From assembly GCF_009769735.1 (NCBI RefSeq), contig NZ_WSRO01000002.1, positions 4,104,001-4,168,000 on the forward strand: a DNA stretch of 64,000 nt. Reading direction: 5' to 3'. The DNA comes from Streptomyces sp. BA2. Its GTDB lineage: Bacteria; Actinomycetota; Actinomycetes; Streptomycetales; Streptomycetaceae. Below the pieces are notes generated by a model. It was not told the DNA's origin. It saw only the letters and a list, made by a program, of their open reading frames with translations, and did no database searches. Every line of letters starts with the position of its first letter. Position 1 is the first letter of the stretch. Position numbers and translations under genes: made by a program. This document shows positions 1 to 64,000 of the stretch, one piece after another.

Positions 1-31
1 GGACGTCCGCATTCCGGACAAGGGTCGTCGC

Positions 32-901
32 ATGACAGAAATCACGGATCGCCGGGGGAAGTACGCCGACTTCGAAGGGTTGCGGGAGCGGGCAATCGCG
101 CTGCGGCGGGAGGGACTGAGCCGCCGCCAGATCCGCGACCGCCTCCTCGTGGACAACAACGACATCCTGAACCGCCTCCTGGAGGGCGAACCGGCCCCGG
201 AGTGGACGAAGCGCCCGAACGCGAAGGACGACCTACGGGAACGGGCCCGGGAGCTGCGGCTCCAGGGCATGACCTACGACCAGATCCAGGTGGAGCTGGG
301 GTGCTCGAAGGGGTCGATCTCACTGTGGGTGCGGGATCTCCCGAAGCCGGAGCGGCGCGATCCGTCAGAGCAGGCGAAGCTGGCGGCGCGGAAACGGTGG
401 GAGCACGAACTCACGGTGCGGGACGAGGAGCGGCAGCGCGTGAAGGAAGCCGCGCGCCAGCAGATGGAGAACATGTCGGCACGCGAACTCATGTTCGCCG
501 GGGTCGCTCTGTACTGGGCGGAAGGCACGAAGGACAAGCCGTACGACCGCCGCGAAAACGTCACCTTCGTCAACAGTGACCCAGGCGTCATCCAGCTCTA
601 CCTGGCCTGGCTGAGATTGCTCGATGTCGCGCCCGAGCGCCTGCAGTACCGGGTCATGATCCACATGACGGCGGACATAGAGGGCGCCAAGCAGTACTGG
701 GCAGACCTGGTCGGCATCGACGCTTCTTCGTTCCAGAAGACAACGATCAAGAAGCACAACCCGAGAACGGTCCGGAAGAACGTAGGCGAGAACTACCGGG
801 GTTGCCTGGTCGTACGAGTCAAGCAAGGAGCCGATTTGTACCGTCGCATCGAAGGCTGGTGGTCTGGCATGGTGGTGGAGGCCAAGCGGCATACCGCGTA
901 G
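32..901 (+). CDS. Helix-turn-helix protein with LAGLIDADG-like C-terminal region, function unknown
   Basis: 289 aa, ATG preceded by an AAGGG-like ribosome site. Two predicted helix-turn-helix segments lie near residues 22-50 and 70-98; each pairs a reiterated Arg/Leu-rich helix with an LRxxGxxxxQI pattern. A basic, Glu/Arg-rich linker follows. The C-terminal half contains a GVALYWAEGTK motif and a V-F-V-N-S-D segment, reminiscent of the LAGLIDADG-type fold found in WhiA-like proteins; this is a weak resemblance. It sits 13 bp upstream of a tRNA-Gln gene. I do not know a function. It may be a DNA-binding protein or the relic of a tRNA-associated element. Confidence 0.6.
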   Translation: MTEITDRRGKYADFEGLRERAIALRREGLSRRQIRDRLLVDNNDILNRLLEGEPAPEWTKRPNAKDDLRERARELRLQGMTYDQIQVELGCSKGSISLWVRDLPKPERRDPSEQAKLAARKRWEHELTVRDEERQRVKEAARQQMENMSARELMFAGVALYWAEGTKDKPYDRRENVTFVNSDPGVIQLYLAWLRLLDVAPERLQYRVMIHMTADIEGAKQYWADLVGIDASSFQKTTIKKHNPRTVRKNVGENYRGCLVVRVKQGADLYRRIEGWWSGMVVEAKRHTA

Positions 902-914
902 GCTGCTCCCGCCA

Positions 915-989
915 TCCCCTGTGGTGTAATTGGCAACACCCGGCACTTTGACTGCCGTATTCCAGGTTCGAGCCCTGGCGGGGGAGCCA
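915..989 (+). tRNA. tRNA-Gln (anticodon TTG), CCA encoded
   Basis: A full cloverleaf can be drawn. The acceptor arm TCCCCTG (915-921) pairs with CGGGGGA (979-985). The D-arm is GTGT/ACAC. The anticodon stem CGGCA/TGCCG encloses loop CTTTGAC with anticodon TTG. The T-arm is CCAGG-TTCGAGC-CCTGG, followed by discriminator G and a genomically encoded CCA. It reads CAA glutamine codons. Confidence 0.95.
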
Positions 990-995
990 ACGTTC

Positions 996-1021
996 GGGTC
1001 CTGACCGCACGGTCAGGACCC
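996..1021 (+). terminator. Hairpin terminator after tRNA-Gln
   Basis: GGGTCCTGACCG (996-1007) and CGGTCAGGACCC (1010-1021) form a perfect 12-bp stem seven bases after the tRNA. There is no T-run, as is common for actinomycete terminators. Confidence 0.75.
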
Positions 1022-1100
1022 GCCCTCATTTCCGCCCCACAACGCCCCGGTATCCTGCGGATGTCCAATCCCCGCACATCCGAAGCCGAAGGGCACCCCC

Positions 1101-2558
1101 GTGAGCGCCAACAGCCCGGCAGCCGTCGTCGTCCTTGCAGCGGGTGAGGGCACCCGTATGAAGTCGGCCACTCCCAAGGTCCTGCATGAGATCTGTGGCC
1201 GTTCCCTCATCGGGCATGTGCTCGAAGCCGCGTACGCGCTGAGCCCGGAGCGGCTCGTCACCGTGGTCGGGTTCGCCCGTGAGCAGGTCATCGCGCATCT
1301 GGGGACGATCGCCCCGGACGTGCGCACGGCGTACCAGAGCGAGCAGAAGGGCACGGGCCACGCGGTCCGTATCGGTCTGGACGAGCTCGGCGGGGCCGTG
1401 GACGGGACCGTCATCGTCGTCTGTGGTGACACCCCGCTGCTGACGGGCGCGACCCTGCAGAAGCTGGCCGAGACGCACACGGGCGACGGCAACGCCGTCA
1501 CCGTGCTGACCGCCGAGGTGCCGGACGCGACCGGTTACGGCCGGATCGTGCGGGACGGCGAGAGCGGTGCGGTGACCGCGATCGTGGAGCACAAGGACGC
1601 CACTGAGACGCAGCGCCTGATCCGTGAGATCAACTCCGGTGTGTTCGCGTTCGATGGGCAGCTGCTCGCGAAGGCGTTGGGCAAGGTGCGTACGGACAAC
1701 AGTCAGGGTGAGGAGTACCTGACCGATGTTCTGGGGATCCTGCGGGAGGCGGGGCATCGGGTGGGTGCGGCTGTCGCCCTCGATCATGAGGAGATCGCGG
1801 GGATCAACAACCGCGTTCAACTGGCCGAGGCCCGGCGCACCTTGAACGACCGGTTGCTCACCGAGGCGATGCTGGCGGGTGTGACGGTGGTGGACCCGGC
1901 GTCGACGTGGTTCGACGCGACGGTGACGTACGAGCAGGACGCGCTGGTGCACCCCGGCACGCAGCTCCACGGCGTCACGCATCTCGGCGAGGGCGCGGAG
2001 GTCGGGCCCAACACCCGCCTGACGAACACCAGGGTGGGTGCGGGCGCCCGGGTGGACAACACGGTGGCGTACGACTCGGAGGTCGGGGAGCAGGCGAGCG
2101 TCGGTCCGTACGCGTATCTGCGGCCGGGCACCCGGCTCGGTGTGAAGGCCAAGGCCGGTACGTATGTGGAGATGAAGAACGCGTCGATCGGTGAGGGTTC
2201 GAAGGTCCCGCATCTGTCGTACGTGGGTGATGCGACGATCGGTGATTTCACCAACATCGGTGCTGCGAGCGTATTTGTGAATTACGACGGTGAGGCGAAG
2301 CACCACACGACGGTGGGGTCGCACTGCAAGACCGGTTCGGACAACATGTTTGTGGCTCCTGTCACTGTTGGGGACGGTGCTTATACGGCGGCGGGTTCGG
2401 TCATCACGAAGGATGTTCCGGCGGGTTCGCTGGCTGTGGCCCGTGGCCAGCAGCGGAATATCGAGGGTTGGGTGGCGCGCAAGCGTCCGGGGAGCGCGGC
2501 TGCGAGGGCGGCGGAGGCGGCGTCCGGGGAGTCCAGGAATTCGGCAAGCGGAAGCTGA
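1101..2558 (+). CDS. glmU: Bifunctional UDP-GlcNAc pyrophosphorylase / glucosamine-1-phosphate N-acetyltransferase
   Basis: 485 aa, a normal GlmU length. It acetylates glucosamine-1-phosphate and then joins it to UTP, giving UDP-GlcNAc for peptidoglycan in the cytoplasm. The N-terminal uridylyltransferase domain carries LAAGEGTRMKS near residues 12-22 and a CGDTPLL motif. The C-terminal half is a left-handed beta-helix of hexapeptide repeats with the acetyl-transfer motif KVPHLSYVGD near residue 370, then NIGAASVFVNYDG. The C-terminal tail is Ala/Ser-rich. The GTG start at 1101 follows GAAGGGCA. prs lies 135 bp downstream, the common actinobacterial glmU-prs order. Confidence 0.97.
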   Translation: MSANSPAAVVVLAAGEGTRMKSATPKVLHEICGRSLIGHVLEAAYALSPERLVTVVGFAREQVIAHLGTIAPDVRTAYQSEQKGTGHAVRIGLDELGGAVDGTVIVVCGDTPLLTGATLQKLAETHTGDGNAVTVLTAEVPDATGYGRIVRDGESGAVTAIVEHKDATETQRLIREINSGVFAFDGQLLAKALGKVRTDNSQGEEYLTDVLGILREAGHRVGAAVALDHEEIAGINNRVQLAEARRTLNDRLLTEAMLAGVTVVDPASTWFDATVTYEQDALVHPGTQLHGVTHLGEGAEVGPNTRLTNTRVGAGARVDNTVAYDSEVGEQASVGPYAYLRPGTRLGVKAKAGTYVEMKNASIGEGSKVPHLSYVGDATIGDFTNIGAASVFVNYDGEAKHHTTVGSHCKTGSDNMFVAPVTVGDGAYTAAGSVITKDVPAGSLAVARGQQRNIEGWVARKRPGSAAARAAEAASGESRNSASGS

Positions 2559-2693
2559 CCGGAAACAGGTGCGTCGTACAACGCGTACCGTGATAGATGC
2601 ACACCATTTCGGCCGGCTCAGCGCTTCGGACTGTGTTTTTCCGGGGCGTGCGAGGACGGCAGCGGGAAGAACTCGTCTGAGGAGACTAGTGCT

Positions 2694-3671
2694 GTGACCG
2701 GGATCAAGACGACCGGCGAGAAGAAGTTGATGCTCTTCTCCGGCCGCGCCCACCCCGAGTTGGCCGAGGAGGTCGCACACAAGCTGGGTGTCGGCATCGT
2801 GCCGACGAAGGCTTTCGATTTCGCCAATGGCGAGATCTATGTGCGGTATCAGGAGTCGGCTCGTGGTGCGGACTGCTTCTTGATCCAGAGCCACACGGCT
2901 CCGATCAACAAGTGGATCATGGAGCAGTTGATCATGATCGACGCGCTGAAGCGTGCGTCGGCCCGCTCTATCACCGTGATCGTGCCGTTCTACGGCTACG
3001 CGCGCCAGGACAAGAAGCACCGCGGCCGTGAGCCGATCTCGGCCCGTCTGGTGGCGGACCTGATGAAGACGGCGGGCGCGGACCGCATCCTCACGGTCGA
3101 CCTGCACACGGACCAGATCCAGGGCTTCTTCGACGGCCCGGTCGACCATCTGTTCGCGCTGCCGGTCCTCGCGGACTACGTGGGCGCGAAGGTCGACCGT
3201 TCGAAGCTGACCGTGGTCTCCCCCGACGCCGGCCGTGTGCGTGTCGCCGACCGCTGGTGCGACCGTCTTGGCGCCCCGCTCGCGATCGTGCACAAGCGCC
3301 GTGACAAGGACGTCGCCAATCAGGTCACCGTGCACGAGGTCGTCGGTGACGTGGAGGGCCGCGTCTGTGTCCTGGTCGACGACATGATCGACACGGGTGG
3401 CACGATCTGCGCCGCCGCGGACGCGCTGTTCGCGCACGGTGCGGAGGACGTCATCGTGACGGCGACGCACGGTGTGCTTTCCGGTCCGGCCGCGGACCGT
3501 CTGAAGAACTCCAAGGTGAGTGAGTTCGTGTTCACGGACACGCTGCCCGACCCGGGCGACCTGGAGCTGGACAAGATCACGGTGCTCTCGATCGCGCCGA
3601 CCATCGCGAACGCGGTGCGTGAGGTCTTCGAGGACGGTTCGGTGACGAGCCTCTTCGACGAGCAGGCGTAG
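2694..3671 (+). CDS. prs: Ribose-phosphate diphosphokinase (PRPP synthetase)
   Basis: 325 aa. It makes 5-phosphoribosyl-1-diphosphate from ribose-5-phosphate and ATP for nucleotide, His and Trp synthesis. Visible motifs are the flexible-loop segment YGYARQDKKHRGREP, the VDLHTDQIQGFFDGPVDHL signature and the PRPP-binding loop VLVDDMIDTGGT near residues 224-236. The GTG start at 2694 is nine bases after GAGGAG. It lies between glmU and rplY. The downstream region holds the rplY promoter, so prs probably ends its own transcription unit. Confidence 0.97.
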   Translation: MTGIKTTGEKKLMLFSGRAHPELAEEVAHKLGVGIVPTKAFDFANGEIYVRYQESARGADCFLIQSHTAPINKWIMEQLIMIDALKRASARSITVIVPFYGYARQDKKHRGREPISARLVADLMKTAGADRILTVDLHTDQIQGFFDGPVDHLFALPVLADYVGAKVDRSKLTVVSPDAGRVRVADRWCDRLGAPLAIVHKRRDKDVANQVTVHEVVGDVEGRVCVLVDDMIDTGGTICAAADALFAHGAEDVIVTATHGVLSGPAADRLKNSKVSEFVFTDTLPDPGDLELDKITVLSIAPTIANAVREVFEDGSVTSLFDEQA

Positions 3672-3708
3672 TTGTCGTAGATCGACCGACGTGGTGGATT
3701 GATCGACT

Positions 3709-3737
3709 TTGAGGCGGCCTCCCCCGCCGGGTAGACT
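3709..3737 (+). promoter_or_regulatory. Vegetative (HrdB-type) promoter for rplY
   Basis: TTGAGG (3709-3714), a 17-bp spacer and TAGACT (3732-3737) fit the Streptomyces principal-sigma consensus. Transcription would begin near 3744, giving a leader of about 130 nt before rplY. An imperfect 16-bp inverted repeat (3716-3731 with 3748-3763) overlaps the promoter; it could instead be the prs terminator. Confidence 0.6.
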
Positions 3738-3873
3738 CACGGAGTTGCTCGGCGAGGGAGGCCGTACTCATTTGAGGTACGGCTGTCCGTTATCGACGCG
3801 CTCTTCGTAGCAGGCCGCCAGTCGTGGCCGGGTGACTGACTTTCTTCCGTCACCGCTTTTACGAGGAGTGCAC

Positions 3874-4467
3874 ATGTCCGAGGTAAAGATCAGCGCCGAG
3901 CTCCGCAGCGAGTTCGGCAAGGGCGCCGCCCGCCGTCTGCGTCGCGCCGACAAGCTGCCCGCCGTTGTCTACGGCCACGGCGATGACCCCATCCACATCA
4001 CGCTGCCGCACCACGGCACGCTGATGGCGCTGAAGACCCCGAACGTCCTGATCAACCTGGACATCGAGGGCAAGAGCCAGCTGGTCATCCCGAAGGCCGT
4101 CCAGCGTGACGCCGTGCGCATCGGCATCCTCGAGCACGTCGACCTGCTCCTTGTCCGCAAGGGCGAGAAGGTCAACGTCGACATCTACGTCCACACCGAG
4201 GGTGAGCTCGCCCCGGGCGGCAACCTGCTCGAGCACGTGCTGAACGCGCTGCCCGTCGAGGCCGAGGCCACGCACATCCCGGAGTCGGTCACCGTCTCCA
4301 TCGCCGGTCTCGAGGCCGGTGCGACCATCCTCGCCAAGGACATCACGCTGCCCGCGGGCACGACCCTGGCCGTCGACGAGGACACCGTCGTCCTGCAGGT
4401 CCTGGCCGCGCAGGCCGAGGAGGCCGCTGCCGAGACCGAGGGTGAGGGTGACGCCGCCGAGGCCTGA
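3874..4467 (+). CDS. rplY: 50S ribosomal protein L25 / general stress protein Ctc
   Basis: 197 aa from the ATG at 3874, chosen because GAGGAG sits just upstream; an in-frame GTG at 3832 has no ribosome site. The N-terminal L25 domain (about residues 1-95) binds 5S rRNA. It is followed by the TL5/CTC beta-barrel domain (about 100-185) and an acidic Ala/Glu tail ending EGEGDAAEA. The two-domain, long form is typical of actinobacteria. It is followed by a strong hairpin and then pth, the usual L25-Pth neighbourhood. Confidence 0.95.
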
Positions 4468-4501
4468 GCCTCGAACGCGTTCGCTTGAGTTCGACTTTGC
4501 C

Positions 4502-4537
4502 AACCGCCGCTCCGCGCTCCTGCGCGGGGCGGCGGTT
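4502..4537 (+). terminator. 16-bp hairpin between rplY and pth
   Basis: AACCGCCGC-T-CCGCGC (4502-4517), loop TCCT and GCGCGG-G-GCGGCGGTT (4522-4537) pair throughout, with one T.G wobble. It lies 34 bp after the rplY stop and 16 bp before the pth start, so it may terminate or attenuate read-through. Confidence 0.75.
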
Positions 4538-4553
4538 GGGCTATGAAGGAGAC

Positions 4554-5156
4554 ATGCAGATGACGACGGACCCCGGCGCGCCCTGGCTGATCGTGGGTCT
4601 GGGCAATCCAGGCCCTGGGTACGCCATGAACCGGCACAACGTGGGCTTCATGGTGGCCGATCTTCTCGCGGAGCGGATCGGTGGCTCGTTCAAGCGGAGC
4701 GGGCGTGCGCAGGCGCAGGTGTTGGAGGGCCGGATCGGTCCCGCGGGCCCTGCGAGCCGCCGGGTGGTCGTGGCGAAGCCGATGTCGTACATGAACGTGT
4801 CGGGTGGTCCGGTGACGGCGCTGCGCGACTTCTACAAGGTCCCGACGGCGAACATCGTCGCTGTCCACGACGAGCTGGACATCGATTACGGCACGCTGCG
4901 GCTGAAGCTGGGCGGTGGCGACAACGGCCACAACGGTCTGAAGTCGATGACGAAGGCGATGGGCCCGGACTACCACCGGGTGCGGTTCGGGATCGGGCGT
5001 CCGCCGGGGCGGATGCAGGTGGCGGACTTCGTCCTGAAGGACTTCGCGTCGGCGGAGCGCAAGGAGCTCGGGTACTTCGTGGACCGGGCGGCGGATGCGG
5101 CGGAGGCGCTGGTGATCGACGGGTTGGAGCGGGCGCAGAGTTCGTACAACTCCTGA
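4554..5156 (+). CDS. pth: Peptidyl-tRNA hydrolase
   Basis: 200 aa. It releases peptides from peptidyl-tRNA dropped by stalled ribosomes. The motifs are [19 protein letters not shown] (substrate Asn and catalytic His), [20 protein letters not shown] (catalytic Asp) and [11 protein letters not shown]. The start at 4554 is set by AAGGAGA at 4546-4552; an in-frame ATG at 4560 is also possible. Longer upstream extension would run through the terminator hairpin and is unlikely. Confidence 0.96.
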
Positions 5157-5204
5157 GCGGTGAGCTGTTGACTCAACGCAGCGCCATGGCCAAGGATCGC
5201 CGCC

Positions 5205-5675
5205 ATGAATGCGCTGCCTCTCGTGCTTCTCGTACGCCGGACGGCGATGGGCGGGCTCGCGGCGCTGCTGCTTGTCGCGGGTTTCTGGGCGTCCTGGGAC
5301 ACGGCGCAGCACGTGATGCTCACCGATGAGCGTGAGCGGGGCACGATGCGGGTGGCGCGGTGTTCCTCGGACGACTGCTTCGGTTCGTATGTTCCCTCGA
5401 CCGCCGGCTTCGAGCCGCGCGATGAGGTCGTGATCGACCGCTCGATCGCGGAGGAGAAGGGGTCGCGGATCCCGGTGGCGGTGAAGCCCGGCTCCGACGA
5501 GGTCGTACGTACGGGTGGCCCCGGGTTCCTCCACGCGTGGCTGCCGCTGGGCGGCGCGTTGCTGCTGGCCTCGGTGGTGGTGGCCGGGGGCCTGCGCCTG
5601 CCGCGCGTGGCGTGGGCCTTGGCCCTGGCGGGCGGCGCGCTCCTGACGGCGTCGTTCGCCACACTGACGTTCTAG
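5205..5675 (+). CDS. Small membrane protein of unknown function
   Basis: 156 aa. There is one transmembrane segment near residues 12-30, an extracytoplasmic central domain with two Cys (CSSDDC, near residue 54), and two hydrophobic segments near residues 108-150. It resembles unclassified Streptomyces membrane proteins. It starts 48 bp after pth and ends just before a repeat-rich intergenic region. No function can be assigned. Confidence 0.7.
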   Translation: MNALPLVLLVRRTAMGGLAALLLVAGFWASWDTAQHVMLTDERERGTMRVARCSSDDCFGSYVPSTAGFEPRDEVVIDRSIAEEKGSRIPVAVKPGSDEVVRTGGPGFLHAWLPLGGALLLASVVVAGGLRLPRVAWALALAGGALLTASFATLTF

Positions 5676-5702
5676 CGCTGCAAAGCCCTGCGTCCACTAG
5701 GG

Positions 5703-6004
5703 CCGCCGCTGCGCGGCGGACCACCCCGCGGCCCAGACTGCGGGCAGGCCCCCCGCACCCCTCACTCCGCCGCTACGCGGCGATGACCCCACCCACCCAC
5801 CCGATCACCCGGCGGGTGATCGGGAACCCCACCGCACAAGATGCAGCCCGCCGCTACGCGGCGATCTCCCCACCCACCCACCCGATCACCCAGCATCGAG
5901 CGGCTCAGGAAACCGCCGCGCAGCGGCGAACAAAGCACTCCCCGAACAACTCGACGCCGGGCAAACGGGTGGGTGGGTGGGAGAGATCCGCCGCGCAGCG
6001 GCGG
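5703..6004. repeat. Dispersed hairpin / G-quadruplex repeat cluster (locus A)
   Basis: This fills the 449-bp gap between 5675 and ppc. It contains a hairpin 5703-5719; two direct units at 5767-5810 and 5848-5892 (GCCGCTACGCGGC followed by CCCACCCACCCACCCGATCACCC); and an inverted unit at 5967-6004, where GGGTGGGTGGGTGGG (5967-5981) precedes CCGCCGCGCAGCGGCGG. An 11-bp perfect inverted repeat lies at 5800-5824. From 6078 to 6118 there are tandem GGCAGGGCGCCCCCGCCA-like units. Related copies lie near 10983, 30801 and 56443. No gene was seen here. Confidence 0.85.
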
Positions 6005-6124
6005 GAAAATCCGGCCGAAGGCCAAGGCACCGAGCCCCAGCCCCGGCAGGGCAGTGCAGCGCAGGGCAGCGCCCCAGCCAGGCAGGGCGCCCCCGCCAGG
6101 CAGAGGCGCCCCCGCCAGCAAAAA

Positions 6125-8857
<2,733 letters not shown>

Positions 8858-9046
8858 AGGTGCGGCTCCTTGCAGTGTTGAAGCACGTCAGGTCTGGGAG
8901 GGGTCCCCGGTTGGATAGGAATCCGTGTCCGGGGGAACTAGAGAGAGCGGACCGCGCTGTCCGACCGTTTCCAAGGATAGGTGTCACATCGCGGCACGGA
9001 CTGTCGGCCTCTTGCCGCCGGGTTCCGCGCTGCCATACTTACGTCG

Positions 9047-9066
9047 CCGTAGGTTACGGGACCGTA
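9047..9066. promoter_or_regulatory. Overlapping inverted repeats in the ppc/desaturase intergenic region
   Basis: CCGTA-GGT-TACGG (9047-9059) overlaps TACGG-GA-CCGTA (9055-9066), giving three half-sites about 8 bp apart, 80 bp upstream of the desaturase start. The layout suits a dimeric TetR-type repressor. The TetR gene at 10160, co-transcribed with the desaturase, is the obvious candidate. Function is inferred. Confidence 0.45.
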
Positions 9067-9146
9067 GATAACGCGAGACCCGTGATCGTGCGCCCGCCGC
9101 ACCCGCGCCGTGACCCTCAACCCTCGACCCCACAGGGGACGTGCCC

Positions 9147-10163
9147 ATGACCACATCTTCCGATGCGTATTCCGACACCGATGTGATCGAAGACGCTTCG
9201 CGATCGACGACCGACGACGCCCCTTCACCGTCTTCCACCCCCTCGGCGACGCTGGGCGGTGAGCAGAAACGGTCGCTCGAGCAGATGGCTCTGCTGCTGT
9301 TCATCACCGTCCCGTTCCTCGCCCTGGTCGCGGCGGTGCCGCTGGCCTGGGGCTGGGGGGTGAGCTGGCTCGACCTCGGCCTGCTGGTGTTCATGTACTA
9401 CCTGGGCTGCCACGGCATCACGATCGGTTTCCACCGCTATTTCACGCATGGCTCCTTCAAGGCGAAGCGTCCGCTGCGGATCGCGCTGGCCGTGGCGGGT
9501 TCGATGGCGGTGGAGGGCCCGCTGGTCCGCTGGGTGGCGGACCACCGAAAGCATCACAAGTTCTCCGACGCGGAGGGCGACCCGCACTCTCCGTGGCGCT
9601 TCGGCGAGACGGTTCCGGCCCTGATGAAGGGGCTGTGGTGGGCGCACATCGGCTGGATGTTCGATGAGGAGCAGACGTCGCAGGAGAAGTACGCGCCGGA
9701 TCTGATCAAGGACCCGGCGCTCCGCAGGATCTCCCGCCAGTTCCTGCTCTGGACGATCGTGTCGCTCGCGATTCCGCCGCTGGTCGGTGGTCTTGTGACG
9801 ATGTCGTGGTGGGGCGCTTTCACGGCGTTCTTCTGGGGCTCGCTGGTGCGGGTGGCGCTGCTGCACCACGTGACGTGGTCGATCAACTCGATCTGTCACG
9901 CGGTGGGCAAGCGCCCGTTCAAGTCGCGTGACCGCTCCGGCAACGTGTGGTGGCTCGCGGTCCTGTCCTGCGGTGAGTCCTGGCACAACCTCCACCACGC
10001 CGATCCGACGTCGGCGCGGCACGGTGTGCTGCGTGGCCAGGTCGACTCGTCGGCCCGGATCATCCGCTGGTGCGAGCAGCTGGGGTGGGCGACGGATGTG
10101 CGCTGGCCGTCGGAGTCCCGTATCGACTCCCGCCGGAAGCAGAAGACCGTCGGCCCGGCATGA
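9147..10163 (+). CDS. Membrane acyl-CoA/acyl-lipid fatty acid desaturase
   Basis: 338 aa. The three histidine boxes of the di-iron desaturases are visible: HRYFTH, HRKHHK and HNLHH. Several hydrophobic segments surround them. It introduces a double bond, probably delta-9, into fatty acyl chains to tune membrane fluidity. The ATG at 9147 is chosen because AGGGGA at 9134-9139 is correctly spaced; the GTG at 9141 is too close. Its stop overlaps the next gene's ATG (ATGA), so the two are translationally coupled. Confidence 0.93.
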   Translation: MTTSSDAYSDTDVIEDASRSTTDDAPSPSSTPSATLGGEQKRSLEQMALLLFITVPFLALVAAVPLAWGWGVSWLDLGLLVFMYYLGCHGITIGFHRYFTHGSFKAKRPLRIALAVAGSMAVEGPLVRWVADHRKHHKFSDAEGDPHSPWRFGETVPALMKGLWWAHIGWMFDEEQTSQEKYAPDLIKDPALRRISRQFLLWTIVSLAIPPLVGGLVTMSWWGAFTAFFWGSLVRVALLHHVTWSINSICHAVGKRPFKSRDRSGNVWWLAVLSCGESWHNLHHADPTSARHGVLRGQVDSSARIIRWCEQLGWATDVRWPSESRIDSRRKQKTVGPA

Positions 10164-10846
10164 TTGACGACGTGGCGACCGACTCCAGCAATTCCAGTTC
10201 TTCCAGCAAAGAGAAGCAGCCCCGGCGGGCGCGCCGGACCCGGATGACGGGTGCCGAGCGCCGGGAGCAGTTGCTGGACATCGGCCGCACGCTCTTCGCC
10301 GCCAAGGGCTTCGAGGGCACGTCGGTGGAGGAGATCGCGGCGAAGGCCGGGGTCTCCAAGCCTGTCGTGTACGAGCACTTCGGCGGCAAGGAGGGTCTGT
10401 ACGCGGTGGTGGTGGACCGCGAGATGCGGGCGCTGCTCGACGGCGTGACGGGGGCGCTGACGGCGGGCCATCCGCGTGAACTCCTGGAGCAGGCGGCGTT
10501 CGCCCTCCTGGACTACATCGAGACGTACACGGACGGTTTCCGCATCCTGGTCCGCGATTCGCCGGTGGCGCAGTCGACGGGCACGTTCGCCTCGTTGATC
10601 TCGGACATCGCGACGCAGGTGGAGGACATCCTGGGCCAGGAGTTCAAGACGCGGGGCTTCGACCAGAAGCTGGCCCCGCTCTACGCCCAGGCGCTGGTCG
10701 GCATGGTGGCGTTGACGGGCCAGTGGTGGCTGGATGTGCGCAAGCCGAAGAAGGCGGAGGTGGCGGCGCATCTGGTGAACCTGGCGTGGCACGGCTTGGA
10801 CGGGCTTGAGCCGAAGCCGCGGTTGATAGGGCACAGGAAGAGCTGA
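10160..10846 (+). CDS. TetR-family regulator coupled to the desaturase
   Basis: 228 aa from the ATG that overlaps the desaturase stop by four bases. After a Ser/Lys-rich N-terminal tail, the helix-turn-helix reads GTSVEEIAAKAGVSKPVVYEHFGGKEGLY, a textbook TetR motif. The C-terminal helical domain is the ligand pocket. The context suggests it senses acyl-CoA or fatty acid and controls the desaturase operon through the repeats near 9047-9066. A hairpin at 10871-10889 (CCGGGG/CCCCGG) follows. Confidence 0.88.
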   Translation: MIDDVATDSSNSSSSSKEKQPRRARRTRMTGAERREQLLDIGRTLFAAKGFEGTSVEEIAAKAGVSKPVVYEHFGGKEGLYAVVVDREMRALLDGVTGALTAGHPRELLEQAAFALLDYIETYTDGFRILVRDSPVAQSTGTFASLISDIATQVEDILGQEFKTRGFDQKLAPLYAQALVGMVALTGQWWLDVRKPKKAEVAAHLVNLAWHGLDGLEPKPRLIGHRKS

Positions 10847-10870
10847 CGCCCCAGGGCGAACACCTGCACG

Positions 10871-10889
10871 CCGGGGCTTCGAACCCCGG
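10871..10889 (+). terminator. Hairpin after the desaturase-TetR operon
   Basis: CCGGGG (10871-10876), loop CTTCGAA and CCCCGG (10884-10889), 24 bp beyond the TetR stop. The stem is short; the assignment is tentative. Confidence 0.45.
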
Positions 10890-10982
10890 GGTGCGGACCC
10901 CGGCTGCGGACCCCCTGGAGGCACCCCCGCCCCACGCCGCAAGGCCTCGCCGGGCGCCCTGCGGCACCCGCACCCTCCGAGA

Positions 10983-11283
10983 CCGCCGCTTCGCGGCGGA
11001 TGTTTCCCGCCCACCCACCCGATTGCCCCGCAGTGGGTCCCCCTGCGCAGGTGACGGCACAACCCCCCGAGCAGAACTACTCCCCACCCACCCACCCACC
11101 CGATCGCCCAGCAGCGGGCTCGCAGGCTGGTGGGGGGTGGCCCCTAAGCATCTGACGCCACGGGGTGATCGGGTGGGCGGGTGGGAAACATCCGCCGCGA
11201 AGCGGCGGTTCAGGTCAAGACGGACGGAAAGCATCGGGCACTGCCGGGTGATCGGGTGAGTGGGGGCTTCGGCCGCGAAGCGG
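10983..11283. repeat. Dispersed hairpin / G-quadruplex repeat cluster (locus B) with 41-bp inverted ends
   Basis: This occupies most of the 440-bp gap between the TetR and VOC genes. The left arm 10983-11023 and right arm 11168-11208 are 41-bp inverted repeats with two mismatches. Each arm is a CCGCCGC-TTC-GCGGCGG hairpin joined to a C-rich (or G-rich) run. Inside, CCCACCCACCCACCCACCC (11083-11101) is a further quadruplex motif on the minus strand. A degenerate extra unit spans 11246-11283. The whole resembles a bacterial interspersed mosaic element. Confidence 0.85.
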
Positions 11284-11286
11284 CGG

Positions 11287-11664
11287 TCAGGGCTGGGTGG
11301 GGGGCTTCCGCTCCAGGAACTCCAGGCGGTTGCCCACCGTGTCCTTCGAGTAGAAGCGGCGGTGGCCCGGCAGGGCGTCGTCCCAGACGATCTCCGCGCC
11401 CCGGGCGGCCAGCCGCTCGGCGTACGCCGAGATGTTCCGCACCCGCAGCCCGGGGTGCGCCTTGCGCGCCGGACGGAAGCCCGCCTCCACGCCCAGGTGC
11501 AGCTCCACCGCCCCCGCGCGGAACCAGCACCCGCCGCGCGCGGCAAGCGCCGGGGGCTTGGCGATCTCCTTCATGCCGAGCACGTCGACGTAGTACGCCC
11601 GCAGGGCCACCTCACTGCCGGGCGGCGCGGCGAGCTGGACGTGGTCGACGGCGACCAGCGTCAC
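11287..11664 (-). CDS. VOC-family (glyoxalase/dioxygenase fold) protein
   Basis: 125 aa, a single vicinal-oxygen-chelate domain. It opens with VDHVQLA, where the His is a typical metal ligand, and has the paired beta-alpha-beta-beta-beta modules ending DTVGNRLEFLE with the metal-binding Glu. The start overlaps the stop of the upstream methyltransferase by four bases, so it is translationally coupled to tam. The substrate is unknown; lyase, dioxygenase or binding roles are all possible. Confidence 0.85.
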   Translation of the reverse strand: MTLVAVDHVQLAAPPGSEVALRAYYVDVLGMKEIAKPPALAARGGCWFRAGAVELHLGVEAGFRPARKAHPGLRVRNISAYAERLAARGAEIVWDDALPGHRRFYSKDTVGNRLEFLERKPPTQP

Positions 11665-12506
11665 GTGGTCCGCCGGGCCACGGCGAAGACCCTGCGGAAG
11701 GGGAAGACCGTGCCCCGCGGCCCTGCCGGGTACGCCTTGCGGAGCAGTTCCCCGTACTCGGAGAGGAACGTCTCCCTCGCCTCCGGGTCGTCCGCCAAAG
11801 CCGTCAGCACAGGCCGCAGGCCCGTTCCCTTCACCCAGTCCAGGACCGGGTCCTCCCCCTCAAGGAGGTGCAGATACGTCGTCTCCCACGCGTCCACCTC
11901 ACACCCCAGCGGGACAAGGCGTTCCAGATAGGCCGTCGGCGAGAGCACCGCGTCCGCGTGGCGCAGCCGCCCCCCGAGCCGGCCCCGCCACCGCTCGGAC
12001 TCGCTCAGCTCGCGCATCAGGACGTGGCTCGGGGCGTCGAAGTTGCCGGGGACCTGGAAGGCGAACGTGCCGCCAGGGGTCAGCGCCGCGATCCAGGCGG
12101 GGAAGGAGTCCGGGTGGCCCGGCACCCACTGGAGGGTCGCGTTGGACAGGATCAGGTCGTACGTCCCCTCGGGCGGCGCCCAGTCCCCCGCGTCCGCCGC
12201 GGCGAAGTCCAGGCGGCCGCCGCCGGACGTGGGTCCCGCCAGGCGCTCCGCCTGCTCCAGCATCTGGGGCGAGTTGTCGTAGCCGGTGACGTGCGCCCTC
12301 GGCCAGCGTTCGGCCAGCAGACGCGTGACGTTGCCGGGGCCGCAGCCCAGGTCCGCGATGCGCGGCGGGCGGCGGCCGTCGGTGGCGGGCAGTTCGGGGA
12401 CGCGGGCCAGCAGGTCGACGAAGGGGCGGGCGCGGTGGCCGGAGTGGCGCAGGTACTGGCCTGGGTCCCAGGTGGGGGCGGGGCTGCTGCTGGGGGCGGC
12501 GGTCAT
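11661..12506 (-). CDS. tam: Trans-aconitate 2-methyltransferase
   Basis: 281 aa. The start at 12506 is chosen from GAGGAGGC directly upstream. It is a class I SAM methyltransferase: IADLGCGPGNVTRLL is the SAM motif I near residue 47, then GYDNSPQML and an ATLQWVP motif. It methylates trans-aconitate, which otherwise inhibits aconitase. It is divergent from the MarR gene at 12684, with a perfect palindrome between them. From memory of the literature, S. coelicolor TamR controls its divergent tam gene; the arrangement here matches. Confidence 0.9.
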   Translation of the reverse strand: MTAAPSSSPAPTWDPGQYLRHSGHRARPFVDLLARVPELPATDGRRPPRIADLGCGPGNVTRLLAERWPRAHVTGYDNSPQMLEQAERLAGPTSGGGRLDFAAADAGDWAPPEGTYDLILSNATLQWVPGHPDSFPAWIAALTPGGTFAFQVPGNFDAPSHVLMRELSESERWRGRLGGRLRHADAVLSPTAYLERLVPLGCEVDAWETTYLHLLEGEDPVLDWVKGTGLRPVLTALADDPEARETFLSEYGELLRKAYPAGPRGTVFPFRRVFAVARRTT

Positions 12507-12634
12507 GGGGGCCTCCTCGGGTCGCGGCGCTGACCTCGGCGTCGTACTGCCTTCGCGCAGGCGTCGTACCGGCGTCACACCACCTTCGTACCGGCGCCAT
12601 ACGCACGTCGTACCGCCATCCTCAACCCCAAGTA

Positions 12635-12648
12635 TCTTGACGTCAAGA
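12635..12648. promoter_or_regulatory. TamR (MarR-family) operator
   Basis: TCTTGACGTCAAGA is a perfect 14-bp palindrome, 36 bp upstream of tamR and 129 bp upstream of tam. MarR regulators typically bind such sites in the divergent promoter region they autoregulate. A nearby run of CGTCGTACCG-like near-repeats (12541-12620) is unexplained. Confidence 0.75.
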
Positions 12649-12683
12649 GACTTCACGTCGACAGACCCCCTACACTGATCGAC

Positions 12684-13181
12684 ATGGAGGACGAGGTCGA
12701 CCGTCTGGTCGCGGCATGGCGCCGGGAGCGCCCTGACCTCGACGTGGAACCACTCGAGGTGCTCAGCCGCGTCAGCAGGCTCGCGCGGCACCTCGACAGG
12801 GCCCGGCGGCTCGCGTTCTCCGAGCACAATCTGGAGCCGTGGGAGTTCGACGTACTGACGTCGCTGCGGCGCGCGGGCGCGCCCTATCAGCTCTCCCCCG
12901 GGCAGCTCCTCACCCAGACCCTGGTCACGTCCGGCACGATGACCAACCGCATCGACCGGCTCGCGAAGAAGGGCCTCGTCGAGCGGCTGCCCGATCCGAG
13001 CGACCGGCGTGGCGTGCTTGTGCGGCTGACGGAGGAAGGGCAGGACCGCGCGGACCAGGCCCTCGCCGGACTCCTCAAGCAGGAGCGGGCGATCCTCGCC
13101 GAGCTCTCCCGCGGGCAGCGCGGCGAACTGGCCGGGCTGCTACGCCAGTTGACCGCCCCGTTCGACAACATCCCCGGCTAG
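12684..13181 (+). CDS. tamR: MarR-family regulator TamR
   Basis: 165 aa winged-helix protein. The recognition segment is LLTQTLVTSGTMTNRIDRLAKKGLV and the wing is DPSDRRGVLVRLTEEG. An N-terminal helix extension precedes the core, as in the urate/citrate-sensing MarR subgroup. It is divergent from tam with an operator palindrome between. TamR of S. coelicolor is reported to respond to citrate, isocitrate and aconitate. The 3' end overlaps the convergent response-regulator gene by 42 bp. Confidence 0.87.
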   Translation: MEDEVDRLVAAWRRERPDLDVEPLEVLSRVSRLARHLDRARRLAFSEHNLEPWEFDVLTSLRRAGAPYQLSPGQLLTQTLVTSGTMTNRIDRLAKKGLVERLPDPSDRRGVLVRLTEEGQDRADQALAGLLKQERAILAELSRGQRGELAGLLRQLTAPFDNIPG

Positions 13182-13916
13182 GTCGACAGGACCCACTCCT
13201 GCCCTGCGCGCCAGCGCGACGGCCGCGAGCGTGGAGTGGACGCCCAGCTTCCCCAGGACGTTCTGCATGTGCGTACGCACCGTGTGCGGGGAGAGGAAGA
13301 GGCGCTCGGCCACGGCCTTCCTGCCAAGGCCCGCCACCATGCAGCGAAGGACCTCGCGCTCGCGCGGGGTCAGCGACTCCACCAGGCGCTCGGATTCCGT
13401 GCGGTGCTTGCGCGCGGCGGTCAACTCACGCAGGACGCCGGTGAGCAGCGCGGGCGGCAGATGGGTCTCTTCCCGCAACACCCCCCGTATGACCGTCAGG
13501 AGCCGGGACAGCGAGCAGTCCTTGGCGACCCAGCCCGACGCGCCGGCCTGCAGCGCGAGGGCGGCCCTGCGCGGGTCGTCCTTCTCGGCGAGCACGACCG
13601 TGCGGACCATCGGCTGGCCCGAACGGACCCCGGCAACCAGGGATATGCCGTCCACCAGGCCGTCCGCGTTGCCCTCCTGCACCGAAGGCGCGGGCCGCAC
13701 GCCCTGCACGGCGCTGGCGGACGCGCCCAGGTCGGCGTCGACGAGCAGCACGTCGTACCTGCGCCCCTCGGCTATCGCCCGCTCCAGGCAGCGCAGTGCG
13801 GCCGGGCCGCTGCCCGCCGCGGACACGTCGACGTCGGGCTCCGCCGCCAGAGCCGCCGCGAGCGACTCCGCGAAGATGCGATGGTCGTCGACGACCAGGA
13901 CTCGGATACGAACCAC
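13140..13916 (-). CDS. Orphan LuxR/NarL-type response regulator
   Basis: 258 aa from the GTG at 13916, which follows GGGAGGGGG and starts directly at the receiver domain (RVLVVDDHRIF). The acidic pair is Asp10-Asp11 and the likely phosphoacceptor is Asp60 in DVLLVDAD. About 20 extra residues follow it compared with a usual receiver, and a Lys is present in GWVAKD. The C-terminal LuxR helix-turn-helix is LTPREREVLRCMVAGLGRKAVAERLFLSPHTVRTHMQ. No kinase gene is adjacent. Confidence 0.88.
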   Translation of the reverse strand: MVRIRVLVVDDHRIFAESLAAALAAEPDVDVSAAGSGPAALRCLERAIAEGRRYDVLLVDADLGASASAVQGVRPAPSVQEGNADGLVDGISLVAGVRSGQPMVRTVVLAEKDDPRRAALALQAGASGWVAKDCSLSRLLTVIRGVLREETHLPPALLTGVLRELTAARKHRTESERLVESLTPREREVLRCMVAGLGRKAVAERLFLSPHTVRTHMQNVLGKLGVHSTLAAVALARRAGVGPVDLAGDVVERGGQLA

Positions 13917-14188
13917 TGAAACCCCCTCCCCCAAGCTCTCCTCGGAGAGCAGGGGATACCCGTCGGAGGACGTACGGTGCGGGCACGACACCCGGAACGG
14001 GGGTCGCCGCAGTCGCACGGCCGCCGCCGAGCTGTGACTGCCACCCCCACGCCGGGTGTCGTACCCGACTGTCTCGCCCCCTGATCAGTGCCGGCCCCCA
14101 CCGGCACTGCCACTCAGAGTAGGGCCGCACGGCAGGAGCGGAAGGTAATTTACAGAACTGACTGGCCAGCGCGTTTATGGTGAGCCGT

Positions 14189-14632
14189 ATGTTTCGTATT
14201 GAGACAGGAGTCGACAAAGAGCGGTTCGCTCTGCTCCTCGCCGGACTCGAGGACGCGAACACGCGGGCGTCACCGGTGATCCGCGCACTGCGGGACACCC
14301 CGCAGGATCGTGAAATACCGCTGGCGGTCTGGCTCCTGGAACGCACGGAGGGCCTCGTCGGCGGCCTCGCCGGACACACCTGGGGCCGCTGGCTCCACGT
14401 GAACTACCTCTGGGTCAGCACGAAGCACCAGGGCGCGGGCCTCGGCGCCCAACTGCTCGCCGAGGCGGAACGCATCGCGCGCGAGGAGCGCGAATGCCTC
14501 AACTCCCGCGTGGAGACGTGGGACTTCCAGGCACCGGGGTTCTATCGGGGCCAGGGCTACGAGGTGGTGTCGGTGATCCCCGACTATCCGCAGGGCGCGA
14601 AGGAGTTCACCCTTACGAAGCGGCTGGGGTAG
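14189..14632 (+). CDS. GNAT-family N-acetyltransferase
   Basis: About 147 aa. The acetyl-CoA motif A is LWVSTKHQGAGLGAQLLAEAE (the GxG loop), followed by the GNAT motif B segment FYRGQGYEVV. The start is uncertain: ATG at 14189 with GGTGAG just upstream, or ATG at 14177. The substrate is unknown. It is divergent from the response regulator and convergent with galK. Confidence 0.85.
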   Translation: MFRIETGVDKERFALLLAGLEDANTRASPVIRALRDTPQDREIPLAVWLLERTEGLVGGLAGHTWGRWLHVNYLWVSTKHQGAGLGAQLLAEAERIAREERECLNSRVETWDFQAPGFYRGQGYEVVSVIPDYPQGAKEFTLTKRLG

Positions 14633-14665
14633 GCGAGCAGGTGGGGGGCCGGGGGCCGGGGTAAG

Positions 14666-15832
14666 TCACCTCTCCCGGCGTGCCCCCGCCGAAGGAACCG
14701 CCGGGAACACCCGTGGTGCCGTGAAGCCCGCTGTAGTGAAGGCCTCCAGGATCGACTTCGTCACCGGGTCCGCGTCCGCCTCCTCCACCAGGACGATCGC
14801 CGAGCCGCCGAAGCCGCCGCCCGTCATGCGTGCGCCGATCGCGCCCGCCGTGTTCGCGGAGGTCACCACCAGGTCCAACTCCTCGCAGGAGATGCGGAGA
14901 TCGTCCCTCAGGGATGCGTGGCCCTCGGTCAGGACTGGGCCGATCGCCCGCACCTCCCCCGCGTCCAGCAGGCCGATGACCTGCTCCACCCGGTGGTCGT
15001 CCGAGACGACGTGGCGTACGTAGCGGCGGATCTTCTCGTCCGTCAGTTTGGCCAGGGCGGAGGGGAGTTCGGCGTACGGAACGTCCCTGAGGTGGGTCAC
15101 GCCCAGCTGTCGCGCGCCCTCCTCGCAGCCGGCCCGCCGCTCGGCGTACGCCCCGTCGCCCAGCTCGTGCTTGACCCGGGTGTCGACCACCAGGAGCTGG
15201 AGGCCCTGTGCCGCGAGGTCGAAGGGGACCTGGCGTATCGAGAGGTCCCGGCAGTCCAGGTGCAGGGCGTGGCCCTCGGTGGCGCACGCCGAGGCCATCT
15301 GGTCCATCACGCCGCACGGCACGCCCACGAAGGCGTTCTCGGCGCGCTGGGACAGGACCGCCAACTCAGGGGCGGTCAGGCCGAGTTCGCACAGGTCGTT
15401 CAGGGCAAGTGCCGTGACGACCTCCAGGGCCGCCGACGAGGACAGGCCCGCCCCCGTCGGCACGGTCGAGGCGAGGTGGATGTCGGCACCCCCGGAGACC
15501 GCGTGGCCCGCTTCCCGCAGCGCCCACACCACGCCCGCCGGGTAGGCGGCCCAGCCGCCCTGCCCGGCCCCCCGGGCAGTCAGCGCGAGGGGTGTCAGGT
15601 CGTCGACCCGCAGCTCGGCGACCGGAGCGTCGATGTCCGCCGAGTGGAGCCGCAGGACTCCGTCGGTGCGCCGCGCCACCGCCGCCACCGCGGTGTGCGG
15701 CAGCGCGAGCGGCATCACGAAGCCCTCGTTGAAGTCCGTGTACTCGCCGATGAGGTTGACCCGGCCAGGTGCCGACCAGACCCCCGTCGGCTCGTACCCG
15801 TACAGCTCCGCGAACTGCCCCGCTACGTCCAT
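14666..15832 (-). CDS. galK: Galactokinase
   Basis: 388 aa GHMP kinase. It phosphorylates alpha-D-galactose to galactose-1-phosphate. Signature motifs are APGRVNLIGEYTDFNEG (galactose binding, near residue 20), PTGAGLSSSAALE (ATP loop) and MTGGGFGGSAI near the C-terminus. It is the last gene of the galT-galE-galK operon, 29 bp after galE. Confidence 0.97.
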   Translation of the reverse strand: MDVAGQFAELYGYEPTGVWSAPGRVNLIGEYTDFNEGFVMPLALPHTAVAAVARRTDGVLRLHSADIDAPVAELRVDDLTPLALTARGAGQGGWAAYPAGVVWALREAGHAVSGGADIHLASTVPTGAGLSSSAALEVVTALALNDLCELGLTAPELAVLSQRAENAFVGVPCGVMDQMASACATEGHALHLDCRDLSIRQVPFDLAAQGLQLLVVDTRVKHELGDGAYAERRAGCEEGARQLGVTHLRDVPYAELPSALAKLTDEKIRRYVRHVVSDDHRVEQVIGLLDAGEVRAIGPVLTEGHASLRDDLRISCEELDLVVTSANTAGAIGARMTGGGFGGSAIVLVEEADADPVTKSILEAFTTAGFTAPRVFPAVPSAGARRER

Positions 15833-15861
15833 CAGTTACCCCTTAACCCCTGTTGACCCGG

Positions 15862-16815
15862 TCAGCGCTGGGCGAACGCCCACGCGTCGGCGACGATGCC
15901 CGCGAGGTCCGCGCGGGACGGATTCCAGCCGAGCCGCTCCCGCGCGGTGGCCGCGGACGCGACGAGGACCGCGGGGTCGCCGCCCCGGCGCGGGGCCATG
16001 ACCTCGGGGATCGGGTGCCCGGTGACCTGGCGGACGGTTTCGATGACCTCGCGCACGGAGAAGCCGTTGCCGTTGCCGAGGTTGCAGATCAGGTGCTCGC
16101 CGGAGGTGGCGGCCTCGACGGCGAGGAGGTGCGCCTGGGCGAGGTCGGCGACGTGGATGTAGTCGCGGACGCAGGTGCCGTCCGGGGTCGGGTAGTCGTC
16201 GCCGAAGACGTTGATCGCCTCGCGACGGCCCTGCGCGACCTGGAGGACGAGGGGGATCAGGTGCGACTCCGGGTCGTGCCGCTCGCCGTAGGCGCCGTAC
16301 GCGCCCGCCACGTTGAAGTAGCGCAGCGACACCGCGCCCAGGCCGTGGGCGGTGGCCTCGCCGGTGATCATGTGGTCGACGGCGAGCTTCGAGGCGCCGT
16401 ACGGAGACGTGGGGGCCGTCGGGTCGGTCTCCGTGATGGGGGTGCTGACCGGTTCGCCGTACGTCGCGGCGGTGGAGGAGAACACCAGCTTGCGGACATC
16501 GGAGGAACGCATCGCGGCCAGCAGCGCCATCGTGCCGCCGACGTTGTTGTCCCAGTACTTCTCGGGCTTCACGACGGACTCGCCGACCTGCGAGAAGGCG
16601 GCGAAGTGCAACACGGCGTCGTAGGAGGAGTCCAGCCACTTGGCGGCATCACGGATGTCGCCCTCGATGAACGTGGCGCCGGCCGGGACGCCCTCGCGGA
16701 AGCCGGTCGAGAGGTTGTCGAGGACGGTCACCTCGTGCCCGGCCTCGATCAGATGCTGGGCCACCACGCTTCCCACATAGCCCGCCCCGCCGGTGACCAG
16801 GTACTTACCGCTCAT
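15862..16815 (-). CDS. galE: UDP-glucose 4-epimerase
   Basis: 317 aa extended SDR enzyme. It interconverts UDP-galactose and UDP-glucose using bound NAD. The Rossmann motif is [10 protein letters not shown] at the N-terminus. The catalytic Ser-Thr-Ala/Tyr-x3-Lys set is FSSTAATYG and YGASKLAVD. It overlaps galT by four bases and precedes galK, so it is central in the Leloir operon. Confidence 0.97.
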
Positions 16816-17873
16816 GAACTCGCTACCTCTCGCAGTCGCTGGGCCGCGGCTTCCGGCGGCACGTCGTTGATGAACACGCTCATGCCGGATTCGGAACCCG
16901 CGAGGAACTTCAGCTTGCCCGAAGTGCGGCGAATGGTGAAAAGCTCGAGGTGGAGTGCGAAGTCGTCCCGGTTGACCCCGTCATGTCCGTCCAGTGCGCC
17001 GAAGGGCGCCTGGTGCCAGGCGGCGATGTACGGCGTGAGCTGACCCTCTTCACCGAAGATCCGGTCGAAGCGCCTCAACAGTTCCAGATAGACCTGGGGA
17101 AACTCTGTGCGCGCGGCCTCGTCGAGCCCCAGCAGGTCCGGCACCCGGCGCTTGGGGTAGAGGTGCACCTCGTAGGGCCAGTGCGCGGAGTAGGGGACGA
17201 ACGCCACCCAGTGCTCGGCGTCAAGGACCACCCGCTCCCCCGCCGACTCCTCGGCCACGACGTCGTCGAAGAGGTTGCGGCCGCCCGTCGCCTCCTTGTG
17301 CGCGGCGAGCGACCTCAGCATCAGGGACGTACGCGGGGTGACGAAGGGATAGGCGTAGATCTGCCCGTGCGGGTGGCCCAGGGTCACGCCGATCTCGGCG
17401 CCGCGGTTCTCGAAGCAGAACACCTGCTCGACGGAGGGGAGGTGCGAGAGCTCGGCGGTCCTGTCCGTCCAGGCGTCCAGGACGAGGCCCGCCTGTGCCT
17501 CGGTGAGGTCGGCGAAGGACGAGTCGTGGTCGGAGGTGAAGCAGACGACCTCGCAGCGTCCGGCGTCCCCGGCCAGCGAGGGGAAGCGGTTCTCGAAGAC
17601 GACCACGTCGTACGAGGAGTCGGGGACCTCGCTCAGACGGTCGCCCTCGGAGGGGCAGAGCGGGCACTCGTCGGCCGGCGGGTGGTACGTGCGGCCCTGG
17701 CGGTGCGACGCGATGGCGACGGCGTCGCCCAGGAGCGGGTCTCGGCGGATCTCCGATGTGGTGGAGATGGGGTCCAGGGGCCTCCGGTCGATGGCGTCGC
17801 GCACCGCGTCGTCGCGCGAGTCGTAGTAGATGAGCTCACGACCGTCTGCGAGACGGGTCGAGGTCTTCTTCAC
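16812..17873 (-). CDS. galT: Galactose-1-phosphate uridylyltransferase
   Basis: 353 aa HIT-superfamily enzyme. It transfers UMP from UDP-glucose to galactose-1-phosphate. The active-site motif [11 protein letters not shown] contains the nucleophilic His, and CPLCPSEGD is the metal-binding pair. It is the first gene of galT-galE-galK. The upstream divergent region (17874-18100) carries repeated hexamers that probably form the gal operator. Confidence 0.96.
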
Positions 17874-17888
17874 GTCCGGGGCTCCTCA

Positions 17889-18063
17889 CCAACACCCACC
17901 CAACATAACCGCACATAACAAATCACAAGGCAACAGCATCGTCAATGCCGCGGCTGGAACGTGGCGCCAACAAGCCCCCTTGAGCGACGGCTATGCGTCC
18001 GATCACAATCCAACAAAGAACACCAACAGAAGTCTTCAGTTATTGAAGTGAGGGGCGTAGGTT
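17889..18063. promoter_or_regulatory. gal operon / symporter divergent control region
   Basis: On the galT sense strand TGTTGG occurs five times (complements at 17889, 17900, 17967, 18010, 18023) and TGTGAT twice (complements 17922-17927, 18002-18007). Two ACATAAC copies are exactly 10 bp apart (17903, 17913). I recall a hexamer-rich operator described for galP1 of S. lividans/coelicolor, which this resembles. Toward the symporter, CTTCA-GTTAT-TGAAG (18034-18048) overlaps a -35 candidate TTCAGT, 17 bp before TAGGTT (18058-18063). Confidence 0.55.
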
Positions 18064-18100
18064 CCGGTCTGATCAGTTCGCGCAACGAAGCGAGTTCCCC

Positions 18101-19783
18101 ATGCAGTCCCCCACACAGACCCTGGCCGAGGGGCTTCGGCTGCCCACCAACGGCCTCGACTACGCGATCCTCGCGATCTACTTCGCCGTGGTCCTCGGCA
18201 TCGGCTTCGCCGCCCGGCGCTCCGTGAAGACCAGCCTCGACTTCTTCCTCTCGGGCCGCTCCCTGCCCGCCTGGGTCACCGGCCTCGCGTTCGTCGCCGC
18301 GAACCTCGGCGCCACCGAGATCCTGGGCATGGCGGCGACCGGCGCCCAGTACGGCGTCGCGGTCGTCCACTGGTACTGGATCGGCGCCATCCCCGCGATG
18401 GTCTTCCTCGGCCTCGTGATGATGCCGTTCTACTACCGCAGCAAGGTCCGCTCGGTCCCCGAGTTCCTGCTCCAGCGCTTCGACAAGTCGGCGCACCTGC
18501 TGAGCTCGGTGCTCTTCGCGTTCGCCGCGATACTCATCGCGGGCGTGAACCTCTACGCCCTGTCGATCGTCGTCGAGGCGCTCCTGGGCTGGCCGCAGTG
18601 GGTGGCCATCGTGGTCGCCGGGTTCTTCGTCCTGGCGTACATCACGATCGGCGGGCTCTCCTCGGCGATCTACAACGAAGTCCTCCAGTTCTTCGTGATC
18701 CTCGCCGCGCTCATCCCGATCTGCGTCATCGGCCTGAAGAAGGTCGGCGGCTGGGACGGCCTGAGCGGGTCGATCGAGAAGTCGCACGGCGAGAACTTCA
18801 TGACCGCCTGGGGCGGCACCGGCATCGGTGACGCCAACCCGCTGGGCGCGAACTGGCTGACGATCATCCTCGGCCTCGGCTTCGTGCTCTCCTTCGGCTA
18901 CTGGACGACCAACTTCGCCGAGGTGCAGCGCGCCCTGTCCGCGAAGAACCTCTCCGCCGCCAAGCGCACCCCGCTGATCGCCGCCTTCCCGAAGATATTC
19001 ATCGTCTTCCTGGTGATGATCCCGGGCCTGGTCGCGGCCGTACTCGTCCCGAAGATCGGCACCGCCGGTTCCGACCTGACGTACAACGACGCGATCCCTT
19101 ACCTGATGCAGGAGTTGCTGCCCAACGGCGTGCTCGGCATCGCGGTGACCGGTCTGCTCGCGGCGTTCATGGCGGGCATGGCGGCGAACGTGTCGTCCTT
19201 CAACACCGTCTTCACGTACGACATCTGGGCGAAGTACGTGGTCAAGGGCCGCGAGGACGGCTACTACCTGAACTTCGGCCGGCTCATCACGGCGATCGGG
19301 GTGCTCGCCTCGATCGGCACCGCCTTCATCGCCTCGTCGTTCTCGAACATCATGGGGTACCTCCAGACGCTGTTCTCCTTCTTCAACGTCCCGATGTTCG
19401 TGGTCTTCATCATCGGCATGTTCTGGAAGCGCGCCTCCATGAAGTCCGGTGTGTGGGGCCTGCTCGCGGGCACGACCGCCGCGATGGTCAACTACTTCTG
19501 GATCTACAAGCAGGGCGTCATCGACATCCCGACCGACCAGGGCGCCAACTTCGTCTCGGCGATCGTCGGCTTCGTCGCCGGCGCCGTGGTGATGGTCGTC
19601 GTCACGCTCTTCACCGCCCCCAAGCCGGAGGCCGAACTGGCCGGTCTGGTCTACGGGACGACCGCGCCGGGCATCGACGAACCACCGGCCGAGGGCGACG
19701 ACGCGTGGTACCGCAAGCCCGCGCTGCTCGGCTGGGGAGCGATCGTGCTCGCCGCGGCCTGCTACCTGCCGTACTCGCTCTAA
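18101..19783 (+). CDS. Sodium:solute symporter (SSS family), probable galactose/sugar uptake
   Basis: 560 aa with about 14 hydrophobic segments. It opens with a periplasmic/TM1 region and FFLSGRSLPAWVTGLAFVAANLGATEI, closely patterned on sugar symporters of the vSGLT type (the GATE motif and the following Tyr/Trp-rich stretch). It carries sugar into the cell with sodium. The divergent galTEK operon implies galactose as substrate; this is inference from context. It is followed 24 bp later by a 94-aa membrane partner. Confidence 0.88.
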   Translation: MQSPTQTLAEGLRLPTNGLDYAILAIYFAVVLGIGFAARRSVKTSLDFFLSGRSLPAWVTGLAFVAANLGATEILGMAATGAQYGVAVVHWYWIGAIPAMVFLGLVMMPFYYRSKVRSVPEFLLQRFDKSAHLLSSVLFAFAAILIAGVNLYALSIVVEALLGWPQWVAIVVAGFFVLAYITIGGLSSAIYNEVLQFFVILAALIPICVIGLKKVGGWDGLSGSIEKSHGENFMTAWGGTGIGDANPLGANWLTIILGLGFVLSFGYWTTNFAEVQRALSAKNLSAAKRTPLIAAFPKIFIVFLVMIPGLVAAVLVPKIGTAGSDLTYNDAIPYLMQELLPNGVLGIAVTGLLAAFMAGMAANVSSFNTVFTYDIWAKYVVKGREDGYYLNFGRLITAIGVLASIGTAFIASSFSNIMGYLQTLFSFFNVPMFVVFIIGMFWKRASMKSGVWGLLAGTTAAMVNYFWIYKQGVIDIPTDQGANFVSAIVGFVAGAVVMVVVTLFTAPKPEAELAGLVYGTTAPGIDEPPAEGDDAWYRKPALLGWGAIVLAAACYLPYSL

Positions 19784-19807
19784 TCCCGATCGGAGGTCTG
19801 GAAGAAC

Positions 19808-20092
19808 ATGTCTGAACTGCGACACGAAGTCTCCGCACTGGAGCGCAAGTCCGCCACGGCGGCCCGTCTCTTCGACATCCGGCGGATCATCGGCGCTCTG
19901 TTCGTCGTCTACGGAATCATCGTGACGATCGCCGGAATCTCCCCGTCCGACGCCGACATGAAGAAGGCGGAGGACATCAACATCAACCTCTGGACGGGCC
20001 TTGCCATGCTGGCGCTCGGGCTCTTCTTCCTCGGCTGGCTGTGGCTGCGCCCCACTCCGCCGCCCACCGAGGCACCCGAAGAAGACCAGTAA
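19808..20092 (+). CDS. Small two-segment membrane protein downstream of the symporter
   Basis: 94 aa with two transmembrane segments (near residues 26-45 and 60-80), a charged N-terminal helix and a Pro/Glu-rich tail. GGAGG precedes the ATG. It is co-directional with the symporter 24 bp upstream, so probably in one operon and possibly an accessory subunit. I do not recognise the family. Confidence 0.75.
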   Translation: MSELRHEVSALERKSATAARLFDIRRIIGALFVVYGIIVTIAGISPSDADMKKAEDININLWTGLAMLALGLFFLGWLWLRPTPPPTEAPEEDQ

Positions 20093-20114
20093 CACCCCGA
20101 GGTGGGGCCCGAGT

Positions 20115-20840
20115 TCACTGTGCCGGTGACTCGGGCCCCGTCGGCGTCTCCGGGTCGTCCGTGAAGGCCGGCGAAGGCCGTTCCGCACGGTCGAGGAGGC
20201 CCGTCCGCGCCGCGAGCGCCGCGGCCTCCAGGCGGGACCCGACGCCCAGTTTCATCAGGACGCGCTGCACGTGCGTGCGCGCCGTGCTGGGCGCGATCCC
20301 CATCCCGGCGGCGATGAGACGGGTGTCCTCGCCGTCCGCGACCCGCACCAGGACCTCGACCTCGCGCGGCGTCAGCATCTGAAGCAGCCGCTGCCCCTCG
20401 TCGTCGGGCTGCGCCGCCGGGTTGAGCAGCTCGCTGAAGGCGCCCTGGAGCAGCTGCGGCGCGACGGCCGCCTCGCCGGCTCTCGCCTTCATGATGGCGC
20501 GCTCGACGCCTTCGATGCGCTCGTCATGGCGTACGTATCCGGAGGCGCCCGCGGCGAAGGCGGCGGCGATGCCGCGCGGGTTCGGCACCGGGCCGAGCAC
20601 CACCACGGCGACCTGCGGCCGCTCCCGCTTGATCTTCACGATCGGATCGAACATCCCGGGCTCCGCGGGCGTCGCCGTGCCGAGCAGACAGACCTCGGGG
20701 GCCCGGCTGATGACCAGCTCCGCCGCCCCGGCCGCGGGCGCGGCCGCGGCAAGCACACGGTGTCCGCGCAGTTTCAGGGCCGAGGCGAGTGCCTCGGCGA
20801 GCAGTCGGTGGTCGTCGACCACCATGAGCCGCACACCCAT
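20115..20840 (-). CDS. Atypical LuxR-type response regulator with degenerate receiver
   Basis: 241 aa. The acidic pair Asp9-Asp10 is kept, but the expected phosphoacceptor is Gly54 (VCLLGTATP). The conserved Thr/Ser position reads Gly and the conserved Lys is replaced by Arg (GYVRHDE). The C-terminal LuxR helix-turn-helix LTPREVEVLVRVADGEDTRLIAAGMGIAPSTARTHVQ is intact. It therefore probably works without phosphorylation. It is convergent with the symporter operon. It shares the overall layout of the regulator at 13140. Confidence 0.87.
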   Translation of the reverse strand: MGVRLMVVDDHRLLAEALASALKLRGHRVLAAAAPAAGAAELVISRAPEVCLLGTATPAEPGMFDPIVKIKRERPQVAVVVLGPVPNPRGIAAAFAAGASGYVRHDERIEGVERAIMKARAGEAAVAPQLLQGAFSELLNPAAQPDDEGQRLLQMLTPREVEVLVRVADGEDTRLIAAGMGIAPSTARTHVQRVLMKLGVGSRLEAAALAARTGLLDRAERPSPAFTDDPETPTGPESPAQ

Positions 20841-21047
20841 AGAGCAAACCCCCCACTTGTCCCCACTGATCCCCCACGGATCAAGGGCCCCCCGGCCCCA
20901 CGCCCACTCATCCCCCGGAAGCTACACGCTTGTTCGACGCTGCGCGCCCCCTACCGGCGATAAGCGGCCCGGAATGCCGAAATCCCGGCCAAATACGAGT
21001 GAGAGGGAGTACGTGCGTACGGAATGGCGCACGCGGGAAACGCCAGC

Positions 21048-21074
21048 GGCCCCGCTCCTCATGGGAACGGGGCC
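21048..21074 (-). terminator. Hairpin downstream of the propeller gene
   Basis: GGCCCCG (21048-21054) and CGGGGCC (21068-21074) pair, 30 bp beyond the stop of the minus-strand gene ending at 21104. The rest of the 20841-21103 gap shows no gene. Confidence 0.5.
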
Positions 21075-21103
21075 GTCCGGTGCGTACGCGGAGGTCAGGA
21101 GAC

Positions 21104-22942
21104 CTACTGGGCGACGAAGCCCAGGGCCGTGTACTCCTTCTCGTCCTTCGAGTACGGCTTGCTGATCAGCTCCTTGCCGAGGTACAGCATGCCGTCGGTG
21201 TAAAGGAGTTCGTTCGATTTCGGGACCATGCCGCTGATGGCGCTGCCGACGGACTCGGCCGCGGGGGTCTCAAGGAGCTTGGTCTCCTTCATCGTCTTGC
21301 CGTTGATGGAGACGACCTGGGCGCCCTTGTCGTAGCCCGCGTCCTTGTACGCCAGGATGTTGCCGCCGTCCATGCGGATCGGGAACATCTCGCCGTCCTC
21401 GCCCGCGTCGGCACGGTCACCCGTGGTCTTGCCGGTGGCCAGCGAGAACGCGATGATCTCGTTCGTCTGGCTGTAGCCGTCGCCGCCGCCGTCGTGCTGG
21501 CGGGTGGGGACGTAGAGCTTGTCGTTGCCGACGGCCAGCGAGGTGCAGGCGTAGATGACGTTGACCTCGCAGTCGTGGTCGTACTTGCCGTCGGGCAGCG
21601 AGATCTTGGCGCGGAGCTTGCCCTGGTCGTCGAGCGAGAAGGCGTCCGTGACGCCGCTCGCGGTGATCTCCTGGGTGTCCTGGCCGAAGACGACCGGGCG
21701 GGTCGAGATGATCTTGGCGTTGTCGACGCCCGGCGTCACCGGGTAGGTCCACTTGGAATCGCCGGTCTTGGGGTCGAGGAGCTGGACCTTGAGCTTCTCG
21801 TCGCCGTAGTCACCGCACTTCTGGACGGCGACGAGCTGCTCGCCGCCCGCGTAGCCCTCGTCCTGGCACTCCTCGCCCGGGGTGGGCTCCCACAGGTGGT
21901 CGCCCGAGGTGAGGTCGAAGGCCGCGCCACCGGCGCTGGAACCGGCCGCGACGGTGCTGCCGCTGATGGTGACCTCCTGGACGCGGGCCTTCATGCTGCC
22001 CTCGTCGATGGTCTCCGTCCAGAGACTCTTGCCGCTCTTCAGGTCGACCGCGGAGATCTGCGAACAGGTCTGGTGGTCGCCCTTCTTCTTCCGCTTGCCC
22101 TCTTCGTAGGCGACCGCGACGATGCCGTCCTTGGTGACCTCGCGCGAGCCCGCGCACGTCTGGCCGGCCAGCGGCAGCGTCCACAGCTCCTTGCCGTCGG
22201 ACGGGTCGTAGCCGACGATCTTGTTGACGCCCGCCTTGGCGTAGACGTCCTCGGTGAGCCAGGAGCCCTTGATGCTCCAGACGTCGTCCTTGGGGACCTC
22301 GGGCTGCGGGAGCTGCATGGAGACGGTGGCGCTGGTGTTGGCCGGGACCTTCTCCGTGCCGGGGCCGCTCGGGCCCTGCTCGTCACCGCCGCCCTTCTGC
22401 TCCCCTTCGCCGCCCTTGCCGCCGCCGGTCGAGCCCTCGGAGCTCGCCTCGGTGTCGTCCTTCTGCGTCGAGGCGTAGAAGACGCCGCCGCCGACGATCA
22501 GGGCGATCGCGACGACCGCACCGATGATGATCTTCATCTGGCTGCTGAGCTTCGAACCGCCCGAGCCGCCGGGAGCGCCTGCCTGCGGGGCCATCGGCAT
22601 CGTGCCGGGCTGCTGGTAGGCGCCGTACGGGGCCTGCTGGCCGTACGGCTGCGTCGGCTGGTTGTACGGCTGGTTCGGCTGGCCCGGGTAGCCGTAGCCC
22701 TGGGGCTGGCCGGGGGGCGGGGTGCCGGGGGCCTGCGGGTAGCCGTAGTTGGGCTGGCCCTGCGGCGGCGTCGGCGGCTGGGCGGGCGGTGTCGGCGGCT
22801 GCGCGGGAGGCGGGGTCTGCGGGTAGCCGTAGGACGGGTTGTTCGGCTCGGGGGCCTTGCCGAAACCGCCGGGCGGGGGGTCCTGCGGTGCGCCGAACCC
22901 GCCCTGCGGGGGCTCGTTGGGCGGCTGGGGCGGCTGGGTCAT
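21104..22942 (-). CDS. Pro/Gln-rich membrane-anchored beta-propeller (PQQ-like repeat) protein
   Basis: 612 aa. Residues 1-130 are low-complexity Pro/Gly/Gln/Tyr with repeated PQ and YGYPQ blocks. One transmembrane helix near residues 133-155 follows. An acidic Gly/Glu-rich linker leads to an extracytoplasmic propeller of PQQ/BamB-like blades (GKELWTLPLAG, GKSLWTETI, GDHLWEPT, GDSKWTYPV). It is probably a sensor or binding protein at the cell surface. It is a tandem paralogue of the gene upstream (23016-24860); both begin MTQPP and GGFGAPQDP. Confidence 0.85.
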   Translation of the reverse strand: MTQPPQPPNEPPQGGFGAPQDPPPGGFGKAPEPNNPSYGYPQTPPPAQPPTPPAQPPTPPQGQPNYGYPQAPGTPPPGQPQGYGYPGQPNQPYNQPTQPYGQQAPYGAYQQPGTMPMAPQAGAPGGSGGSKLSSQMKIIIGAVVAIALIVGGGVFYASTQKDDTEASSEGSTGGGKGGEGEQKGGGDEQGPSGPGTEKVPANTSATVSMQLPQPEVPKDDVWSIKGSWLTEDVYAKAGVNKIVGYDPSDGKELWTLPLAGQTCAGSREVTKDGIVAVAYEEGKRKKKGDHQTCSQISAVDLKSGKSLWTETIDEGSMKARVQEVTISGSTVAAGSSAGGAAFDLTSGDHLWEPTPGEECQDEGYAGGEQLVAVQKCGDYGDEKLKVQLLDPKTGDSKWTYPVTPGVDNAKIISTRPVVFGQDTQEITASGVTDAFSLDDQGKLRAKISLPDGKYDHDCEVNVIYACTSLAVGNDKLYVPTRQHDGGGDGYSQTNEIIAFSLATGKTTGDRADAGEDGEMFPIRMDGGNILAYKDAGYDKGAQVVSINGKTMKETKLLETPAAESVGSAISGMVPKSNELLYTDGMLYLGKELISKPYSKDEKEYTALGFVAQ

Positions 22943-23015
22943 GACGTCGATTCCTTGGGGACGAGAGATGAACTGAGCGACGAAGAGGGCGCGGGCATCT
23001 GCCCGGCGGAGAAGA

Positions 23016-24860
23016 TCACTTGCCGTAGGCCAGCATCAGCTTCTCCTGGCCCTTTGCGCTGCCCGAGAGCCGCGTGGTGGAGATGTAGAAGCGGCCGTCC
23101 ACGTAGTCGACGTCCTTGGAGTAGAAGCCGCTCTCGATCTCGGCGGTCCCCTCGGGGTTCTTCAGGAGCGTCTTCGGCTTGTGCGAGCCCGAGAGCGGGA
23201 TCGAGACGACCTGGCCGCCGGAGTCGTACGACGGGTTGACGTAGGCGATGAGTGAATCGCCGTCCATCTTCATCGGCAGCATCGATTCCTCCAGCGGCGA
23301 CTTCACGCGCCAGGCCTCCTTGCCGGTGGCGAGACTGATCGCCACGACCTCGTTGGCTCCGGAGGTCGCCTCGGTCGGCAGGTAGAGGTTCTTGTCGTCG
23401 GTCGCCGCGCCCAGGCAGCCCTGCAGACTGCCGCCGAGGAACGTCGAACCGCCGCACTCCGGCGCGAACTTCTCGTCGACGGCGACCTCAGAGCGGGTGT
23501 CGCTGCTGTTGGGCTTCAGCGTGGTGATGTTCCACTGCTTCTTGTCCTCGTTGGTGAGGTAGACGATCGTCGGGCTCTCGGAGTAGACCCGGCTGATCTG
23601 CCAGCCCTTGGGGAACTTCTTCGTCCACACGGCCTTGCCGGACTTCGGGTCGATCTGCTGGAGCTCGTCGTGCTCCGTGGAGGAACCGGCACCGCACGAC
23701 AGGGCGCGGAGCATCTTCTTCCCGCCGGTGAAGCCGCTGGGGAAGCAGGTGCCCTCGTCCTTCTTCTCGGACACGAAGAGTTCCTTGCCGTCGCTCACCC
23801 GCAGCGCCGTGCCGGACTGGGAGCGGCCGACCATCAGCGTGTCGCCGGTGATGGAGAGGTCGACGTTGAGGGACATGTCGAAGAGGCCCTCCTCCTCGAC
23901 CGGCTTGACCCAGCCCTTGTCGCCGGTCTTCAGGTCGACGACCTGAACCTGGCTGCACTTGGCGTCGTCCTTCTGGCCGTCCTTGTACGCGACGAAGATC
24001 TTGTTGTCCTTCGTGACCTGCGGGGTCGTGCCACAGATCTTCTGCGGGAACTTGATCGTCGGCCAGGCCGAATCGCCCGTGTTGACGTTGTAGGCGCTGA
24101 TCTCCTTGTACGCCGCCTTGGCGGCGATGTCGCCCTGGACCCACATGCCGTTGGCGTCGGCGCCCGAACCGGGCACCTTGGGCGCTTCCTTGTAGAAGAG
24201 CACCTTCGACTCGCCGGGCTGGCGGCCCGCGTTGAGGTCTTCCTTCTCCTCTTCCCCGTCGCCCTCGCCGTTGCCCGGGTTGACCGGTGCGGACCCGCTG
24301 GCCTTCGGGTCGTCGCTCTTGCCGGCGCTCGGCTTCTTCTTGCCGCCGTCGTCACCGCCGACGACCGCCCAGGCGACGCCGCCGATGACGAGCGCCGCGG
24401 CCGCGACGGCCGCCACGATCAGGCCGGGCTTGCCCTTGAAGGGGTTCTTGCCGCCACCGCCGCCGGGCGAGGTGCCGGGCGCGCCGGGGCCGCCGGGGAA
24501 CTGCTGCTGCGGGTAGCCGTACTGAGGCTGCTGGGCGTAGGGGCCCGGCTGCGTGGGCTGGCCGTAGGGACCCGGCTGACCGGGCTGCGTGGGCTGGCCG
24601 TAAGGTCCGGGCTGGTTGTACGGTCCGGGCTGTCCGGGCTGCTGCGGGTAGCCGTAACCCGGCTGGGGCGCGGGCGGAGTCTGCGGGTAGCCGTAGCCGG
24701 GCCGCGGCGCGGGCGGGGTCTGCGGGGCTCCCGACGGCGGGGCCGGCGGCTGGCCGGGCATCTGCGGTGGCTGGCCCGGTGGCTGCGGCGCGGAACCCTG
24801 CTGTGGATCCTGCGGAGCTCCGAAACCGCCGGACGGCGGCTGGTTGGGCGGCTGAGTCAT
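23016..24860 (-). CDS. Pro/Gln-rich membrane-anchored beta-propeller protein, paralogue of the adjacent gene
   Basis: 614 aa from the ATG at 24860, preceded by AAGGGGGAA. The N-terminal 140 residues are PYGQPTQPG/YGYPQ-type repeats. A transmembrane helix near residue 150 and an acidic Lys/Glu linker follow, then PQQ-like blades with GDSAWPTIK, GDKGWVKPV, GKAVWTKKF and GKEAWRVKS motifs. It lies 73 bp upstream of its paralogue and is probably co-transcribed. The role is unknown. Such propellers also form the sensory domains of AfsK-like Ser/Thr kinases, but no kinase domain is present here. Confidence 0.85.
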   Translation of the reverse strand: MTQPPNQPPSGGFGAPQDPQQGSAPQPPGQPPQMPGQPPAPPSGAPQTPPAPRPGYGYPQTPPAPQPGYGYPQQPGQPGPYNQPGPYGQPTQPGQPGPYGQPTQPGPYAQQPQYGYPQQQFPGGPGAPGTSPGGGGGKNPFKGKPGLIVAAVAAAALVIGGVAWAVVGGDDGGKKKPSAGKSDDPKASGSAPVNPGNGEGDGEEEKEDLNAGRQPGESKVLFYKEAPKVPGSGADANGMWVQGDIAAKAAYKEISAYNVNTGDSAWPTIKFPQKICGTTPQVTKDNKIFVAYKDGQKDDAKCSQVQVVDLKTGDKGWVKPVEEEGLFDMSLNVDLSITGDTLMVGRSQSGTALRVSDGKELFVSEKKDEGTCFPSGFTGGKKMLRALSCGAGSSTEHDELQQIDPKSGKAVWTKKFPKGWQISRVYSESPTIVYLTNEDKKQWNITTLKPNSSDTRSEVAVDEKFAPECGGSTFLGGSLQGCLGAATDDKNLYLPTEATSGANEVVAISLATGKEAWRVKSPLEESMLPMKMDGDSLIAYVNPSYDSGGQVVSIPLSGSHKPKTLLKNPEGTAEIESGFYSKDVDYVDGRFYISTTRLSGSAKGQEKLMLAYGK

Positions 24861-25006
24861 CAGCGCTTCCCCCTTCACTGATTTTTCGGCACGCCAAGTG
24901 GTGCTCAGGCCGACCTTTCTATCACCCTGCGGCACTAGCACAACTGACCGGTCCGTCCCCTGTTCCCAAGGGAGGACCGGCCCGTGATGTGTCTGTTACG
25001 AGACCT

Positions 25007-26833
25007 CTACGCGCTCTCCGCGAGCTCCAGCCAGCGCATCTCCAACTCGTCGCGCTCGCTGACGAGTTCACGCAGCTCCGCGTCCAGTTTCGCCACCTTT
25101 TCGAAGTCGGTGGCGTTATCGGCGATTTGGGCGTGCAGCCAGGTTTCCTTCGTGGACATCTTGTCCAGCTGCCGCTCGATCTTCTGGAGTTCCTTCTTCG
25201 CGGCGCGGGCATCGGCGGAGGAGACGGTCTTCTGCGGGGCGGCCGGTGCGGAGGACCCGGAGGAGGGGGCGAGAGGAGCCGCGGGGGCGCCCGCGTCCGC
25301 CATCCGCTTGCGCCGCTCCAGGTACTCGTCGATGCCGCGCGGCAGCATGCGCATCGTGGCGTCGCCGAGCAAGGCGAAGACCTTGTCAGTCGTCCGCTCC
25401 AGGAAGAACCGGTCGTGCGAGATCACGACCATCGACCCCGGCCAGCCGTCGAGGACGTCTTCGAGCTGGGTCAACGTCTCGATGTCGAGGTCGTTCGTCG
25501 GCTCGTCGAGGAAGAGGACGTTCGGCTCGTCCATCAGGAGCCGAAGCAGCTGAAGCCGCCGCCGCTCACCACCGGACAGATCTCCGACGGGCGTCCACTG
25601 CTTCTCCTTGTTGAACCCGAACGTCTCGCAGAGCTGCCCCGCGGTCATCTCCCGGCCCTTACCGAGGTCGACCCGCTCACGCACCTGCTGCACGGCCTGC
25701 AACACCCGCAGTGTCGGGGAGAGTTCGGCGACTTCCTGCGACAGATAGGCCAGCTTCACGGTCTTGCCGACGACCACACGCCCCGCCTCGGGCTGTACGT
25801 CGCCGTCGGAGCGCTGCGCCTCGGCCATCGCCCGCAGCAGCGAGGTCTTGCCCGCGCCGTTGACACCGACCAGGCCGATGCGGTCGCCGGGGCCGAGCTG
25901 CCAGGTCAGATGCTTGAGCAGCACCTTGGGCCCGGCCTGGACGGTCACGTCCTCAAGGTCGAAGACGGTCTTGCCGAGCCGTGACGTCGCGAACTTCATC
26001 AGCTCACTGCTGTCGCGGGGCGGCGGCACGTCGGCGATGAGTTCGTTGGCGGCCTCGATGCGGTAGCGCGGCTTGCTGGTACGGGCGGGTGCGCCGCGCC
26101 GCAGCCAGGCCAGCTCCTTGCGCATCAGGTTCTTGCGCTTGGTCTCCTCGGTGGCCGCGATGCGCTCACGCTCGGCACGGGCGAAGACGTAATCGGAGTA
26201 CCCGCCCTCGTACTCGAAGACGGAACCGCCCTGAACATCCCACATGCGCGTGCACACCTGGTCCAGGAACCAGCGGTCGTGCGTGACGCAGACGAGCGCC
26301 GAGCGCCGCGTGCGCAGGTGCTCGGCGAGCCAGGCGATGCCCTCGACGTCCAGGTGGTTGGTCGGCTCGTCGAGCACGATCAGGTCGGGCTCGCCGATGA
26401 GCAGCTTCGCGAGCGCGATACGGCGCCGCTCGCCGCCGGAGAGCGGCCCGATGACGGTGTCAAGGCCCTGCGGGAAGCCAGGCATGTCGAGCCCGCCGAA
26501 CAGTCCGGTGAGCACGTCCCGGATCTTGGCGCTGCCCGCCCACTCGTGATCGGCGAGGTCACCGATGACCTCGTGCCGCACGGTGGCCTCGGGGTCCAGC
26601 GAGTCGTGCTGGGTCAGCACGCCGAGCTGAAGCCCGCCGTTGTGCGTGACCCGCCCGGTGTCGGCCTCCTCCAGCTTGGCGAGCATGCGGATGAGGGTCG
26701 TCTTCCCGTCTCCGTTGCGCCCCACGACGCCGATCCGGTCCCCCTCGGACACGCCGAGGGAGACACCGTCGAGCAGGGCACGGGTGCCGTACACCTTGCT
26801 GACTGCCTCGACATTGACCAGGTTGACGGCCAT
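25007..26833 (-). CDS. ABC-F family ATPase (ribosome-associated)
   Basis: 608 aa with two ABC domains and no membrane segments. Domain 1 has GRNGDGKTTLI, LSGGERRRIALA and VLDEPTNHLD. Domain 2 has GVNGAGKTSLL, LSGGERRRLQLL and FLDEPTNDLD. A linker near residues 210-270 and a C-terminal coiled coil (EKVAKLDAELRELVSERDELE) match the Uup type. ABC-F proteins act on ribosomes rather than in transport; some give antibiotic resistance, but nothing here points to that. Confidence 0.93.
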   Translation of the reverse strand: MAVNLVNVEAVSKVYGTRALLDGVSLGVSEGDRIGVVGRNGDGKTTLIRMLAKLEEADTGRVTHNGGLQLGVLTQHDSLDPEATVRHEVIGDLADHEWAGSAKIRDVLTGLFGGLDMPGFPQGLDTVIGPLSGGERRRIALAKLLIGEPDLIVLDEPTNHLDVEGIAWLAEHLRTRRSALVCVTHDRWFLDQVCTRMWDVQGGSVFEYEGGYSDYVFARAERERIAATEETKRKNLMRKELAWLRRGAPARTSKPRYRIEAANELIADVPPPRDSSELMKFATSRLGKTVFDLEDVTVQAGPKVLLKHLTWQLGPGDRIGLVGVNGAGKTSLLRAMAEAQRSDGDVQPEAGRVVVGKTVKLAYLSQEVAELSPTLRVLQAVQQVRERVDLGKGREMTAGQLCETFGFNKEKQWTPVGDLSGGERRRLQLLRLLMDEPNVLFLDEPTNDLDIETLTQLEDVLDGWPGSMVVISHDRFFLERTTDKVFALLGDATMRMLPRGIDEYLERRKRMADAGAPAAPLAPSSGSSAPAAPQKTVSSADARAAKKELQKIERQLDKMSTKETWLHAQIADNATDFEKVAKLDAELRELVSERDELEMRWLELAESA

Positions 26834-26999
26834 TAACGCTCCAGGGAAGGGGATCGATCGACCTCCAGCGTAGTCGCCCGGCCGGGGCGGCTATCGCCCG
26901 CTCCGGAGTGCGGGGGTGATCACTCTTTGTGATGACGCGACTGAGAATTCGCAGCTACCGTGGGCAGCAGGCCGAAGAATCCCGTCCATGGGAGGAACC

Positions 27000-27593
27000 A
27001 TGACCGCCGAGTCCCTGCAAGACGGGCGCCGCTGGCCTGTGCCACCGCTGAACGGCTACACCGTGGACGACCTGTTCACGCTGCCTGATCTCCCGCCGCA
27101 CACAGAGTTGATCGACGGGAGCTTGGTCTTCGTGAGTCCGCAGCGCTACTTCCACTTCGCCGCGATCGACCTGTTGATGGCGGGACTACGCCGCACCTTG
27201 CCGCCGGATCTGAAAGTCGCGCGCGAGATGACGGTGGTACTGGACAAGCGCAACGGCCCTGAACCCGACATCTCGGTCATCGAGGCCAGCGCCATGACTG
27301 GACGGATGCAGACGCGCTTCCAGGGCTCAGACGTCGTACTCGCCATCGAAGTCGTGTCCCCCGAGTCAGAGTCGCGTGATCGCACGACCAAGTTCCAGAA
27401 GTACGCCGCCGCGGGCATTCGCCACTACTGGCTGGTCGAGGCGGCGGGCCAGGACAACTACCCGGTCATCCAGGTCTACGAATTGGGGCAGCCCTCGGGT
27501 ACCTACGCCCTGACCGGAATCCACCACGACCACCTCAAGATCAGCGTCCCGTTCGACATCGACATCGACCTCACCGCCATCGACGAGCTGTAG
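27000..27593 (+). CDS. Uma2-family endonuclease-fold protein
   Basis: 197 aa from the ATG at 27000, which follows GGGAGGAA. It has the PD-(D/E)xK-like Uma2 core: HTELIDGSLV, then PEPDISVIEAS, VLAIEVVSPESESRDRTTKFQKYAAAGIRHYWLVE with the Asp, Glu and Lys candidates. Uma2 (DUF820) proteins are abundant in Streptomyces and cyanobacteria and their role is not established. It ends overlapping the convergent acyltransferase by 23 bp. Confidence 0.85.
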   Translation: MTAESLQDGRRWPVPPLNGYTVDDLFTLPDLPPHTELIDGSLVFVSPQRYFHFAAIDLLMAGLRRTLPPDLKVAREMTVVLDKRNGPEPDISVIEASAMTGRMQTRFQGSDVVLAIEVVSPESESRDRTTKFQKYAAAGIRHYWLVEAAGQDNYPVIQVYELGQPSGTYALTGIHHDHLKISVPFDIDIDLTAIDEL

Positions 27594-28911
27594 GCGCCCG
27601 CTCCACGAGCAGCCACCCCACCAGCGCCATCCCCACCGCCACCGGCGCCGTCACCCGCACCGCGATCAGCATCGCCGTACGCCCTTCGAGAAGCCCCCCG
27701 AAGCCGACCATCGAGAGTCCGAGCACCCCGAAGAGGCAGAGCGTGACGCCCGCGGCGGCTACCGGGCCCGCGCCCGGGGCCCTCGTAAACTCCCTTTCCG
27801 TTACCGGCTTTTCGAAGCGGCGGAATGCCGCGACCAGCAGCGCGGTGAGCGCCGCGGCCGCCCCCATCCGCAGCGGAACCTGCGCCCACCACGCCCCGGT
27901 CGCGGGCTCCGGCAGCGGCACGTCAGCGGCGATCAGCACTCCGTACACCCCGAGCATCGCCGTCAGGTGCCACAGGAACGCCGTCATCGAGACCCCGTTC
28001 GCCGCCACCACGCCCCGCCACACCCGCGGCCGAGCGAGCCACCGTGTCGCCGGGCCCCGCAGCAGCTCCACCGCGCCCACCAGCCACACCCCGTGGCAGA
28101 GCAGCGCGAAGGTCGGCGGTGCCATGTTCGAGACGCGCTCGCCGGGCATTCCCACCATGGAGAGCGGATACGGGCCGAAGGCCACCAGAGCCGCGGCCCC
28201 CGCGAGGCCCGCCACCGCCATGGCCACAGGCATCCGCACCCGCAGCCTGCCGTCCGCCCGCAGGAACCCCAGCTGATGCACCGCGAGCCACACGAAGGCG
28301 AAGTTCAGGAACTCCACGTACGGGACGCCGAAGGCGAAGCGCGCCACGTCCACCGCACCCGCGGCGAGCACCAGGCCGCCGAACGCGCCCCACCCGTACC
28401 GCTCGTGCAGCCTCAGGAGCGGCGGCGTGAACGCCACCATCGCCAGGTAGATGCCTATGAACCACAGCGGCTGGGCCACGAGCCGCAGCGTCACGTCCAG
28501 CAACGCCCCGCCCTCGCCGAGGAGTTGGACCGCCAGAGCGGCGGCGCCCCACACGCCGATGAAGACCATCGTCGGCCGCAGCAGTCGCTGCAGCCGTGCC
28601 CGCAGGAACGCCGAGTAGACGGAACCCTCAGGAGCCTTCCGGCTCAGGGAGCGGTACGACAGGGCGTGCGAGAAGCCGCCGACGAAGAAGAACACCGGCA
28701 TGATCTGCAGCGCCCAGGTGAGCAGTTGCAGGTCGGGCACGACGGCGAGGAGGTTGCCGACCTCGGTGCGGCCGTCGTCCCCGACGGTCACCGCCGCCAT
28801 CAGCCAGTGGCCGATGACGACCGTGCCGAGCGAGGCGACCCGCAGCAGGTCGATGTACCGGTCGCGCCCGGTGGGCGTCTTCTCGGCCAGTTCGCGAACG
28901 CTTGATCCCAT
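27571..28911 (-). CDS. Acyltransferase-3 family membrane protein
   Basis: 446 aa with about ten transmembrane segments. The N-terminal motif RDRYIDLLRVASLGTVVIGHW (Arg...His) and FFVGGFSHALS are typical of acyltransferase-3 proteins, which O-acylate sugars or lipids at the membrane. The ribosome site is weak. The start lies 41 bp from the palindromic hairpin at 28952-28983, which separates it from ispE. The substrate is unknown. Confidence 0.85.
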   Translation of the reverse strand: MGSSVRELAEKTPTGRDRYIDLLRVASLGTVVIGHWLMAAVTVGDDGRTEVGNLLAVVPDLQLLTWALQIMPVFFFVGGFSHALSYRSLSRKAPEGSVYSAFLRARLQRLLRPTMVFIGVWGAAALAVQLLGEGGALLDVTLRLVAQPLWFIGIYLAMVAFTPPLLRLHERYGWGAFGGLVLAAGAVDVARFAFGVPYVEFLNFAFVWLAVHQLGFLRADGRLRVRMPVAMAVAGLAGAAALVAFGPYPLSMVGMPGERVSNMAPPTFALLCHGVWLVGAVELLRGPATRWLARPRVWRGVVAANGVSMTAFLWHLTAMLGVYGVLIAADVPLPEPATGAWWAQVPLRMGAAAALTALLVAAFRRFEKPVTEREFTRAPGAGPVAAAGVTLCLFGVLGLSMVGFGGLLEGRTAMLIAVRVTAPVAVGMALVGWLLVERAPTARRWR

Positions 28912-28951
28912 GCACGTACGGTCGCGCGGACTGCGGGCCCCGCGTCAGCGC

Positions 28952-28983
28952 GCAGGTACTCAGATCCGCGTCTGAGTACCTGC
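28952..28983 (-). terminator. 13-bp perfect hairpin after ispE
   Basis: GCAGGTACTCAGA (28952-28964), loop TCCGCG and TCTGAGTACCTGC (28971-28983) pair perfectly. It lies 15 bp beyond the ispE stop and is the likely terminator of rpfB-ksgA-ispE. It also lies 41-72 bp upstream of the acyltransferase start, so an operator role is possible. Confidence 0.7.
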
Positions 28984-28997
28984 ACCCCTCGGCCCCT

Positions 28998-29885
28998 TTA
29001 AAGCAGCGTGGCGCCCGGAGCCGGGGAGGCCGCCACCCGGGCGGTGCGGCAGGTGCCGGAGGCCGAGAGCGCTTCGGCGACTCGTCGCGCGGACTCGGCG
29101 TCCGCGGCCAGGAACGCCGTCGTGGGCCCGGATCCGGAGACCAGCGCGGCCAGCGCGCCTGCCTCGGTGCCCGCGGCGAGGGTGTCGGCGAGCGAGGGGA
29201 AGAGAGACAGGGCAGCGGGCTGAAGATCATTGGCAACGGCTCCGGCGAGAGCTCCGGCATCACCCTCGCGCAGGGCGTCGAGGAGAGCCGGGGACGCCTC
29301 CGGAGCTGGAGCATCGGGGGTCAGCCGGTCGAACTCGCGATAGACCGCGGGCGTGGAGAGCCCTCCGTCGGCCACCGCGAACACCCAGTGGAAGTCCCCG
29401 CCGACCTCCAGGATCTCCAGCTTCTCGCCGCGCCCCGTACCGAGCGCCGCCCCGCCCACCAGGCTGAACGGCACATCGCTGCCCAACTCGGCGCAGATGT
29501 CGAGGAGTTCGTCGCGCGAAGCCTCGGTCCCCCACAGCGCGTCGCAGGCCACGAGGGCGCCCGCGCCGTCCGCGCTGCCGCCGGCCATACCGCCCGCGAC
29601 GGGGATGTCCTTGGCGATGTGGATGTGCACGTTGGCCGTACGCCCATGGCGCGCGGCGAGCAGTTCAGCGGCCCGCGCCGCCAAGTTCGTACGATCCAGG
29701 GGTACTTGGGCGGCATCGGGCCCGGAGCAGGTCACGCGCAACTGTTCGGAGGGCGTGACGGTGACCTCGTCGTACAGCCCGACCGCGAGGAAGACATTGG
29801 CGAGGTCGTGAAAGCCGTCCGCGCGCGCGGCGCCTACGGCGAGCTGGACATTGACCTTCGCGGGAACGCGGACGGTCACACTCAC
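28998..29885 (-). CDS. ispE: 4-diphosphocytidyl-2-C-methyl-D-erythritol kinase
   Basis: 295 aa GHMP kinase of the MEP isoprenoid pathway, phosphorylating CDP-methylerythritol. Motifs are [12 protein letters not shown] at the N-terminus, the ATP loop [17 protein letters not shown] and the C-terminal [11 protein letters not shown]. The GTG start at 29885 overlaps the ksgA stop (GTGA), so the two are translationally coupled. The rpfB-ksgA-ispE order is conserved across actinobacteria. Confidence 0.95.
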
Positions 29886-30751
29886 GAAGCGGCCCCCTTG
29901 TGCTCGGCGATCCGCGCGAACTCCTCCACCGTCAGCGCCTCGCCGCGCGCCTGCGGCGAGACTCCGGCGGCGACGAGTGCCGCCTCGGCCTCGGCCGCCG
30001 AGCCCGCCCATCCGGCGAGGGCGGCGCGCAGGGTCTTGCGGCGCTGGGCGAAGGCGGCGTCGACGACGGCGAAGACTTCCTTCTTCGAAGCGGTGGTCTT
30101 GACCGGCTCGGCGCGCCGCACGAGCGAGACGAGACCCGAGTCGACGTTCGGCGCGGGCCAGAAGACGTTGCGCCCGATGGAACCGGCGCGCTTCACGTCG
30201 GCGTACCAGTTCGCCTTCACGGAGGGCACGCCGTACACCTTCGAGCCCGGCGCCGCGGCGAGGCGGTCGGCGACCTCGGCCTGCACCATCACGAGCGTGC
30301 GCTCGATGGTGGGGAAGGTGTCGAGCATGTGCAGCAGGACCGGCACGGCCACGTTGTACGGAAGGTTGGCGACCAGCGCGGTCGGGGCGGGGCCCGGCAG
30401 CTCGCGTACGAGCATGGCGTCGCTGTGCACCAGCGCGAAGGAGCCGGCCTTGGCCGGCCGCCGGGCCTCGACGGTCGCGGGCAGCGCGCTGGCGAGGACG
30501 TCGTCGATCTCCACCGCGATCACGCTGTCCGCAGTGTCGAGGAGAGCCAGGGTCAGCGAGCCGAGCCCCGGGCCGACCTCGACGACCACGTCCTGCGGGC
30601 CGACTTCCGCGGTGCGGACGATGCGGCGGACGGTGTTGGCGTCGATGACGAAGTTCTGGCCGCGCTGCTTTGTCGGGCGTACGCCGAGGGCGGCTGCCAG
30701 CTCGCGGATGTCGGCGGCGCCGAGAAGGCTGCCGGGCTCACTGTTACTCAC
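29882..30751 (-). CDS. rsmA: 16S rRNA (adenine1518-N6/adenine1519-N6)-dimethyltransferase
   Basis: 289 aa, also known as KsgA. It dimethylates two adenines in helix 45 of 16S rRNA during 30S maturation. Motifs are [15 protein letters not shown], the SAM-binding [16 protein letters not shown] and the catalytic [11 protein letters not shown]. The GTG start at 30751 begins MSNSEPG. It lies between rpfB and ispE; the 168-bp gap toward rpfB holds degenerate dispersed repeats. Confidence 0.96.
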
Positions 30752-30800
30752 CCCCCAAGGTTACGGCGCCTGGCCCCTGGGCCTTCACCAGTCTGCTGCC

Positions 30801-30912
30801 GGTTGCCCCGCAGCCTTGCCTGCCCGAACGGGCCTCTCCCACCCACCCGCCCGTTCACCCCGCAGCCTCCCCTGCACGAACAAGCTTTCCCGCCCTCCCG
30901 ATTGCCCCGCAG
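30801..30912. repeat. Degenerate copies of the dispersed C-rich repeat (locus D)
   Basis: Three direct TTGCCCCGCAGC-like anchors at 30803, 30854 and 30902 are spaced 51 and 48 bp apart. Between the first two lies CTCCCACCCACCCGCCCG. The GC hairpin part of the family is lost. They fill the rpfB-rsmA gap inside an operon. Confidence 0.6.
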
Positions 30913-30919
30913 CGCCCCG

Positions 30920-32263
30920 CTACAGCCGCCCCCCACAATGCGGCCACGGGCTGGCCCCCCGCTGCACGTACAGCTTCTTCGCGCGGTACGTCTGTTCCTC
31001 CGCGGAAGCGTCCTGGGGGCGGCCCGAGCCGCCCAGGCCCTGCCAGGTTCGTGTGTCGAACTGGTACAGGCCCCCGTACGTCCCCGACGGGTCCACCGCG
31101 TTCGGGCGGCCGCCCGACTCGCAGTGCGCCAGCGAGCCCCAGTTCAGGCCCTCCGCCCCCGCCACCGAGTTCGGACGCTGCTTCGTGCCGACCTTCACGA
31201 TCTGCGTCTGCGGCTCCCGCACGACCTCCGACCGCACCCGGCGCGGCTTCTGCTTGACGCCGTTGACCGTCCGCAGCGCGTACGTCACCCGCCGGGTCCC
31301 CTGTTGCCCCTGCCGCTCCACGACCTCCGTACCGGTGAACAGCGAGGGATCGTCCGTCCGCCGCACGTCGAACGGGATCGGCTCCTCCCGCACCTCCTTC
31401 CGCCCGGAGATCCGCATGACGGTGACCGTCTGCCCGTCGCGCGGAAAGCTGCCGGGCGCGACGGAGGTCGTGTCCTGTCCGTTCAGGGTGATCCCGGACT
31501 CCTCGACCGCTTCCCGCACCGTCGCCGCGTTCGTACGGATGGTCCGCTCACGCCCGTCCGCCATGATCGTCACGGTGCGCTCGGTCCGTACGTCGAGATC
31601 GAGGCCGTCCCGCTCGATCCGCTTGCTCCGCGAGGCGGACAGATAGGCGCCCTCGGCCCGCACCCCGAGCTGCCGCAGCGCGCCGTCCACCGTGCGCGCC
31701 GTCGTCCACACCTCGCGCCGCTGCCCGTCGAGGGTGAGCTTGACCGGCCGGCCGTAGCGGACGGCGATCTCGTCGCCGCTGGCCAGGGCCGTGCTCGCGG
31801 TCGGCGCCACGATGTCGTGCGTGCCGAAGTCCACGCCCTCGTCCTCAAGCAGCTCGCCGACGTCGTCCGCGAAGGTGTGCAGGGTCCGCGACTCGCCGTC
31901 GACACTCAGCCGCACGGCCTTGTCGTTGGCGACGAAGGCCGAGGTGCCGCCCGCGAGGAAGGCGACGACCAGCGCCTGCGGCAACAGCCGCCGCAACGAC
32001 TCGGGCCGCTCCGACGGTCCCTTCGCCTTCTTGCGCCGGGCGGCCCGCCGCGCCTCGGCCCGCCCCCCGTCAGGGGCGGAACCGGTGGCCTGCCGGGGAA
32101 GGTAATCCCCGGGCCCGAGCTCAGCCTCAAGCCCCAGCTCGGCCTCAAGCCCCAGCTCAGCCTCAAGTCCAAGCTCGGGCTCAAGCTCGGGCTCAAAGGT
32201 CGTGCCGCCCCTGTAAGACGTCTCGTACTGCGGCGGCTGCGACGACTGCGGCGCATGACTCAC
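30920..32263 (-). CDS. rpfB: Resuscitation-promoting factor, RpfB type
   Basis: 447 aa. An acidic N-terminal tail contains a six-residue GLEAEL-type repeat encoded by 18-bp DNA repeats (32113-32193). A basic patch and a signal anchor (LVVAFLAGGTSAFVA) near residue 95 follow, then three DUF348 domains, a G5 domain (EEPIPFDVRRTDD) and the C-terminal transglycosylase-like Rpf domain (residues about 370-447; NWGSLAHCESGGRPNAVDPSGTYGGLYQF). It cleaves peptidoglycan during spore germination or growth restart. The start is GTG. It is the first gene of rpfB-rsmA-ispE. Confidence 0.95.
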   Translation of the reverse strand: MSHAPQSSQPPQYETSYRGGTTFEPELEPELGLEAELGLEAELGLEAELGPGDYLPRQATGSAPDGGRAEARRAARRKKAKGPSERPESLRRLLPQALVVAFLAGGTSAFVANDKAVRLSVDGESRTLHTFADDVGELLEDEGVDFGTHDIVAPTASTALASGDEIAVRYGRPVKLTLDGQRREVWTTARTVDGALRQLGVRAEGAYLSASRSKRIERDGLDLDVRTERTVTIMADGRERTIRTNAATVREAVEESGITLNGQDTTSVAPGSFPRDGQTVTVMRISGRKEVREEPIPFDVRRTDDPSLFTGTEVVERQGQQGTRRVTYALRTVNGVKQKPRRVRSEVVREPQTQIVKVGTKQRPNSVAGAEGLNWGSLAHCESGGRPNAVDPSGTYGGLYQFDTRTWQGLGGSGRPQDASAEEQTYRAKKLYVQRGASPWPHCGGRL

Positions 32264-32283
32264 GACGACGCTCCAGCGTTCTC

Positions 32284-32343
32284 GTTCTGGTCCGGATCGG
32301 GCGAGACGGACCAGAACCTAGCGGAGCGGCCGTCACTCTCCAA
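32284..32343 (-). promoter_or_regulatory. rpfB promoter with an 11-bp inverted repeat over the start region
   Basis: On the minus strand TTGGAG (complement 32338-32343), 17 bp and TAGGTT (complement 32315-32320) fit a vegetative promoter. A perfect inverted repeat GTTCTGGTCCG (32284-32294) / CGGACCAGAAC (32307-32317), spacer 12 bp, overlaps the -10 and the expected start. It ends 21 bp before the rpfB GTG. It may be an operator or a leader hairpin. In M. tuberculosis the same operon has a reported RNA switch. Confidence 0.55.
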
Positions 32344-32405
32344 AGCGGGACGACTACGCGGTGTCGCGGTGCGGCCCTGGGCTGCAGGACCACGGGCGTT
32401 ATCGC

Positions 32406-33290
32406 TCAGTAATCAAATGCACGCGCCGTATTGACCGAGATCGCCTCGGCCATGGCGTCCTCGCCGATCCCCCGCACCTCGGCCATGGCCCGCAATGTGA
32501 CCGGAATGAGATACGGCGCGTTAGGCCGTCCGCGGTAGGGAGCGGGCGTGAGGAAGGGCGCGTCGGTCTCCACGAGTACGAGTTCGAGCGGGGCGACGGC
32601 CAGCGCGTCCCGCAGCCCCTGCGCGTTCTTGAACGTCACGTTGCCCGCGAAGGACATGAAGTACCCGTGTTCCGCGCAGACTTGGGCCATCGCGGCGTCA
32701 CCCGAGTAACAGTGGAAGACGGTGCGCTCCGGAGCCCCCTCCTCCTTCAGGACCCGCAGCACGTCCTCGTGCGCCTCGCGATCGTGGATGACCAGGGCCT
32801 TGCCGTGCCGCTTGGCGATCTCGATGTGGGCGCGAAAGGACCGCTCCTGGGCGGCCTTGCCCTCCGGCCCGGTGCGGAAGTAGTCGAGCCCGGTCTCGCC
32901 CACGCCCTTGACCTGCGGCAGCGCGGCAAGGCGGTCGATCTCGGCGAGCGCGGCGTCGAGCGCGCCGTCACCGCCCGCCTCGCGCGCCCCCTGCCGTGAC
33001 CAGCCGTCGGGGTCGCCGTGCACGATGCGCGGCGCCTCGTTGGGATGCAGGGCGACGGTGGCGTGCACGCTCTCGTACGCGGCGGCCGTCTTTGCGGCCC
33101 AGCGCGAACCCGCCACGTCACAGCCCACCTGCACGACCGTCGTCACCCCCACCGCCGCAGCCTTGGCGAGCCCCTCGTCCACCGTCCCCGACTGCATGTC
33201 GAGGTGGGTGTGGGAGTCGGCGACCGCCACCCGAAGGGCTTCGGGCAGCGGCGGCGCGGCATTCTTGGCGTCGGCGTCTTTGGAAGGCAT
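32406..33290 (-). CDS. tatD: TatD-family metal-dependent deoxyribonuclease
   Basis: 294 aa TIM-barrel hydrolase. Metal ligands are visible in ADSHTHLDM near residue 30, GVGETGLDYFR, FRAHIEIAKRHGKALVIHDREAHED, VFHCYSG and LVETDAPFL. It acts as a 3'-5' DNA/RNA exonuclease in quality control. The start is ATG at 33290. It lies upstream of rpfB and 73 bp downstream of the zinc-ribbon gene; that gap contains 20-bp tandem repeats. Confidence 0.93.
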   Translation of the reverse strand: MPSKDADAKNAAPPLPEALRVAVADSHTHLDMQSGTVDEGLAKAAAVGVTTVVQVGCDVAGSRWAAKTAAAYESVHATVALHPNEAPRIVHGDPDGWSRQGAREAGGDGALDAALAEIDRLAALPQVKGVGETGLDYFRTGPEGKAAQERSFRAHIEIAKRHGKALVIHDREAHEDVLRVLKEEGAPERTVFHCYSGDAAMAQVCAEHGYFMSFAGNVTFKNAQGLRDALAVAPLELVLVETDAPFLTPAPYRGRPNAPYLIPVTLRAMAEVRGIGEDAMAEAISVNTARAFDY

Positions 33291-33300
33291 GCCCCGATCC

Positions 33301-33370
33301 TACGAAGGGAGCGTCATCCCTACGAAGGGAGCGTCATCCCTCCGAAAGGGACGTCATCCGACGTCATCCC
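33301..33370. repeat. 20-bp tandem repeats between the zinc-ribbon gene and tatD
   Basis: TACGAAGGGAGCGTCATCCC occurs perfectly at 33301-33320 and 33321-33340. A diverged third unit spans 33341-33360 and a half unit 33361-33370. The last unit runs into the stop codon of the zinc-ribbon gene (33364-33366). Confidence 0.85.
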
Positions 33371-33795
33371 GCCTTGCGGTGGTGGAAGGGGTGCAGCAGC
33401 GCCGACAGATGCCAGTGGTGGTGCTTGGGCTCGTGGGGTTCCTGGGATTCCTGGGATTCCGTCGCACCACCCCCGGAGGGTTCCGCCGCCGTCCTCGGCG
33501 CATGATGCCGCTGCATCAGATCGAGCACCGACGAAACCTGCCCGGCCCGCATGATCCGCACGACATGCCCGCCGCAGTTGAGGCACGTCGGCCGGGTCAG
33601 CGGCGACGGCACATGCCGGCCGTCCGCCACGTACATCACGAATTCCTTGCCCTTGCCGTCCACGTGATGCTCGATCTCGTACGACTGTTCCCAGCCGTGC
33701 CCGCACCTCATGCAGGCGAAGGCGTAGGACTCGTGAACGGTGTCTATCGCGGTGGACGCCGTGGTGTGGTGACCGGTGTCGGCGATCTCACTCAT
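33364..33795 (-). CDS. Zinc-ribbon-like protein of unknown function
   Basis: 143 aa from the ATG at 33795, set by AGAGGAG. Two Cys pairs, CMRCGHGW and CLNCGGHV, about 40 residues apart suggest a zinc ribbon. The C-terminal part has Ser/Gln/Glu repeats (ESQESQEP) and a His-rich end (KHHHWHLSALLHPFHHRK). No function is known to me. It lies between rsmI and tatD. The 193-bp gap upstream shows no further gene. Confidence 0.75.
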   Translation of the reverse strand: MSEIADTGHHTTASTAIDTVHESYAFACMRCGHGWEQSYEIEHHVDGKGKEFVMYVADGRHVPSPLTRPTCLNCGGHVVRIMRAGQVSSVLDLMQRHHAPRTAAEPSGGGATESQESQEPHEPKHHHWHLSALLHPFHHRKAG

Positions 33796-33988
33796 GCCAG
33801 CTCCTCTTGTCCGCTGGACAAGCGCTGCCGACCGGGCTTTCCTCCCGACCGGAAGCGTGGGGACGGGTGCGTCCCCTTTGACCAGTGGACGCCTTTCCCG
33901 GAGCGAGCGCATCAGACCTGTCGACAGTTGAAGCCGATTTGGCCTTTCCTTAGCCTTCAGGCCCGGTGCACGGCCCGCACTTTGCCTT

Positions 33989-34885
33989 TCACGATAGTCC
34001 TTTGCCGTCCGATGGGGCGGCCCGAGCCGCATTCTTTGCCGCGACCACGGCATCGAATACGTCGCGCTTGGGCAACCCCGCTTCGGCCGCGACGGCGGCG
34101 ATCGCCTCCTTGCGTCGCTCCCCCGCCTCCTCGCGCACCCGCACCCTGCGCACCAGCTCATCCGGGCCCAGGTCACCGGGGCTTTTCTCCGGTGCGCCCT
34201 CGACGACGACGGTGATCTCACCGCGTACGCCGTCGGCCGCCCACTCGGCGAGTTCCTTCAGCGAACCCCGCTTGACCTCTTCGTACGTCTTGGTCAGCTC
34301 GCGGCAGACGGCCGCCCTGCGCTCGTCGCCGAACGCCTCGGCCATCGCGACGAGGGTGTCGTCGATCCGGTGCGGTGCCTCGAAGTAGACGAGAGTGCGA
34401 CGGTCCTCGGCCACTTCGCGCAGCCGCGAGAGCCGCTCGCCCGCCTTGCGCGGCAGGAAGCCCTCGAAGCAGAAGCGGTCCACCGGAAGGCCCGAGAGCG
34501 CGAGCGCGGTGAGCACGGCGGAAGGACCCGGCACGGCCGTGACCCGGATGTCCTTCTCCACGGCGGCGGCGACGAGCCGGTACCCGGGGTCGGAAACCGA
34601 CGGCATCCCGGCGTCCGTCACGAGCAGCACCCGCGCACCGCCGACCAGCGCCTCGACGAGCTCGGGTGTGCGCGCGGTCTCGTTGCCCTCGAAGTACGAG
34701 ACGACCCGCCCGCCCACCTGCACACCGAGCGCCTGGGTGAGCCTGCGGAGCCGCCGGGTGTCCTCGGCGGCCACGACATCGGCCGACTCCAGCTCGGCGG
34801 CCAGCCGCGGCGGTGCGTCGGCGACGTCGCCGATGGGGGTGCCCGCGAGCACCAGGGTTCCGGGGGAATCAGCGCTTCCTGTCAC
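33989..34885 (-). CDS. rsmI: 16S rRNA (cytidine1402-2'-O)-methyltransferase
   Basis: 298 aa tetrapyrrole-methylase-fold enzyme. GTPIGDVADAPPR opens the protein, and ISDPG-type VTDAGMPSVSDPGYRLV and the conserved FEGFLPRKAGERLSRL follow. It 2'-O-methylates C1402 at the ribosomal P site. The GTG start at 34885 follows GAGGA. It is divergent from pmt across 63 bp. Confidence 0.95.
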   Translation of the reverse strand: MTGSADSPGTLVLAGTPIGDVADAPPRLAAELESADVVAAEDTRRLRRLTQALGVQVGGRVVSYFEGNETARTPELVEALVGGARVLLVTDAGMPSVSDPGYRLVAAAVEKDIRVTAVPGPSAVLTALALSGLPVDRFCFEGFLPRKAGERLSRLREVAEDRRTLVYFEAPHRIDDTLVAMAEAFGDERRAAVCRELTKTYEEVKRGSLKELAEWAADGVRGEITVVVEGAPEKSPGDLGPDELVRRVRVREEAGERRKEAIAAVAAEAGLPKRDVFDAVVAAKNAARAAPSDGKGLS

Positions 34886-34948
34886 TGTTCCATCCTCGCA
34901 GGGGCCGGGGGACGGGACTCACACAGTCGGGTTCCCTACGATGGCGCG

Positions 34949-36697
34949 GTGACCAGTACCGCGTCTTCCCCGGACACCCGCCAGGGCCAGGCAGCCGAGG
35001 AGCAGCAGCCGTCGTGGCAGCACAGGCTGCGCCGCTTCGGCTACGTGGCGCGGCCCACCGGGCCCACCGCCGATGTCCGGGCCCGGCTCGTGCCCGCGTA
35101 CACCGAACCGAGCCCACGCCTGTGGGCGTCGATCGGCATGCCGAAGAGTTACGCCGGTCAACTGGTCCGGTGGTCGGGCTGGATCGGCCCGCTGCTGATC
35201 ACGCTCGTCGCGGGGCTCACCCGGTTCTGGAATCTCGGCAGCCCGAAGGCCGTGATATTCGACGAGACGTACTACGCCAAGGACGCCTGGGCGCTGATCC
35301 ACCGGGGCTTCGAGGTCAACTGGCCGGAGAAGGTCAACGACACCGTCCTGCAGCAGGGTTCGGGCGTCACGATCCCCACGGACGCCGCGTACGTCGTGCA
35401 TCCGCCGGTCGGCAAGTACGTCATCGGCATCGGCGAGTGGCTCTTCGGCTTCGACCCGTTCGGCTGGCGCTTCATGACGGCGGTGCTCGGCACTCTGTCG
35501 GTCCTGATGCTGTGCCGGATCGGGCGGCGCCTCTTCCGCTCGACGTTCCTGGGCTGTCTGGCGGGCGCGCTGCTCGCGGTGGACGGGCTGCACTTCGTGA
35601 TGAGCCGCACCGCGCTGCTCGACCAGATCCTGATGTTCTTCGTGCTCGCCGCGTTCGGCTGCTTCCTGATCGACCGTGACAAGGCGCGCGAACGGCTCGC
35701 GGCCGGGCTTCCGGCCGACGAGGACGGCCGGGTCCGGCCCGACGCGTACGTCGCCGAGACGCTGCGCCTGGGGTGGCGTCCCTGGCGCTGGGCTGCCGGT
35801 CTCTGCCTGGGGCTCGCCTTCGGTACCAAGTGGAACGGCCTGTACATCATGGTCTTCTTCTGCTTGATGACCGTCCTGTGGGACGTGGGCAGCCGCCGCG
35901 TCGCCGGCGCCGAGCGCCCCTACCGCGCGGTCCTGAAGCGGGACGTATTCCCGGCGTTCGTCTCGACGGTGCCGGTCGCGATCGGTACGTACGTCCTGTC
36001 CTGGCTGGGCTGGATCCTCTCCCCGACCGACGGCTCGGGCGGCTACTACCGCAACTGGGCGGCCACGGACGGCAAGGGCGGCTCCTGGACGTTCCTGCCC
36101 GACTGGCTGCGCAGCCTGTGGCACTACGAACACGCGGTCTACGACTTCCACGTGGGGCTCTCGTCGCCGCACACGTACCAGTCGAACCCGTGGAGCTGGA
36201 TCGTCGACGGCCGCCCCGTCTCGTACTTCTACGAGTCGCCGCTGCCCGGCAAGGACGGCTGCCCGTCCGGCACCGCCGAGAAGTGCGCCCGCGAGGTTCT
36301 CGCGCTCGGCACTCCGATGCTGTGGTGGGCGGGCGCCTTCGCGCTGCTCTACGTGCTGTGGCGGTGGGTGTTCCGCAGGGACTGGCGTGCGGGCGCGATC
36401 GTGTGCGGGATCGCGGCGGGTTATCTGCCGTGGTTCATGTACCAGGAGCGGACGATCTTCTTCTTCTACGCGGTCGTCTTCGTGCCGTTCCTGTGCCTTG
36501 CCGTGGCGATGATGATCGGCGCGATTCTCGGTCCGCCGGGGTCCAGTGAGCGGCGGCGGGTCGTGGGGGCCGCGGCATCAGGCGTACTGGTGCTCCTGAT
36601 CCTCTGGAACTTCATCTGGTTCTGGCCGATTTACACCGGCCAGGCCATTCCGATCGATTCCTGGCGGGCCAGAATGCTCCTGGATACGTGGGTATAG
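34949..36697 (+). CDS. pmt: Protein O-mannosyltransferase
   Basis: 582 aa GT39 membrane enzyme with about ten transmembrane segments. It transfers mannose from polyprenyl-phosphate-mannose to Ser/Thr of exported proteins. The acidic motif FDETYYAKDAW near residue 105 and the PVGKYVIGIGEWLFG segment are diagnostic. The GTG at 34949 is chosen because homology-like sequence starts just after; upstream codons run into rsmI. In S. coelicolor pmt (SCO3154, from memory) is needed for phage phiC31 infection. Leaderless or weak-site initiation is likely. Confidence 0.93.
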   Translation: MTSTASSPDTRQGQAAEEQQPSWQHRLRRFGYVARPTGPTADVRARLVPAYTEPSPRLWASIGMPKSYAGQLVRWSGWIGPLLITLVAGLTRFWNLGSPKAVIFDETYYAKDAWALIHRGFEVNWPEKVNDTVLQQGSGVTIPTDAAYVVHPPVGKYVIGIGEWLFGFDPFGWRFMTAVLGTLSVLMLCRIGRRLFRSTFLGCLAGALLAVDGLHFVMSRTALLDQILMFFVLAAFGCFLIDRDKARERLAAGLPADEDGRVRPDAYVAETLRLGWRPWRWAAGLCLGLAFGTKWNGLYIMVFFCLMTVLWDVGSRRVAGAERPYRAVLKRDVFPAFVSTVPVAIGTYVLSWLGWILSPTDGSGGYYRNWAATDGKGGSWTFLPDWLRSLWHYEHAVYDFHVGLSSPHTYQSNPWSWIVDGRPVSYFYESPLPGKDGCPSGTAEKCAREVLALGTPMLWWAGAFALLYVLWRWVFRRDWRAGAIVCGIAAGYLPWFMYQERTIFFFYAVVFVPFLCLAVAMMIGAILGPPGSSERRRVVGAAASGVLVLLILWNFIWFWPIYTGQAIPIDSWRARMLLDTWV

Positions 36698-36785
36698 CCA
36701 CGTGCGTGTAGTACACACCTTGGACACCTTCGGATAACGGCAGCCTCGTACGTCCCCCGCGCCGCTTATGGTTTTCGGCGAGCGA

Positions 36786-36809
36786 CCCTCCCGAATTCAT
36801 TCGGGAGGG
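36786..36809 (+). terminator. 11-bp hairpin between pmt and the first PBP
   Basis: CCCTCCCGAAT (36786-36796), loop TC and ATTCGGGAGGG (36799-36809) pair perfectly. It lies 88 bp after pmt and 22 bp before the PBP start, so it may terminate pmt transcription or shape the PBP leader. Confidence 0.65.
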
Positions 36810-36831
36810 CTCCTGGGGAGGGGAACGCGGC

Positions 36832-38463
36832 ATGCGTAAAGGGGTAAAGGTCACTCTGGTCGGTGGGGTGTTCGCCGTCATGGTCGGGGGCGCGGGGTAC
36901 GGCGCGTACAACTTGGTGAACGGCGTGACGGGGGGCGGCGGTTCATCGGCGTCGGGCCCCGAGGCGGTGCGGACCGGGCCGCCGACGAGCGCTGAGATCG
37001 GCGAGACGACGGAGACGTTCTTCACCGCGTGGGCCGAGGGCGACGCCGAGAAGGCCTCGCGCTACACGAACAACGCGGAAGTGGCCTCGCAGATCCTGAC
37101 CGGCTACCGCGAGGACGCCCACCTGACGAAGGTGAAGCTCACGCCGGGCAGGGCCACCGGCACGACCGTGCCGTTCTCGGTCGAGGCCACGGTGTCGTAC
37201 AAGGGAAAGACCAAGCCCTTTGCGTACGAATCCGAGCTGACCGTCGTCCGTGGCAAGACCTCCGGGCGCGCGCTCGTCGACTGGGACCCCTCGGTCGTCC
37301 ACCCGGACCTGAAGCGGGGCGACACCCTGGCGACCGGCGAGGCCGCCGCGCCCCCCATCCAGGCCGTCGACCGGCACGGTCAGGTCCTGGACAAGAAGGA
37401 CTACCCCTCGCTCGGCCCGGTCCTGGACCAGCTGCGCGCGAAGTACGGCGACGAGGCGGGCGGCACCCCCGGCGTGGAGCTCTACGTCCAGCACGCGGAC
37501 GAGGCCGCGGGCACCGAGACGCTCCTCACGCTCGCCAAGGGCAAGGCGGGCAAGCTGAGGACGACGCTGAGCGCACCCGCGCAGCGAGCCGCGGAGAAGG
37601 CGGTGTCGCGGCACGCGAACTCCTCGGTGGTCGCCGTGCAGCCGAGCTCCGGCGAGGTCCTCGCGATGGCCAACCACCGGCAGGACGAGTTCAACGCGGC
37701 GTTCCAGGGCAAGCTGGCCCCCGGCTCGACGATGAAGATCGTCTCGGCGGCGATGCTCATCGACAAGGGCGTGACGAAGGCGAGCGGCCCCGCGCCCTGC
37801 CCCGACTCCGCGGTCTGGCAGGGCCGGCGGATCGACAATCTCCCGGGCCTGGCACCGGACGAGAACGCGACCCTGGCCGACAGCTTCGCGCGGTCCTGCA
37901 ACACCGCGTTCGTGAAGCTGGTCGACGAGGACGGCATCACGGACGAGTCCCTCACCGAGGAGGCGCAGAACGGCTTCGGCCTCGGCCTCGACTGGAAGGT
38001 GGGCATCCCCACGCAGGACGGCACCGTCCCCGCGACCGCGGGCGGCGAGCGCGCCGAGGCCATCATCGGCCAGGGCAAGGTGCAGATGAACCCGCTCAAC
38101 ATGGCGTCGGTCACGGCGACCGCGATGACGGGGGCCTTCCGGCAGCCGGTCATCGTGGACCCGGGCCTCGACGACCGTCAGCTGGCCCAGGCACGCGGCC
38201 TGCCCGCGTCCACGGTGCAGCAGCTGCGCCAGATGATGAACCGCACGGCGGTCAGCGGCACCGGCGCCCGCGCCATGGCCGGGCTCAGCGGCAGCGTCGG
38301 CGCGAAGACGGGATCGGCGGAGGTCTACGGTCAGGAGAAGCCCAACAGCTGGTTCACCGGATACCGCGGCGACGTGGCGGCCGCGGCGGTGGCCCAGGAG
38401 GGCGGGCACGGAGGGGATACGGCCGGCCCTATCGTGGCGGCGGTACTTGCCGCAGGCAGTTGA
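36832..38463 (+). CDS. Penicillin-binding protein (class B) with MecA_N domain
   Basis: 543 aa. A signal anchor covers residues 5-30. An NTF2-like MecA_N domain (about 50-160) is followed by a transpeptidase domain. Its active-site motifs are SxxK in PGSTMKIV, SxN in SFARSCNTAF and KTG in GAKTGSAEVYG. It cross-links peptidoglycan outside the membrane. GGAGGGG precedes the ATG. It is paralogous to the next gene, 94 bp downstream; the pair matches SCO3156/SCO3157 as I recall them. Confidence 0.93.
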   Translation: MRKGVKVTLVGGVFAVMVGGAGYGAYNLVNGVTGGGGSSASGPEAVRTGPPTSAEIGETTETFFTAWAEGDAEKASRYTNNAEVASQILTGYREDAHLTKVKLTPGRATGTTVPFSVEATVSYKGKTKPFAYESELTVVRGKTSGRALVDWDPSVVHPDLKRGDTLATGEAAAPPIQAVDRHGQVLDKKDYPSLGPVLDQLRAKYGDEAGGTPGVELYVQHADEAAGTETLLTLAKGKAGKLRTTLSAPAQRAAEKAVSRHANSSVVAVQPSSGEVLAMANHRQDEFNAAFQGKLAPGSTMKIVSAAMLIDKGVTKASGPAPCPDSAVWQGRRIDNLPGLAPDENATLADSFARSCNTAFVKLVDEDGITDESLTEEAQNGFGLGLDWKVGIPTQDGTVPATAGGERAEAIIGQGKVQMNPLNMASVTATAMTGAFRQPVIVDPGLDDRQLAQARGLPASTVQQLRQMMNRTAVSGTGARAMAGLSGSVGAKTGSAEVYGQEKPNSWFTGYRGDVAAAAVAQEGGHGGDTAGPIVAAVLAAGS

Positions 38464-38557
38464 GCCATGTGGTCGGGGGCTTCATGAAAGCCCCCTAGTG
38501 TGGGGCCTTCCGGTGCGGAGCTTGGGGGCTCTGTGATCTGGGATCTGCGGAGGGTCA

Positions 38558-40360
38558 GTGGGCAAGCGAGGACGCGCCAGCGAGCGCAAGGGCATCAAGA
38601 ACATCACGGGCAGACCGAGTGCACCGGGTACTCCGGGCACGCCGGGCGCTCCCGGCACACCGGGTACGCCGGGCGTGAAGAGCGCCAAGGTGCATCCCGG
38701 TGTGCTCGGCGGCGCCGCCGCCGTGGTCGTGTGCGGCGTGGGCATCGCCGCGTACAGCCTGATGGGCGGATCGTCCGGCGACGACGGCGGACCGACGGTC
38801 GACGAGAAGCCGGTGGCCGCGGGCCCGCCGACGGCCGCCGAGGTCCGTGCCACCACACAGGACTTCCTCGCCGCGTGGGAGAAGGGCGACGTGGCGAAGG
38901 CCGCGGCGCTCACGGACGACCGGACGGCGGCGAAGACCGCCCTCACCGCGTACGCCAAGGACTCCCACCTCACGCAGGTGAAGCTGACGCCGGGCAAGCG
39001 GGCGGGCGCGAAGGTGCCGTTCTCGGTCACGTCCACGGTCTCGTACGAGGGAAACAGCAAGCCCTTCGCGTACGAGTCCGAGCTCAGCGTCGTGCGACGG
39101 AAGCACGACGGCAAGACGCTGGTCGGCTGGCAGCCCTCCGTCGTCCACCCGGACCTGAAGAACGGCGACCGCCTGGTCACCGGCGAGGCCGGGGATCCGC
39201 CGATCAAGGCGGTGGACCGGGACGGCGACGAGCTGACGAAGGAGAAGTACCCCTCGCTCGGCACGGTGCTCGACAGCCTGCGTGAGAAGTACGGCGACAA
39301 GGCCGGCGGCAAGGCGGGCGTGGAGCTGCGCGTCGTACGCGAGGACAGCGCGAAGGACGCCGAGAAGTCGGCGACGACGAAGGACGACGCGAAGGCGACG
39401 CCCGACAAGACGCTGCTCACGCTCTCCCCCGGAACCCCCGGAACCCCCGGCACCCTGAAGACCACCTTCGACGCCACGCTCCAGGCGGCGGCCGAGAAGG
39501 AGACGGGCAAGCGCAAGCAGGCCGCGGTCGTCCTGGTGAAGCCGAGCACGGGCGAGATCCTGGCGGCGGCCAACTCGAAGCCGACCGGCTTCAACATCGC
39601 GTTCCAGGGCTCGCTTGCCCCCGGCTCGACGATGAAGGTCGTCACGTCGTCCATGCTCCTGGAGAAGAAGCTCGCGGGAGTGGACAAAAAGCACCCCTGC
39701 CCGAAGTACGTGACGTACGGCGGCTGGAAGTTCCAGAACGACGACAAGTTCGAGATCAAGGACGGCACGTTCCGCGCGAGCTTCGCGCGGTCCTGCAACA
39801 CGGCCTTCATCAGCCAGGCCAAGAAGCTTCAGGACGACTCCCTGACCAAGCAGGCGCAGGAGGTCTTCGGCCTCGGCCGCGACAACTGGTCGATCGGTGT
39901 CCCGTCCTTCGACGGCGCGATCCCTGTCCAGAGCGACGCGCAGATGGGCGCCTCCCTGATCGGCCAGGGCGGGGTCCGCATGAGCCCGCTGAACATGGCG
40001 TCGGTGGCGGCCACGGTGAAGTCGGGCACGTTCAAGCAGCCGTACCTGGTCTCCCCGGACCTCGACAAGCGCACGCTCGCGACGGCGCCCCGCAAGATGT
40101 CGGGCGCGACGGCTTCGGCGCTGCGTGACCTGATGCACTACACGGCTGTCGCCGGGACCGCGGTGAAGCCCATGTCCGGGCTCGGCTCCGACATGGGCGC
40201 CAAGACGGGCTCGGCGGAGGTCGACGGCCAGAAGAAGCCCAACGGCTGGTTCACGGCGTACCGCGGCGATCTGGCCGCGGGAGCGGTGGTGCAGGAGGGC
40301 GGACACGGCGGGGACTCGGCGGGGCCGCTGGTGCGGGCGATGTTCCTGGCGGGCCAGTAG
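38558..40360 (+). CDS. Penicillin-binding protein (class B), MecA_N type, with collagen-like N-terminal triplets
   Basis: 600 aa. The cytoplasmic N-terminus (residues 22-40) is a run of G-T-P and G-A-P triplets, and a second short GTPGTPGT block lies between the MecA_N and transpeptidase domains. A transmembrane helix near residues 47-68, an NTF2-like MecA_N domain and a transpeptidase domain follow. Motifs are PGSTMKVV, SFARSCNTAF and GAKTGSAEVDG. It also has a Lys/Asp-rich insert near residue 275 that its neighbour lacks. The start is GTG after GGAGG. It is probably co-expressed with the upstream paralogue. Confidence 0.92.
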   Translation: MGKRGRASERKGIKNITGRPSAPGTPGTPGAPGTPGTPGVKSAKVHPGVLGGAAAVVVCGVGIAAYSLMGGSSGDDGGPTVDEKPVAAGPPTAAEVRATTQDFLAAWEKGDVAKAAALTDDRTAAKTALTAYAKDSHLTQVKLTPGKRAGAKVPFSVTSTVSYEGNSKPFAYESELSVVRRKHDGKTLVGWQPSVVHPDLKNGDRLVTGEAGDPPIKAVDRDGDELTKEKYPSLGTVLDSLREKYGDKAGGKAGVELRVVREDSAKDAEKSATTKDDAKATPDKTLLTLSPGTPGTPGTLKTTFDATLQAAAEKETGKRKQAAVVLVKPSTGEILAAANSKPTGFNIAFQGSLAPGSTMKVVTSSMLLEKKLAGVDKKHPCPKYVTYGGWKFQNDDKFEIKDGTFRASFARSCNTAFISQAKKLQDDSLTKQAQEVFGLGRDNWSIGVPSFDGAIPVQSDAQMGASLIGQGGVRMSPLNMASVAATVKSGTFKQPYLVSPDLDKRTLATAPRKMSGATASALRDLMHYTAVAGTAVKPMSGLGSDMGAKTGSAEVDGQKKPNGWFTAYRGDLAAGAVVQEGGHGGDSAGPLVRAMFLAGQ

Positions 40361-40439
40361 TCACTGTCAAAGGCACCCGCTGTCCGGTATACGGATACAC
40401 GGTCGCGTGCCCGGTACACGGACCGCTAGCGTGCCGGGC

Positions 40440-40937
40440 ATGAGCGCTACAGATTCCCCCGCCCACCCCCGTTTCGCCGCGGCCCTGGACGAGCTGGGCC
40501 TCGCTGAACTGGTCAGCGAGGTCCGCCGCTTCCCGGAGGCGACACGGACCGCCCAGGAGGCCGCCGCGGCCATCGGCTGCGAGCTGAGCCAGATCTGCAA
40601 GTCCCTGATCTTCGCGGCGGACGGCGTCCCGGTCCTGGTCCTGATGGACGGCGCCTCGCGGGTCGACCTGGAGCTCGTACGGCGGGAACTGGGCGCGGAG
40701 AAGGTGACGCGCGCGAAGGCGGACATCGTCCGGGAGACCACGGGGTTCGCCATCGGTGGCGTACCGCCCTTCGGTCACGCGACACGGACGCGGGTGCTGG
40801 CTGACCGCTCACTGCTGGACCACGAGGTGGTGTGGGCGGCGGCGGGCACTCCGTACGCGGTCTTCCCCATGACGCCCAAGGACCTCATCACCCACGCGAA
40901 CGGCACCCTGGTGGACGTGCGCGAGCTCGACAAGTGA
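40440..40937 (+). CDS. YbaK/EbsC-family aminoacyl-tRNA deacylase
   Basis: 165 aa from the ATG at 40440. It has a YbaK fold: AIGCELSQICKSLIF (the conserved Lys), VLMDGASRVDL, then GFAIGGVPPFGH and the C-terminal VFPMTPKDLI. Members hydrolyse mischarged tRNAs such as Cys-tRNA(Pro). Its stop overlaps the GTG of the downstream transporter by four bases, so the two are coupled. Confidence 0.92.
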   Translation: MSATDSPAHPRFAAALDELGLAELVSEVRRFPEATRTAQEAAAAIGCELSQICKSLIFAADGVPVLVLMDGASRVDLELVRRELGAEKVTRAKADIVRETTGFAIGGVPPFGHATRTRVLADRSLLDHEVVWAAAGTPYAVFPMTPKDLITHANGTLVDVRELDK

Positions 40938-41785
40938 CGCCGCTGGTCGCGTCGGCGGTCCTGCTGGCCGCCGTCACGCACGCGAGCTGGAACGCGATCG
41001 CGCACCACATCACGGACAAGCTGGTCGGCTTCACGTTGATATCGGGCGGCGGGCTGCTGATCGGCGTACTCATCGCCCCGTTCGCGGCGATACCGGCGGC
41101 GGGCGCGTGGCCGTACCTGGTGATCTCGGCAGTGATCCACATCGGCTACTACGCCCTGCTCATGAAGTCGTTCAAGCTGGGCGACTTCGGCCAGGCGTAC
41201 CCGATCGCGCGCGGCACGGCTCCCCTGGTGGTCACCGTCCTCGCCGCGATATTCGCGGGCGAGATCCCGGACGGCTGGCAGGCGGCGGGAGTCGCGGTCT
41301 CCTGCGCGGGCCTGACGGGATTGGCGCTCTGGGGCATACGGGGGACGGGCCGCCGCCCCGACTGGGCGGCGATCGGCGCGGCGCTTGCCACGGGCGTCTC
41401 GATCGCGGCGTACACGGTGGTGGACGGCCTCGGCGTCCGCGCCTCCGGCTCATCGATGGGCTACATCGCGTGGCTGATGATTCTGGAGGGCCTCGCGATT
41501 CCGGTGTACGCGGCGTACCGCTGGCGGGGCGAACTGGTGGGGCGGCTGCGCCCGTTCGCGGCGGTGGGGCTGCTGGGCGCGGCCCTGTCGGTGGCGGCGT
41601 ACGGCCTGGTCCTCTGGGCCCAGACGAAGGCGGACCTGGCCCCGATCTCGGCGCTGCGGGAGTCGTCGATCATTGTGGGGGCTGGGATAGGGGCGGTGTT
41701 CTTCAAGGAGAAGTTCGGGGCGCCGAGGTTGGTGGCTGCGGGGTTGATGGTGGCGGGGATTGGGCTGATGTTGCACGCGGGTTGA
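40934..41785 (+). CDS. EamA/DMT-superfamily transporter
   Basis: 283 aa with ten predicted transmembrane segments in two EamA halves; each half starts with a conserved small-residue-rich helix. The GTG start overlaps the deacylase stop (GTGA). It is a drug/metabolite exporter or importer of unknown substrate. The second half ends FFKEKFGAPRLVAAGLMVAGIGLML, typical of the family. Confidence 0.87.
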   Translation: MTPLVASAVLLAAVTHASWNAIAHHITDKLVGFTLISGGGLLIGVLIAPFAAIPAAGAWPYLVISAVIHIGYYALLMKSFKLGDFGQAYPIARGTAPLVVTVLAAIFAGEIPDGWQAAGVAVSCAGLTGLALWGIRGTGRRPDWAAIGAALATGVSIAAYTVVDGLGVRASGSSMGYIAWLMILEGLAIPVYAAYRWRGELVGRLRPFAAVGLLGAALSVAAYGLVLWAQTKADLAPISALRESSIIVGAGIGAVFFKEKFGAPRLVAAGLMVAGIGLMLHAG

Positions 41786-41822
41786 GTGGGGGGGCGGTGC
41801 GGGCCGGGCAGGCGGGGCGGCG

Positions 41823-42068
41823 TCAGTCCTGCGTGGCGTACGAGAGGAAGCTCCGCCATGCTTCTGCGGGGACGGCGAACTGCGGGCTCTGGTGCAACTT
41901 GGAGTCCCGCACGTGGACAGTCGAGGGACAGCGAGCCACCTCGACGCAGTCTCCTTCACTGCCGCTGCTGTAGCTGGACTTACGCCAGGAGAGGGCTACC
42001 TCTACGCAGTCGTCGCCGTCGGAGCCGCTGTAGCTGCTCTTGAACCAGGCCAGATTGGACGTGTTCAT
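41823..42068 (-). CDS. DUF397 protein with duplicated motif
   Basis: 81 aa from the ATG at 42068, set by GAGGAG. Two consecutive DUF397 signatures, WFKSSYSGSDGDDCVEVA and WRKSSYSSGSEGDCVEVA, precede the usual VHVRDSK...W-x-F tail. It overlaps the XRE regulator stop by four bases. DUF397 proteins pair with WhiJ-like regulators in Streptomyces developmental control. Confidence 0.87.
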   Translation of the reverse strand: MNTSNLAWFKSSYSGSDGDDCVEVALSWRKSSYSSGSEGDCVEVARCPSTVHVRDSKLHQSPQFAVPAEAWRSFLSYATQD

Positions 42069-42907
42069 AGCGCTCCTCGCATCCGCTTCAACAGGCCCTT
42101 GGAGTCCTCGGCGTTGAGAGCCTGTGAACGCAGTTTCGCATAGCGCTGGAGCATGATGCTGACTTCCTTCGGGTCGGCGACCAGCAGGCCGCCACGCTGC
42201 CCCTCGGAGTATCCGAACCATCGATTACCCGGTGTCTCGGCCAGCCGTAGCGGTCCGTCGAACCCCGCATGGTCGGGCTGACGGGTCGGCATGATCTGTA
42301 GCTCCACGTTGAACTGCCCTGCCCGAGCCCGCAGATGGTCGATCAGCTCCCCCGTCGCCTCTGGTCCGCCAGTGCATCGCTCAACCAGAGCCTGCTCGAT
42401 GATGAAGCTGAACGCGATCGGCGGCCGACGCTGGAAGAGCTTCTGGCGCTCCAGGCGAGCAGATACTTGCTGGTTGACCTGGTCCTCATCCTTCACCGGA
42501 GGGACGCTTTCGGTCACTGCCCGCGCGTATGCCTCCGTTTGAAGGAGCCCCGGGACCACCCGGCACTCGTACGTCCACAATGTCACCGCCTCCGCCTCGC
42601 ACTTCGCCCACTGCCGGAACCAACTGGCCAACCCCGGCTGCCGGGAGAGATGCCGCGCCGCGCCCCGCAGCGCCCCGAAGGCGTCCAGAAGCTCCTCCGC
42701 CCGCTCCACGAAGTCCGGCTGGGGAAAGCGACGCCCCTGCTCGATCTTGGCGACCGTCTGAACCGAGTACCCGACCGACTCGGCGAACTCCTCCTGAGTC
42801 AGGCCCGCCCGTTTACGGAAGGCCTTGAAGACCTCGCCGAACGTCCTCAGGCTGTCCGACACCTCCGGCTCACTACAGCCCGGCGACCCGCCCGCACCGT
42901 CCGTCAT
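42065..42907 (-). CDS. WhiJ-like XRE regulator (DUF5753)
   Basis: 280 aa. The helix-turn-helix covers about residues 22-75 (LTQEEFAESVGYSVQTVAKIEQGRRFP). A DUF5753 domain follows, with EAEAVTLWTYECRVVPGLLQTEAYARAV. Such regulators, with a DUF397 partner and an anti-sigma-like ATPase, are many times duplicated in Streptomyces and act in development and antibiotic control. It is divergent from the ATPase gene, with a palindrome between. Confidence 0.9.
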   Translation of the reverse strand: MTDGAGGSPGCSEPEVSDSLRTFGEVFKAFRKRAGLTQEEFAESVGYSVQTVAKIEQGRRFPQPDFVERAEELLDAFGALRGAARHLSRQPGLASWFRQWAKCEAEAVTLWTYECRVVPGLLQTEAYARAVTESVPPVKDEDQVNQQVSARLERQKLFQRRPPIAFSFIIEQALVERCTGGPEATGELIDHLRARAGQFNVELQIMPTRQPDHAGFDGPLRLAETPGNRWFGYSEGQRGGLLVADPKEVSIMLQRYAKLRSQALNAEDSKGLLKRMRGAL

Positions 42908-42996
42908 ACGAGGACACCTCCGTTGCGCCTGCCCCGCGTACCGCTCCCAACCCGCCCATGGTTACGGTCAGTTGCCAGCCCTGTCCACTCTCCGTA

Positions 42997-43021
42997 CTAG
43001 TACTCTGACGCAGAGTGCTAG
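42997..43021. promoter_or_regulatory. Palindrome between the XRE and ATPase genes
   Basis: CTAGTACTCTG (42997-43007), ACG and CAGAGTGCTAG (43011-43021) form 11-bp arms with one T.G mismatch. This is a probable operator for the XRE regulator, 90 bp from its start and 45 bp upstream of the ATPase ATG. Confidence 0.6.
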
Positions 43022-43065
43022 CCGCTGACCTGGTAAGCGAACGCGTAGGCGGCCACTTTGAGGCC

Positions 43066-43536
43066 ATGACGCCCAGCCAGACCCCCCAAGTCCCCGTCAC
43101 CGAGCGTGTGTTCGTCCAGCGCTTCAGCTCCACTCCGCGTGGTGCACGCCTCGCCCGGCACCTAGCCCTGCACCGCCTGAACGCATGGGGCATCCCGTAC
43201 GGCTCCGACGCCTCGGACACCGCCGCGCTGCTCGTCGCCGAGCTGGCCGCCAACGCCGCCACCCACGGCCGCGTCCCCGGCCGTGACTTCGAGGTGCGAC
43301 TCAGCCTCGACGCGTACACCCTCCGGATCGAGGTGTCGGACCCGCGCGGTGAGTGTCGCCTCGACGGGCCAGGAGCCGTAGACACCGCGCCGGCCGAGGC
43401 GGAGGGCGGGCGAGGGCTCCTCCTCGTCCAAGCCCTGGCCGACCGGTGGGCGGTCCTCGACCGCCTACCCATCGGAAAGACGGTCCGAGCCGAACTGGAC
43501 GGCATCGGCATCGGCACCCTGGGTGAGGGGAATTGA
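43066..43536 (+). CDS. Anti-sigma-factor-like HATPase_c protein
   Basis: 156 aa from the ATG at 43066; an in-frame GTG at 43015 falls inside the palindrome and is less likely. The N-box LLVAELAANAATHG and G1/G2 boxes (VSDPRGE, EGGRGLLLVQALADRW) are those of RsbW/SpoIIAB-like ATPases. It is divergent from the XRE/DUF397 pair, making a WhiJ-type trio. Its last codons and stop lie inside the left inverted repeat of the island. Confidence 0.88.
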   Translation: MTPSQTPQVPVTERVFVQRFSSTPRGARLARHLALHRLNAWGIPYGSDASDTAALLVAELAANAATHGRVPGRDFEVRLSLDAYTLRIEVSDPRGECRLDGPGAVDTAPAEAEGGRGLLLVQALADRWAVLDRLPIGKTVRAELDGIGIGTLGEGN

Positions 43537-43627
43537 TTAGCGTGGTTGCTGTGGGTGGGTGGCTGAGCGAGCCTCCATCCCGTGTGGGTGTGCGCGGGTC
43601 GGTGGGGGCTGACTTTCGTCGCCTGAT
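43513..43627. repeat. Left terminal inverted repeat of the 1.37-kb island
   Basis: 115 bp matching, in inverse orientation, 44769-44885 with about five mismatches and two small gaps. The central 57 bp (43532-43588 with 44809-44865) are identical. The outer end lies within the 3' end of the ATPase gene, including its stop codon. Confidence 0.92.
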
Positions 43628-43799
43628 GTTCGAACGTGGCCACGGAGTTGGACACCGGCGTTTACACGACGGGGGCAGGGCCACCCCGAGGGCGGTGTCA
43701 AAGGCCGCCCCAGAGCGCGGCGACCAACAAACCAAAGACGCAGCAACAGCAACGGCGACACCAACGAAGGGATACGCCCGTCACCCGCCCCTCGCTCAA

Positions 43800-44400
43800 C
43801 ACCACCGAACCACCCCTCGCTGTCGGTCAGCTGTCGTCACGGTCCATCCCTCGCCACCGGCCGCCTCTCGGCCGCCGCCACGAACCACCCCTCCCCGCCG
43901 GACGCCGCTCGGCCGCCATCACGAACCACCCCTCGCCACCGGCAGGATGTCGACCGCCACCACGGACCGTCCCTCCTCGTCGCCGGACCACCGGGCGCCG
44001 TCACGAACCGCCCCTCACCGCCGGACACCGTCGGCCGCCATCACGAACCTCCCTCACCGCCGGACGCCGCTCGGCCGCCATCACGAACCACCCCTCGCCA
44101 CCGGCAGGCTGTCGGCCGCCGCCACGAACCACCCCTCGCCGCCGGCCGCCGTCGGCCCTCATCACGAACCATCCCTCGCCACCGGCGGCCGCCATCACGA
44201 ACCACCCCTCCCCGTCGGCCGCCTGCCGGCCGCCGTCACCAACCGCCCCTCGCCACCGGACGCCGTCAGCCGCCGCCACGAACCATCCCTCGCCACCGGC
44301 CGCCTCTCGGCCACCGCCACCAACCACCCCTCACCACCGGCCGCCAGTCAGCCGCCATCACGGACCGCCCCTCCTCGTCGCCGGACCATCGCTCGCCGTC
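43800..44400. repeat. Degenerate tandem array with 41-bp period
   Basis: About 14 units with core CACGAACCACCCCTCGCC. Core starts are near 43838, 43877, 43918, 43959, 44000, 44042, 44082, 44123, 44163, 44196, 44237, 44277, 44318 and 44359, mostly 40-42 bp apart. Because 41 is not a multiple of three, the repeat cannot keep a reading frame, which argues against coding. GC-rich open frames through it lack ribosome sites. The period is close to four DNA turns. Confidence 0.85.
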
Positions 44401-44431
44401 GCCCGACCGCCTTTCGGCATCGATGAGCCTC

Positions 44432-44506
44432 CATTGCAGGAAAATCCCACCTGCTTCGGCAGTGAGCTGGGGTTTCGCGGGAAAGAAGTGCAACTTCTCT
44501 GCAATG
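44432..44506 (+). ncRNA. Candidate structured RNA, compact four-way junction
   Basis: 75 nt, less GC-rich than its surroundings. P1 is CATTGCAG/CTGCAATG (44432-44439, 44499-44506). P2 is ATCCCA/TGGGGT (44444-44449, 44468-44473) and encloses CTGC-TTCG-GCAG with a UUCG tetraloop. P3 is TTC-GCGG-GAA (44474-44483). P4 is AGAAGT-GCA-ACTTCT (44484-44498). P2, P3, P4 and P1 abut without linkers. The T.G pair in P2 favours the plus strand. It is not a tRNA. No promoter was identified; the RNA status is inference. Confidence 0.5.
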
Positions 44507-44768
44507 AGCCCCACCCGGCCCCACCAGGCCCCACCCGCGAAGCCCTCGCCCCGCGCGCCACAACCCCCGCATGCCCCGCACGCCCAGCCCGCGCGCCACC
44601 CACACCCTGCACGCCACCACCACCCCGCATGCCCCACCCACCCCTGTTGCTGCTGCCTTTGGCCCTCTGGCACACGTGGCGGGGTCTTATCGCTGAGGGG
44701 GGAGCGGTACCGGCGTAGGTGGTTGTCTGCTGTGGAAGGGAGGTTGGCAAATCTGGGCCCGTACGTAG

Positions 44769-44885
44769 ATCAGCCGACGAAAGTCAGCCCCCACCGGAGC
44801 CGCGCACGCCCACACGGGATGGAGGCTCGCTCAGCCACCCACCCACAGCAACCACGCTAATCAATACCCCTCACCCCGGGGTGCC
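44769..44885. repeat. Right terminal inverted repeat of the 1.37-kb island
   Basis: Inverse partner of 43513-43627. Its outer end includes the stop codon and last four codons of cbiO. Between 44506 and 44769 the island holds C-rich, GCCCCACC-like sequence with no supported gene. Confidence 0.92.
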
Positions 44886-45668
44886 GTGCCCTACGCCCGC
44901 CCGTCGTCCGTTCGCTGCAGCCGTCTTCGGATCGAAGCCGAACGGCAGCTCAAGCCGGTGCGCCCCCATCAGGTCCTCGTCGCCCAGCAGCTCCCCCGTC
45001 GGGCCGTCCGCCGCGATCACGCCCTCGCTCAGGATCAGCGCCCGGGGGCACAGTTCGAGGGCGTAGGGGAGGTCGTGTGTGACCATCAGGACCGTCACGT
45101 CCAGCGAGCGCAGGATGTCCGCCAGTTCGCGGCGCGAGGCCGGGTCCAGGTTCGAGGACGGTTCGTCGAGGACCAGGATCTCCGGCTCCATCGCGAGGAC
45201 CGTCGCCACCGCGACCCGCCTGCGCTGTCCGAAGGAGAGGTGGTGCGGCGGGCGGTCCGCGAACTCCGCCATTCCTACCTGGGAGAGGGCCTTCTGGACC
45301 CTGGCCTCCAGTTCGGGGCCCCGCATCCCTGCCGCCGCCGGGCCGAACGCCACGTCCTCCCGCACCGTCGGCATGAAGAGTTGGTCGTCGGGGTCCTGGA
45401 AGACGATGCCGACCCTTCGCCTGATCTCCGCCATGTGCTTCTTGCCGACCGGCAGGCCCGCGACGGTGACCGTGCCCGCGCCGCCCGTCAGGATGCCGTT
45501 CAGGTGCAGGACGAGCGTCGTCTTGCCCGCGCCGTTCGGGCCGAGCAGCGCGACCCGCTCGCCGCGGCCGATCGTCATGTCGACGCCGAAGAGCGCCTGG
45601 TGCCCATCGGGGTAGGCGAAGGCCAGTCCGGCCACTTCGAGGGAGAGTTCAGCAGTCACAGGGTCCAT
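44871..45668 (-). CDS. cbiO: Energy-coupling factor transporter ATPase CbiO (nickel/cobalt)
   Basis: 265 aa from the ATG at 45668, which overlaps cbiQ by 13 bp. Walker A is GPNGAGKTTLVLH, the Q-loop FQDPDDQLF, the signature LSFGQRRRVAVA and Walker B ILVLDEPSSNLDP. It powers the CbiMQO metal importer. The last residues come from the inverted-repeat sequence. Confidence 0.94.
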   Translation of the reverse strand: MDPVTAELSLEVAGLAFAYPDGHQALFGVDMTIGRGERVALLGPNGAGKTTLVLHLNGILTGGAGTVTVAGLPVGKKHMAEIRRRVGIVFQDPDDQLFMPTVREDVAFGPAAAGMRGPELEARVQKALSQVGMAEFADRPPHHLSFGQRRRVAVATVLAMEPEILVLDEPSSNLDPASRRELADILRSLDVTVLMVTHDLPYALELCPRALILSEGVIAADGPTGELLGDEDLMGAHRLELPFGFDPKTAAANGRRAGVGHGTPG

Positions 45669-46417
45669 CCCAACACGCAGACGACTAGAGCGGCGGACGG
45701 GAGGGCCAGTGCGTACGTCCACTGCGCGCGCGAGGCCGTGACCTCGTCTATCACCGGCATCGAGCCCGCATAACCCCGGCTGACCATCGCCAGATGCACC
45801 CGCTCGCCCCTCTCGTACGAGCGGATGAAGAGCGCGCCCGCGGACTTCGCGAGGACGCCCCACTGCCGTACGCCCCGCGCCTCGAAACCGCGTGACTCGC
45901 GCGCGATCTTCATGCGGCGCATCTCGTCCGTGATCACGTCGCCGTAGCGGATCATGAACGAGGCGATCTGGACGAGCAGCGGCGGCAGCTTCAGGCGCTG
46001 CAATCCGAGGAGCAGCGCGCGCAGTTCGGTGGTCGACGCCAGCAGGACCGATGCCGCTACGCCTAGCGTGCCCTTGGCCAGGACGTTCCAGGCGCCCCAG
46101 AGGCCGTTCACGCTCAGGGACATGCCGAGTACGTCGACCCGCTCGCCCTCCGCCACGAACGGCATGAGCACCGCGAACGCCACGAACGGGACCTCGATGA
46201 GCAGCCTCTTCAGGAGGAAGGGGAGCGGGACGCGGGAGGCGTACGCCACCGCGCCGAGCAGCACCGCGTAGCCGCCGAACGCCCACATGGCCTCGCGCGG
46301 CGTCGAGACCACGACGACCACGAAGCAGAAGACCGCCGCCAGTTTGGTGTGCGGAGGCAGTGCGTGCACCCGGGAGTGGCCGGGCCGGTAGAGCCGGTGG
46401 GCGTGGCCCGCGCCCAC
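45656..46417 (-). CDS. cbiQ: Energy-coupling factor transmembrane protein CbiQ
   Basis: 253 aa with about five transmembrane segments. The ECF T-component signatures are seen as ARG-like motifs near MKIARESRGFEARG and SYERGERVHLAMVSRGYAG, which contact the ATPase. It starts with GTG one base after the cbiM stop and is coupled to cbiO. It is part of the metal importer. Confidence 0.93.
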   Translation of the reverse strand: MGAGHAHRLYRPGHSRVHALPPHTKLAAVFCFVVVVVSTPREAMWAFGGYAVLLGAVAYASRVPLPFLLKRLLIEVPFVAFAVLMPFVAEGERVDVLGMSLSVNGLWGAWNVLAKGTLGVAASVLLASTTELRALLLGLQRLKLPPLLVQIASFMIRYGDVITDEMRRMKIARESRGFEARGVRQWGVLAKSAGALFIRSYERGERVHLAMVSRGYAGSMPVIDEVTASRAQWTYALALPSAALVVCVLGWTL

Positions 46418-46418
46418 G

Positions 46419-47516
46419 TCAGGCGTTCTCGGAAGCGGAAGAGGAGGAAGAGGAAGCGGAAGTGACCGATGCCGTCGATGCCGGGTCCGTGTCCGTCGTA
46501 CGGCGGCGTCGCAGCGCCCAGAAGACCGCCGAGCCCGCGACGACGGTGACGCCGACGCCGATCACGCCGGCGAGGCCGCCGGAGAGGCGGGTGTCGGTGA
46601 TGTCCTTGACGCCGTAGTCCGCGAGGGGAGAGTCGGAGGTGGCGTGCTCCTCGGTCTTCTTGTCGATGCCCTTGTCGGCCGCGACCTTCTCCAGGCCGTC
46701 GGGGTTCGCGGAGGCGTAGAAGCTGACGAAGCCCGCGAGGACGAGGGAGGTGACCAGGCCGGCGATCCACACCTTGCGGTGCGAGCGCGCCGCGGCCACG
46801 GGGACGGGCTCCTCGGCCGTCTCCGGGACGTCGACGAGTTCGCCGCCGACGCGGAGCTTGAGCTTCTGGGTGAGGCCGCGGGCGCCGTGGACCAGGTCGG
46901 GGCGGACGGCGATGACGGCGCCGACGGTGAGCGCGGTGATCGCCGCCTCGCCGATGCCGATGAGGACGTGCACGCCGACCATGGCGGTGGCGACCTTGCC
47001 GATGGAGACGTCGGTGGTGCCGCCGAGCGCGTAGAGGAACGTGAAGGCGATCGCGGCGGCGGGCACGGAGATCAGTGCGGCGACGAAGGAGGAGGCGGTG
47101 ATGGAGCGGCGGGTGCGGGGAAGCACTTTCACCAGGCCGCGGAAGGTGAGATAGGCCACGACGGTCGTGACGATGGCCATGTCCGTGATGTTCACGCCGA
47201 GCGCGGTCAGGCCGCCGTCGGCGAAGAGAACGCCCTGCATGAGGAGTACGACGGACACGCACAGGACACCCGTATAGGGGCCGACGAGTATCGCGGCGAG
47301 GGCCCCGCCGAGCAGATGTCCGCTGGTCCCGGCGGCGACGGGGAAGTTCAGCATCTGTACGGCGAAGATGAACGCGGCCACGAGCCCGGCGAGCGGCGCC
47401 GTCCGCTCGTCCAGTTCGCGCCGTGCGCCTCGGAGGCTGACCGCGATCGCGCCGGCGGCGATGATCCCGGTGGCGGCGGAGACGGGTGCGTTGATGAATC
47501 CGTCGGGGACATGCAT
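46419..47516 (-). CDS. cbiM: Nickel/cobalt ECF substrate-binding membrane protein CbiM fused to a PDGLE domain
   Basis: 365 aa. The N-terminus MHVPDGFI contains the metal-binding Met-His pair of CbiM/NikM. Six or more transmembrane segments follow, then a CbiN/NikN-like PDGLE motif (SANPDGLEKVA near residue 270) and a final transmembrane helix with a Ser-rich tail. The fusion supplies both the S-component and its accessory part. It is the first gene of cbiM-cbiQ-cbiO. A Nur-like box lies 75 bp upstream, which points to nickel rather than cobalt. Confidence 0.93.
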   Translation of the reverse strand: MHVPDGFINAPVSAATGIIAAGAIAVSLRGARRELDERTAPLAGLVAAFIFAVQMLNFPVAAGTSGHLLGGALAAILVGPYTGVLCVSVVLLMQGVLFADGGLTALGVNITDMAIVTTVVAYLTFRGLVKVLPRTRRSITASSFVAALISVPAAAIAFTFLYALGGTTDVSIGKVATAMVGVHVLIGIGEAAITALTVGAVIAVRPDLVHGARGLTQKLKLRVGGELVDVPETAEEPVPVAAARSHRKVWIAGLVTSLVLAGFVSFYASANPDGLEKVAADKGIDKKTEEHATSDSPLADYGVKDITDTRLSGGLAGVIGVGVTVVAGSAVFWALRRRRTTDTDPASTASVTSASSSSSSASENA

Positions 47517-47591
47517 GCGCGCGCTCCTGGGCAGGACAGGAAGAGGAAGGCAGAGCGGATCGCTCGTGAACCGTTCAATGATAGTGCTTTA

Positions 47592-47608
47592 TTGCGAACG
47601 GTTTGCAA
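47592..47608. promoter_or_regulatory. Nur (nickel uptake regulator) box
   Basis: TTGCGA-ACGGT-TTGCAA matches the reported S. coelicolor Nur box tTGCaa-N5-ttGCAA with one mismatch. It lies 75 bp upstream of cbiM. An 8-bp inverted repeat AACCGTTC/GAACGGTT (47569-47576, 47596-47603) overlaps it. Confidence 0.65.
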
Positions 47609-47720
47609 GAGCAGCGACTACCCAGTTATCCCGGTCACACCTGGAGCAGGAATCGGAATATATGGGACATTAGAGGGCAGAAAGCGCGTGATGGTGAGCG
47701 TGATGGTGAGGAGTTCGGCG

Positions 47721-48074
47721 ATGTCCGCAGTAGAGCAGTACGCACGCGCCCACGTCGTCACGGACTCCCCTGACGACCAGCTCACCGTCCCCGCCGTCCT
47801 CCGGTACGACCCGGAGGCCGACCCGCAATCAGTGCGGATCGGCCTCCCTGGTTCGCACGAGGGTTCCCACGAGTGGACCTTCGCCAGGCAGCTGCTCGAA
47901 CAGGGGCTGCGGGCCCCGGCCACCAGCGGCGACGTACACATCTGGCCCTGTGGACGGGTCCAGACCGTCATGGAGTTCCACTCGGCGCAGGGGGTGGCGG
48001 TCGTACAGTTCGACGCTTCGGCACTGATCCGCTTCCTGCGCCGCACGTACGCGGCCACCCCCGTGGCCCACTGA
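47721..48074 (+). CDS. ssgE: SsgA-like sporulation/cell-division protein, probably SsgE
   Basis: 117 aa from the ATG at 47721, set by GAGGAG at 47708-47713; an in-frame ATG at 47691 is the alternative. The SALP core is VPAVLRYDPEADPQSVRIGL, EWTFARQLLEQGLRAPATSGDVHIWP and the C-terminal IRFLRRTYAATP. SsgE controls timing of spore release in S. coelicolor, where the gene is SCO3158 as I recall. It is divergent from cbiM. Confidence 0.92.
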   Translation: MSAVEQYARAHVVTDSPDDQLTVPAVLRYDPEADPQSVRIGLPGSHEGSHEWTFARQLLEQGLRAPATSGDVHIWPCGRVQTVMEFHSAQGVAVVQFDASALIRFLRRTYAATPVAH

Positions 48075-48097
48075 CCCCGGTCAGACCCGCGCGAGGG

Positions 48098-50338
48098 TCA
48101 GACGCGCGCGAGCTCCCGGTCCTCGTCCTCGTCCGCGTCCCGTGTGCCCGAGGCATCGAGGTCACGCAGGCCCTCGCCCTCCACATCGACGTTCGGCAGC
48201 GCGCGGTCCAGCCACTTCGGCAGCCACCACGCCTTCCTGCCCAGCAGCGCGAGCACCGCCGGGACCAGCGCCATGCGCACGATGAACGCGTCGAAGAAGA
48301 CAGCGATCGCGAGACCGAAGCCGATCATCTTCACCATCTGCTCCGACGAACCGATGAAGCCCGCGAAGACCGCGATCATGATGACCGCCGCCGCCGAGAC
48401 CACGCGTGCCCCGTGCCGGAAGCCGGTCACGATCGCCTGGCCGGGCCGCTCCCCGTGGACGTACGCCTCTCGCATGCGCGTCACGAGGAACACCTCGTAG
48501 TCCATCGCGAGGCCGAAGACGACGCCCACCATGAAGATCGGCATCATGCTCATGATCGGGCCGGTCTGCTCGACGCCGAAGAGCGAGCCGAGCCAGCCCC
48601 ACTGGAAGACCGCGACGACCGCGCCCAGGGCCGCGAGGACCGAGAGCAGGAAGCCGAGCGCCGCCTTGAGCGGGACCAGGATCGAGCGGAAGACGACGAT
48701 CAGGAGCAGGAAGGCCAGGCCGACGACGAGTGCCAGGTAGGGCAGCAGGGCGTCGTTCAGCTTCTCGGAGACGTCGATGTTCATGGCCGTCGTGCCGGTG
48801 ACCATGACGCTCGCACCGGTGTCGGACTTGATCTCGGCGCCCGCGTCGCGGATCGAGTGCACGAGGTTCTCGGTCTCGATGCCGCTGGGCTTGGAGGACG
48901 GGACGACGCTGATGATCGCCGTGTCGCCCGCCTTGTTGATCATCGGCGGGGCGACCGAGAGGACGTCGTCGAGCCCGGAGATCGTCTTGGTGATCTCCCC
49001 GGCGGCGGCCTTCGGGTCGTCGGTCCCCTTGAGGTCGGCGACCGTCATCAGCGGGCCGTTGAAGCCGGGGCCGAATCCGTCGGAGACCAGGTCGTACGCC
49101 TTGCGCTGGGTCGTGGACGTCGGCTGTGCGCCGTCGTCCGGGAGGCCCAGTTCGAGGGAGGAGACGGGCAGCGCGGCCGCGCCGAGGCCGATGACACCGA
49201 CGAGCAGGACTGTGAGCGGACGGCGGACGACGAAGCGGGCCCAGCGGGTGCCGAGGTTGTCCTTCGGCGCCTTCTCCTCAGCGGCCGGCTTCTTCCCGCC
49301 GCCGCCGAGCACCTTGCTCTTGTCGCCCGTGGGCTTGACCTTCTTGCCCGCGTAACCGAGCAGCGCCGGGATCAGGGTGAGCGCGATGAGCACGGCGATG
49401 ACCACCGTGCCGGCCGCCGCGAAGCCCATCTTGGTGAGCATCGGGATGTTCACCACGGCGAGCCCGACAAGGGCGATGACCACGGTGAGCCCGGCGAAGA
49501 CCACGGCCGAACCAGCCGTCCCCACGGCGCGGCCCGCCGCGTCCTCGCGGTCCCGTCCGTCGGCGAGTTCGCCGCGGTAGCGGGAGACGATGAAGAGCGC
49601 GTAGTCGATGCCGACCGCGAGGCCGATCATCATGGCGAGCGTCGAGGTGGTCGTCCCCAGATCGAGCGCGCTGGCGAGCGCGGTGATCGAGGAGACACCG
49701 ATGCCCACGCCGATCAGCGCGGTCAGCAGGGGCAGTCCGGCCGCGATCAGCGAGCCGAAGGTGATGACGAGGACGACGGCCGCGACCGCGATGCCGATGA
49801 TCTCGGTGGCCCCGGTCTCGGGCATCGCCTGCAGCGCGTCGCCGCCGACCTCGACCGTGAGCCCGGACTCCCGCGCCTGGTCGGTCGTCTTCTCCAGGGC
49901 GTCACGGCTCTCGTCGGTCAGCTCCATCGAGGTGACCTTGTACGACACCGACGCGTACGCCGTGGAGCCGTCCTTGCTGACCGTCTTGGTCCGGAAGGGG
50001 CTGTCGGCCCTGGCCACCTCGCTCGAACCGGACTTGAGCGCGGCGACGGTCTTCTCGATCTCGGACTTGTTGCCCGGGTCCGTGACCTTCTCGCCGTCCG
50101 GCGCCTTGAAGACGACACGGGCACTCGCGCCGTCGGCGCTGGCTTCGGGCACACGCTCTTCGAGCAGGTCGAAGGCCTTCTGGGCCTCCGTCCCCGGAAT
50201 GGAGAAGGAGCTGGACGCGGCGGTGGGCGCGGACGCGGCGCCGACTCCGGCGAGCGTCAGGAGCGCCACCCATATCAGGGCGACGAAGTGCCGCCGCCTG
50301 AAGGCGAGTCGGCCTAGTTTGTAGAGGAAAGTGGCCAC
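48098..50338 (-). CDS. MMPL-family (RND) membrane transporter
   Basis: 746 aa with two MMPL halves. Each half has a large extracytoplasmic loop and a block of transmembrane segments with conserved GxxxDYxLF motifs: GIDYALFIVSRYR and AMDYEVFLVTRMR. It is a proton-driven exporter of lipids or drugs. The start is GTG. The TetR gene 108 bp upstream on the same strand probably controls it. Confidence 0.92.
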   Translation of the reverse strand: MATFLYKLGRLAFRRRHFVALIWVALLTLAGVGAASAPTAASSSFSIPGTEAQKAFDLLEERVPEASADGASARVVFKAPDGEKVTDPGNKSEIEKTVAALKSGSSEVARADSPFRTKTVSKDGSTAYASVSYKVTSMELTDESRDALEKTTDQARESGLTVEVGGDALQAMPETGATEIIGIAVAAVVLVITFGSLIAAGLPLLTALIGVGIGVSSITALASALDLGTTTSTLAMMIGLAVGIDYALFIVSRYRGELADGRDREDAAGRAVGTAGSAVVFAGLTVVIALVGLAVVNIPMLTKMGFAAAGTVVIAVLIALTLIPALLGYAGKKVKPTGDKSKVLGGGGKKPAAEEKAPKDNLGTRWARFVVRRPLTVLLVGVIGLGAAALPVSSLELGLPDDGAQPTSTTQRKAYDLVSDGFGPGFNGPLMTVADLKGTDDPKAAAGEITKTISGLDDVLSVAPPMINKAGDTAIISVVPSSKPSGIETENLVHSIRDAGAEIKSDTGASVMVTGTTAMNIDVSEKLNDALLPYLALVVGLAFLLLIVVFRSILVPLKAALGFLLSVLAALGAVVAVFQWGWLGSLFGVEQTGPIMSMMPIFMVGVVFGLAMDYEVFLVTRMREAYVHGERPGQAIVTGFRHGARVVSAAAVIMIAVFAGFIGSSEQMVKMIGFGLAIAVFFDAFIVRMALVPAVLALLGRKAWWLPKWLDRALPNVDVEGEGLRDLDASGTRDADEDEDRELARV

Positions 50339-50446
50339 GGAGGCGTACTCCCGGTCAGGTCGTGGTGTCTACAGGGCAGGGGGGATCAGCCCGACGACGT
50401 GAGCGGTCGCGTCAGGAGGGAGGTGTGGTCCTGTGAAGGGGCCGGG

Positions 50447-51037
50447 TCAGACGCCGAGAGCGGGGAGGATCACGGCGTCGATGTAGGAACGGAGGAACTC
50501 ACGGTCGACCGTGCGGTCCTCGATCAGGTCACGGGCGACGAAGCCGCCGACCATCATGTGGATGACGTAGCCCAACGCGGGGTTGTCCGGGGCCACTTCG
50601 CCCCGCTCGACGGCCCTGCGCAGCATCGCGTTCAGACCGGTGATCTCCGGCTCGATGAGCAACTGCCGCAGCGCCTGGTGGAGTTCGGGATTTCCGTGGA
50701 TGGCGTGGAACAGGCTCCGCATCAGCGCGGCGTCCCGCTCCATCTGGCAGTCGTCCGAACGGTTCGCGGTTTCGAGCAGGTCTCCGCGCAGGGACCCCGT
50801 GTCGATGTCCTCGATGGACACCGGCTTGTTGTGCCGCAGGGCCCTGGCGATCAGCTCGGGCTTGCTCCCCCACTGGCGGTAGAGGGTCGCCTTGCTGGAT
50901 CTCGTGCGGGCCGCGATGGCGTCCATCGTGAGCGCTTCGTACCCGACTTCGCGGAGCAGGTCGAGCACGGCCGCGTAGAGCTCGGCCTCGCGCTCGGGTG
51001 TGATCCGGCTGCGCCGCACCGTCGCCGCCTCAGCCAT
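50447..51037 (-). CDS. TetR-family regulator of the MMPL exporter
   Basis: 196 aa. The helix-turn-helix is ALTMDAIAARTRSSKATLYRQWGSKPELI near residues 35-62. A TetR_C-type ligand domain follows. It lies upstream of the exporter gene, co-directional. Two copies of a 17-bp site in its upstream region suggest autorepression. Confidence 0.9.
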   Translation of the reverse strand: MAEAATVRRSRITPEREAELYAAVLDLLREVGYEALTMDAIAARTRSSKATLYRQWGSKPELIARALRHNKPVSIEDIDTGSLRGDLLETANRSDDCQMERDAALMRSLFHAIHGNPELHQALRQLLIEPEITGLNAMLRRAVERGEVAPDNPALGYVIHMMVGGFVARDLIEDRTVDREFLRSYIDAVILPALGV

Positions 51038-51066
51038 GATCCCTCCGCTCCTCGTCGAACCCTTGC

Positions 51067-51129
51067 CGAAACCGTTCCGTACGCCATGACTGTACCCGGG
51101 GGCTTAACGAAACGAAACCGTTTCGTACG
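51067..51129. promoter_or_regulatory. Paired 17-bp TetR operator sites
   Basis: CGAAACCGTTCCGTACG (51067-51083) and CGAAACCGTTTCGTACG (51113-51129) lie 46 bp apart upstream of the TetR gene. The second contains a perfect palindrome ACGAAAC-C-GTTTCGT (51112-51126). Confidence 0.7.
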
Positions 51130-51210
51130 TGTGCTGCGTCACGCGCTCCCTTCACCTCGCCACCCCCTGTACGAGTTGCCGCGCCCCCCGCAGCGGAAAA
51201 GCATGGTGAA

Positions 51211-54200
51211 GTGACCGACGCGCGCGATGAAGCCCATGCTGACCACGCCTACCTGCGATTTCCGCACCTCAGCGGCGACCGCCTCTGTTTCGCGGCCGAG
51301 GACGACCTCTGGGTGGCGCCCCTGAGCCCGGACGGTGCCCCCGCCGGCCGGGCCTGGCGGGTGACCGTCGACCGGACCAAGGTGAGCCATCCGCGCTTCT
51401 CACCGGACGGCCGCCACATCGCGTACACGACATGGCGCAGCCTCGACCCGGAGATCCACCTCGCCCCGGTCGACGGCGGCCCGGCCCGGCGCCTCACCTA
51501 CTGGGGCAGCACGGACACCCGGGTCTGCGGCTGGTCCCCCGACGGCGACATCCTCGCCGTCTCCTCGCACGGCCAGCCCTTCTCGTACTTCTGCTGGGCC
51601 TACAGCGTGCCGACCGACGGATCGCCCGGCGGCAAGCTGCCCTGGGGGCCGGTGTACGACATCGCGGTCAACGACATCGACGGCGAACGCAAGACGCTCC
51701 TCCTGACCGGGAAGCCGCCGCACGAGCCCGCCGCCTGGAAGCGCTACCGGGGCGGGGCGATGGGCCGCCTGTGGATGCACGGCGAGCAGATCCTGCCCGA
51801 CCTCGACGGGCATCTGGACGCCCCGATGTTCGTGGACGGCAGGATCGCCTTCCTCTCCGACCACGAGGGCGTCGGCAACCTCTACTCCTGTCTGCCGGAC
51901 GGCTCCGACCTGCGACGGCACACCGATCACGACGCGTTCTACGCCCGGCACGCCTCCAGTGACGGCGCGCGCGTCGTCTACCAGTGCGCGGGCGACGTCT
52001 GGCTGGTGGACGACCTGTCCGCCGACTCCGAGCCGCGCCGCCTCGACGTGCGGCTCGGCGGGCCGCGCGCCGGACGGCGGATCTACCAGGTGCCCGCCGC
52101 GCAGCACCTCGACTCGATCTCCGTGGACACGACGGGCCGGGCCAGCGCCGTCGTCGTACGCGGCAGCCTGTACTGGCTCACGCACCGGGACGGGCCCGCC
52201 CGCACCATCACGGACACCCCGGGCGTGCGCGTCCGGCTCCCGGAGATGCTCGGCAAGGGCGGGCAGGTCGCCTACGTCACCGACGCGGAGGGCGAGGACG
52301 CCGTCGAGATCGCCTATCTGCCGCGCGCCAGCGGCGACCGCGCGCCGCGCAGACTGGCCCAGGGGCAGCTGGGCCGGGTTTTGGAGATGATCTCCGATCC
52401 CGAGGGCGAACGGCTCGCGATCGCGTCGAACGACGGGCGGCTCCTCCTGATCGACGCGGCCGAGGAGGGCGACGGCGAGGTGACGGAGCTGATCCGCTCC
52501 GTCAACGGCCCGGTGCGTGACCTGGCGTTCTCGCCGGACGGCGCATGGCTGACCTGGTCCCACCCCGGCATCGGCCGCTCCCTGCGCCACATCAAGATGG
52601 CCCGCATCGAGGGGCCCGCCTGCCGCATCATCGTCGACGTCACCAACGGCCGCTTCGAGGACGAGAACCCGGTCTTCACCAGCGACGGCCGCTATCTCGC
52701 CTTCCTCTCCTGGCGCGGCTTCGACCCGGTCTACGACGTGCACACCGGCGACCTGTCCTTCCCGCTCGGCTGCCGCCCCTACCTCGTCCCCCTGTCGTCG
52801 GCGACCCCGTCCCCCTTCGCCCTCTCCCCCGACGGCCGCCCGGCGGCGGGCGGCCTCGACCCGGCCGACGGCCTCTCACCGGCCGGCTCCGCCATCGTCG
52901 AGGTGGAGGGCCTGGAGAGCAGGGTGACGCCCTTCCCGGTCTCGGCGTCCAAGTACTCGGCCCTCCACCCGGTCAGCGGCGGCGGCCTTGTCTGGATGCG
53001 CTGGCCGATCTCGGGCGCGCTCGGCGAGACGTTCGCCAACCCGGCGGACACCTCGGGACGCCCCACCCTGGAGTACTTCAACATCACCAAGGGCAAGAAG
53101 TCCGAACTGGTCGACCACCTCGACTGGTTCGCGATCAGCGGCGACGGCTCGCGGCTCGTGGTGGTCGACGAGGGCGACCTGCGCGCGGTGCCCTCGACGG
53201 AGTCCGGCGACGGCGACACGACCACCTGGATCGACCTGCGCCGCATCCTGCACGAGGTCGACCCGGCGGCCGAGTGGCGCCAGTCCTACGACGAGGCGGG
53301 CCGCCTCATCCGGGCCTACTTCTGGGAGCCGCACATGTGCGGCATCGACTGGCCCGCGATCCTGGACCAGTACCGGCCGCTGGTGGAACGGGTCGCGTCC
53401 CCCGACGAGTTCGCGGACCTGCTCCGCGAGGTCCTCGGCGAACTGGGCACGTCCCACGCGTACGTCTCCGCCGCCCGCCGCAACGAAGGGCCACCGCACT
53501 ACCAGCGGGCGATGGGCCTGCTCGGCGCCAACCTCGTCTGCCGGGACGGCAGTTGGATGGTCAAGCGGATCCTTCCCGGCGACTCGTCCGACTCCAAGGC
53601 ACGCTCACCGCTGGCGGGCGCGGGCATCCGCGAGGGCGCGGTCCTCACCCACATCGACGGCCGCCCCGTGGACCCGGTGACGGGCCCCTTCCCGCTGCTG
53701 GCGGCCGCGGGCGGCACGACGGTGGAGCTGACGTTCCAGCCGGCGGAGGGGGAAGGCAGACCGAGGAGGGTGGCGATCGTCCCCCTCATCAATGAACGCC
53801 CCCTGCGCTACCAGGACTGGGTGGCCAAACGCCGGGAGGTGGTACGGGAGTTGAGCGGGGGCAAGTGCGGCTACCTGCACATCCCCGACATGGGAGGCTC
53901 GGGATGGGCGCAGTTCAACCGCGACCTGCGCCTGGAGGTCTCGCTCCCGGCCCTGCTCGTGGACGTACGCGGCAACGCGGGCGGGCACATCAGCGAGCTG
54001 GTGGTCGAGAAGCTGACGCGCAAGATCCTGGGCTGGGACCTGACGCGGAACGCCCAGCCGGTGTCGTACGCGTCGAACGCGCCCCGGGGCCCGGTGGTGG
54101 CCCTCGCCGACGAGGCGACGTCCTCGGACGGCGACATGATCACGGCGGCCTTCAAGCTGCTCGGCCTCGGCCCCGTGGTGGGCCAGCGCACGTGGGGCGG

Positions 54201-54489
54201 CGTGGTGGGGATGACCGGGCGGCACGTCCTTGGTGACGGGACGGTCATCACGGTGCCGATGAACGCGGGGTGGTTCGACGAGTACGGCTGGTCCGTGGAG
54301 AACCACGGCGTGACCCCGGACCTGGAGGTGCTCCGCACGCCCCTGGACTGGGCGGAGGGGCGGCACGCCCAGCTCGACGACGCGGTGGGGGTGGCGCTCG
54401 ACCTCCTGGAACGGCAGCCGGCGGCGGAACCACCGGGCCTGGATGCCGTCCCGGACCGCCATCGGCCGAAGCTGCCGCCGCGGGGGTAG
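51211..54489 (+). CDS. Tricorn protease homologue, S41-family peptidase
   Basis: 1092 aa, full tricorn size. Two N-terminal beta-propellers (about 1-650, WD/PD40-like blades such as RFSPDGRHIAYTTW) gate access. A C1 helical region, a PDZ domain (about 760-850; GAGIREGAVLTHIDGRPVD) and a C2 peptidase domain follow. The catalytic Ser is in DEATSSDGD near residue 970 and the catalytic His near GTSHAYV. It degrades oligopeptides released by the proteasome or Clp. The start is GTG at 51211 with a weak ribosome site. Confidence 0.93.
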   Translation: MTDARDEAHADHAYLRFPHLSGDRLCFAAEDDLWVAPLSPDGAPAGRAWRVTVDRTKVSHPRFSPDGRHIAYTTWRSLDPEIHLAPVDGGPARRLTYWGSTDTRVCGWSPDGDILAVSSHGQPFSYFCWAYSVPTDGSPGGKLPWGPVYDIAVNDIDGERKTLLLTGKPPHEPAAWKRYRGGAMGRLWMHGEQILPDLDGHLDAPMFVDGRIAFLSDHEGVGNLYSCLPDGSDLRRHTDHDAFYARHASSDGARVVYQCAGDVWLVDDLSADSEPRRLDVRLGGPRAGRRIYQVPAAQHLDSISVDTTGRASAVVVRGSLYWLTHRDGPARTITDTPGVRVRLPEMLGKGGQVAYVTDAEGEDAVEIAYLPRASGDRAPRRLAQGQLGRVLEMISDPEGERLAIASNDGRLLLIDAAEEGDGEVTELIRSVNGPVRDLAFSPDGAWLTWSHPGIGRSLRHIKMARIEGPACRIIVDVTNGRFEDENPVFTSDGRYLAFLSWRGFDPVYDVHTGDLSFPLGCRPYLVPLSSATPSPFALSPDGRPAAGGLDPADGLSPAGSAIVEVEGLESRVTPFPVSASKYSALHPVSGGGLVWMRWPISGALGETFANPADTSGRPTLEYFNITKGKKSELVDHLDWFAISGDGSRLVVVDEGDLRAVPSTESGDGDTTTWIDLRRILHEVDPAAEWRQSYDEAGRLIRAYFWEPHMCGIDWPAILDQYRPLVERVASPDEFADLLREVLGELGTSHAYVSAARRNEGPPHYQRAMGLLGANLVCRDGSWMVKRILPGDSSDSKARSPLAGAGIREGAVLTHIDGRPVDPVTGPFPLLAAAGGTTVELTFQPAEGEGRPRRVAIVPLINERPLRYQDWVAKRREVVRELSGGKCGYLHIPDMGGSGWAQFNRDLRLEVSLPALLVDVRGNAGGHISELVVEKLTRKILGWDLTRNAQPVSYASNAPRGPVVALADEATSSDGDMITAAFKLLGLGPVVGQRTWGGVVGMTGRHVLGDGTVITVPMNAGWFDEYGWSVENHGVTPDLEVLRTPLDWAEGRHAQLDDAVGVALDLLERQPAAEPPGLDAVPDRHRPKLPPRG

Positions 54490-54634
54490 CGGGGCGGGGC
54501 TAGCGGCGCGGGGCTAGTAGCGCGGGCCCTTTCGGGGTCCGTCACTGGCCGTCATTGATCGAAATGCGAGGAATGTGCCCTCATGTAAGTCTGGTCGAGG
54601 CCCTTCCAACCTCACCCTCTAGGAGTGAACCCGC

Positions 54635-54874
54635 ATGGGCATCAAGGACCAGTTCCAGGACAAGGCCAACGACCTCGCCGGCAAGGCGAAGGGCGCCATG
54701 GGCAGCGAGAAGGACGAGGCGAGCGAGCGCGCCTCGCAGGCCCGTGACGACGCGCGGGAGCGCGGCCAGCAGGCCCAGGAGGAGTCGCGGGAGCGTTCCG
54801 CGAAGTCCCCCGACGAGGCACAGCGGGCGGCGCAGGAGCAGCAGGACAAGTTCAACCAGGACTACGACGCCTGA
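54635..54874 (+). CDS. CsbD-like small hydrophilic stress protein
   Basis: 79 aa, highly charged and helical. It begins MGIKDQFQDKANDLAGKAKGAMG and continues with Arg/Gln/Glu heptads. AGGAGTG precedes the ATG. CsbD-type proteins are sigma-B-type general stress proteins of unknown mechanism. The match is by composition and N-terminal pattern. Confidence 0.7.
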   Translation: MGIKDQFQDKANDLAGKAKGAMGSEKDEASERASQARDDARERGQQAQEESRERSAKSPDEAQRAAQEQQDKFNQDYDA

Positions 54875-55049
54875 CGCTGCGCTGAGCTTTGACCAGTGGG
54901 GCCCCTGGGACGCCGGGGGCTCCACTTTTGCGTGGGGCGGGGGGCGCCGGGGGGCTGCGTGGGCCAATGCAGTTGTTTTAACCCCGGTATCCGGCACGCC
55001 CGCCCGCTCGCTACGTGGTGTCCCAGGCCTTTTGGATGCATTTCCGGTA

Positions 55050-55313
55050 GTGAACTGGCTGAGGGGAAACGGCTGTGAGCGTCCCTACCACGACTCCACC
55101 TGGAGGTTCCAGCGTGTACGCACCGCCATCGTGGCAGCGGCTCTGTCCGCCGCCGCCCTGACCGTGGCCGCCCCCACGGCGGCCTTCGCCACCAGCCACA
55201 CCGTAGCCACCGCGACCCAGGCCAAGCCCGCCGCCGAGTGCACCCCCCACCCCTTCTGTGAAATCACCAACAACCACGGCGACGACTTCTACTACATGGA
55301 GGACACCGTCTGA
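55050..55313 (+). CDS. Small secreted Cys-containing protein (start uncertain)
   Basis: About 87 aa if read from the GTG at 55050. The sequence from RVRTAIVAAAL to AAFATS is a clear signal peptide. The mature end has CTPHPFC and a Tyr/Asp-rich tail. GGAGG at 55099-55103 sits before a GTG in another frame and has no start codon in this frame, so either the long N-terminus is real or the start was lost. The CTPxxFC motif echoes the I36-type protein at 55829. Confidence 0.5.
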   Translation: MNWLRGNGCERPYHDSTWRFQRVRTAIVAAALSAAALTVAAPTAAFATSHTVATATQAKPAAECTPHPFCEITNNHGDDFYYMEDTV

Positions 55314-55416
55314 TGTTCGGCGGAGCCCCGGCCGCCGAGATGACGGCCGGGGCTCCGCCGTACCGTCGGCGCCCTACAGGACGTCGGGACGCAGGCAGGG
55401 GTGCAAAGACAGGCTC

Positions 55417-55629
55417 TTAAGAGGTGGGCAGCATGCCGAGCACAGCGCCGGTGGACGGCATGCCGCCCGAGTCGGCCAGGTCGCCGAAGGGGTTGGCACC
55501 GTCCGTCGGGCTCGCCGACTGGACGAGCCCGTCGAGTGGCGGCCGCGGCTCCGCAGCGACGGCGGGAGCCACAGCAGCAGCTACCGCGAGGGTACCGACG
55601 AGGGCGGCTGCAACCTTCAGATGCTTCAT
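55417..55629 (-). CDS. Small secreted protein of unknown function
   Basis: 70 aa from the ATG at 55629. Residues 1-25 (KHLKVAAALVGTLAVAAAVAP) form a signal peptide with an AVA cleavage site. The mature 45 residues are Pro/Gly/Ser/Asp-rich with no Cys. Such short secreted proteins are common in Streptomyces. The function is unknown. Confidence 0.65.
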   Translation of the reverse strand: MKHLKVAAALVGTLAVAAAVAPAVAAEPRPPLDGLVQSASPTDGANPFGDLADSGGMPSTGAVLGMLPTS

Positions 55630-55828
55630 ACGGGGGTTTCCATTCTTCGGCAACACACGGTCACCCAGGGAGCAATCCGATGTCCAGACATCAGGCACCT
55701 GGGTCTCACTGCACCGTGGCTAACGACAGCTCCACAGCTCGGAAACTCCACCGCCACCAAAGGCTTAACACCGCGCCGGTTCCGCAAGACCAGCCCAGAT
55801 CAGACCGCGTTCGAGCACCCTTTGGGTC

Positions 55829-56227
55829 CTACAGAGGCTTGAAGGAACGGATCTGGTAGCTGCCTTCCAGATTGCCGCCCGCACCGTGTGGGATGGGCCC
55901 GGCGGGTGTGCGGTAGTTGGCCTGCTTGTAGTACTGCACGAGGTGCCCGGTTGCGTTCCGGACCGAGCCGACGTTCTGTCCCCAATTAATGAAGGGACAG
56001 TTGGCAGCGGTCTCCGCCGTACTGGGCTGCGACCACTGACAGAGCATCCCCTCGCCATTCGGCTCACTGTAGATACAGAAGTGTCCGGGGGTGCAGTCGT
56101 AGGCCGCGCGGCTGCTGATCACCGTGGGGGCTTCGGTCGCGGCGGGGGTGGCGGTCGCTGCGGGTACCGCCCCGAGAGCCGAGGCCAAGGCGGCCGCGGC
56201 GACGGCGAGGGAGTGGATCCGACGCAT
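55829..56227 (-). CDS. Secreted peptidase-inhibitor I36-like protein
   Basis: 132 aa. A signal peptide covers residues 1-26 (LAVAAAALASALGAVPAATA). The mature domain has CTPGHFCIYSEPNGEG, a further pair of Cys (MLCQW, ANCPF) and a beta/gamma-crystallin-like NWGQNVGSVRNATG. This pattern fits inhibitor family I36 (SMI-like). It probably inhibits extracellular metalloproteases. It stands alone between convergent or unrelated genes. Confidence 0.8.
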   Translation of the reverse strand: MRRIHSLAVAAAALASALGAVPAATATPAATEAPTVISSRAAYDCTPGHFCIYSEPNGEGMLCQWSQPSTAETAANCPFINWGQNVGSVRNATGHLVQYYKQANYRTPAGPIPHGAGGNLEGSYQIRSFKPL

Positions 56228-56442
56228 GGCAAGGTCTCCTTTTTCTCGTCAGCGGCGTGGGGAAGCCAACGCTGCCGTGGACGGACTGAGCGACCCAGGA
56301 GCAGCTCAGTCACCGGACATGCCAACGAGGCATGCACGATCAAGAAGCGGGAGACATCTGGCTATGACTCTGATGAACCACAGCCCCCCTGATTCAACTT
56401 CAAAGGCAAACGGTCAAGATTCACCGGACCCGGCCGGTGCGT

Positions 56443-56569
56443 CCGTCGCGGCGGATCACTCCCACCCACCCGCCCATTACCTCGCGGGACAACCAGCCCC
56501 CCCACCAACCCCTCACACCGCAGGGCAATCGGGTGGGTGGGTGGGAAAGATCCGTCGCGGAGCAGCGGG
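56443..56569. repeat. Dispersed hairpin / G-quadruplex repeat pair (locus C)
   Basis: The left unit 56443-56475 (CCGTCGCGGCGGATC then CCCACCCACCCGCCC) and inverted right unit 56531-56569 (GGGTGGGTGGGTGGG at 56531-56545, then a decayed GC hairpin) flank 55 bp. This lies in the 404-bp gap 56228-56631, in which no gene was seen. Confidence 0.85.
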
Positions 56570-56631
56570 ACAGGGGCCGCCCCACGGTGGGGCAGACGCC
56601 CCCCCGGCAGGCCCCCACCGCCAGGTGGCAA

Positions 56632-57510
56632 CTACCCCCGGGTACGGGCCTGTTCGTCGGCGGAGCCCCCCGCCCCCACCAGCCCCGTGGAGACCGACCC
56701 CAGCCGGGGTTCGAACCTCCGCATCTCGCGCTGCCCGACCGAGCCGATGATCCCCGGCAGGTAGCCCCGGATGCCCTGCATACCCCGCAGCCACCACTGC
56801 GCGTACACGTGACTCGACCGCCTCTCGATCCCGGCGACGATCCGGTCGACGGCAGGACCCAGCGGGTACGTCTTGTTGGACGGCCACGGCAGGCGCTGCC
56901 GCAACTCCCGCATCACGTCGTCCTGGTCCGCGCCCCGCACCATGTCCGTATCCGTCCACGACAGGTAACCGACGCCCACCTTCACGCCCTTGTAGCCGAC
57001 CTCGGCCCGCAGACAGTGCGCGTACGCCTCGACGCCCGACTTCGAAGCGCAGTACGCCGTCATCATCGGCGCCGGCGTGATCGCCGCGAGCGAGGCGATC
57101 TGCAGGAGATAGCCACGGCTCTCCATCAGGACCGGCAGGAACGCCCGCCCCGTCACCGCGCTGCCGATGAGGTTGACCTCGATCACCCGGCGCCACGCCT
57201 CGGGGTCGGACTCGACGAAAGGACCGCCGTTGGCGACGCCCGCGTTGGCGACGACGATGTCGACCTTCCCGAACCGCTCCTTGACCTCCTGGGCCACCCG
57301 GGCCATCGCGACGTGATCCGTGACGTCCGCATGCCAGGCCTCGGCCTCGGTGTGCAGCCGCCCCGCCACCTGCTTCAACTCGTCCGGCTCCAGGCCGACA
57401 AGGGCGACCTTGGCGCCCCGCGCCGACAGCTTCCGCGCGAGCAGTTCCCCCACGCCCCGCGCCGCCCCGGTGACGACCGCGACCTGACCCTCAAGGCTGA
57501 CCTTGCTCAT
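56632..57510 (-). CDS. Short-chain dehydrogenase/reductase
   Basis: 292 aa from the ATG at 57510, after GGGAG. NAD(P)-binding motif VTGAARGVGE, NAG motif VVANAGVANGG and catalytic YxxxK in TAYCASKSG are present. Its start overlaps the stop of the hydrolase gene by four bases. As last gene of the monooxygenase operon it probably interconverts an alcohol and the ketone oxidised by the monooxygenase. The substrate is unknown. Confidence 0.9.
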   Translation of the reverse strand: MSKVSLEGQVAVVTGAARGVGELLARKLSARGAKVALVGLEPDELKQVAGRLHTEAEAWHADVTDHVAMARVAQEVKERFGKVDIVVANAGVANGGPFVESDPEAWRRVIEVNLIGSAVTGRAFLPVLMESRGYLLQIASLAAITPAPMMTAYCASKSGVEAYAHCLRAEVGYKGVKVGVGYLSWTDTDMVRGADQDDVMRELRQRLPWPSNKTYPLGPAVDRIVAGIERRSSHVYAQWWLRGMQGIRGYLPGIIGSVGQREMRRFEPRLGSVSTGLVGAGGSADEQARTRG

Positions 57511-58460
57511 GCGCTGCTCCCTTCGAGCCCCTGGACCTGCTGATCGTCCACGCGTACGTACTTCTGCACGAGGTTCCTGATCCCCTCGGTGACCGTCTCC
57601 GGCGCCTCGACCGGCGTCATGTGACCGATCCCGGGCAGCTCGGTGAGGCCGAGCGAGTCCGGCAGCATCTGGGCCAGGCGCCGCGCGAGCGTGACGGGCG
57701 TCATCCGGTCGGCGGTGCCCGCGATGATCGCGGTCGGCACGTTCAGCTCCAGGACGCCCGCGTCGAGTGCGAGCTCGTCGAGGACGTGCGACCAGCGGTA
57801 ACGCACCACCCTCGGGCAGCCGTGCACGATCCGCGCGCACACCTCGACCCGCTCCGGGGGCGAACCCGGGCCCATCGTGGCGTACTTGAGGGCCCGGCGG
57901 GCCATAGGCGTGACCGGCCCGAGCGGCGCCTTCGCCCCGAGCACCGACCGCGTCAGCCGCGTCCGGATCCGCCCGGCCCGCAGCGGCACCACGGTCGACG
58001 CGGCGACGAGCCCCGCACTCCCGGTGCTGCACAGCAGGACGGCGGCCGCGTGCTCCCGGAACCCCGGACGCGTACTCGCCGCCATGATCGTCATGCCGCC
58101 CATGGAGTGCCCGGCGACCACGGCCCTCTCCCCGGGCTCAAGGGTCGCCGCGAGCACCGCCTCCAAGTCATCGGCGAGGGCAGTCGTGCTGTACCCCTCC
58201 GCCCCCGCCGGCGCGACACTGCGCCCGTGGCCCCGCTGGTCGTACGCGATCACCCGGTGGTCGACGGCCAGGTCACGTATCTGCGCCGCCCAGAAGGCGG
58301 TCGAGCACGTCCACCCGTGCGCGAGCACCACCGCGGGCGCCCCATCGGGACCGTGCACCTCGGCGTGCAGCCGCGCGCCGTCCGCCGACACGACGGTCAG
58401 CTCCCGCGCGGCCGCGGGCGGCGCGAACGGCCCGGTCGTCACATGCGTCAGCCTGCTCAT
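57507..58460 (-). CDS. Alpha/beta hydrolase
   Basis: 317 aa. The oxyanion-hole motif is LAHGWTCST, the nucleophile elbow GHSMGGMT (Ser) and the C-terminal His lies in LPGIGHMTPVEAPE. It is the middle gene of the monooxygenase-hydrolase-SDR operon, with four-base overlaps on both sides. A role in hydrolysing the ester or lactone made by the monooxygenase is likely from context. Confidence 0.92.
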   Translation of the reverse strand: MSRLTHVTTGPFAPPAAARELTVVSADGARLHAEVHGPDGAPAVVLAHGWTCSTAFWAAQIRDLAVDHRVIAYDQRGHGRSVAPAGAEGYSTTALADDLEAVLAATLEPGERAVVAGHSMGGMTIMAASTRPGFREHAAAVLLCSTGSAGLVAASTVVPLRAGRIRTRLTRSVLGAKAPLGPVTPMARRALKYATMGPGSPPERVEVCARIVHGCPRVVRYRWSHVLDELALDAGVLELNVPTAIIAGTADRMTPVTLARRLAQMLPDSLGLTELPGIGHMTPVEAPETVTEGIRNLVQKYVRVDDQQVQGLEGSSA

Positions 58461-60076
58461 GCCGCTGCCTCGGCCTTCTTCGTCTTACGGGACTTCGGTG
58501 CCGCCTCGTCCACACGCGCCTTGGGCGGCCGCACCACCTCGTACTCGGCGAGATCGACCCGCCGCGTGGCGTTGCGGAACTCGGACGTCGTGCCCGGCCA
58601 GATCGTCGTGTTCACGCCGTTCTCGTCGAGGTACCAGCTGTTGCAGCCGCCGGTGTTCCACACAGTGCGCTTCATGCGCTCCTGCACCTTGTCGTTCCAG
58701 GCGTGCACGGCGCTCGTCCGCACGGCGAGCGCGGCCCGGCCGCCGAGAACGTCCAACTGCCGTACATAGTCGGCGAGATAGTTCAGCTGGGACTCGATCA
58801 TCAGGATCATCGAGGAGTTCCCGAGACCCGTGTTCGGGCCGATGACCGTCATGAAATTGGGGAATCCGGCGGCGGTCGCGCCGCGCAGCGACTTCATGCC
58901 GTCCTTCCAGGTCTCCATCATCGTCACGCCGTCGGCGCCCACCACGCGTTCGGCGATCGGCATGTCCGTCACATGGAATCCCGTACCGAAGATGATCGCG
59001 TCGACCTCGGTCTCGGTGCCGTCCGCGGCGATCACGGTGTTGCCGCGCACCCCGCTGAGCCCGCTCGCGACGACGTCGACATTGGGCTGCGCGAGCGCCG
59101 GGTAGTAGGTGTTGGAGAGCAGGATCCGCTTGCAGCCGATGCGGTACGACGGTGTCAGCTTGGCCCGCAGCGCCGGATCCTTGATGGCGCGCGCGATGTT
59201 CCGCTTGGCGAGCAGTTCGACCGCGCCCAGCTCGTTGGGCCGCTTGGTGAACGCCTGGACCTGCAACTCCCGTATGCCCCAAAGGATTCCGCGCCGGGCG
59301 TGCGTGGTGAACGGCAGCTGGCGGTGCACCCAGCGCTCGGCCTTGCTGATGGCGCGGTCCATGCGCGGCATCACCCAGGGCGGGGTGCGCTGGAAGAGGG
59401 TCAGCTTGCCGACCTCGCGCTGGATCGCGGGCACGATCTGGATGGCGGAGGCGCCGGTGCCGATCATCGCGACGCGCTTGCCGCGCAGGTCGTAGTCGTG
59501 GTCCCAGCGTGCGGAGTGGAAGACCTTGCCCTCGAAGGTGTCGAGGCCGGGGATGTCCGGGAGCTTGGGGTCGGAGAGCGGTCCGGTGGCGGAGACGACG
59601 ATGTCGGCGGTGAGGGTGCCGTTGCTGGTCTCGATCTCCCACCACAGCTCGTCCGCGTCCCAACGCATCAGCTTCACCTCGGTGTTGAGGCGGATGTGCG
59701 AGCGGAGGCGGAAAGTGTCGGCGACCTCCTCCAGGTACTCCTGGATCTTCTCCTGGCCCGAGAAGGTGCGCGGCCAGTCGGGGTTGGGGGCGAAGGAGAA
59801 CGAGTACAGATGCGAGGGCACGTCGCACGCGCAGCCCGGATAGCTGTTGTCCCGCCAGGTGCCGCCCACGGCACCGGCCCGCTCCAGGACGACGAAGTCG
59901 GTGACGCCTTCCCGTCGCAGCCGGACCGCGGCGCCGAGCCCGCCGAACCCGGACCCGATCACCGCCACCCGCACGTGTTCGCGTCCACCCTCGCGCTCGC
60001 CGCCTTGCTCGCGCCTCCGCTCGCGCCTCCGCTCGCGCCCCCGCTCGCGCTCCTGCTGGCGCTCGTCCTCGGCCAT
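58457..60076 (-). CDS. Baeyer-Villiger-type flavin monooxygenase
   Basis: 539 aa. FAD motif VAVIGSGFGGLGAA and NADPH motif MIGTGASAIQ are intact. The Baeyer-Villiger fingerprint FxGxxxHxxxWD is present as FEGKVFHSARWD. It converts ketones to esters or lactones using NADPH and O2. The first 34 residues are an Arg/Glu low-complexity tail encoded by CGCGCCTCCGCT-like DNA repeats; a start at VRVAVIG is possible. It heads the operon and is divergent from a MerR gene. Confidence 0.92.
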   Translation of the reverse strand: MAEDERQQERERGRERRRERRREQGGEREGGREHVRVAVIGSGFGGLGAAVRLRREGVTDFVVLERAGAVGGTWRDNSYPGCACDVPSHLYSFSFAPNPDWPRTFSGQEKIQEYLEEVADTFRLRSHIRLNTEVKLMRWDADELWWEIETSNGTLTADIVVSATGPLSDPKLPDIPGLDTFEGKVFHSARWDHDYDLRGKRVAMIGTGASAIQIVPAIQREVGKLTLFQRTPPWVMPRMDRAISKAERWVHRQLPFTTHARRGILWGIRELQVQAFTKRPNELGAVELLAKRNIARAIKDPALRAKLTPSYRIGCKRILLSNTYYPALAQPNVDVVASGLSGVRGNTVIAADGTETEVDAIIFGTGFHVTDMPIAERVVGADGVTMMETWKDGMKSLRGATAAGFPNFMTVIGPNTGLGNSSMILMIESQLNYLADYVRQLDVLGGRAALAVRTSAVHAWNDKVQERMKRTVWNTGGCNSWYLDENGVNTTIWPGTTSEFRNATRRVDLAEYEVVRPPKARVDEAAPKSRKTKKAEAAA

Positions 60077-60107
60077 GCCGCCGCCTCCCGAACTGCTTCA
60101 CGACTCT

Positions 60108-60123
60108 GCCAGTGACCACTGGC
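60108..60123. promoter_or_regulatory. Operator-like palindrome between monooxygenase operon and MerR gene
   Basis: GCCAGTG-AC-CACTGGC is a perfect 16-bp inverted repeat in the 171-bp divergent region, 32 bp from the monooxygenase start. It is a candidate MerR binding site. Confidence 0.55.
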
Positions 60124-60247
60124 GCAATTGGGAGAGTAGAACAGCCGCGTACTGATGGGTAGGGGTTCGGCGTACGGAGTTACCGCCGGTAGGACAGAGC
60201 GAACACCGCGAACGCCCGCACGATCCGGCAGCACATAGGCTGCTGCC

Positions 60248-60916
60248 GTGGCAGAGACACGCGAGTACCGCATGGAGGAGCTGGCCAAGGCGGCCGGCAT
60301 CACGGTGCGCACCGTGCGCTTCTACCGTGAGCGCGGCCTGATCCCGCCGCCCCGCCGCGAGGGCCGCATCGCCTGGTACGACGACCATCATCTGGCCAGG
60401 CTGCGGACGATCGCCGCGCTCCTGGAGCGCGGCCACACCCTGAGCGGCATCGCGGAACTCGCGGAGGCCTTCGAGAACGGCCGCGACGTCGGCGAACTCC
60501 TCGGCATCGGCGAACCCACCGAGGAGACCCCGGTCCGCCTGACCCCAGAGGAACTGGCCGACCGCTTCGCGGGCGAGGTCACCCCCGAGAACCTCGCCGC
60601 GGCCCTGGACCTCGGCTACCTCGGCACGGACGGCGACGAGATCGTCCACGTGAGCCGCCGCCTCCTGGACGTCTCATCGGCCCTGGTCCGCGAGGGCATC
60701 CCCCTGTCCGCGGTCCTGGAGGCGGGCCAGCGCGTACGCGAACACGCGGACGCACTGGCCGAGTTGTTCATCACGATCATCCGCACGCACACACCCGCCG
60801 AGGCGGGCGACGTCAGCATCGACCGCCTGCGCCCGCTCGCGAAGAGCGTGGTGGAGGCGGAACTGTCGATGGCGCTTGACCGCCGCTTGGCTTCGGAGAA
60901 GCCTGAGGATATTTAG
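60248..60916 (+). CDS. MerR-family regulator
   Basis: 222 aa. The N-terminal MerR helix-turn-helix reads EYRMEELAKAAGITVRTVRFYRERGLIPPP, followed by the wing RIAWYDDHHLARLRTI. A long dimerisation helix and a larger C-terminal ligand domain follow, without the metal-binding Cys of classical MerR. The start is GTG. It is divergent from the monooxygenase operon, which it probably controls. Confidence 0.9.
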   Translation: MAETREYRMEELAKAAGITVRTVRFYRERGLIPPPRREGRIAWYDDHHLARLRTIAALLERGHTLSGIAELAEAFENGRDVGELLGIGEPTEETPVRLTPEELADRFAGEVTPENLAAALDLGYLGTDGDEIVHVSRRLLDVSSALVREGIPLSAVLEAGQRVREHADALAELFITIIRTHTPAEAGDVSIDRLRPLAKSVVEAELSMALDRRLASEKPEDI

Positions 60917-60931
60917 CCCGGCTGGGAGCAT

Positions 60932-60986
60932 GCAGCCCGTCCGGCGTTTGAGGACATCTTGTACGGGGTCTGGGGCGGAGCCCCAG
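60932..60986. repeat. Common Streptomyces intergenic repeat with hairpin
   Basis: AGCCCGTCCGGCGTTTGAGG (60934-60953) then GGGGTCTGGGGCGGAGCCCCAG, a sequence I recall as highly recurrent between Streptomyces genes. The hairpin CTGGGGC-GGA-GCCCCAG (60970-60986) lies between the convergent MerR and DUF6528-like genes and can serve as a bidirectional terminator. Confidence 0.7.
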
Positions 60987-61057
60987 TTTCGGGAAGGGTC
61001 GGGATCGGGGAAGAAACCGCCGGAGGCACGACCTCAGCCCCCACGCACCCGCCCGCC

Positions 61058-62119
61058 CTACCTCGGCAGGAACCAACGGGCCTTATAGATCCCGCCGTTG
61101 ACCAGCTCATACTCCCCGGCGGGCCGATGGACGCTCACCCTCGTGGTCCACCAGGTCTCCTCAAGACCACCTTCCGGCACGGTGGAGATGACCTGCCCCG
61201 TACGCGGATCATTGCCGACCCCCTTCACCGACTTACGGGAGATGTCCCCGGCCCCTGCGAAGTCCTGCACGAAGGCCCCGCCCCGGATGTCGTACTGGAA
61301 GACGGCCGCGTTCGTCGTCACCCAGAGCCGCCCGGGGCGCCCGGCCACGGGGAAGAGGTCATGGCCGCCAGGGGTCTTGCCCGGCGTACCGACCGGGAGC
61401 CCGACCGAGGAACGGAGCCGCAGCGTGGGCCTGGCCCGCGTGCCGCCCACCTCATACGTCACCAACTCATCGTCACCGATGGCCCACAGCACCTCACGCG
61501 CACCGTCCCAGTGCAGCCCGTGCGCCCCCTTCAGCTCCACCTCCGCGTACCGCGACGCACGCGGCCCCTGGGACGCCGCGTACAGCCTGACCATCGCGCC
61601 CGTGCTGCACGCCACCGCGACATTGCCGTCCGGCAGGATCTCCGCGCTGTGCGGATTGAAGAGGTCGTCGCCGGCCCCGATCGCCGCACCCCAATACCGC
61701 TTCCCCGACGGGTAGTCGACGACGGCCACGAAGCCGAAGGACGCGGTGGTCAGGACGTACGTACGCTTCTTGTGTCTGCGCACCTTCGACTCACTCGGAT
61801 ACACGAAGCTGTCATCGGGCCGGAGATCCTCGTACCCCTCACGCTCCCGAGGCGAGAACGCCCACCGCACGACGGACGGTTTCTCCCGCGGGTCCCAGAC
61901 CCTGCGCTTCGGATCGAGTACGAGGATCTGCTGGGTCGCCTGCTCGGTGAGGAGCACGGGCGGCGTCCCCCGGGGAACCCCTCCGGCGGGACCGGCAGCT
62001 CCGGCGCCACCGGCAGCTCCGGCCGGTGGCGCGGCCGCCATCGGCAGCCCCGCCCCGATTCCCGCGCCCAGAGCCCCGAGCAGCACACCTCGACGAGACG
62101 GTCTCGACATACCGGACAT
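61058..62119 (-). CDS. Tat-exported beta-propeller protein (DUF6528-like)
   Basis: 353 aa. The twin-Arg signal is SRRGVLLGALGAG near residue 8. An Ala/Gly/Pro-rich linker and a propeller-like domain follow, with repeats such as SAEILPDGNVAVACS, GAHGLHWDGAREVLWAIG and GHDLFPVAGRPGRLWVTT. It is folded before export. The activity is unknown. It is convergent with the MerR gene. Confidence 0.8.
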   Translation of the reverse strand: MSGMSRPSRRGVLLGALGAGIGAGLPMAAAPPAGAAGGAGAAGPAGGVPRGTPPVLLTEQATQQILVLDPKRRVWDPREKPSVVRWAFSPREREGYEDLRPDDSFVYPSESKVRRHKKRTYVLTTASFGFVAVVDYPSGKRYWGAAIGAGDDLFNPHSAEILPDGNVAVACSTGAMVRLYAASQGPRASRYAEVELKGAHGLHWDGAREVLWAIGDDELVTYEVGGTRARPTLRLRSSVGLPVGTPGKTPGGHDLFPVAGRPGRLWVTTNAAVFQYDIRGGAFVQDFAGAGDISRKSVKGVGNDPRTGQVISTVPEGGLEETWWTTRVSVHRPAGEYELVNGGIYKARWFLPR

Positions 62120-62195
62120 GAAGTTACCCCCACACGGCTGACAGTTGAGACATTGTCAGGTACGCGCTCGCAACATGCCATGGCGCCGCGCGGCA

Positions 62196-62996
62196 TCACA
62201 TGTCGTAGACCACCGTGACGGGTGCATGGTCCGACCACCGCTGATCATGAGCGGCCGCCCGCTCCACGAAGCCCTTGACCGCGCGCTCGGCGAGGCCCGG
62301 CGTCGCCACGTGGTAGTCGATCCGCCAGCCCGTGTCGTTGTCGAAGGCACGCCCCCGGTAGGACCACCAGGAGTAGGGGCCCTCGACGTCGGGATGCAGC
62401 GCCCGCACCACGTCGACGTAACCGGCATCCCCCTCGAAGACCTCACTGAGCCAGGCACGCTCCTCGGGCAGGAAGCCCGAGTTCTTCTTGTTGCCCTTCC
62501 AGTTCTTGAGGTCGGCCTCCTGATGGGCGATGTTCCAGTCGCCGCAGACCACGACCTGGCGCCCCTCGGCGGCGGCCCGCTGCTTGAGCTCCTTCAGGTA
62601 CGTGAGGAACTCCCCCATGAAGCGGACCTTCTCGTCCTGCCGCTCCGTGCCGACCTCGCCCGAGGGCAGATACAGGCTCGCGACCGTGACGCCGGGCAGA
62701 TCGGCCTCGACGTAGCGCCCGCTGCCGTCGAACTCCTCCGACCCGAATCCGACCTGCACGCGATCCGGCTCACGGCGCGTATAGAGGGAGACGCCCGCGC
62801 GCCCCTTGGCGGCGGCCGGCGCGTGTGTGACGTGCCACCCCTCGGGGGCCCGCACCTCCTCCGGCAGCTGCTGGGGCTCGGCCCGCACCTCCTGGAGGCA
62901 GAGCACGTCGGACGAGGTCTCGGCGAGCCACTCGACGAAGCCCTTCTTGGCGGCGGCGCGCAGCCCGTTCACATTCACACTGGTCACTTGGAGCAT
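62196..62996 (-). CDS. xth: Exodeoxyribonuclease III
   Basis: 266 aa endonuclease/exonuclease/phosphatase-fold enzyme for base-excision repair. Motifs are TSVNVNGLRAA, LCLQEVRAEP, VCGDWNIAHQ (catalytic Asp-Asn), RIDYHVATP and the C-terminal SDHAPVTV (catalytic His). The start is ATG at 62996; a longer reading to 63017 is possible. It is divergent from the GNAT gene. Confidence 0.94.
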   Translation of the reverse strand: MLQVTSVNVNGLRAAAKKGFVEWLAETSSDVLCLQEVRAEPQQLPEEVRAPEGWHVTHAPAAAKGRAGVSLYTRREPDRVQVGFGSEEFDGSGRYVEADLPGVTVASLYLPSGEVGTERQDEKVRFMGEFLTYLKELKQRAAAEGRQVVVCGDWNIAHQEADLKNWKGNKKNSGFLPEERAWLSEVFEGDAGYVDVVRALHPDVEGPYSWWSYRGRAFDNDTGWRIDYHVATPGLAERAVKGFVERAAAHDQRWSDHAPVTVVYDM

Positions 62997-63053
62997 CCCG
63001 GAACGATACCGGCACACTTAATGGATACCGGCACACCTACGCATAGAAGTACG

Positions 63054-63596
63054 ATGATTCGCATGAGTATCCAGTCGAGTGTCCAGTCGCCGTCGCAGCG
63101 ATCGCAGCGGGCAGCCATCGAGCTGCGCCCCACCTCCTTCGACCACCCCGACGCGGTCAAGCTCAACGACCGCGTCCAGCTCGAGTACGCGGAGCGGTAC
63201 GGCGACGAGGGCGACGTCACACCCCTCGACCCGGCCATGTTCGCGGCACCGCGCGGTTTCTACCTCGTCGCGTACGACGAGAACGGCACCCCGGTGGCCA
63301 CCGGCGGCTGGCGCGGTCACGAGGAGAACGACGAGGGTTACGCGCACGGCGACGCCGAGATCAAGCGCATGTACGTCACCCCGGAGGCCCGCGGCCTCGG
63401 CCTGGCCCGCCGCATACTGGCGGCCCTGGAGGACGACGCGAGGGCGGCGGGACGGACGCGCATGGTCCTGGAGACGGGCACGAAGCAGCCGGAGGCCATA
63501 GCCCTCTACACGTCGACCGGCTACACCCCGGCCCCCGCGAAGTTCGGCCACTACCGCTTCGAGGACCTGAGCCGCTGCTACGTGAAAGCCCTGTAG
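63054..63596 (+). CDS. GNAT-family N-acetyltransferase
   Basis: 180 aa from the ATG at 63054 (ATG 63063 also possible). After a Ser/Gln-rich start, the acetyl-CoA motif is IKRMYVTPEARGLGLARRILAALE and motif B is ALYTSTGYTP. The 57-bp divergent gap to xth contains GATACCGGCACAC twice (63005, 63024). The substrate is unknown. Confidence 0.88.
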   Translation: MIRMSIQSSVQSPSQRSQRAAIELRPTSFDHPDAVKLNDRVQLEYAERYGDEGDVTPLDPAMFAAPRGFYLVAYDENGTPVATGGWRGHEENDEGYAHGDAEIKRMYVTPEARGLGLARRILAALEDDARAAGRTRMVLETGTKQPEAIALYTSTGYTPAPAKFGHYRFEDLSRCYVKAL

Positions 63597-63627
63597 CCCT
63601 CCAATGCTTCATTCTGAGGCACAGCAA

Positions 63628-63662
63628 AGATCCCGCCCAGTTCGATGAACTGGACGGGATCT
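63628..63662. terminator. Bidirectional hairpin between GNAT gene and tRNA-Ala
   Basis: AGATCCCGCCCAGTTC (63628-63643), loop GAT and GAACTGGACGGGATCT (63647-63662) pair with one mismatch. It serves the plus-strand gene and the minus-strand tRNA. Confidence 0.85.
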
Positions 63663-63671
63663 CATGTGCAG

Positions 63672-63745
63672 TGGACCTGTGGGGATTTGAACCCCAGACC
63701 CCCTCGATGCGAACGAGGTGCGCTACCAGACTGCGCCACAGGCCC
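63672..63745 (-). tRNA. tRNA-Ala (anticodon CGC), CCA not encoded
   Basis: The acceptor GGGCCTG pairs with CAGGTCC, including the G3.U70 wobble that defines tRNA-Ala. The anticodon stem CCTCG/CGAGG encloses loop TTCGCAT (anticodon CGC). The T-arm is TGGGG-TTCAAAT-CCCCA. Discriminator A is followed by CTGC, so CCA is added after transcription. Confidence 0.95.
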
Positions 63746-63823
63746 TTGCAACGAGTGAAACTCTAGCATCCCGATCCGGGTGCTTGGAAATCCGTTCCTG
63801 ACCGGTCCCTCGCTGGTCAGGCC

Positions 63824-64000
63824 TCACTCGTTGGCGGCCCGCGGCCGCTCCCCGTCCTCGTACTGATCGAAGAGGGGCGTACGTCCGCGTTCGCGCGCCC
63901 GGCGCGCGGAAGCGGCCCGCCGTGCGTCACTGCGGCCACCGCCTCCGTCCACACCATCGGCGCCCTCGGCACCTTCCGTGCCCTCGGCGTAGTCGGCGTA
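63824..64000 (-). CDS. C-terminal fragment of a gene running off the window
   Basis: The last 58 codons are visible. They form an acidic Gly/Glu stretch, then Arg/Ala-rich RRAASARRARERGRTPLFDQYEDGERPRAANE and a stop. A low-complexity tail like this does not identify the family. Confidence 0.6.
   Translation of the reverse strand, partial: YADYAEGTEGAEGADGVDGGGGRSDARRAASARRARERGRTPLFDQYEDGERPRAANE

Follow-up and report, generated by a model that had tools for sequence, protein, structure and literature searches.

A repeated, probably mobile non-coding element with long inverted arms beside regulatory loci of Streptomyces sp. BA2

Introduction

Between an AbaA-type ATPase gene and a convergent cbiO-type gene of Streptomyces sp. 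BA2 lies an island of DNA bounded by long inverted arms, and the question raised by this locus is what the island represents and by which route it came to stand there. The preliminary description of the window (the whole stretch of 64,000 nucleotides analyzed here) considered a non-autonomous mobile element, an inverted duplication of a gene end and an invertible segment. In the open-access literature, which leaves most subscription journals outside, no paper was found to describe such an element by its title or the start of its abstract, and the available portions of PMC8269248, PMC10294661 and PMC4239341 contain nothing on it.

Materials and Methods

Two motif models carry most of the comparisons below. 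Model R1 was built from the arms of BA2 itself and was run over 392 Streptomyces genomes. Model R3 was built from 26 single motifs of other Streptomyces, the window, genome G308 and Streptomyces sp. NBC_01446 being left out; it is thus free of window letters, but its 26 members were found via R1 and R2.

Results

Arms, borders and interior of copy A

The island is referred to below as copy A (Table 1). Self-BLAST aligned positions 43507-43641 in inverted orientation with 44756-44890 (137 columns, 91% identity), and a repeat search resolved the arms into inverted blocks of 92 nt at 92% and 43 nt at 86%. The longest exact inverted match within 43500-44900 measures 57 bp, as compared with at most 20 bp in 200 Markov shuffles, which bears out the identical centre noticed earlier. 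The arms had also been said to reach the ends of both genes, and the stop codons of the ATPase (43534-43536) and cbiO (44871-44873) genes indeed fall inside the arm matches. The section common to the other copies runs from ATTAG at 43536 to CTAAT at 44861, so that the gene-end part is peculiar to copy A: the left outward extension contains the final ATPase codons and most of the ATPase stop codon, the right one the cbiO stop codon and the final cbiO codons.

Table 1. Features of copy A and its surroundings (window coordinates), the further copies in BA2 (contig coordinates) and the G308 loci beside AbaA/BldB-type genes
Feature	Position	Strand	Basis or remark
BldB-type DUF397 gene	41823..42221	-	ORF start uncertain
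WhiJ-type regulator (HTH_31, DUF5753)	42065..42907	-	ORF list and domains
AbaA-type ATPase (HATPase_c_2)	43015..43536	+	stops within left arm
Left-arm outward extension, copy A only	43507..43535	+	self-BLAST; unlike in copies B, C
Left arm, copy A	43532..43642	+	repeat search, self-BLAST; motif-model match 43538-43640, R3 E 2.5e-12
Inner inverted repeat, left half (CAAAGACGCAGC...)	43732..43755	+	by eye; partner near 44644-44663
C-rich array, 41-bp unit	43837..44373	+	TRF: 13.4 copies, 74% matches; C 0.54, G 0.23
Central hairpin module	44432..44506	.	99% alike in copy B, diverged in copy C
Second C-rich stretch	44507..44650	+	C 0.61, G 0.18
Right arm (inverted), copy A	44754..44866	-	repeat search, self-BLAST; motif-model match 44757-44859, R3 E 5e-13
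Right-arm outward extension, copy A only	44862..44890	-	self-BLAST; unlike in copies B, C
cbiO-type ABC ATPase	44871..45677	-	stops within right arm
Islet extra to BA2: DUF397, regulator, ATPase and element	41787..44922	.	comparison with relatives
Copy B	C2:3800688-3802167		arm search of BA2
Copy C	C2:5319963-5320714		arm search of BA2
G308 elements/arms adjoining AbaA/BldB-type genes	L073, L074, L076, L077, L084, L085, L091, L096		

An RNA stem between the arms was considered as the cause of their likeness. A test for a long RNA hairpin, which looked for a G-U bias of arm mismatches on one strand, gave 43 vs 43 with 111 transversions; the stem was thereby rejected, and RNA pairing of the arms is not selected for. 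Inside the arm, RNAalifold predicted 0 pairs on the wide alignment A6 and 26 pairs, 4 of them with a double change, on A4.

Of the interior as first described, the 41-bp periodic array was recovered by TRF and the C-rich DNA is evident from the composition of both stretches (Table 1). The compact RNA-like fold stands in a reduced form: positions 44428-44506 do fold, with an 8-bp closing stem and -29 kcal/mol, but the effect is modest (z -2.3, equalled by 6 of 200 shuffles), and the shorter piece 44423-44500 folds unremarkably (z 0.08). The interior appears to contain no supported gene, as had been stated; this is judged from the low-complexity, overlapping character of its ORFs and not from family scans. 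Rfam families reached no gathering score in the window (best E 0.74), and none was found at E 0.1 in 14 other source loci.

Two further copies in BA2

An arm query on the BA2 genome (10.04 Mb, two contigs) returned six strong matches, the next one standing at E 0.09, and these form three inverted pairs, that is, three copies of an element of 0.75-1.48 kb. Copies A and B are alike over their entire length except the array; copy C has no array, its likeness being limited to the arms and the sequence immediately inward of them, and it contains two diverged hairpin modules with weak folds (z -1.3 and -0.5). The string TTAGCGTGG stands at the outer end of all six arms. Between A and B, arm identity is 0.99 for left with left and 0.94 for right with right, as against 0.85-0.88 across; since left arms are closer to left than to right arms, the copies were made as whole units with fixed ends. 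A candidate extra arm to the left of copy C (5319926) was rejected as a palindromic stretch upstream of the neighbouring gene, partly present in genome G147.

Corresponding sites in relatives

The closest relative examined, G147, is 94% identical to BA2 over cbiO-cbiQ and about 90-92% over other long matches. At site A, relatives share the stretch that leads from an EamA-type gene to cbiO. Eight relative regions, six with both flanks and two on short contigs with the cbiO flank only, contained neither the DUF397, regulator and ATPase genes (tblastn) nor an arm (R3, E up to 0.1), so that the whole islet is extra in BA2. G147 has different sequence here, and its cbiO C-terminus reads ...KTVKANR* versus ...KTAAANGRRAGVGHGTPG* in BA2 (by eye). 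As the ATPase locus is missing too, the element's own insertion at A is not separable from that of the locus. The space between the EamA-type gene and cbiO (41787-44922; L260-L267 in relatives) is filled by unlike sequence from one species to the next, a pattern that resembles an insertion hotspot. G147 has, downstream of its EamA-type gene (L260, near 10560), a long, perfect-looking hairpin, TTGCAGGAAAGTCCC..., resembling by eye the outer stem of the central hairpin of copy A; a similar start is seen in L029.

At site B, the DUF397, regulator and ATPase genes and the tRNA-Cys flank are present in G147, G117 and G187 and the element is missing; three relatives thus have the ATPase locus without the element, which makes the two separable at this site. 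It is not a clean empty site, the gap of the relatives being filled by other genes; G105 contains the tRNA flank only, without the element. Site C is a clean empty site, measuring about 150 bp in G147 versus about 1012 in BA2. The element is accordingly missing from G147 at all three sites, an absence that could be due to loss.

None of 60 relatives contained a full arm, the matches in three of them spanning no more than 28-31 bp (E 2e-4 to 5e-4). In the relatives examined at sites B and C, three motif matches stayed below threshold (E 0.02-0.08) and were read as noise. G147 is not among the R3-positive genomes listed, and we infer that it belongs to that 392-genome sample.

A related family in G308

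Strong R1 matches were confined to BA2 and G308, and 74 of the 392 genomes pass E 0.01. The weak matches, having no inverted partner, were at one stage taken for chance; this was dropped, as they belong to a genuine family in which most motifs are single. A BLAST search started from one G308 arm found 36 places, 34 of which are arms (E 1e-11 or better); by their coordinates, the G308 arms form 15 inverted pairs of 0.32-1.50 kb and four singles. The pairs were read in 14 of 15 cases, the pair near 3773359 being left out. Most elements display the end GATTGCGTGG, an inner inverted repeat (AAAGACCGCAGC at both ends, the counterpart of CAAAGACGCAGC in copy A), a central hairpin and a C-rich part; L098, L099 and L101 are without these landmarks. 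The interior sequence differs from that of copy A. Within elements, arm identity amounts to 81-96% (14 elements of G308, 17 with the BA2 copies), the value of 0.86 for copy A being lowered by a slice 2 nt too long at its right end.

Outside these two genomes, a lone arm of Streptomyces sp. NBC_01446 begins about 10 bp past an AbaA-type ATPase gene. A first pattern search of genome contigs gave no match; a second one yielded L104, a true single arm, and L103, which resembles it only in part.

Two further features of G308 were observed. Iterated 8-mers AACTG(A/C)TC stand in varying number just outside many arms (L073, L077, L078, L084, L085, L088, L090, L091). An ORF resembling an IscB-type RNA-guided nuclease (L035, 2730-3100; by eye) starts about 400 bp from one element.

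Placement and orientation

The nearest flanking gene in G308, where Pfam or HMM matches support it, turns its 3' end toward the element in 19 of 21 cases (three of these Pfam matches, L073 left, L078 right and L080 right, being below the curated cut-off), several within 14-52 bp. The two 5' cases are the left flank of L078 and an XRE regulator gene about 620 bp to the right of L088; unsupported or unscanned ORFs, such as both flanks of L090 and the left flanks of L099 and L089, were left out of the count. In BA2, four of the six flanks are gene 3' ends, copy C lying upstream of a gene start on one side. An ATPase or DUF397 gene of the AbaA/BldB type adjoins 8 of 18 G308 elements or single arms (Table 1), as well as copies A and B; copy C has no such neighbour.

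Relative to the abutting ATPase or DUF397 gene, the interior has the same orientation in copies A and B and in six of the seven readable G308 elements (8 of 9 together), L076 being the sole disagreement, on weak scores. This agreement speaks against inversion in place and for oriented placement.

The arm motif across Streptomyces and phages

R3 finds the window arms at E 5e-13 and 2.5e-12 (94 kb searched) and all six BA2 arms. At E 1e-5, with nine candidates scored per genome, 207 of the 392 Streptomyces genomes are positive, BA2 and G308 included; at E 1e-3, the motif was found in 13 of 25 Streptomyces and in 0 of 15 genomes of other genera. The arms are thus homologous to a motif of about 105 nt that usually stands alone.

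In 46 regions (L176-L201 and L210-L229, exclusive of BA2 and G308), clustered copies occur in 10, five of which (L188, L210-L213) were picked after two neighbouring matches had been seen among the matches listed; the copies point in the same direction in 13 of 13 neighbour pairs. An ATPase gene lies within 5 kb of a single motif in 14 of the 46 regions, or 16 genes per 547 kb as compared with 0 per 221 kb of cbiO regions, a small and unmatched control. Around 58 of 59 motifs (one weak partial match, L182, left out), genes show no strand bias: upstream, 27 lie on the same strand and 30 on the opposite one, and downstream the figures are 25 and 33. The 3'-end bias therefore belongs to the paired G308 element and not to the single motif. 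An integron-like cassette of a gene with a 3' motif, to which clusters such as L117 had drawn attention, was rejected on the same counts.

Several surroundings of the motif deserve mention. It often stands alone in accessory DNA, sometimes in two to four co-directional copies 0.3-4.4 kb apart. In G154 (L117/L210), a gene that by eye resembles those of Mrr-type restriction enzymes stands between two co-directional motifs, with a DUF262-like gene next to it. L176, L186, L212 and L228 have one block in common 2-4 kb before the motif, made up of GntR-like regulator, ATPase and NUDIX-like genes (by eye). In L111, L115 and L122, the motif is followed after about 200 nt by what by eye looks like the 3' end of a tRNA, an arrangement reminiscent of the edge of an integrated element.

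Among phages, the motif gave four weak records, two of them from one Streptomyces phage, and one exact pattern gave no match in viral contigs. In Streptomyces phage Gilgamesh (L199, 3997-4105), the match falls in a gene-free stretch (BLAST E 2e-3; R3 E 6e-11 over 547 kb). The whole island was not found on plasmids or phages.

Discussion

The island is a real, repeated and probably mobile non-coding element. On balance, we favour the more specific reading that it is copy A of a MITE-like non-autonomous element, placed just past stop codons by a putative enzyme acting in trans. A non-autonomous mobile element had been among the first suggestions, and it gained from the search for arm copies and empty sites: three copies exist in BA2, the element is missing at the corresponding sites of relatives, and G308 contains a richer related family. 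Terminal inverted repeats, several copies at unrelated sites and empty sites (clean at C, with complications at A and B), by which MITEs are recognized, were all found.

The element comprises two inverted ends of 105-115 nt around a non-coding filler (inner inverted repeat, hairpin and C-rich array), and according to this proposal its arms would be the binding sites of a recombinase or transposase encoded elsewhere. The enzyme would insert the element directly behind stop codons and for the most part in one orientation, comparably to Tn7, and the C-rich array with the hairpin may stop transcription, so that insertions would be neutral or useful.

Against the mobile-element reading counts the lack of a target duplication: in 17 elements, the longest string shared by the flanks averages 5.8 versus 5.6 in mismatched pairs, the true outer border being uncertain. 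Some transposon families make no target duplication. No parent copy longer than about 1.5 kb was found among the BA2 or G308 matches, nor was a transposase found. The unbiased gene strand around the single motif and the count of only four gene 3' ends among six flanks in BA2 also weigh against this reading.

The element resembles MITEs and other non-autonomous insertion elements in having no supported gene, inverted ends, multiple copies, lineage-specific occurrence and empty sites in relatives; it departs from MITEs in its ends of 105-115 nt, its length of up to 1.5 kb, the array and hairpin, the near-exclusive placement at gene 3' ends in G308, the target duplication that was not seen and a parent transposase that is not known. 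Tn7 inserts past glmS; like it, the element stands just downstream of a stop codon, mostly in one orientation, but it encodes no proteins, adjoins many target genes and displays no 5-bp duplication. With REP/PU intergenic repeats it shares multiple intergenic copies, gene 3' ends and stem-loops, but it is far longer, its arms are far apart, and it is represented by three BA2 copies and 15 G308 pairs, not by hundreds.

A farther-reaching proposal, which we regard as tentative and as having less than an even chance, concerns the motif itself. The sequence of about 105 nt would be the recognition end of an undescribed system of DNA mobility or transfer; doubled and inverted, it would give a protein-free element that is put past stop codons in one orientation, chiefly behind developmental-regulator loci of the AbaA/WhiJ/BldB type. 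ATPase or DUF397 genes of such loci (PMC10294661) adjoin copies A and B as well as 8 of the 18 elements or single arms of G308; the portion of that paper available mentions no such element, and the site-B locus exists without it in three relatives.

An unlikely alternative, though one of some weight, is that the element is a 3' insulator or terminator, in which a hairpin and a C-rich, Rho-loading-like array would prevent transcription from passing between a regulator locus and its neighbouring gene, the copies having been spread and kept alike by recombination or gene conversion and not by transposition. The gene 3'-end placement in G308 would agree with it, as would the strong central hairpins of that genome (z -7.2, -5.0 and -3.6) and the C-rich, G-poor second halves of five G308 elements (C 0.52-0.57, G 0.18-0.22); where an ATPase gene abuts, the C-rich, G-poor array or part is on the ATPase coding strand, in copy A as well as in L073, L074, L077 and L084. 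In S. clavuligerus, bidirectional transcript ends are described for 10 of 24 XRE-DUF397 pairs in the part of PMC8269248 available. However, the hairpin of copy A is modest and those of copy C are weak, most G308 interiors are rich in G over their first half, copy C faces a gene start on one side, arm identity does not track RNA pairing, and a terminator has no need of 105-nt arms common to plasmid motifs. The element may still contribute as a terminator or insulator.

It is distinctly improbable, in our estimation, that the arm motif is a transfer or maintenance site of plasmids or ICEs (clt-like) and that the paired element arose secondarily from ends of integrated plasmids retained in the chromosome. 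A search with one motif copy found 24 plasmid records, all from Streptomyces, and the gene table, which is incomplete, lists no gene at any of the matches; among the records is a linear plasmid of 21 kb that encodes a GntR regulator and a protein with an FtsK/SpoIIIE domain. The GntR-like genes in the vicinity of several chromosomal motifs, the three copies near sequence like a tRNA 3' end (both by eye) and the co-directional clusters point the same way. Like the clt and transfer loci of Streptomyces plasmids and AICEs, the motif is non-coding, directional and present both on plasmids and in chromosomal accessory DNA; unlike them, it has no constant transfer-gene neighbour, and its plasmid contexts vary. 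Moreover, plasmids carry the single motif only; the paired element was not found on them.

The invertible segment initially considered, an interior that flips by recombination between the arms, could draw on the length of the inverted arms but is very hard to reconcile with the orientation shared by eight of nine elements (L076 differing on weak scores) and with left and right arms that retain their identity. The decayed one-off inverted duplication of a gene end, which the resemblance of the outermost copy A arms, with the gene ends, to a mirrored ATPase end might suggest, is refuted for the whole element by three BA2 copies and 15 G308 pairs with related arms; the circumstance named in the preliminary description as favouring it, the same interior in related strains with no other copies, does not hold, as other copies exist, and it merits practically no credence.

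The motif, found in 207 of the 392 Streptomyces genomes and in 24 plasmid records, matches no Rfam family at the loci tested. Should it prove to be the handle of a mobility system, that system could be reached through it, and some of the turnover at the WhiJ/BldB/AbaA loci, of which there are many paralogues per genome, might be accounted for; if the element acts as an insulator, it would be a portable Streptomyces part.
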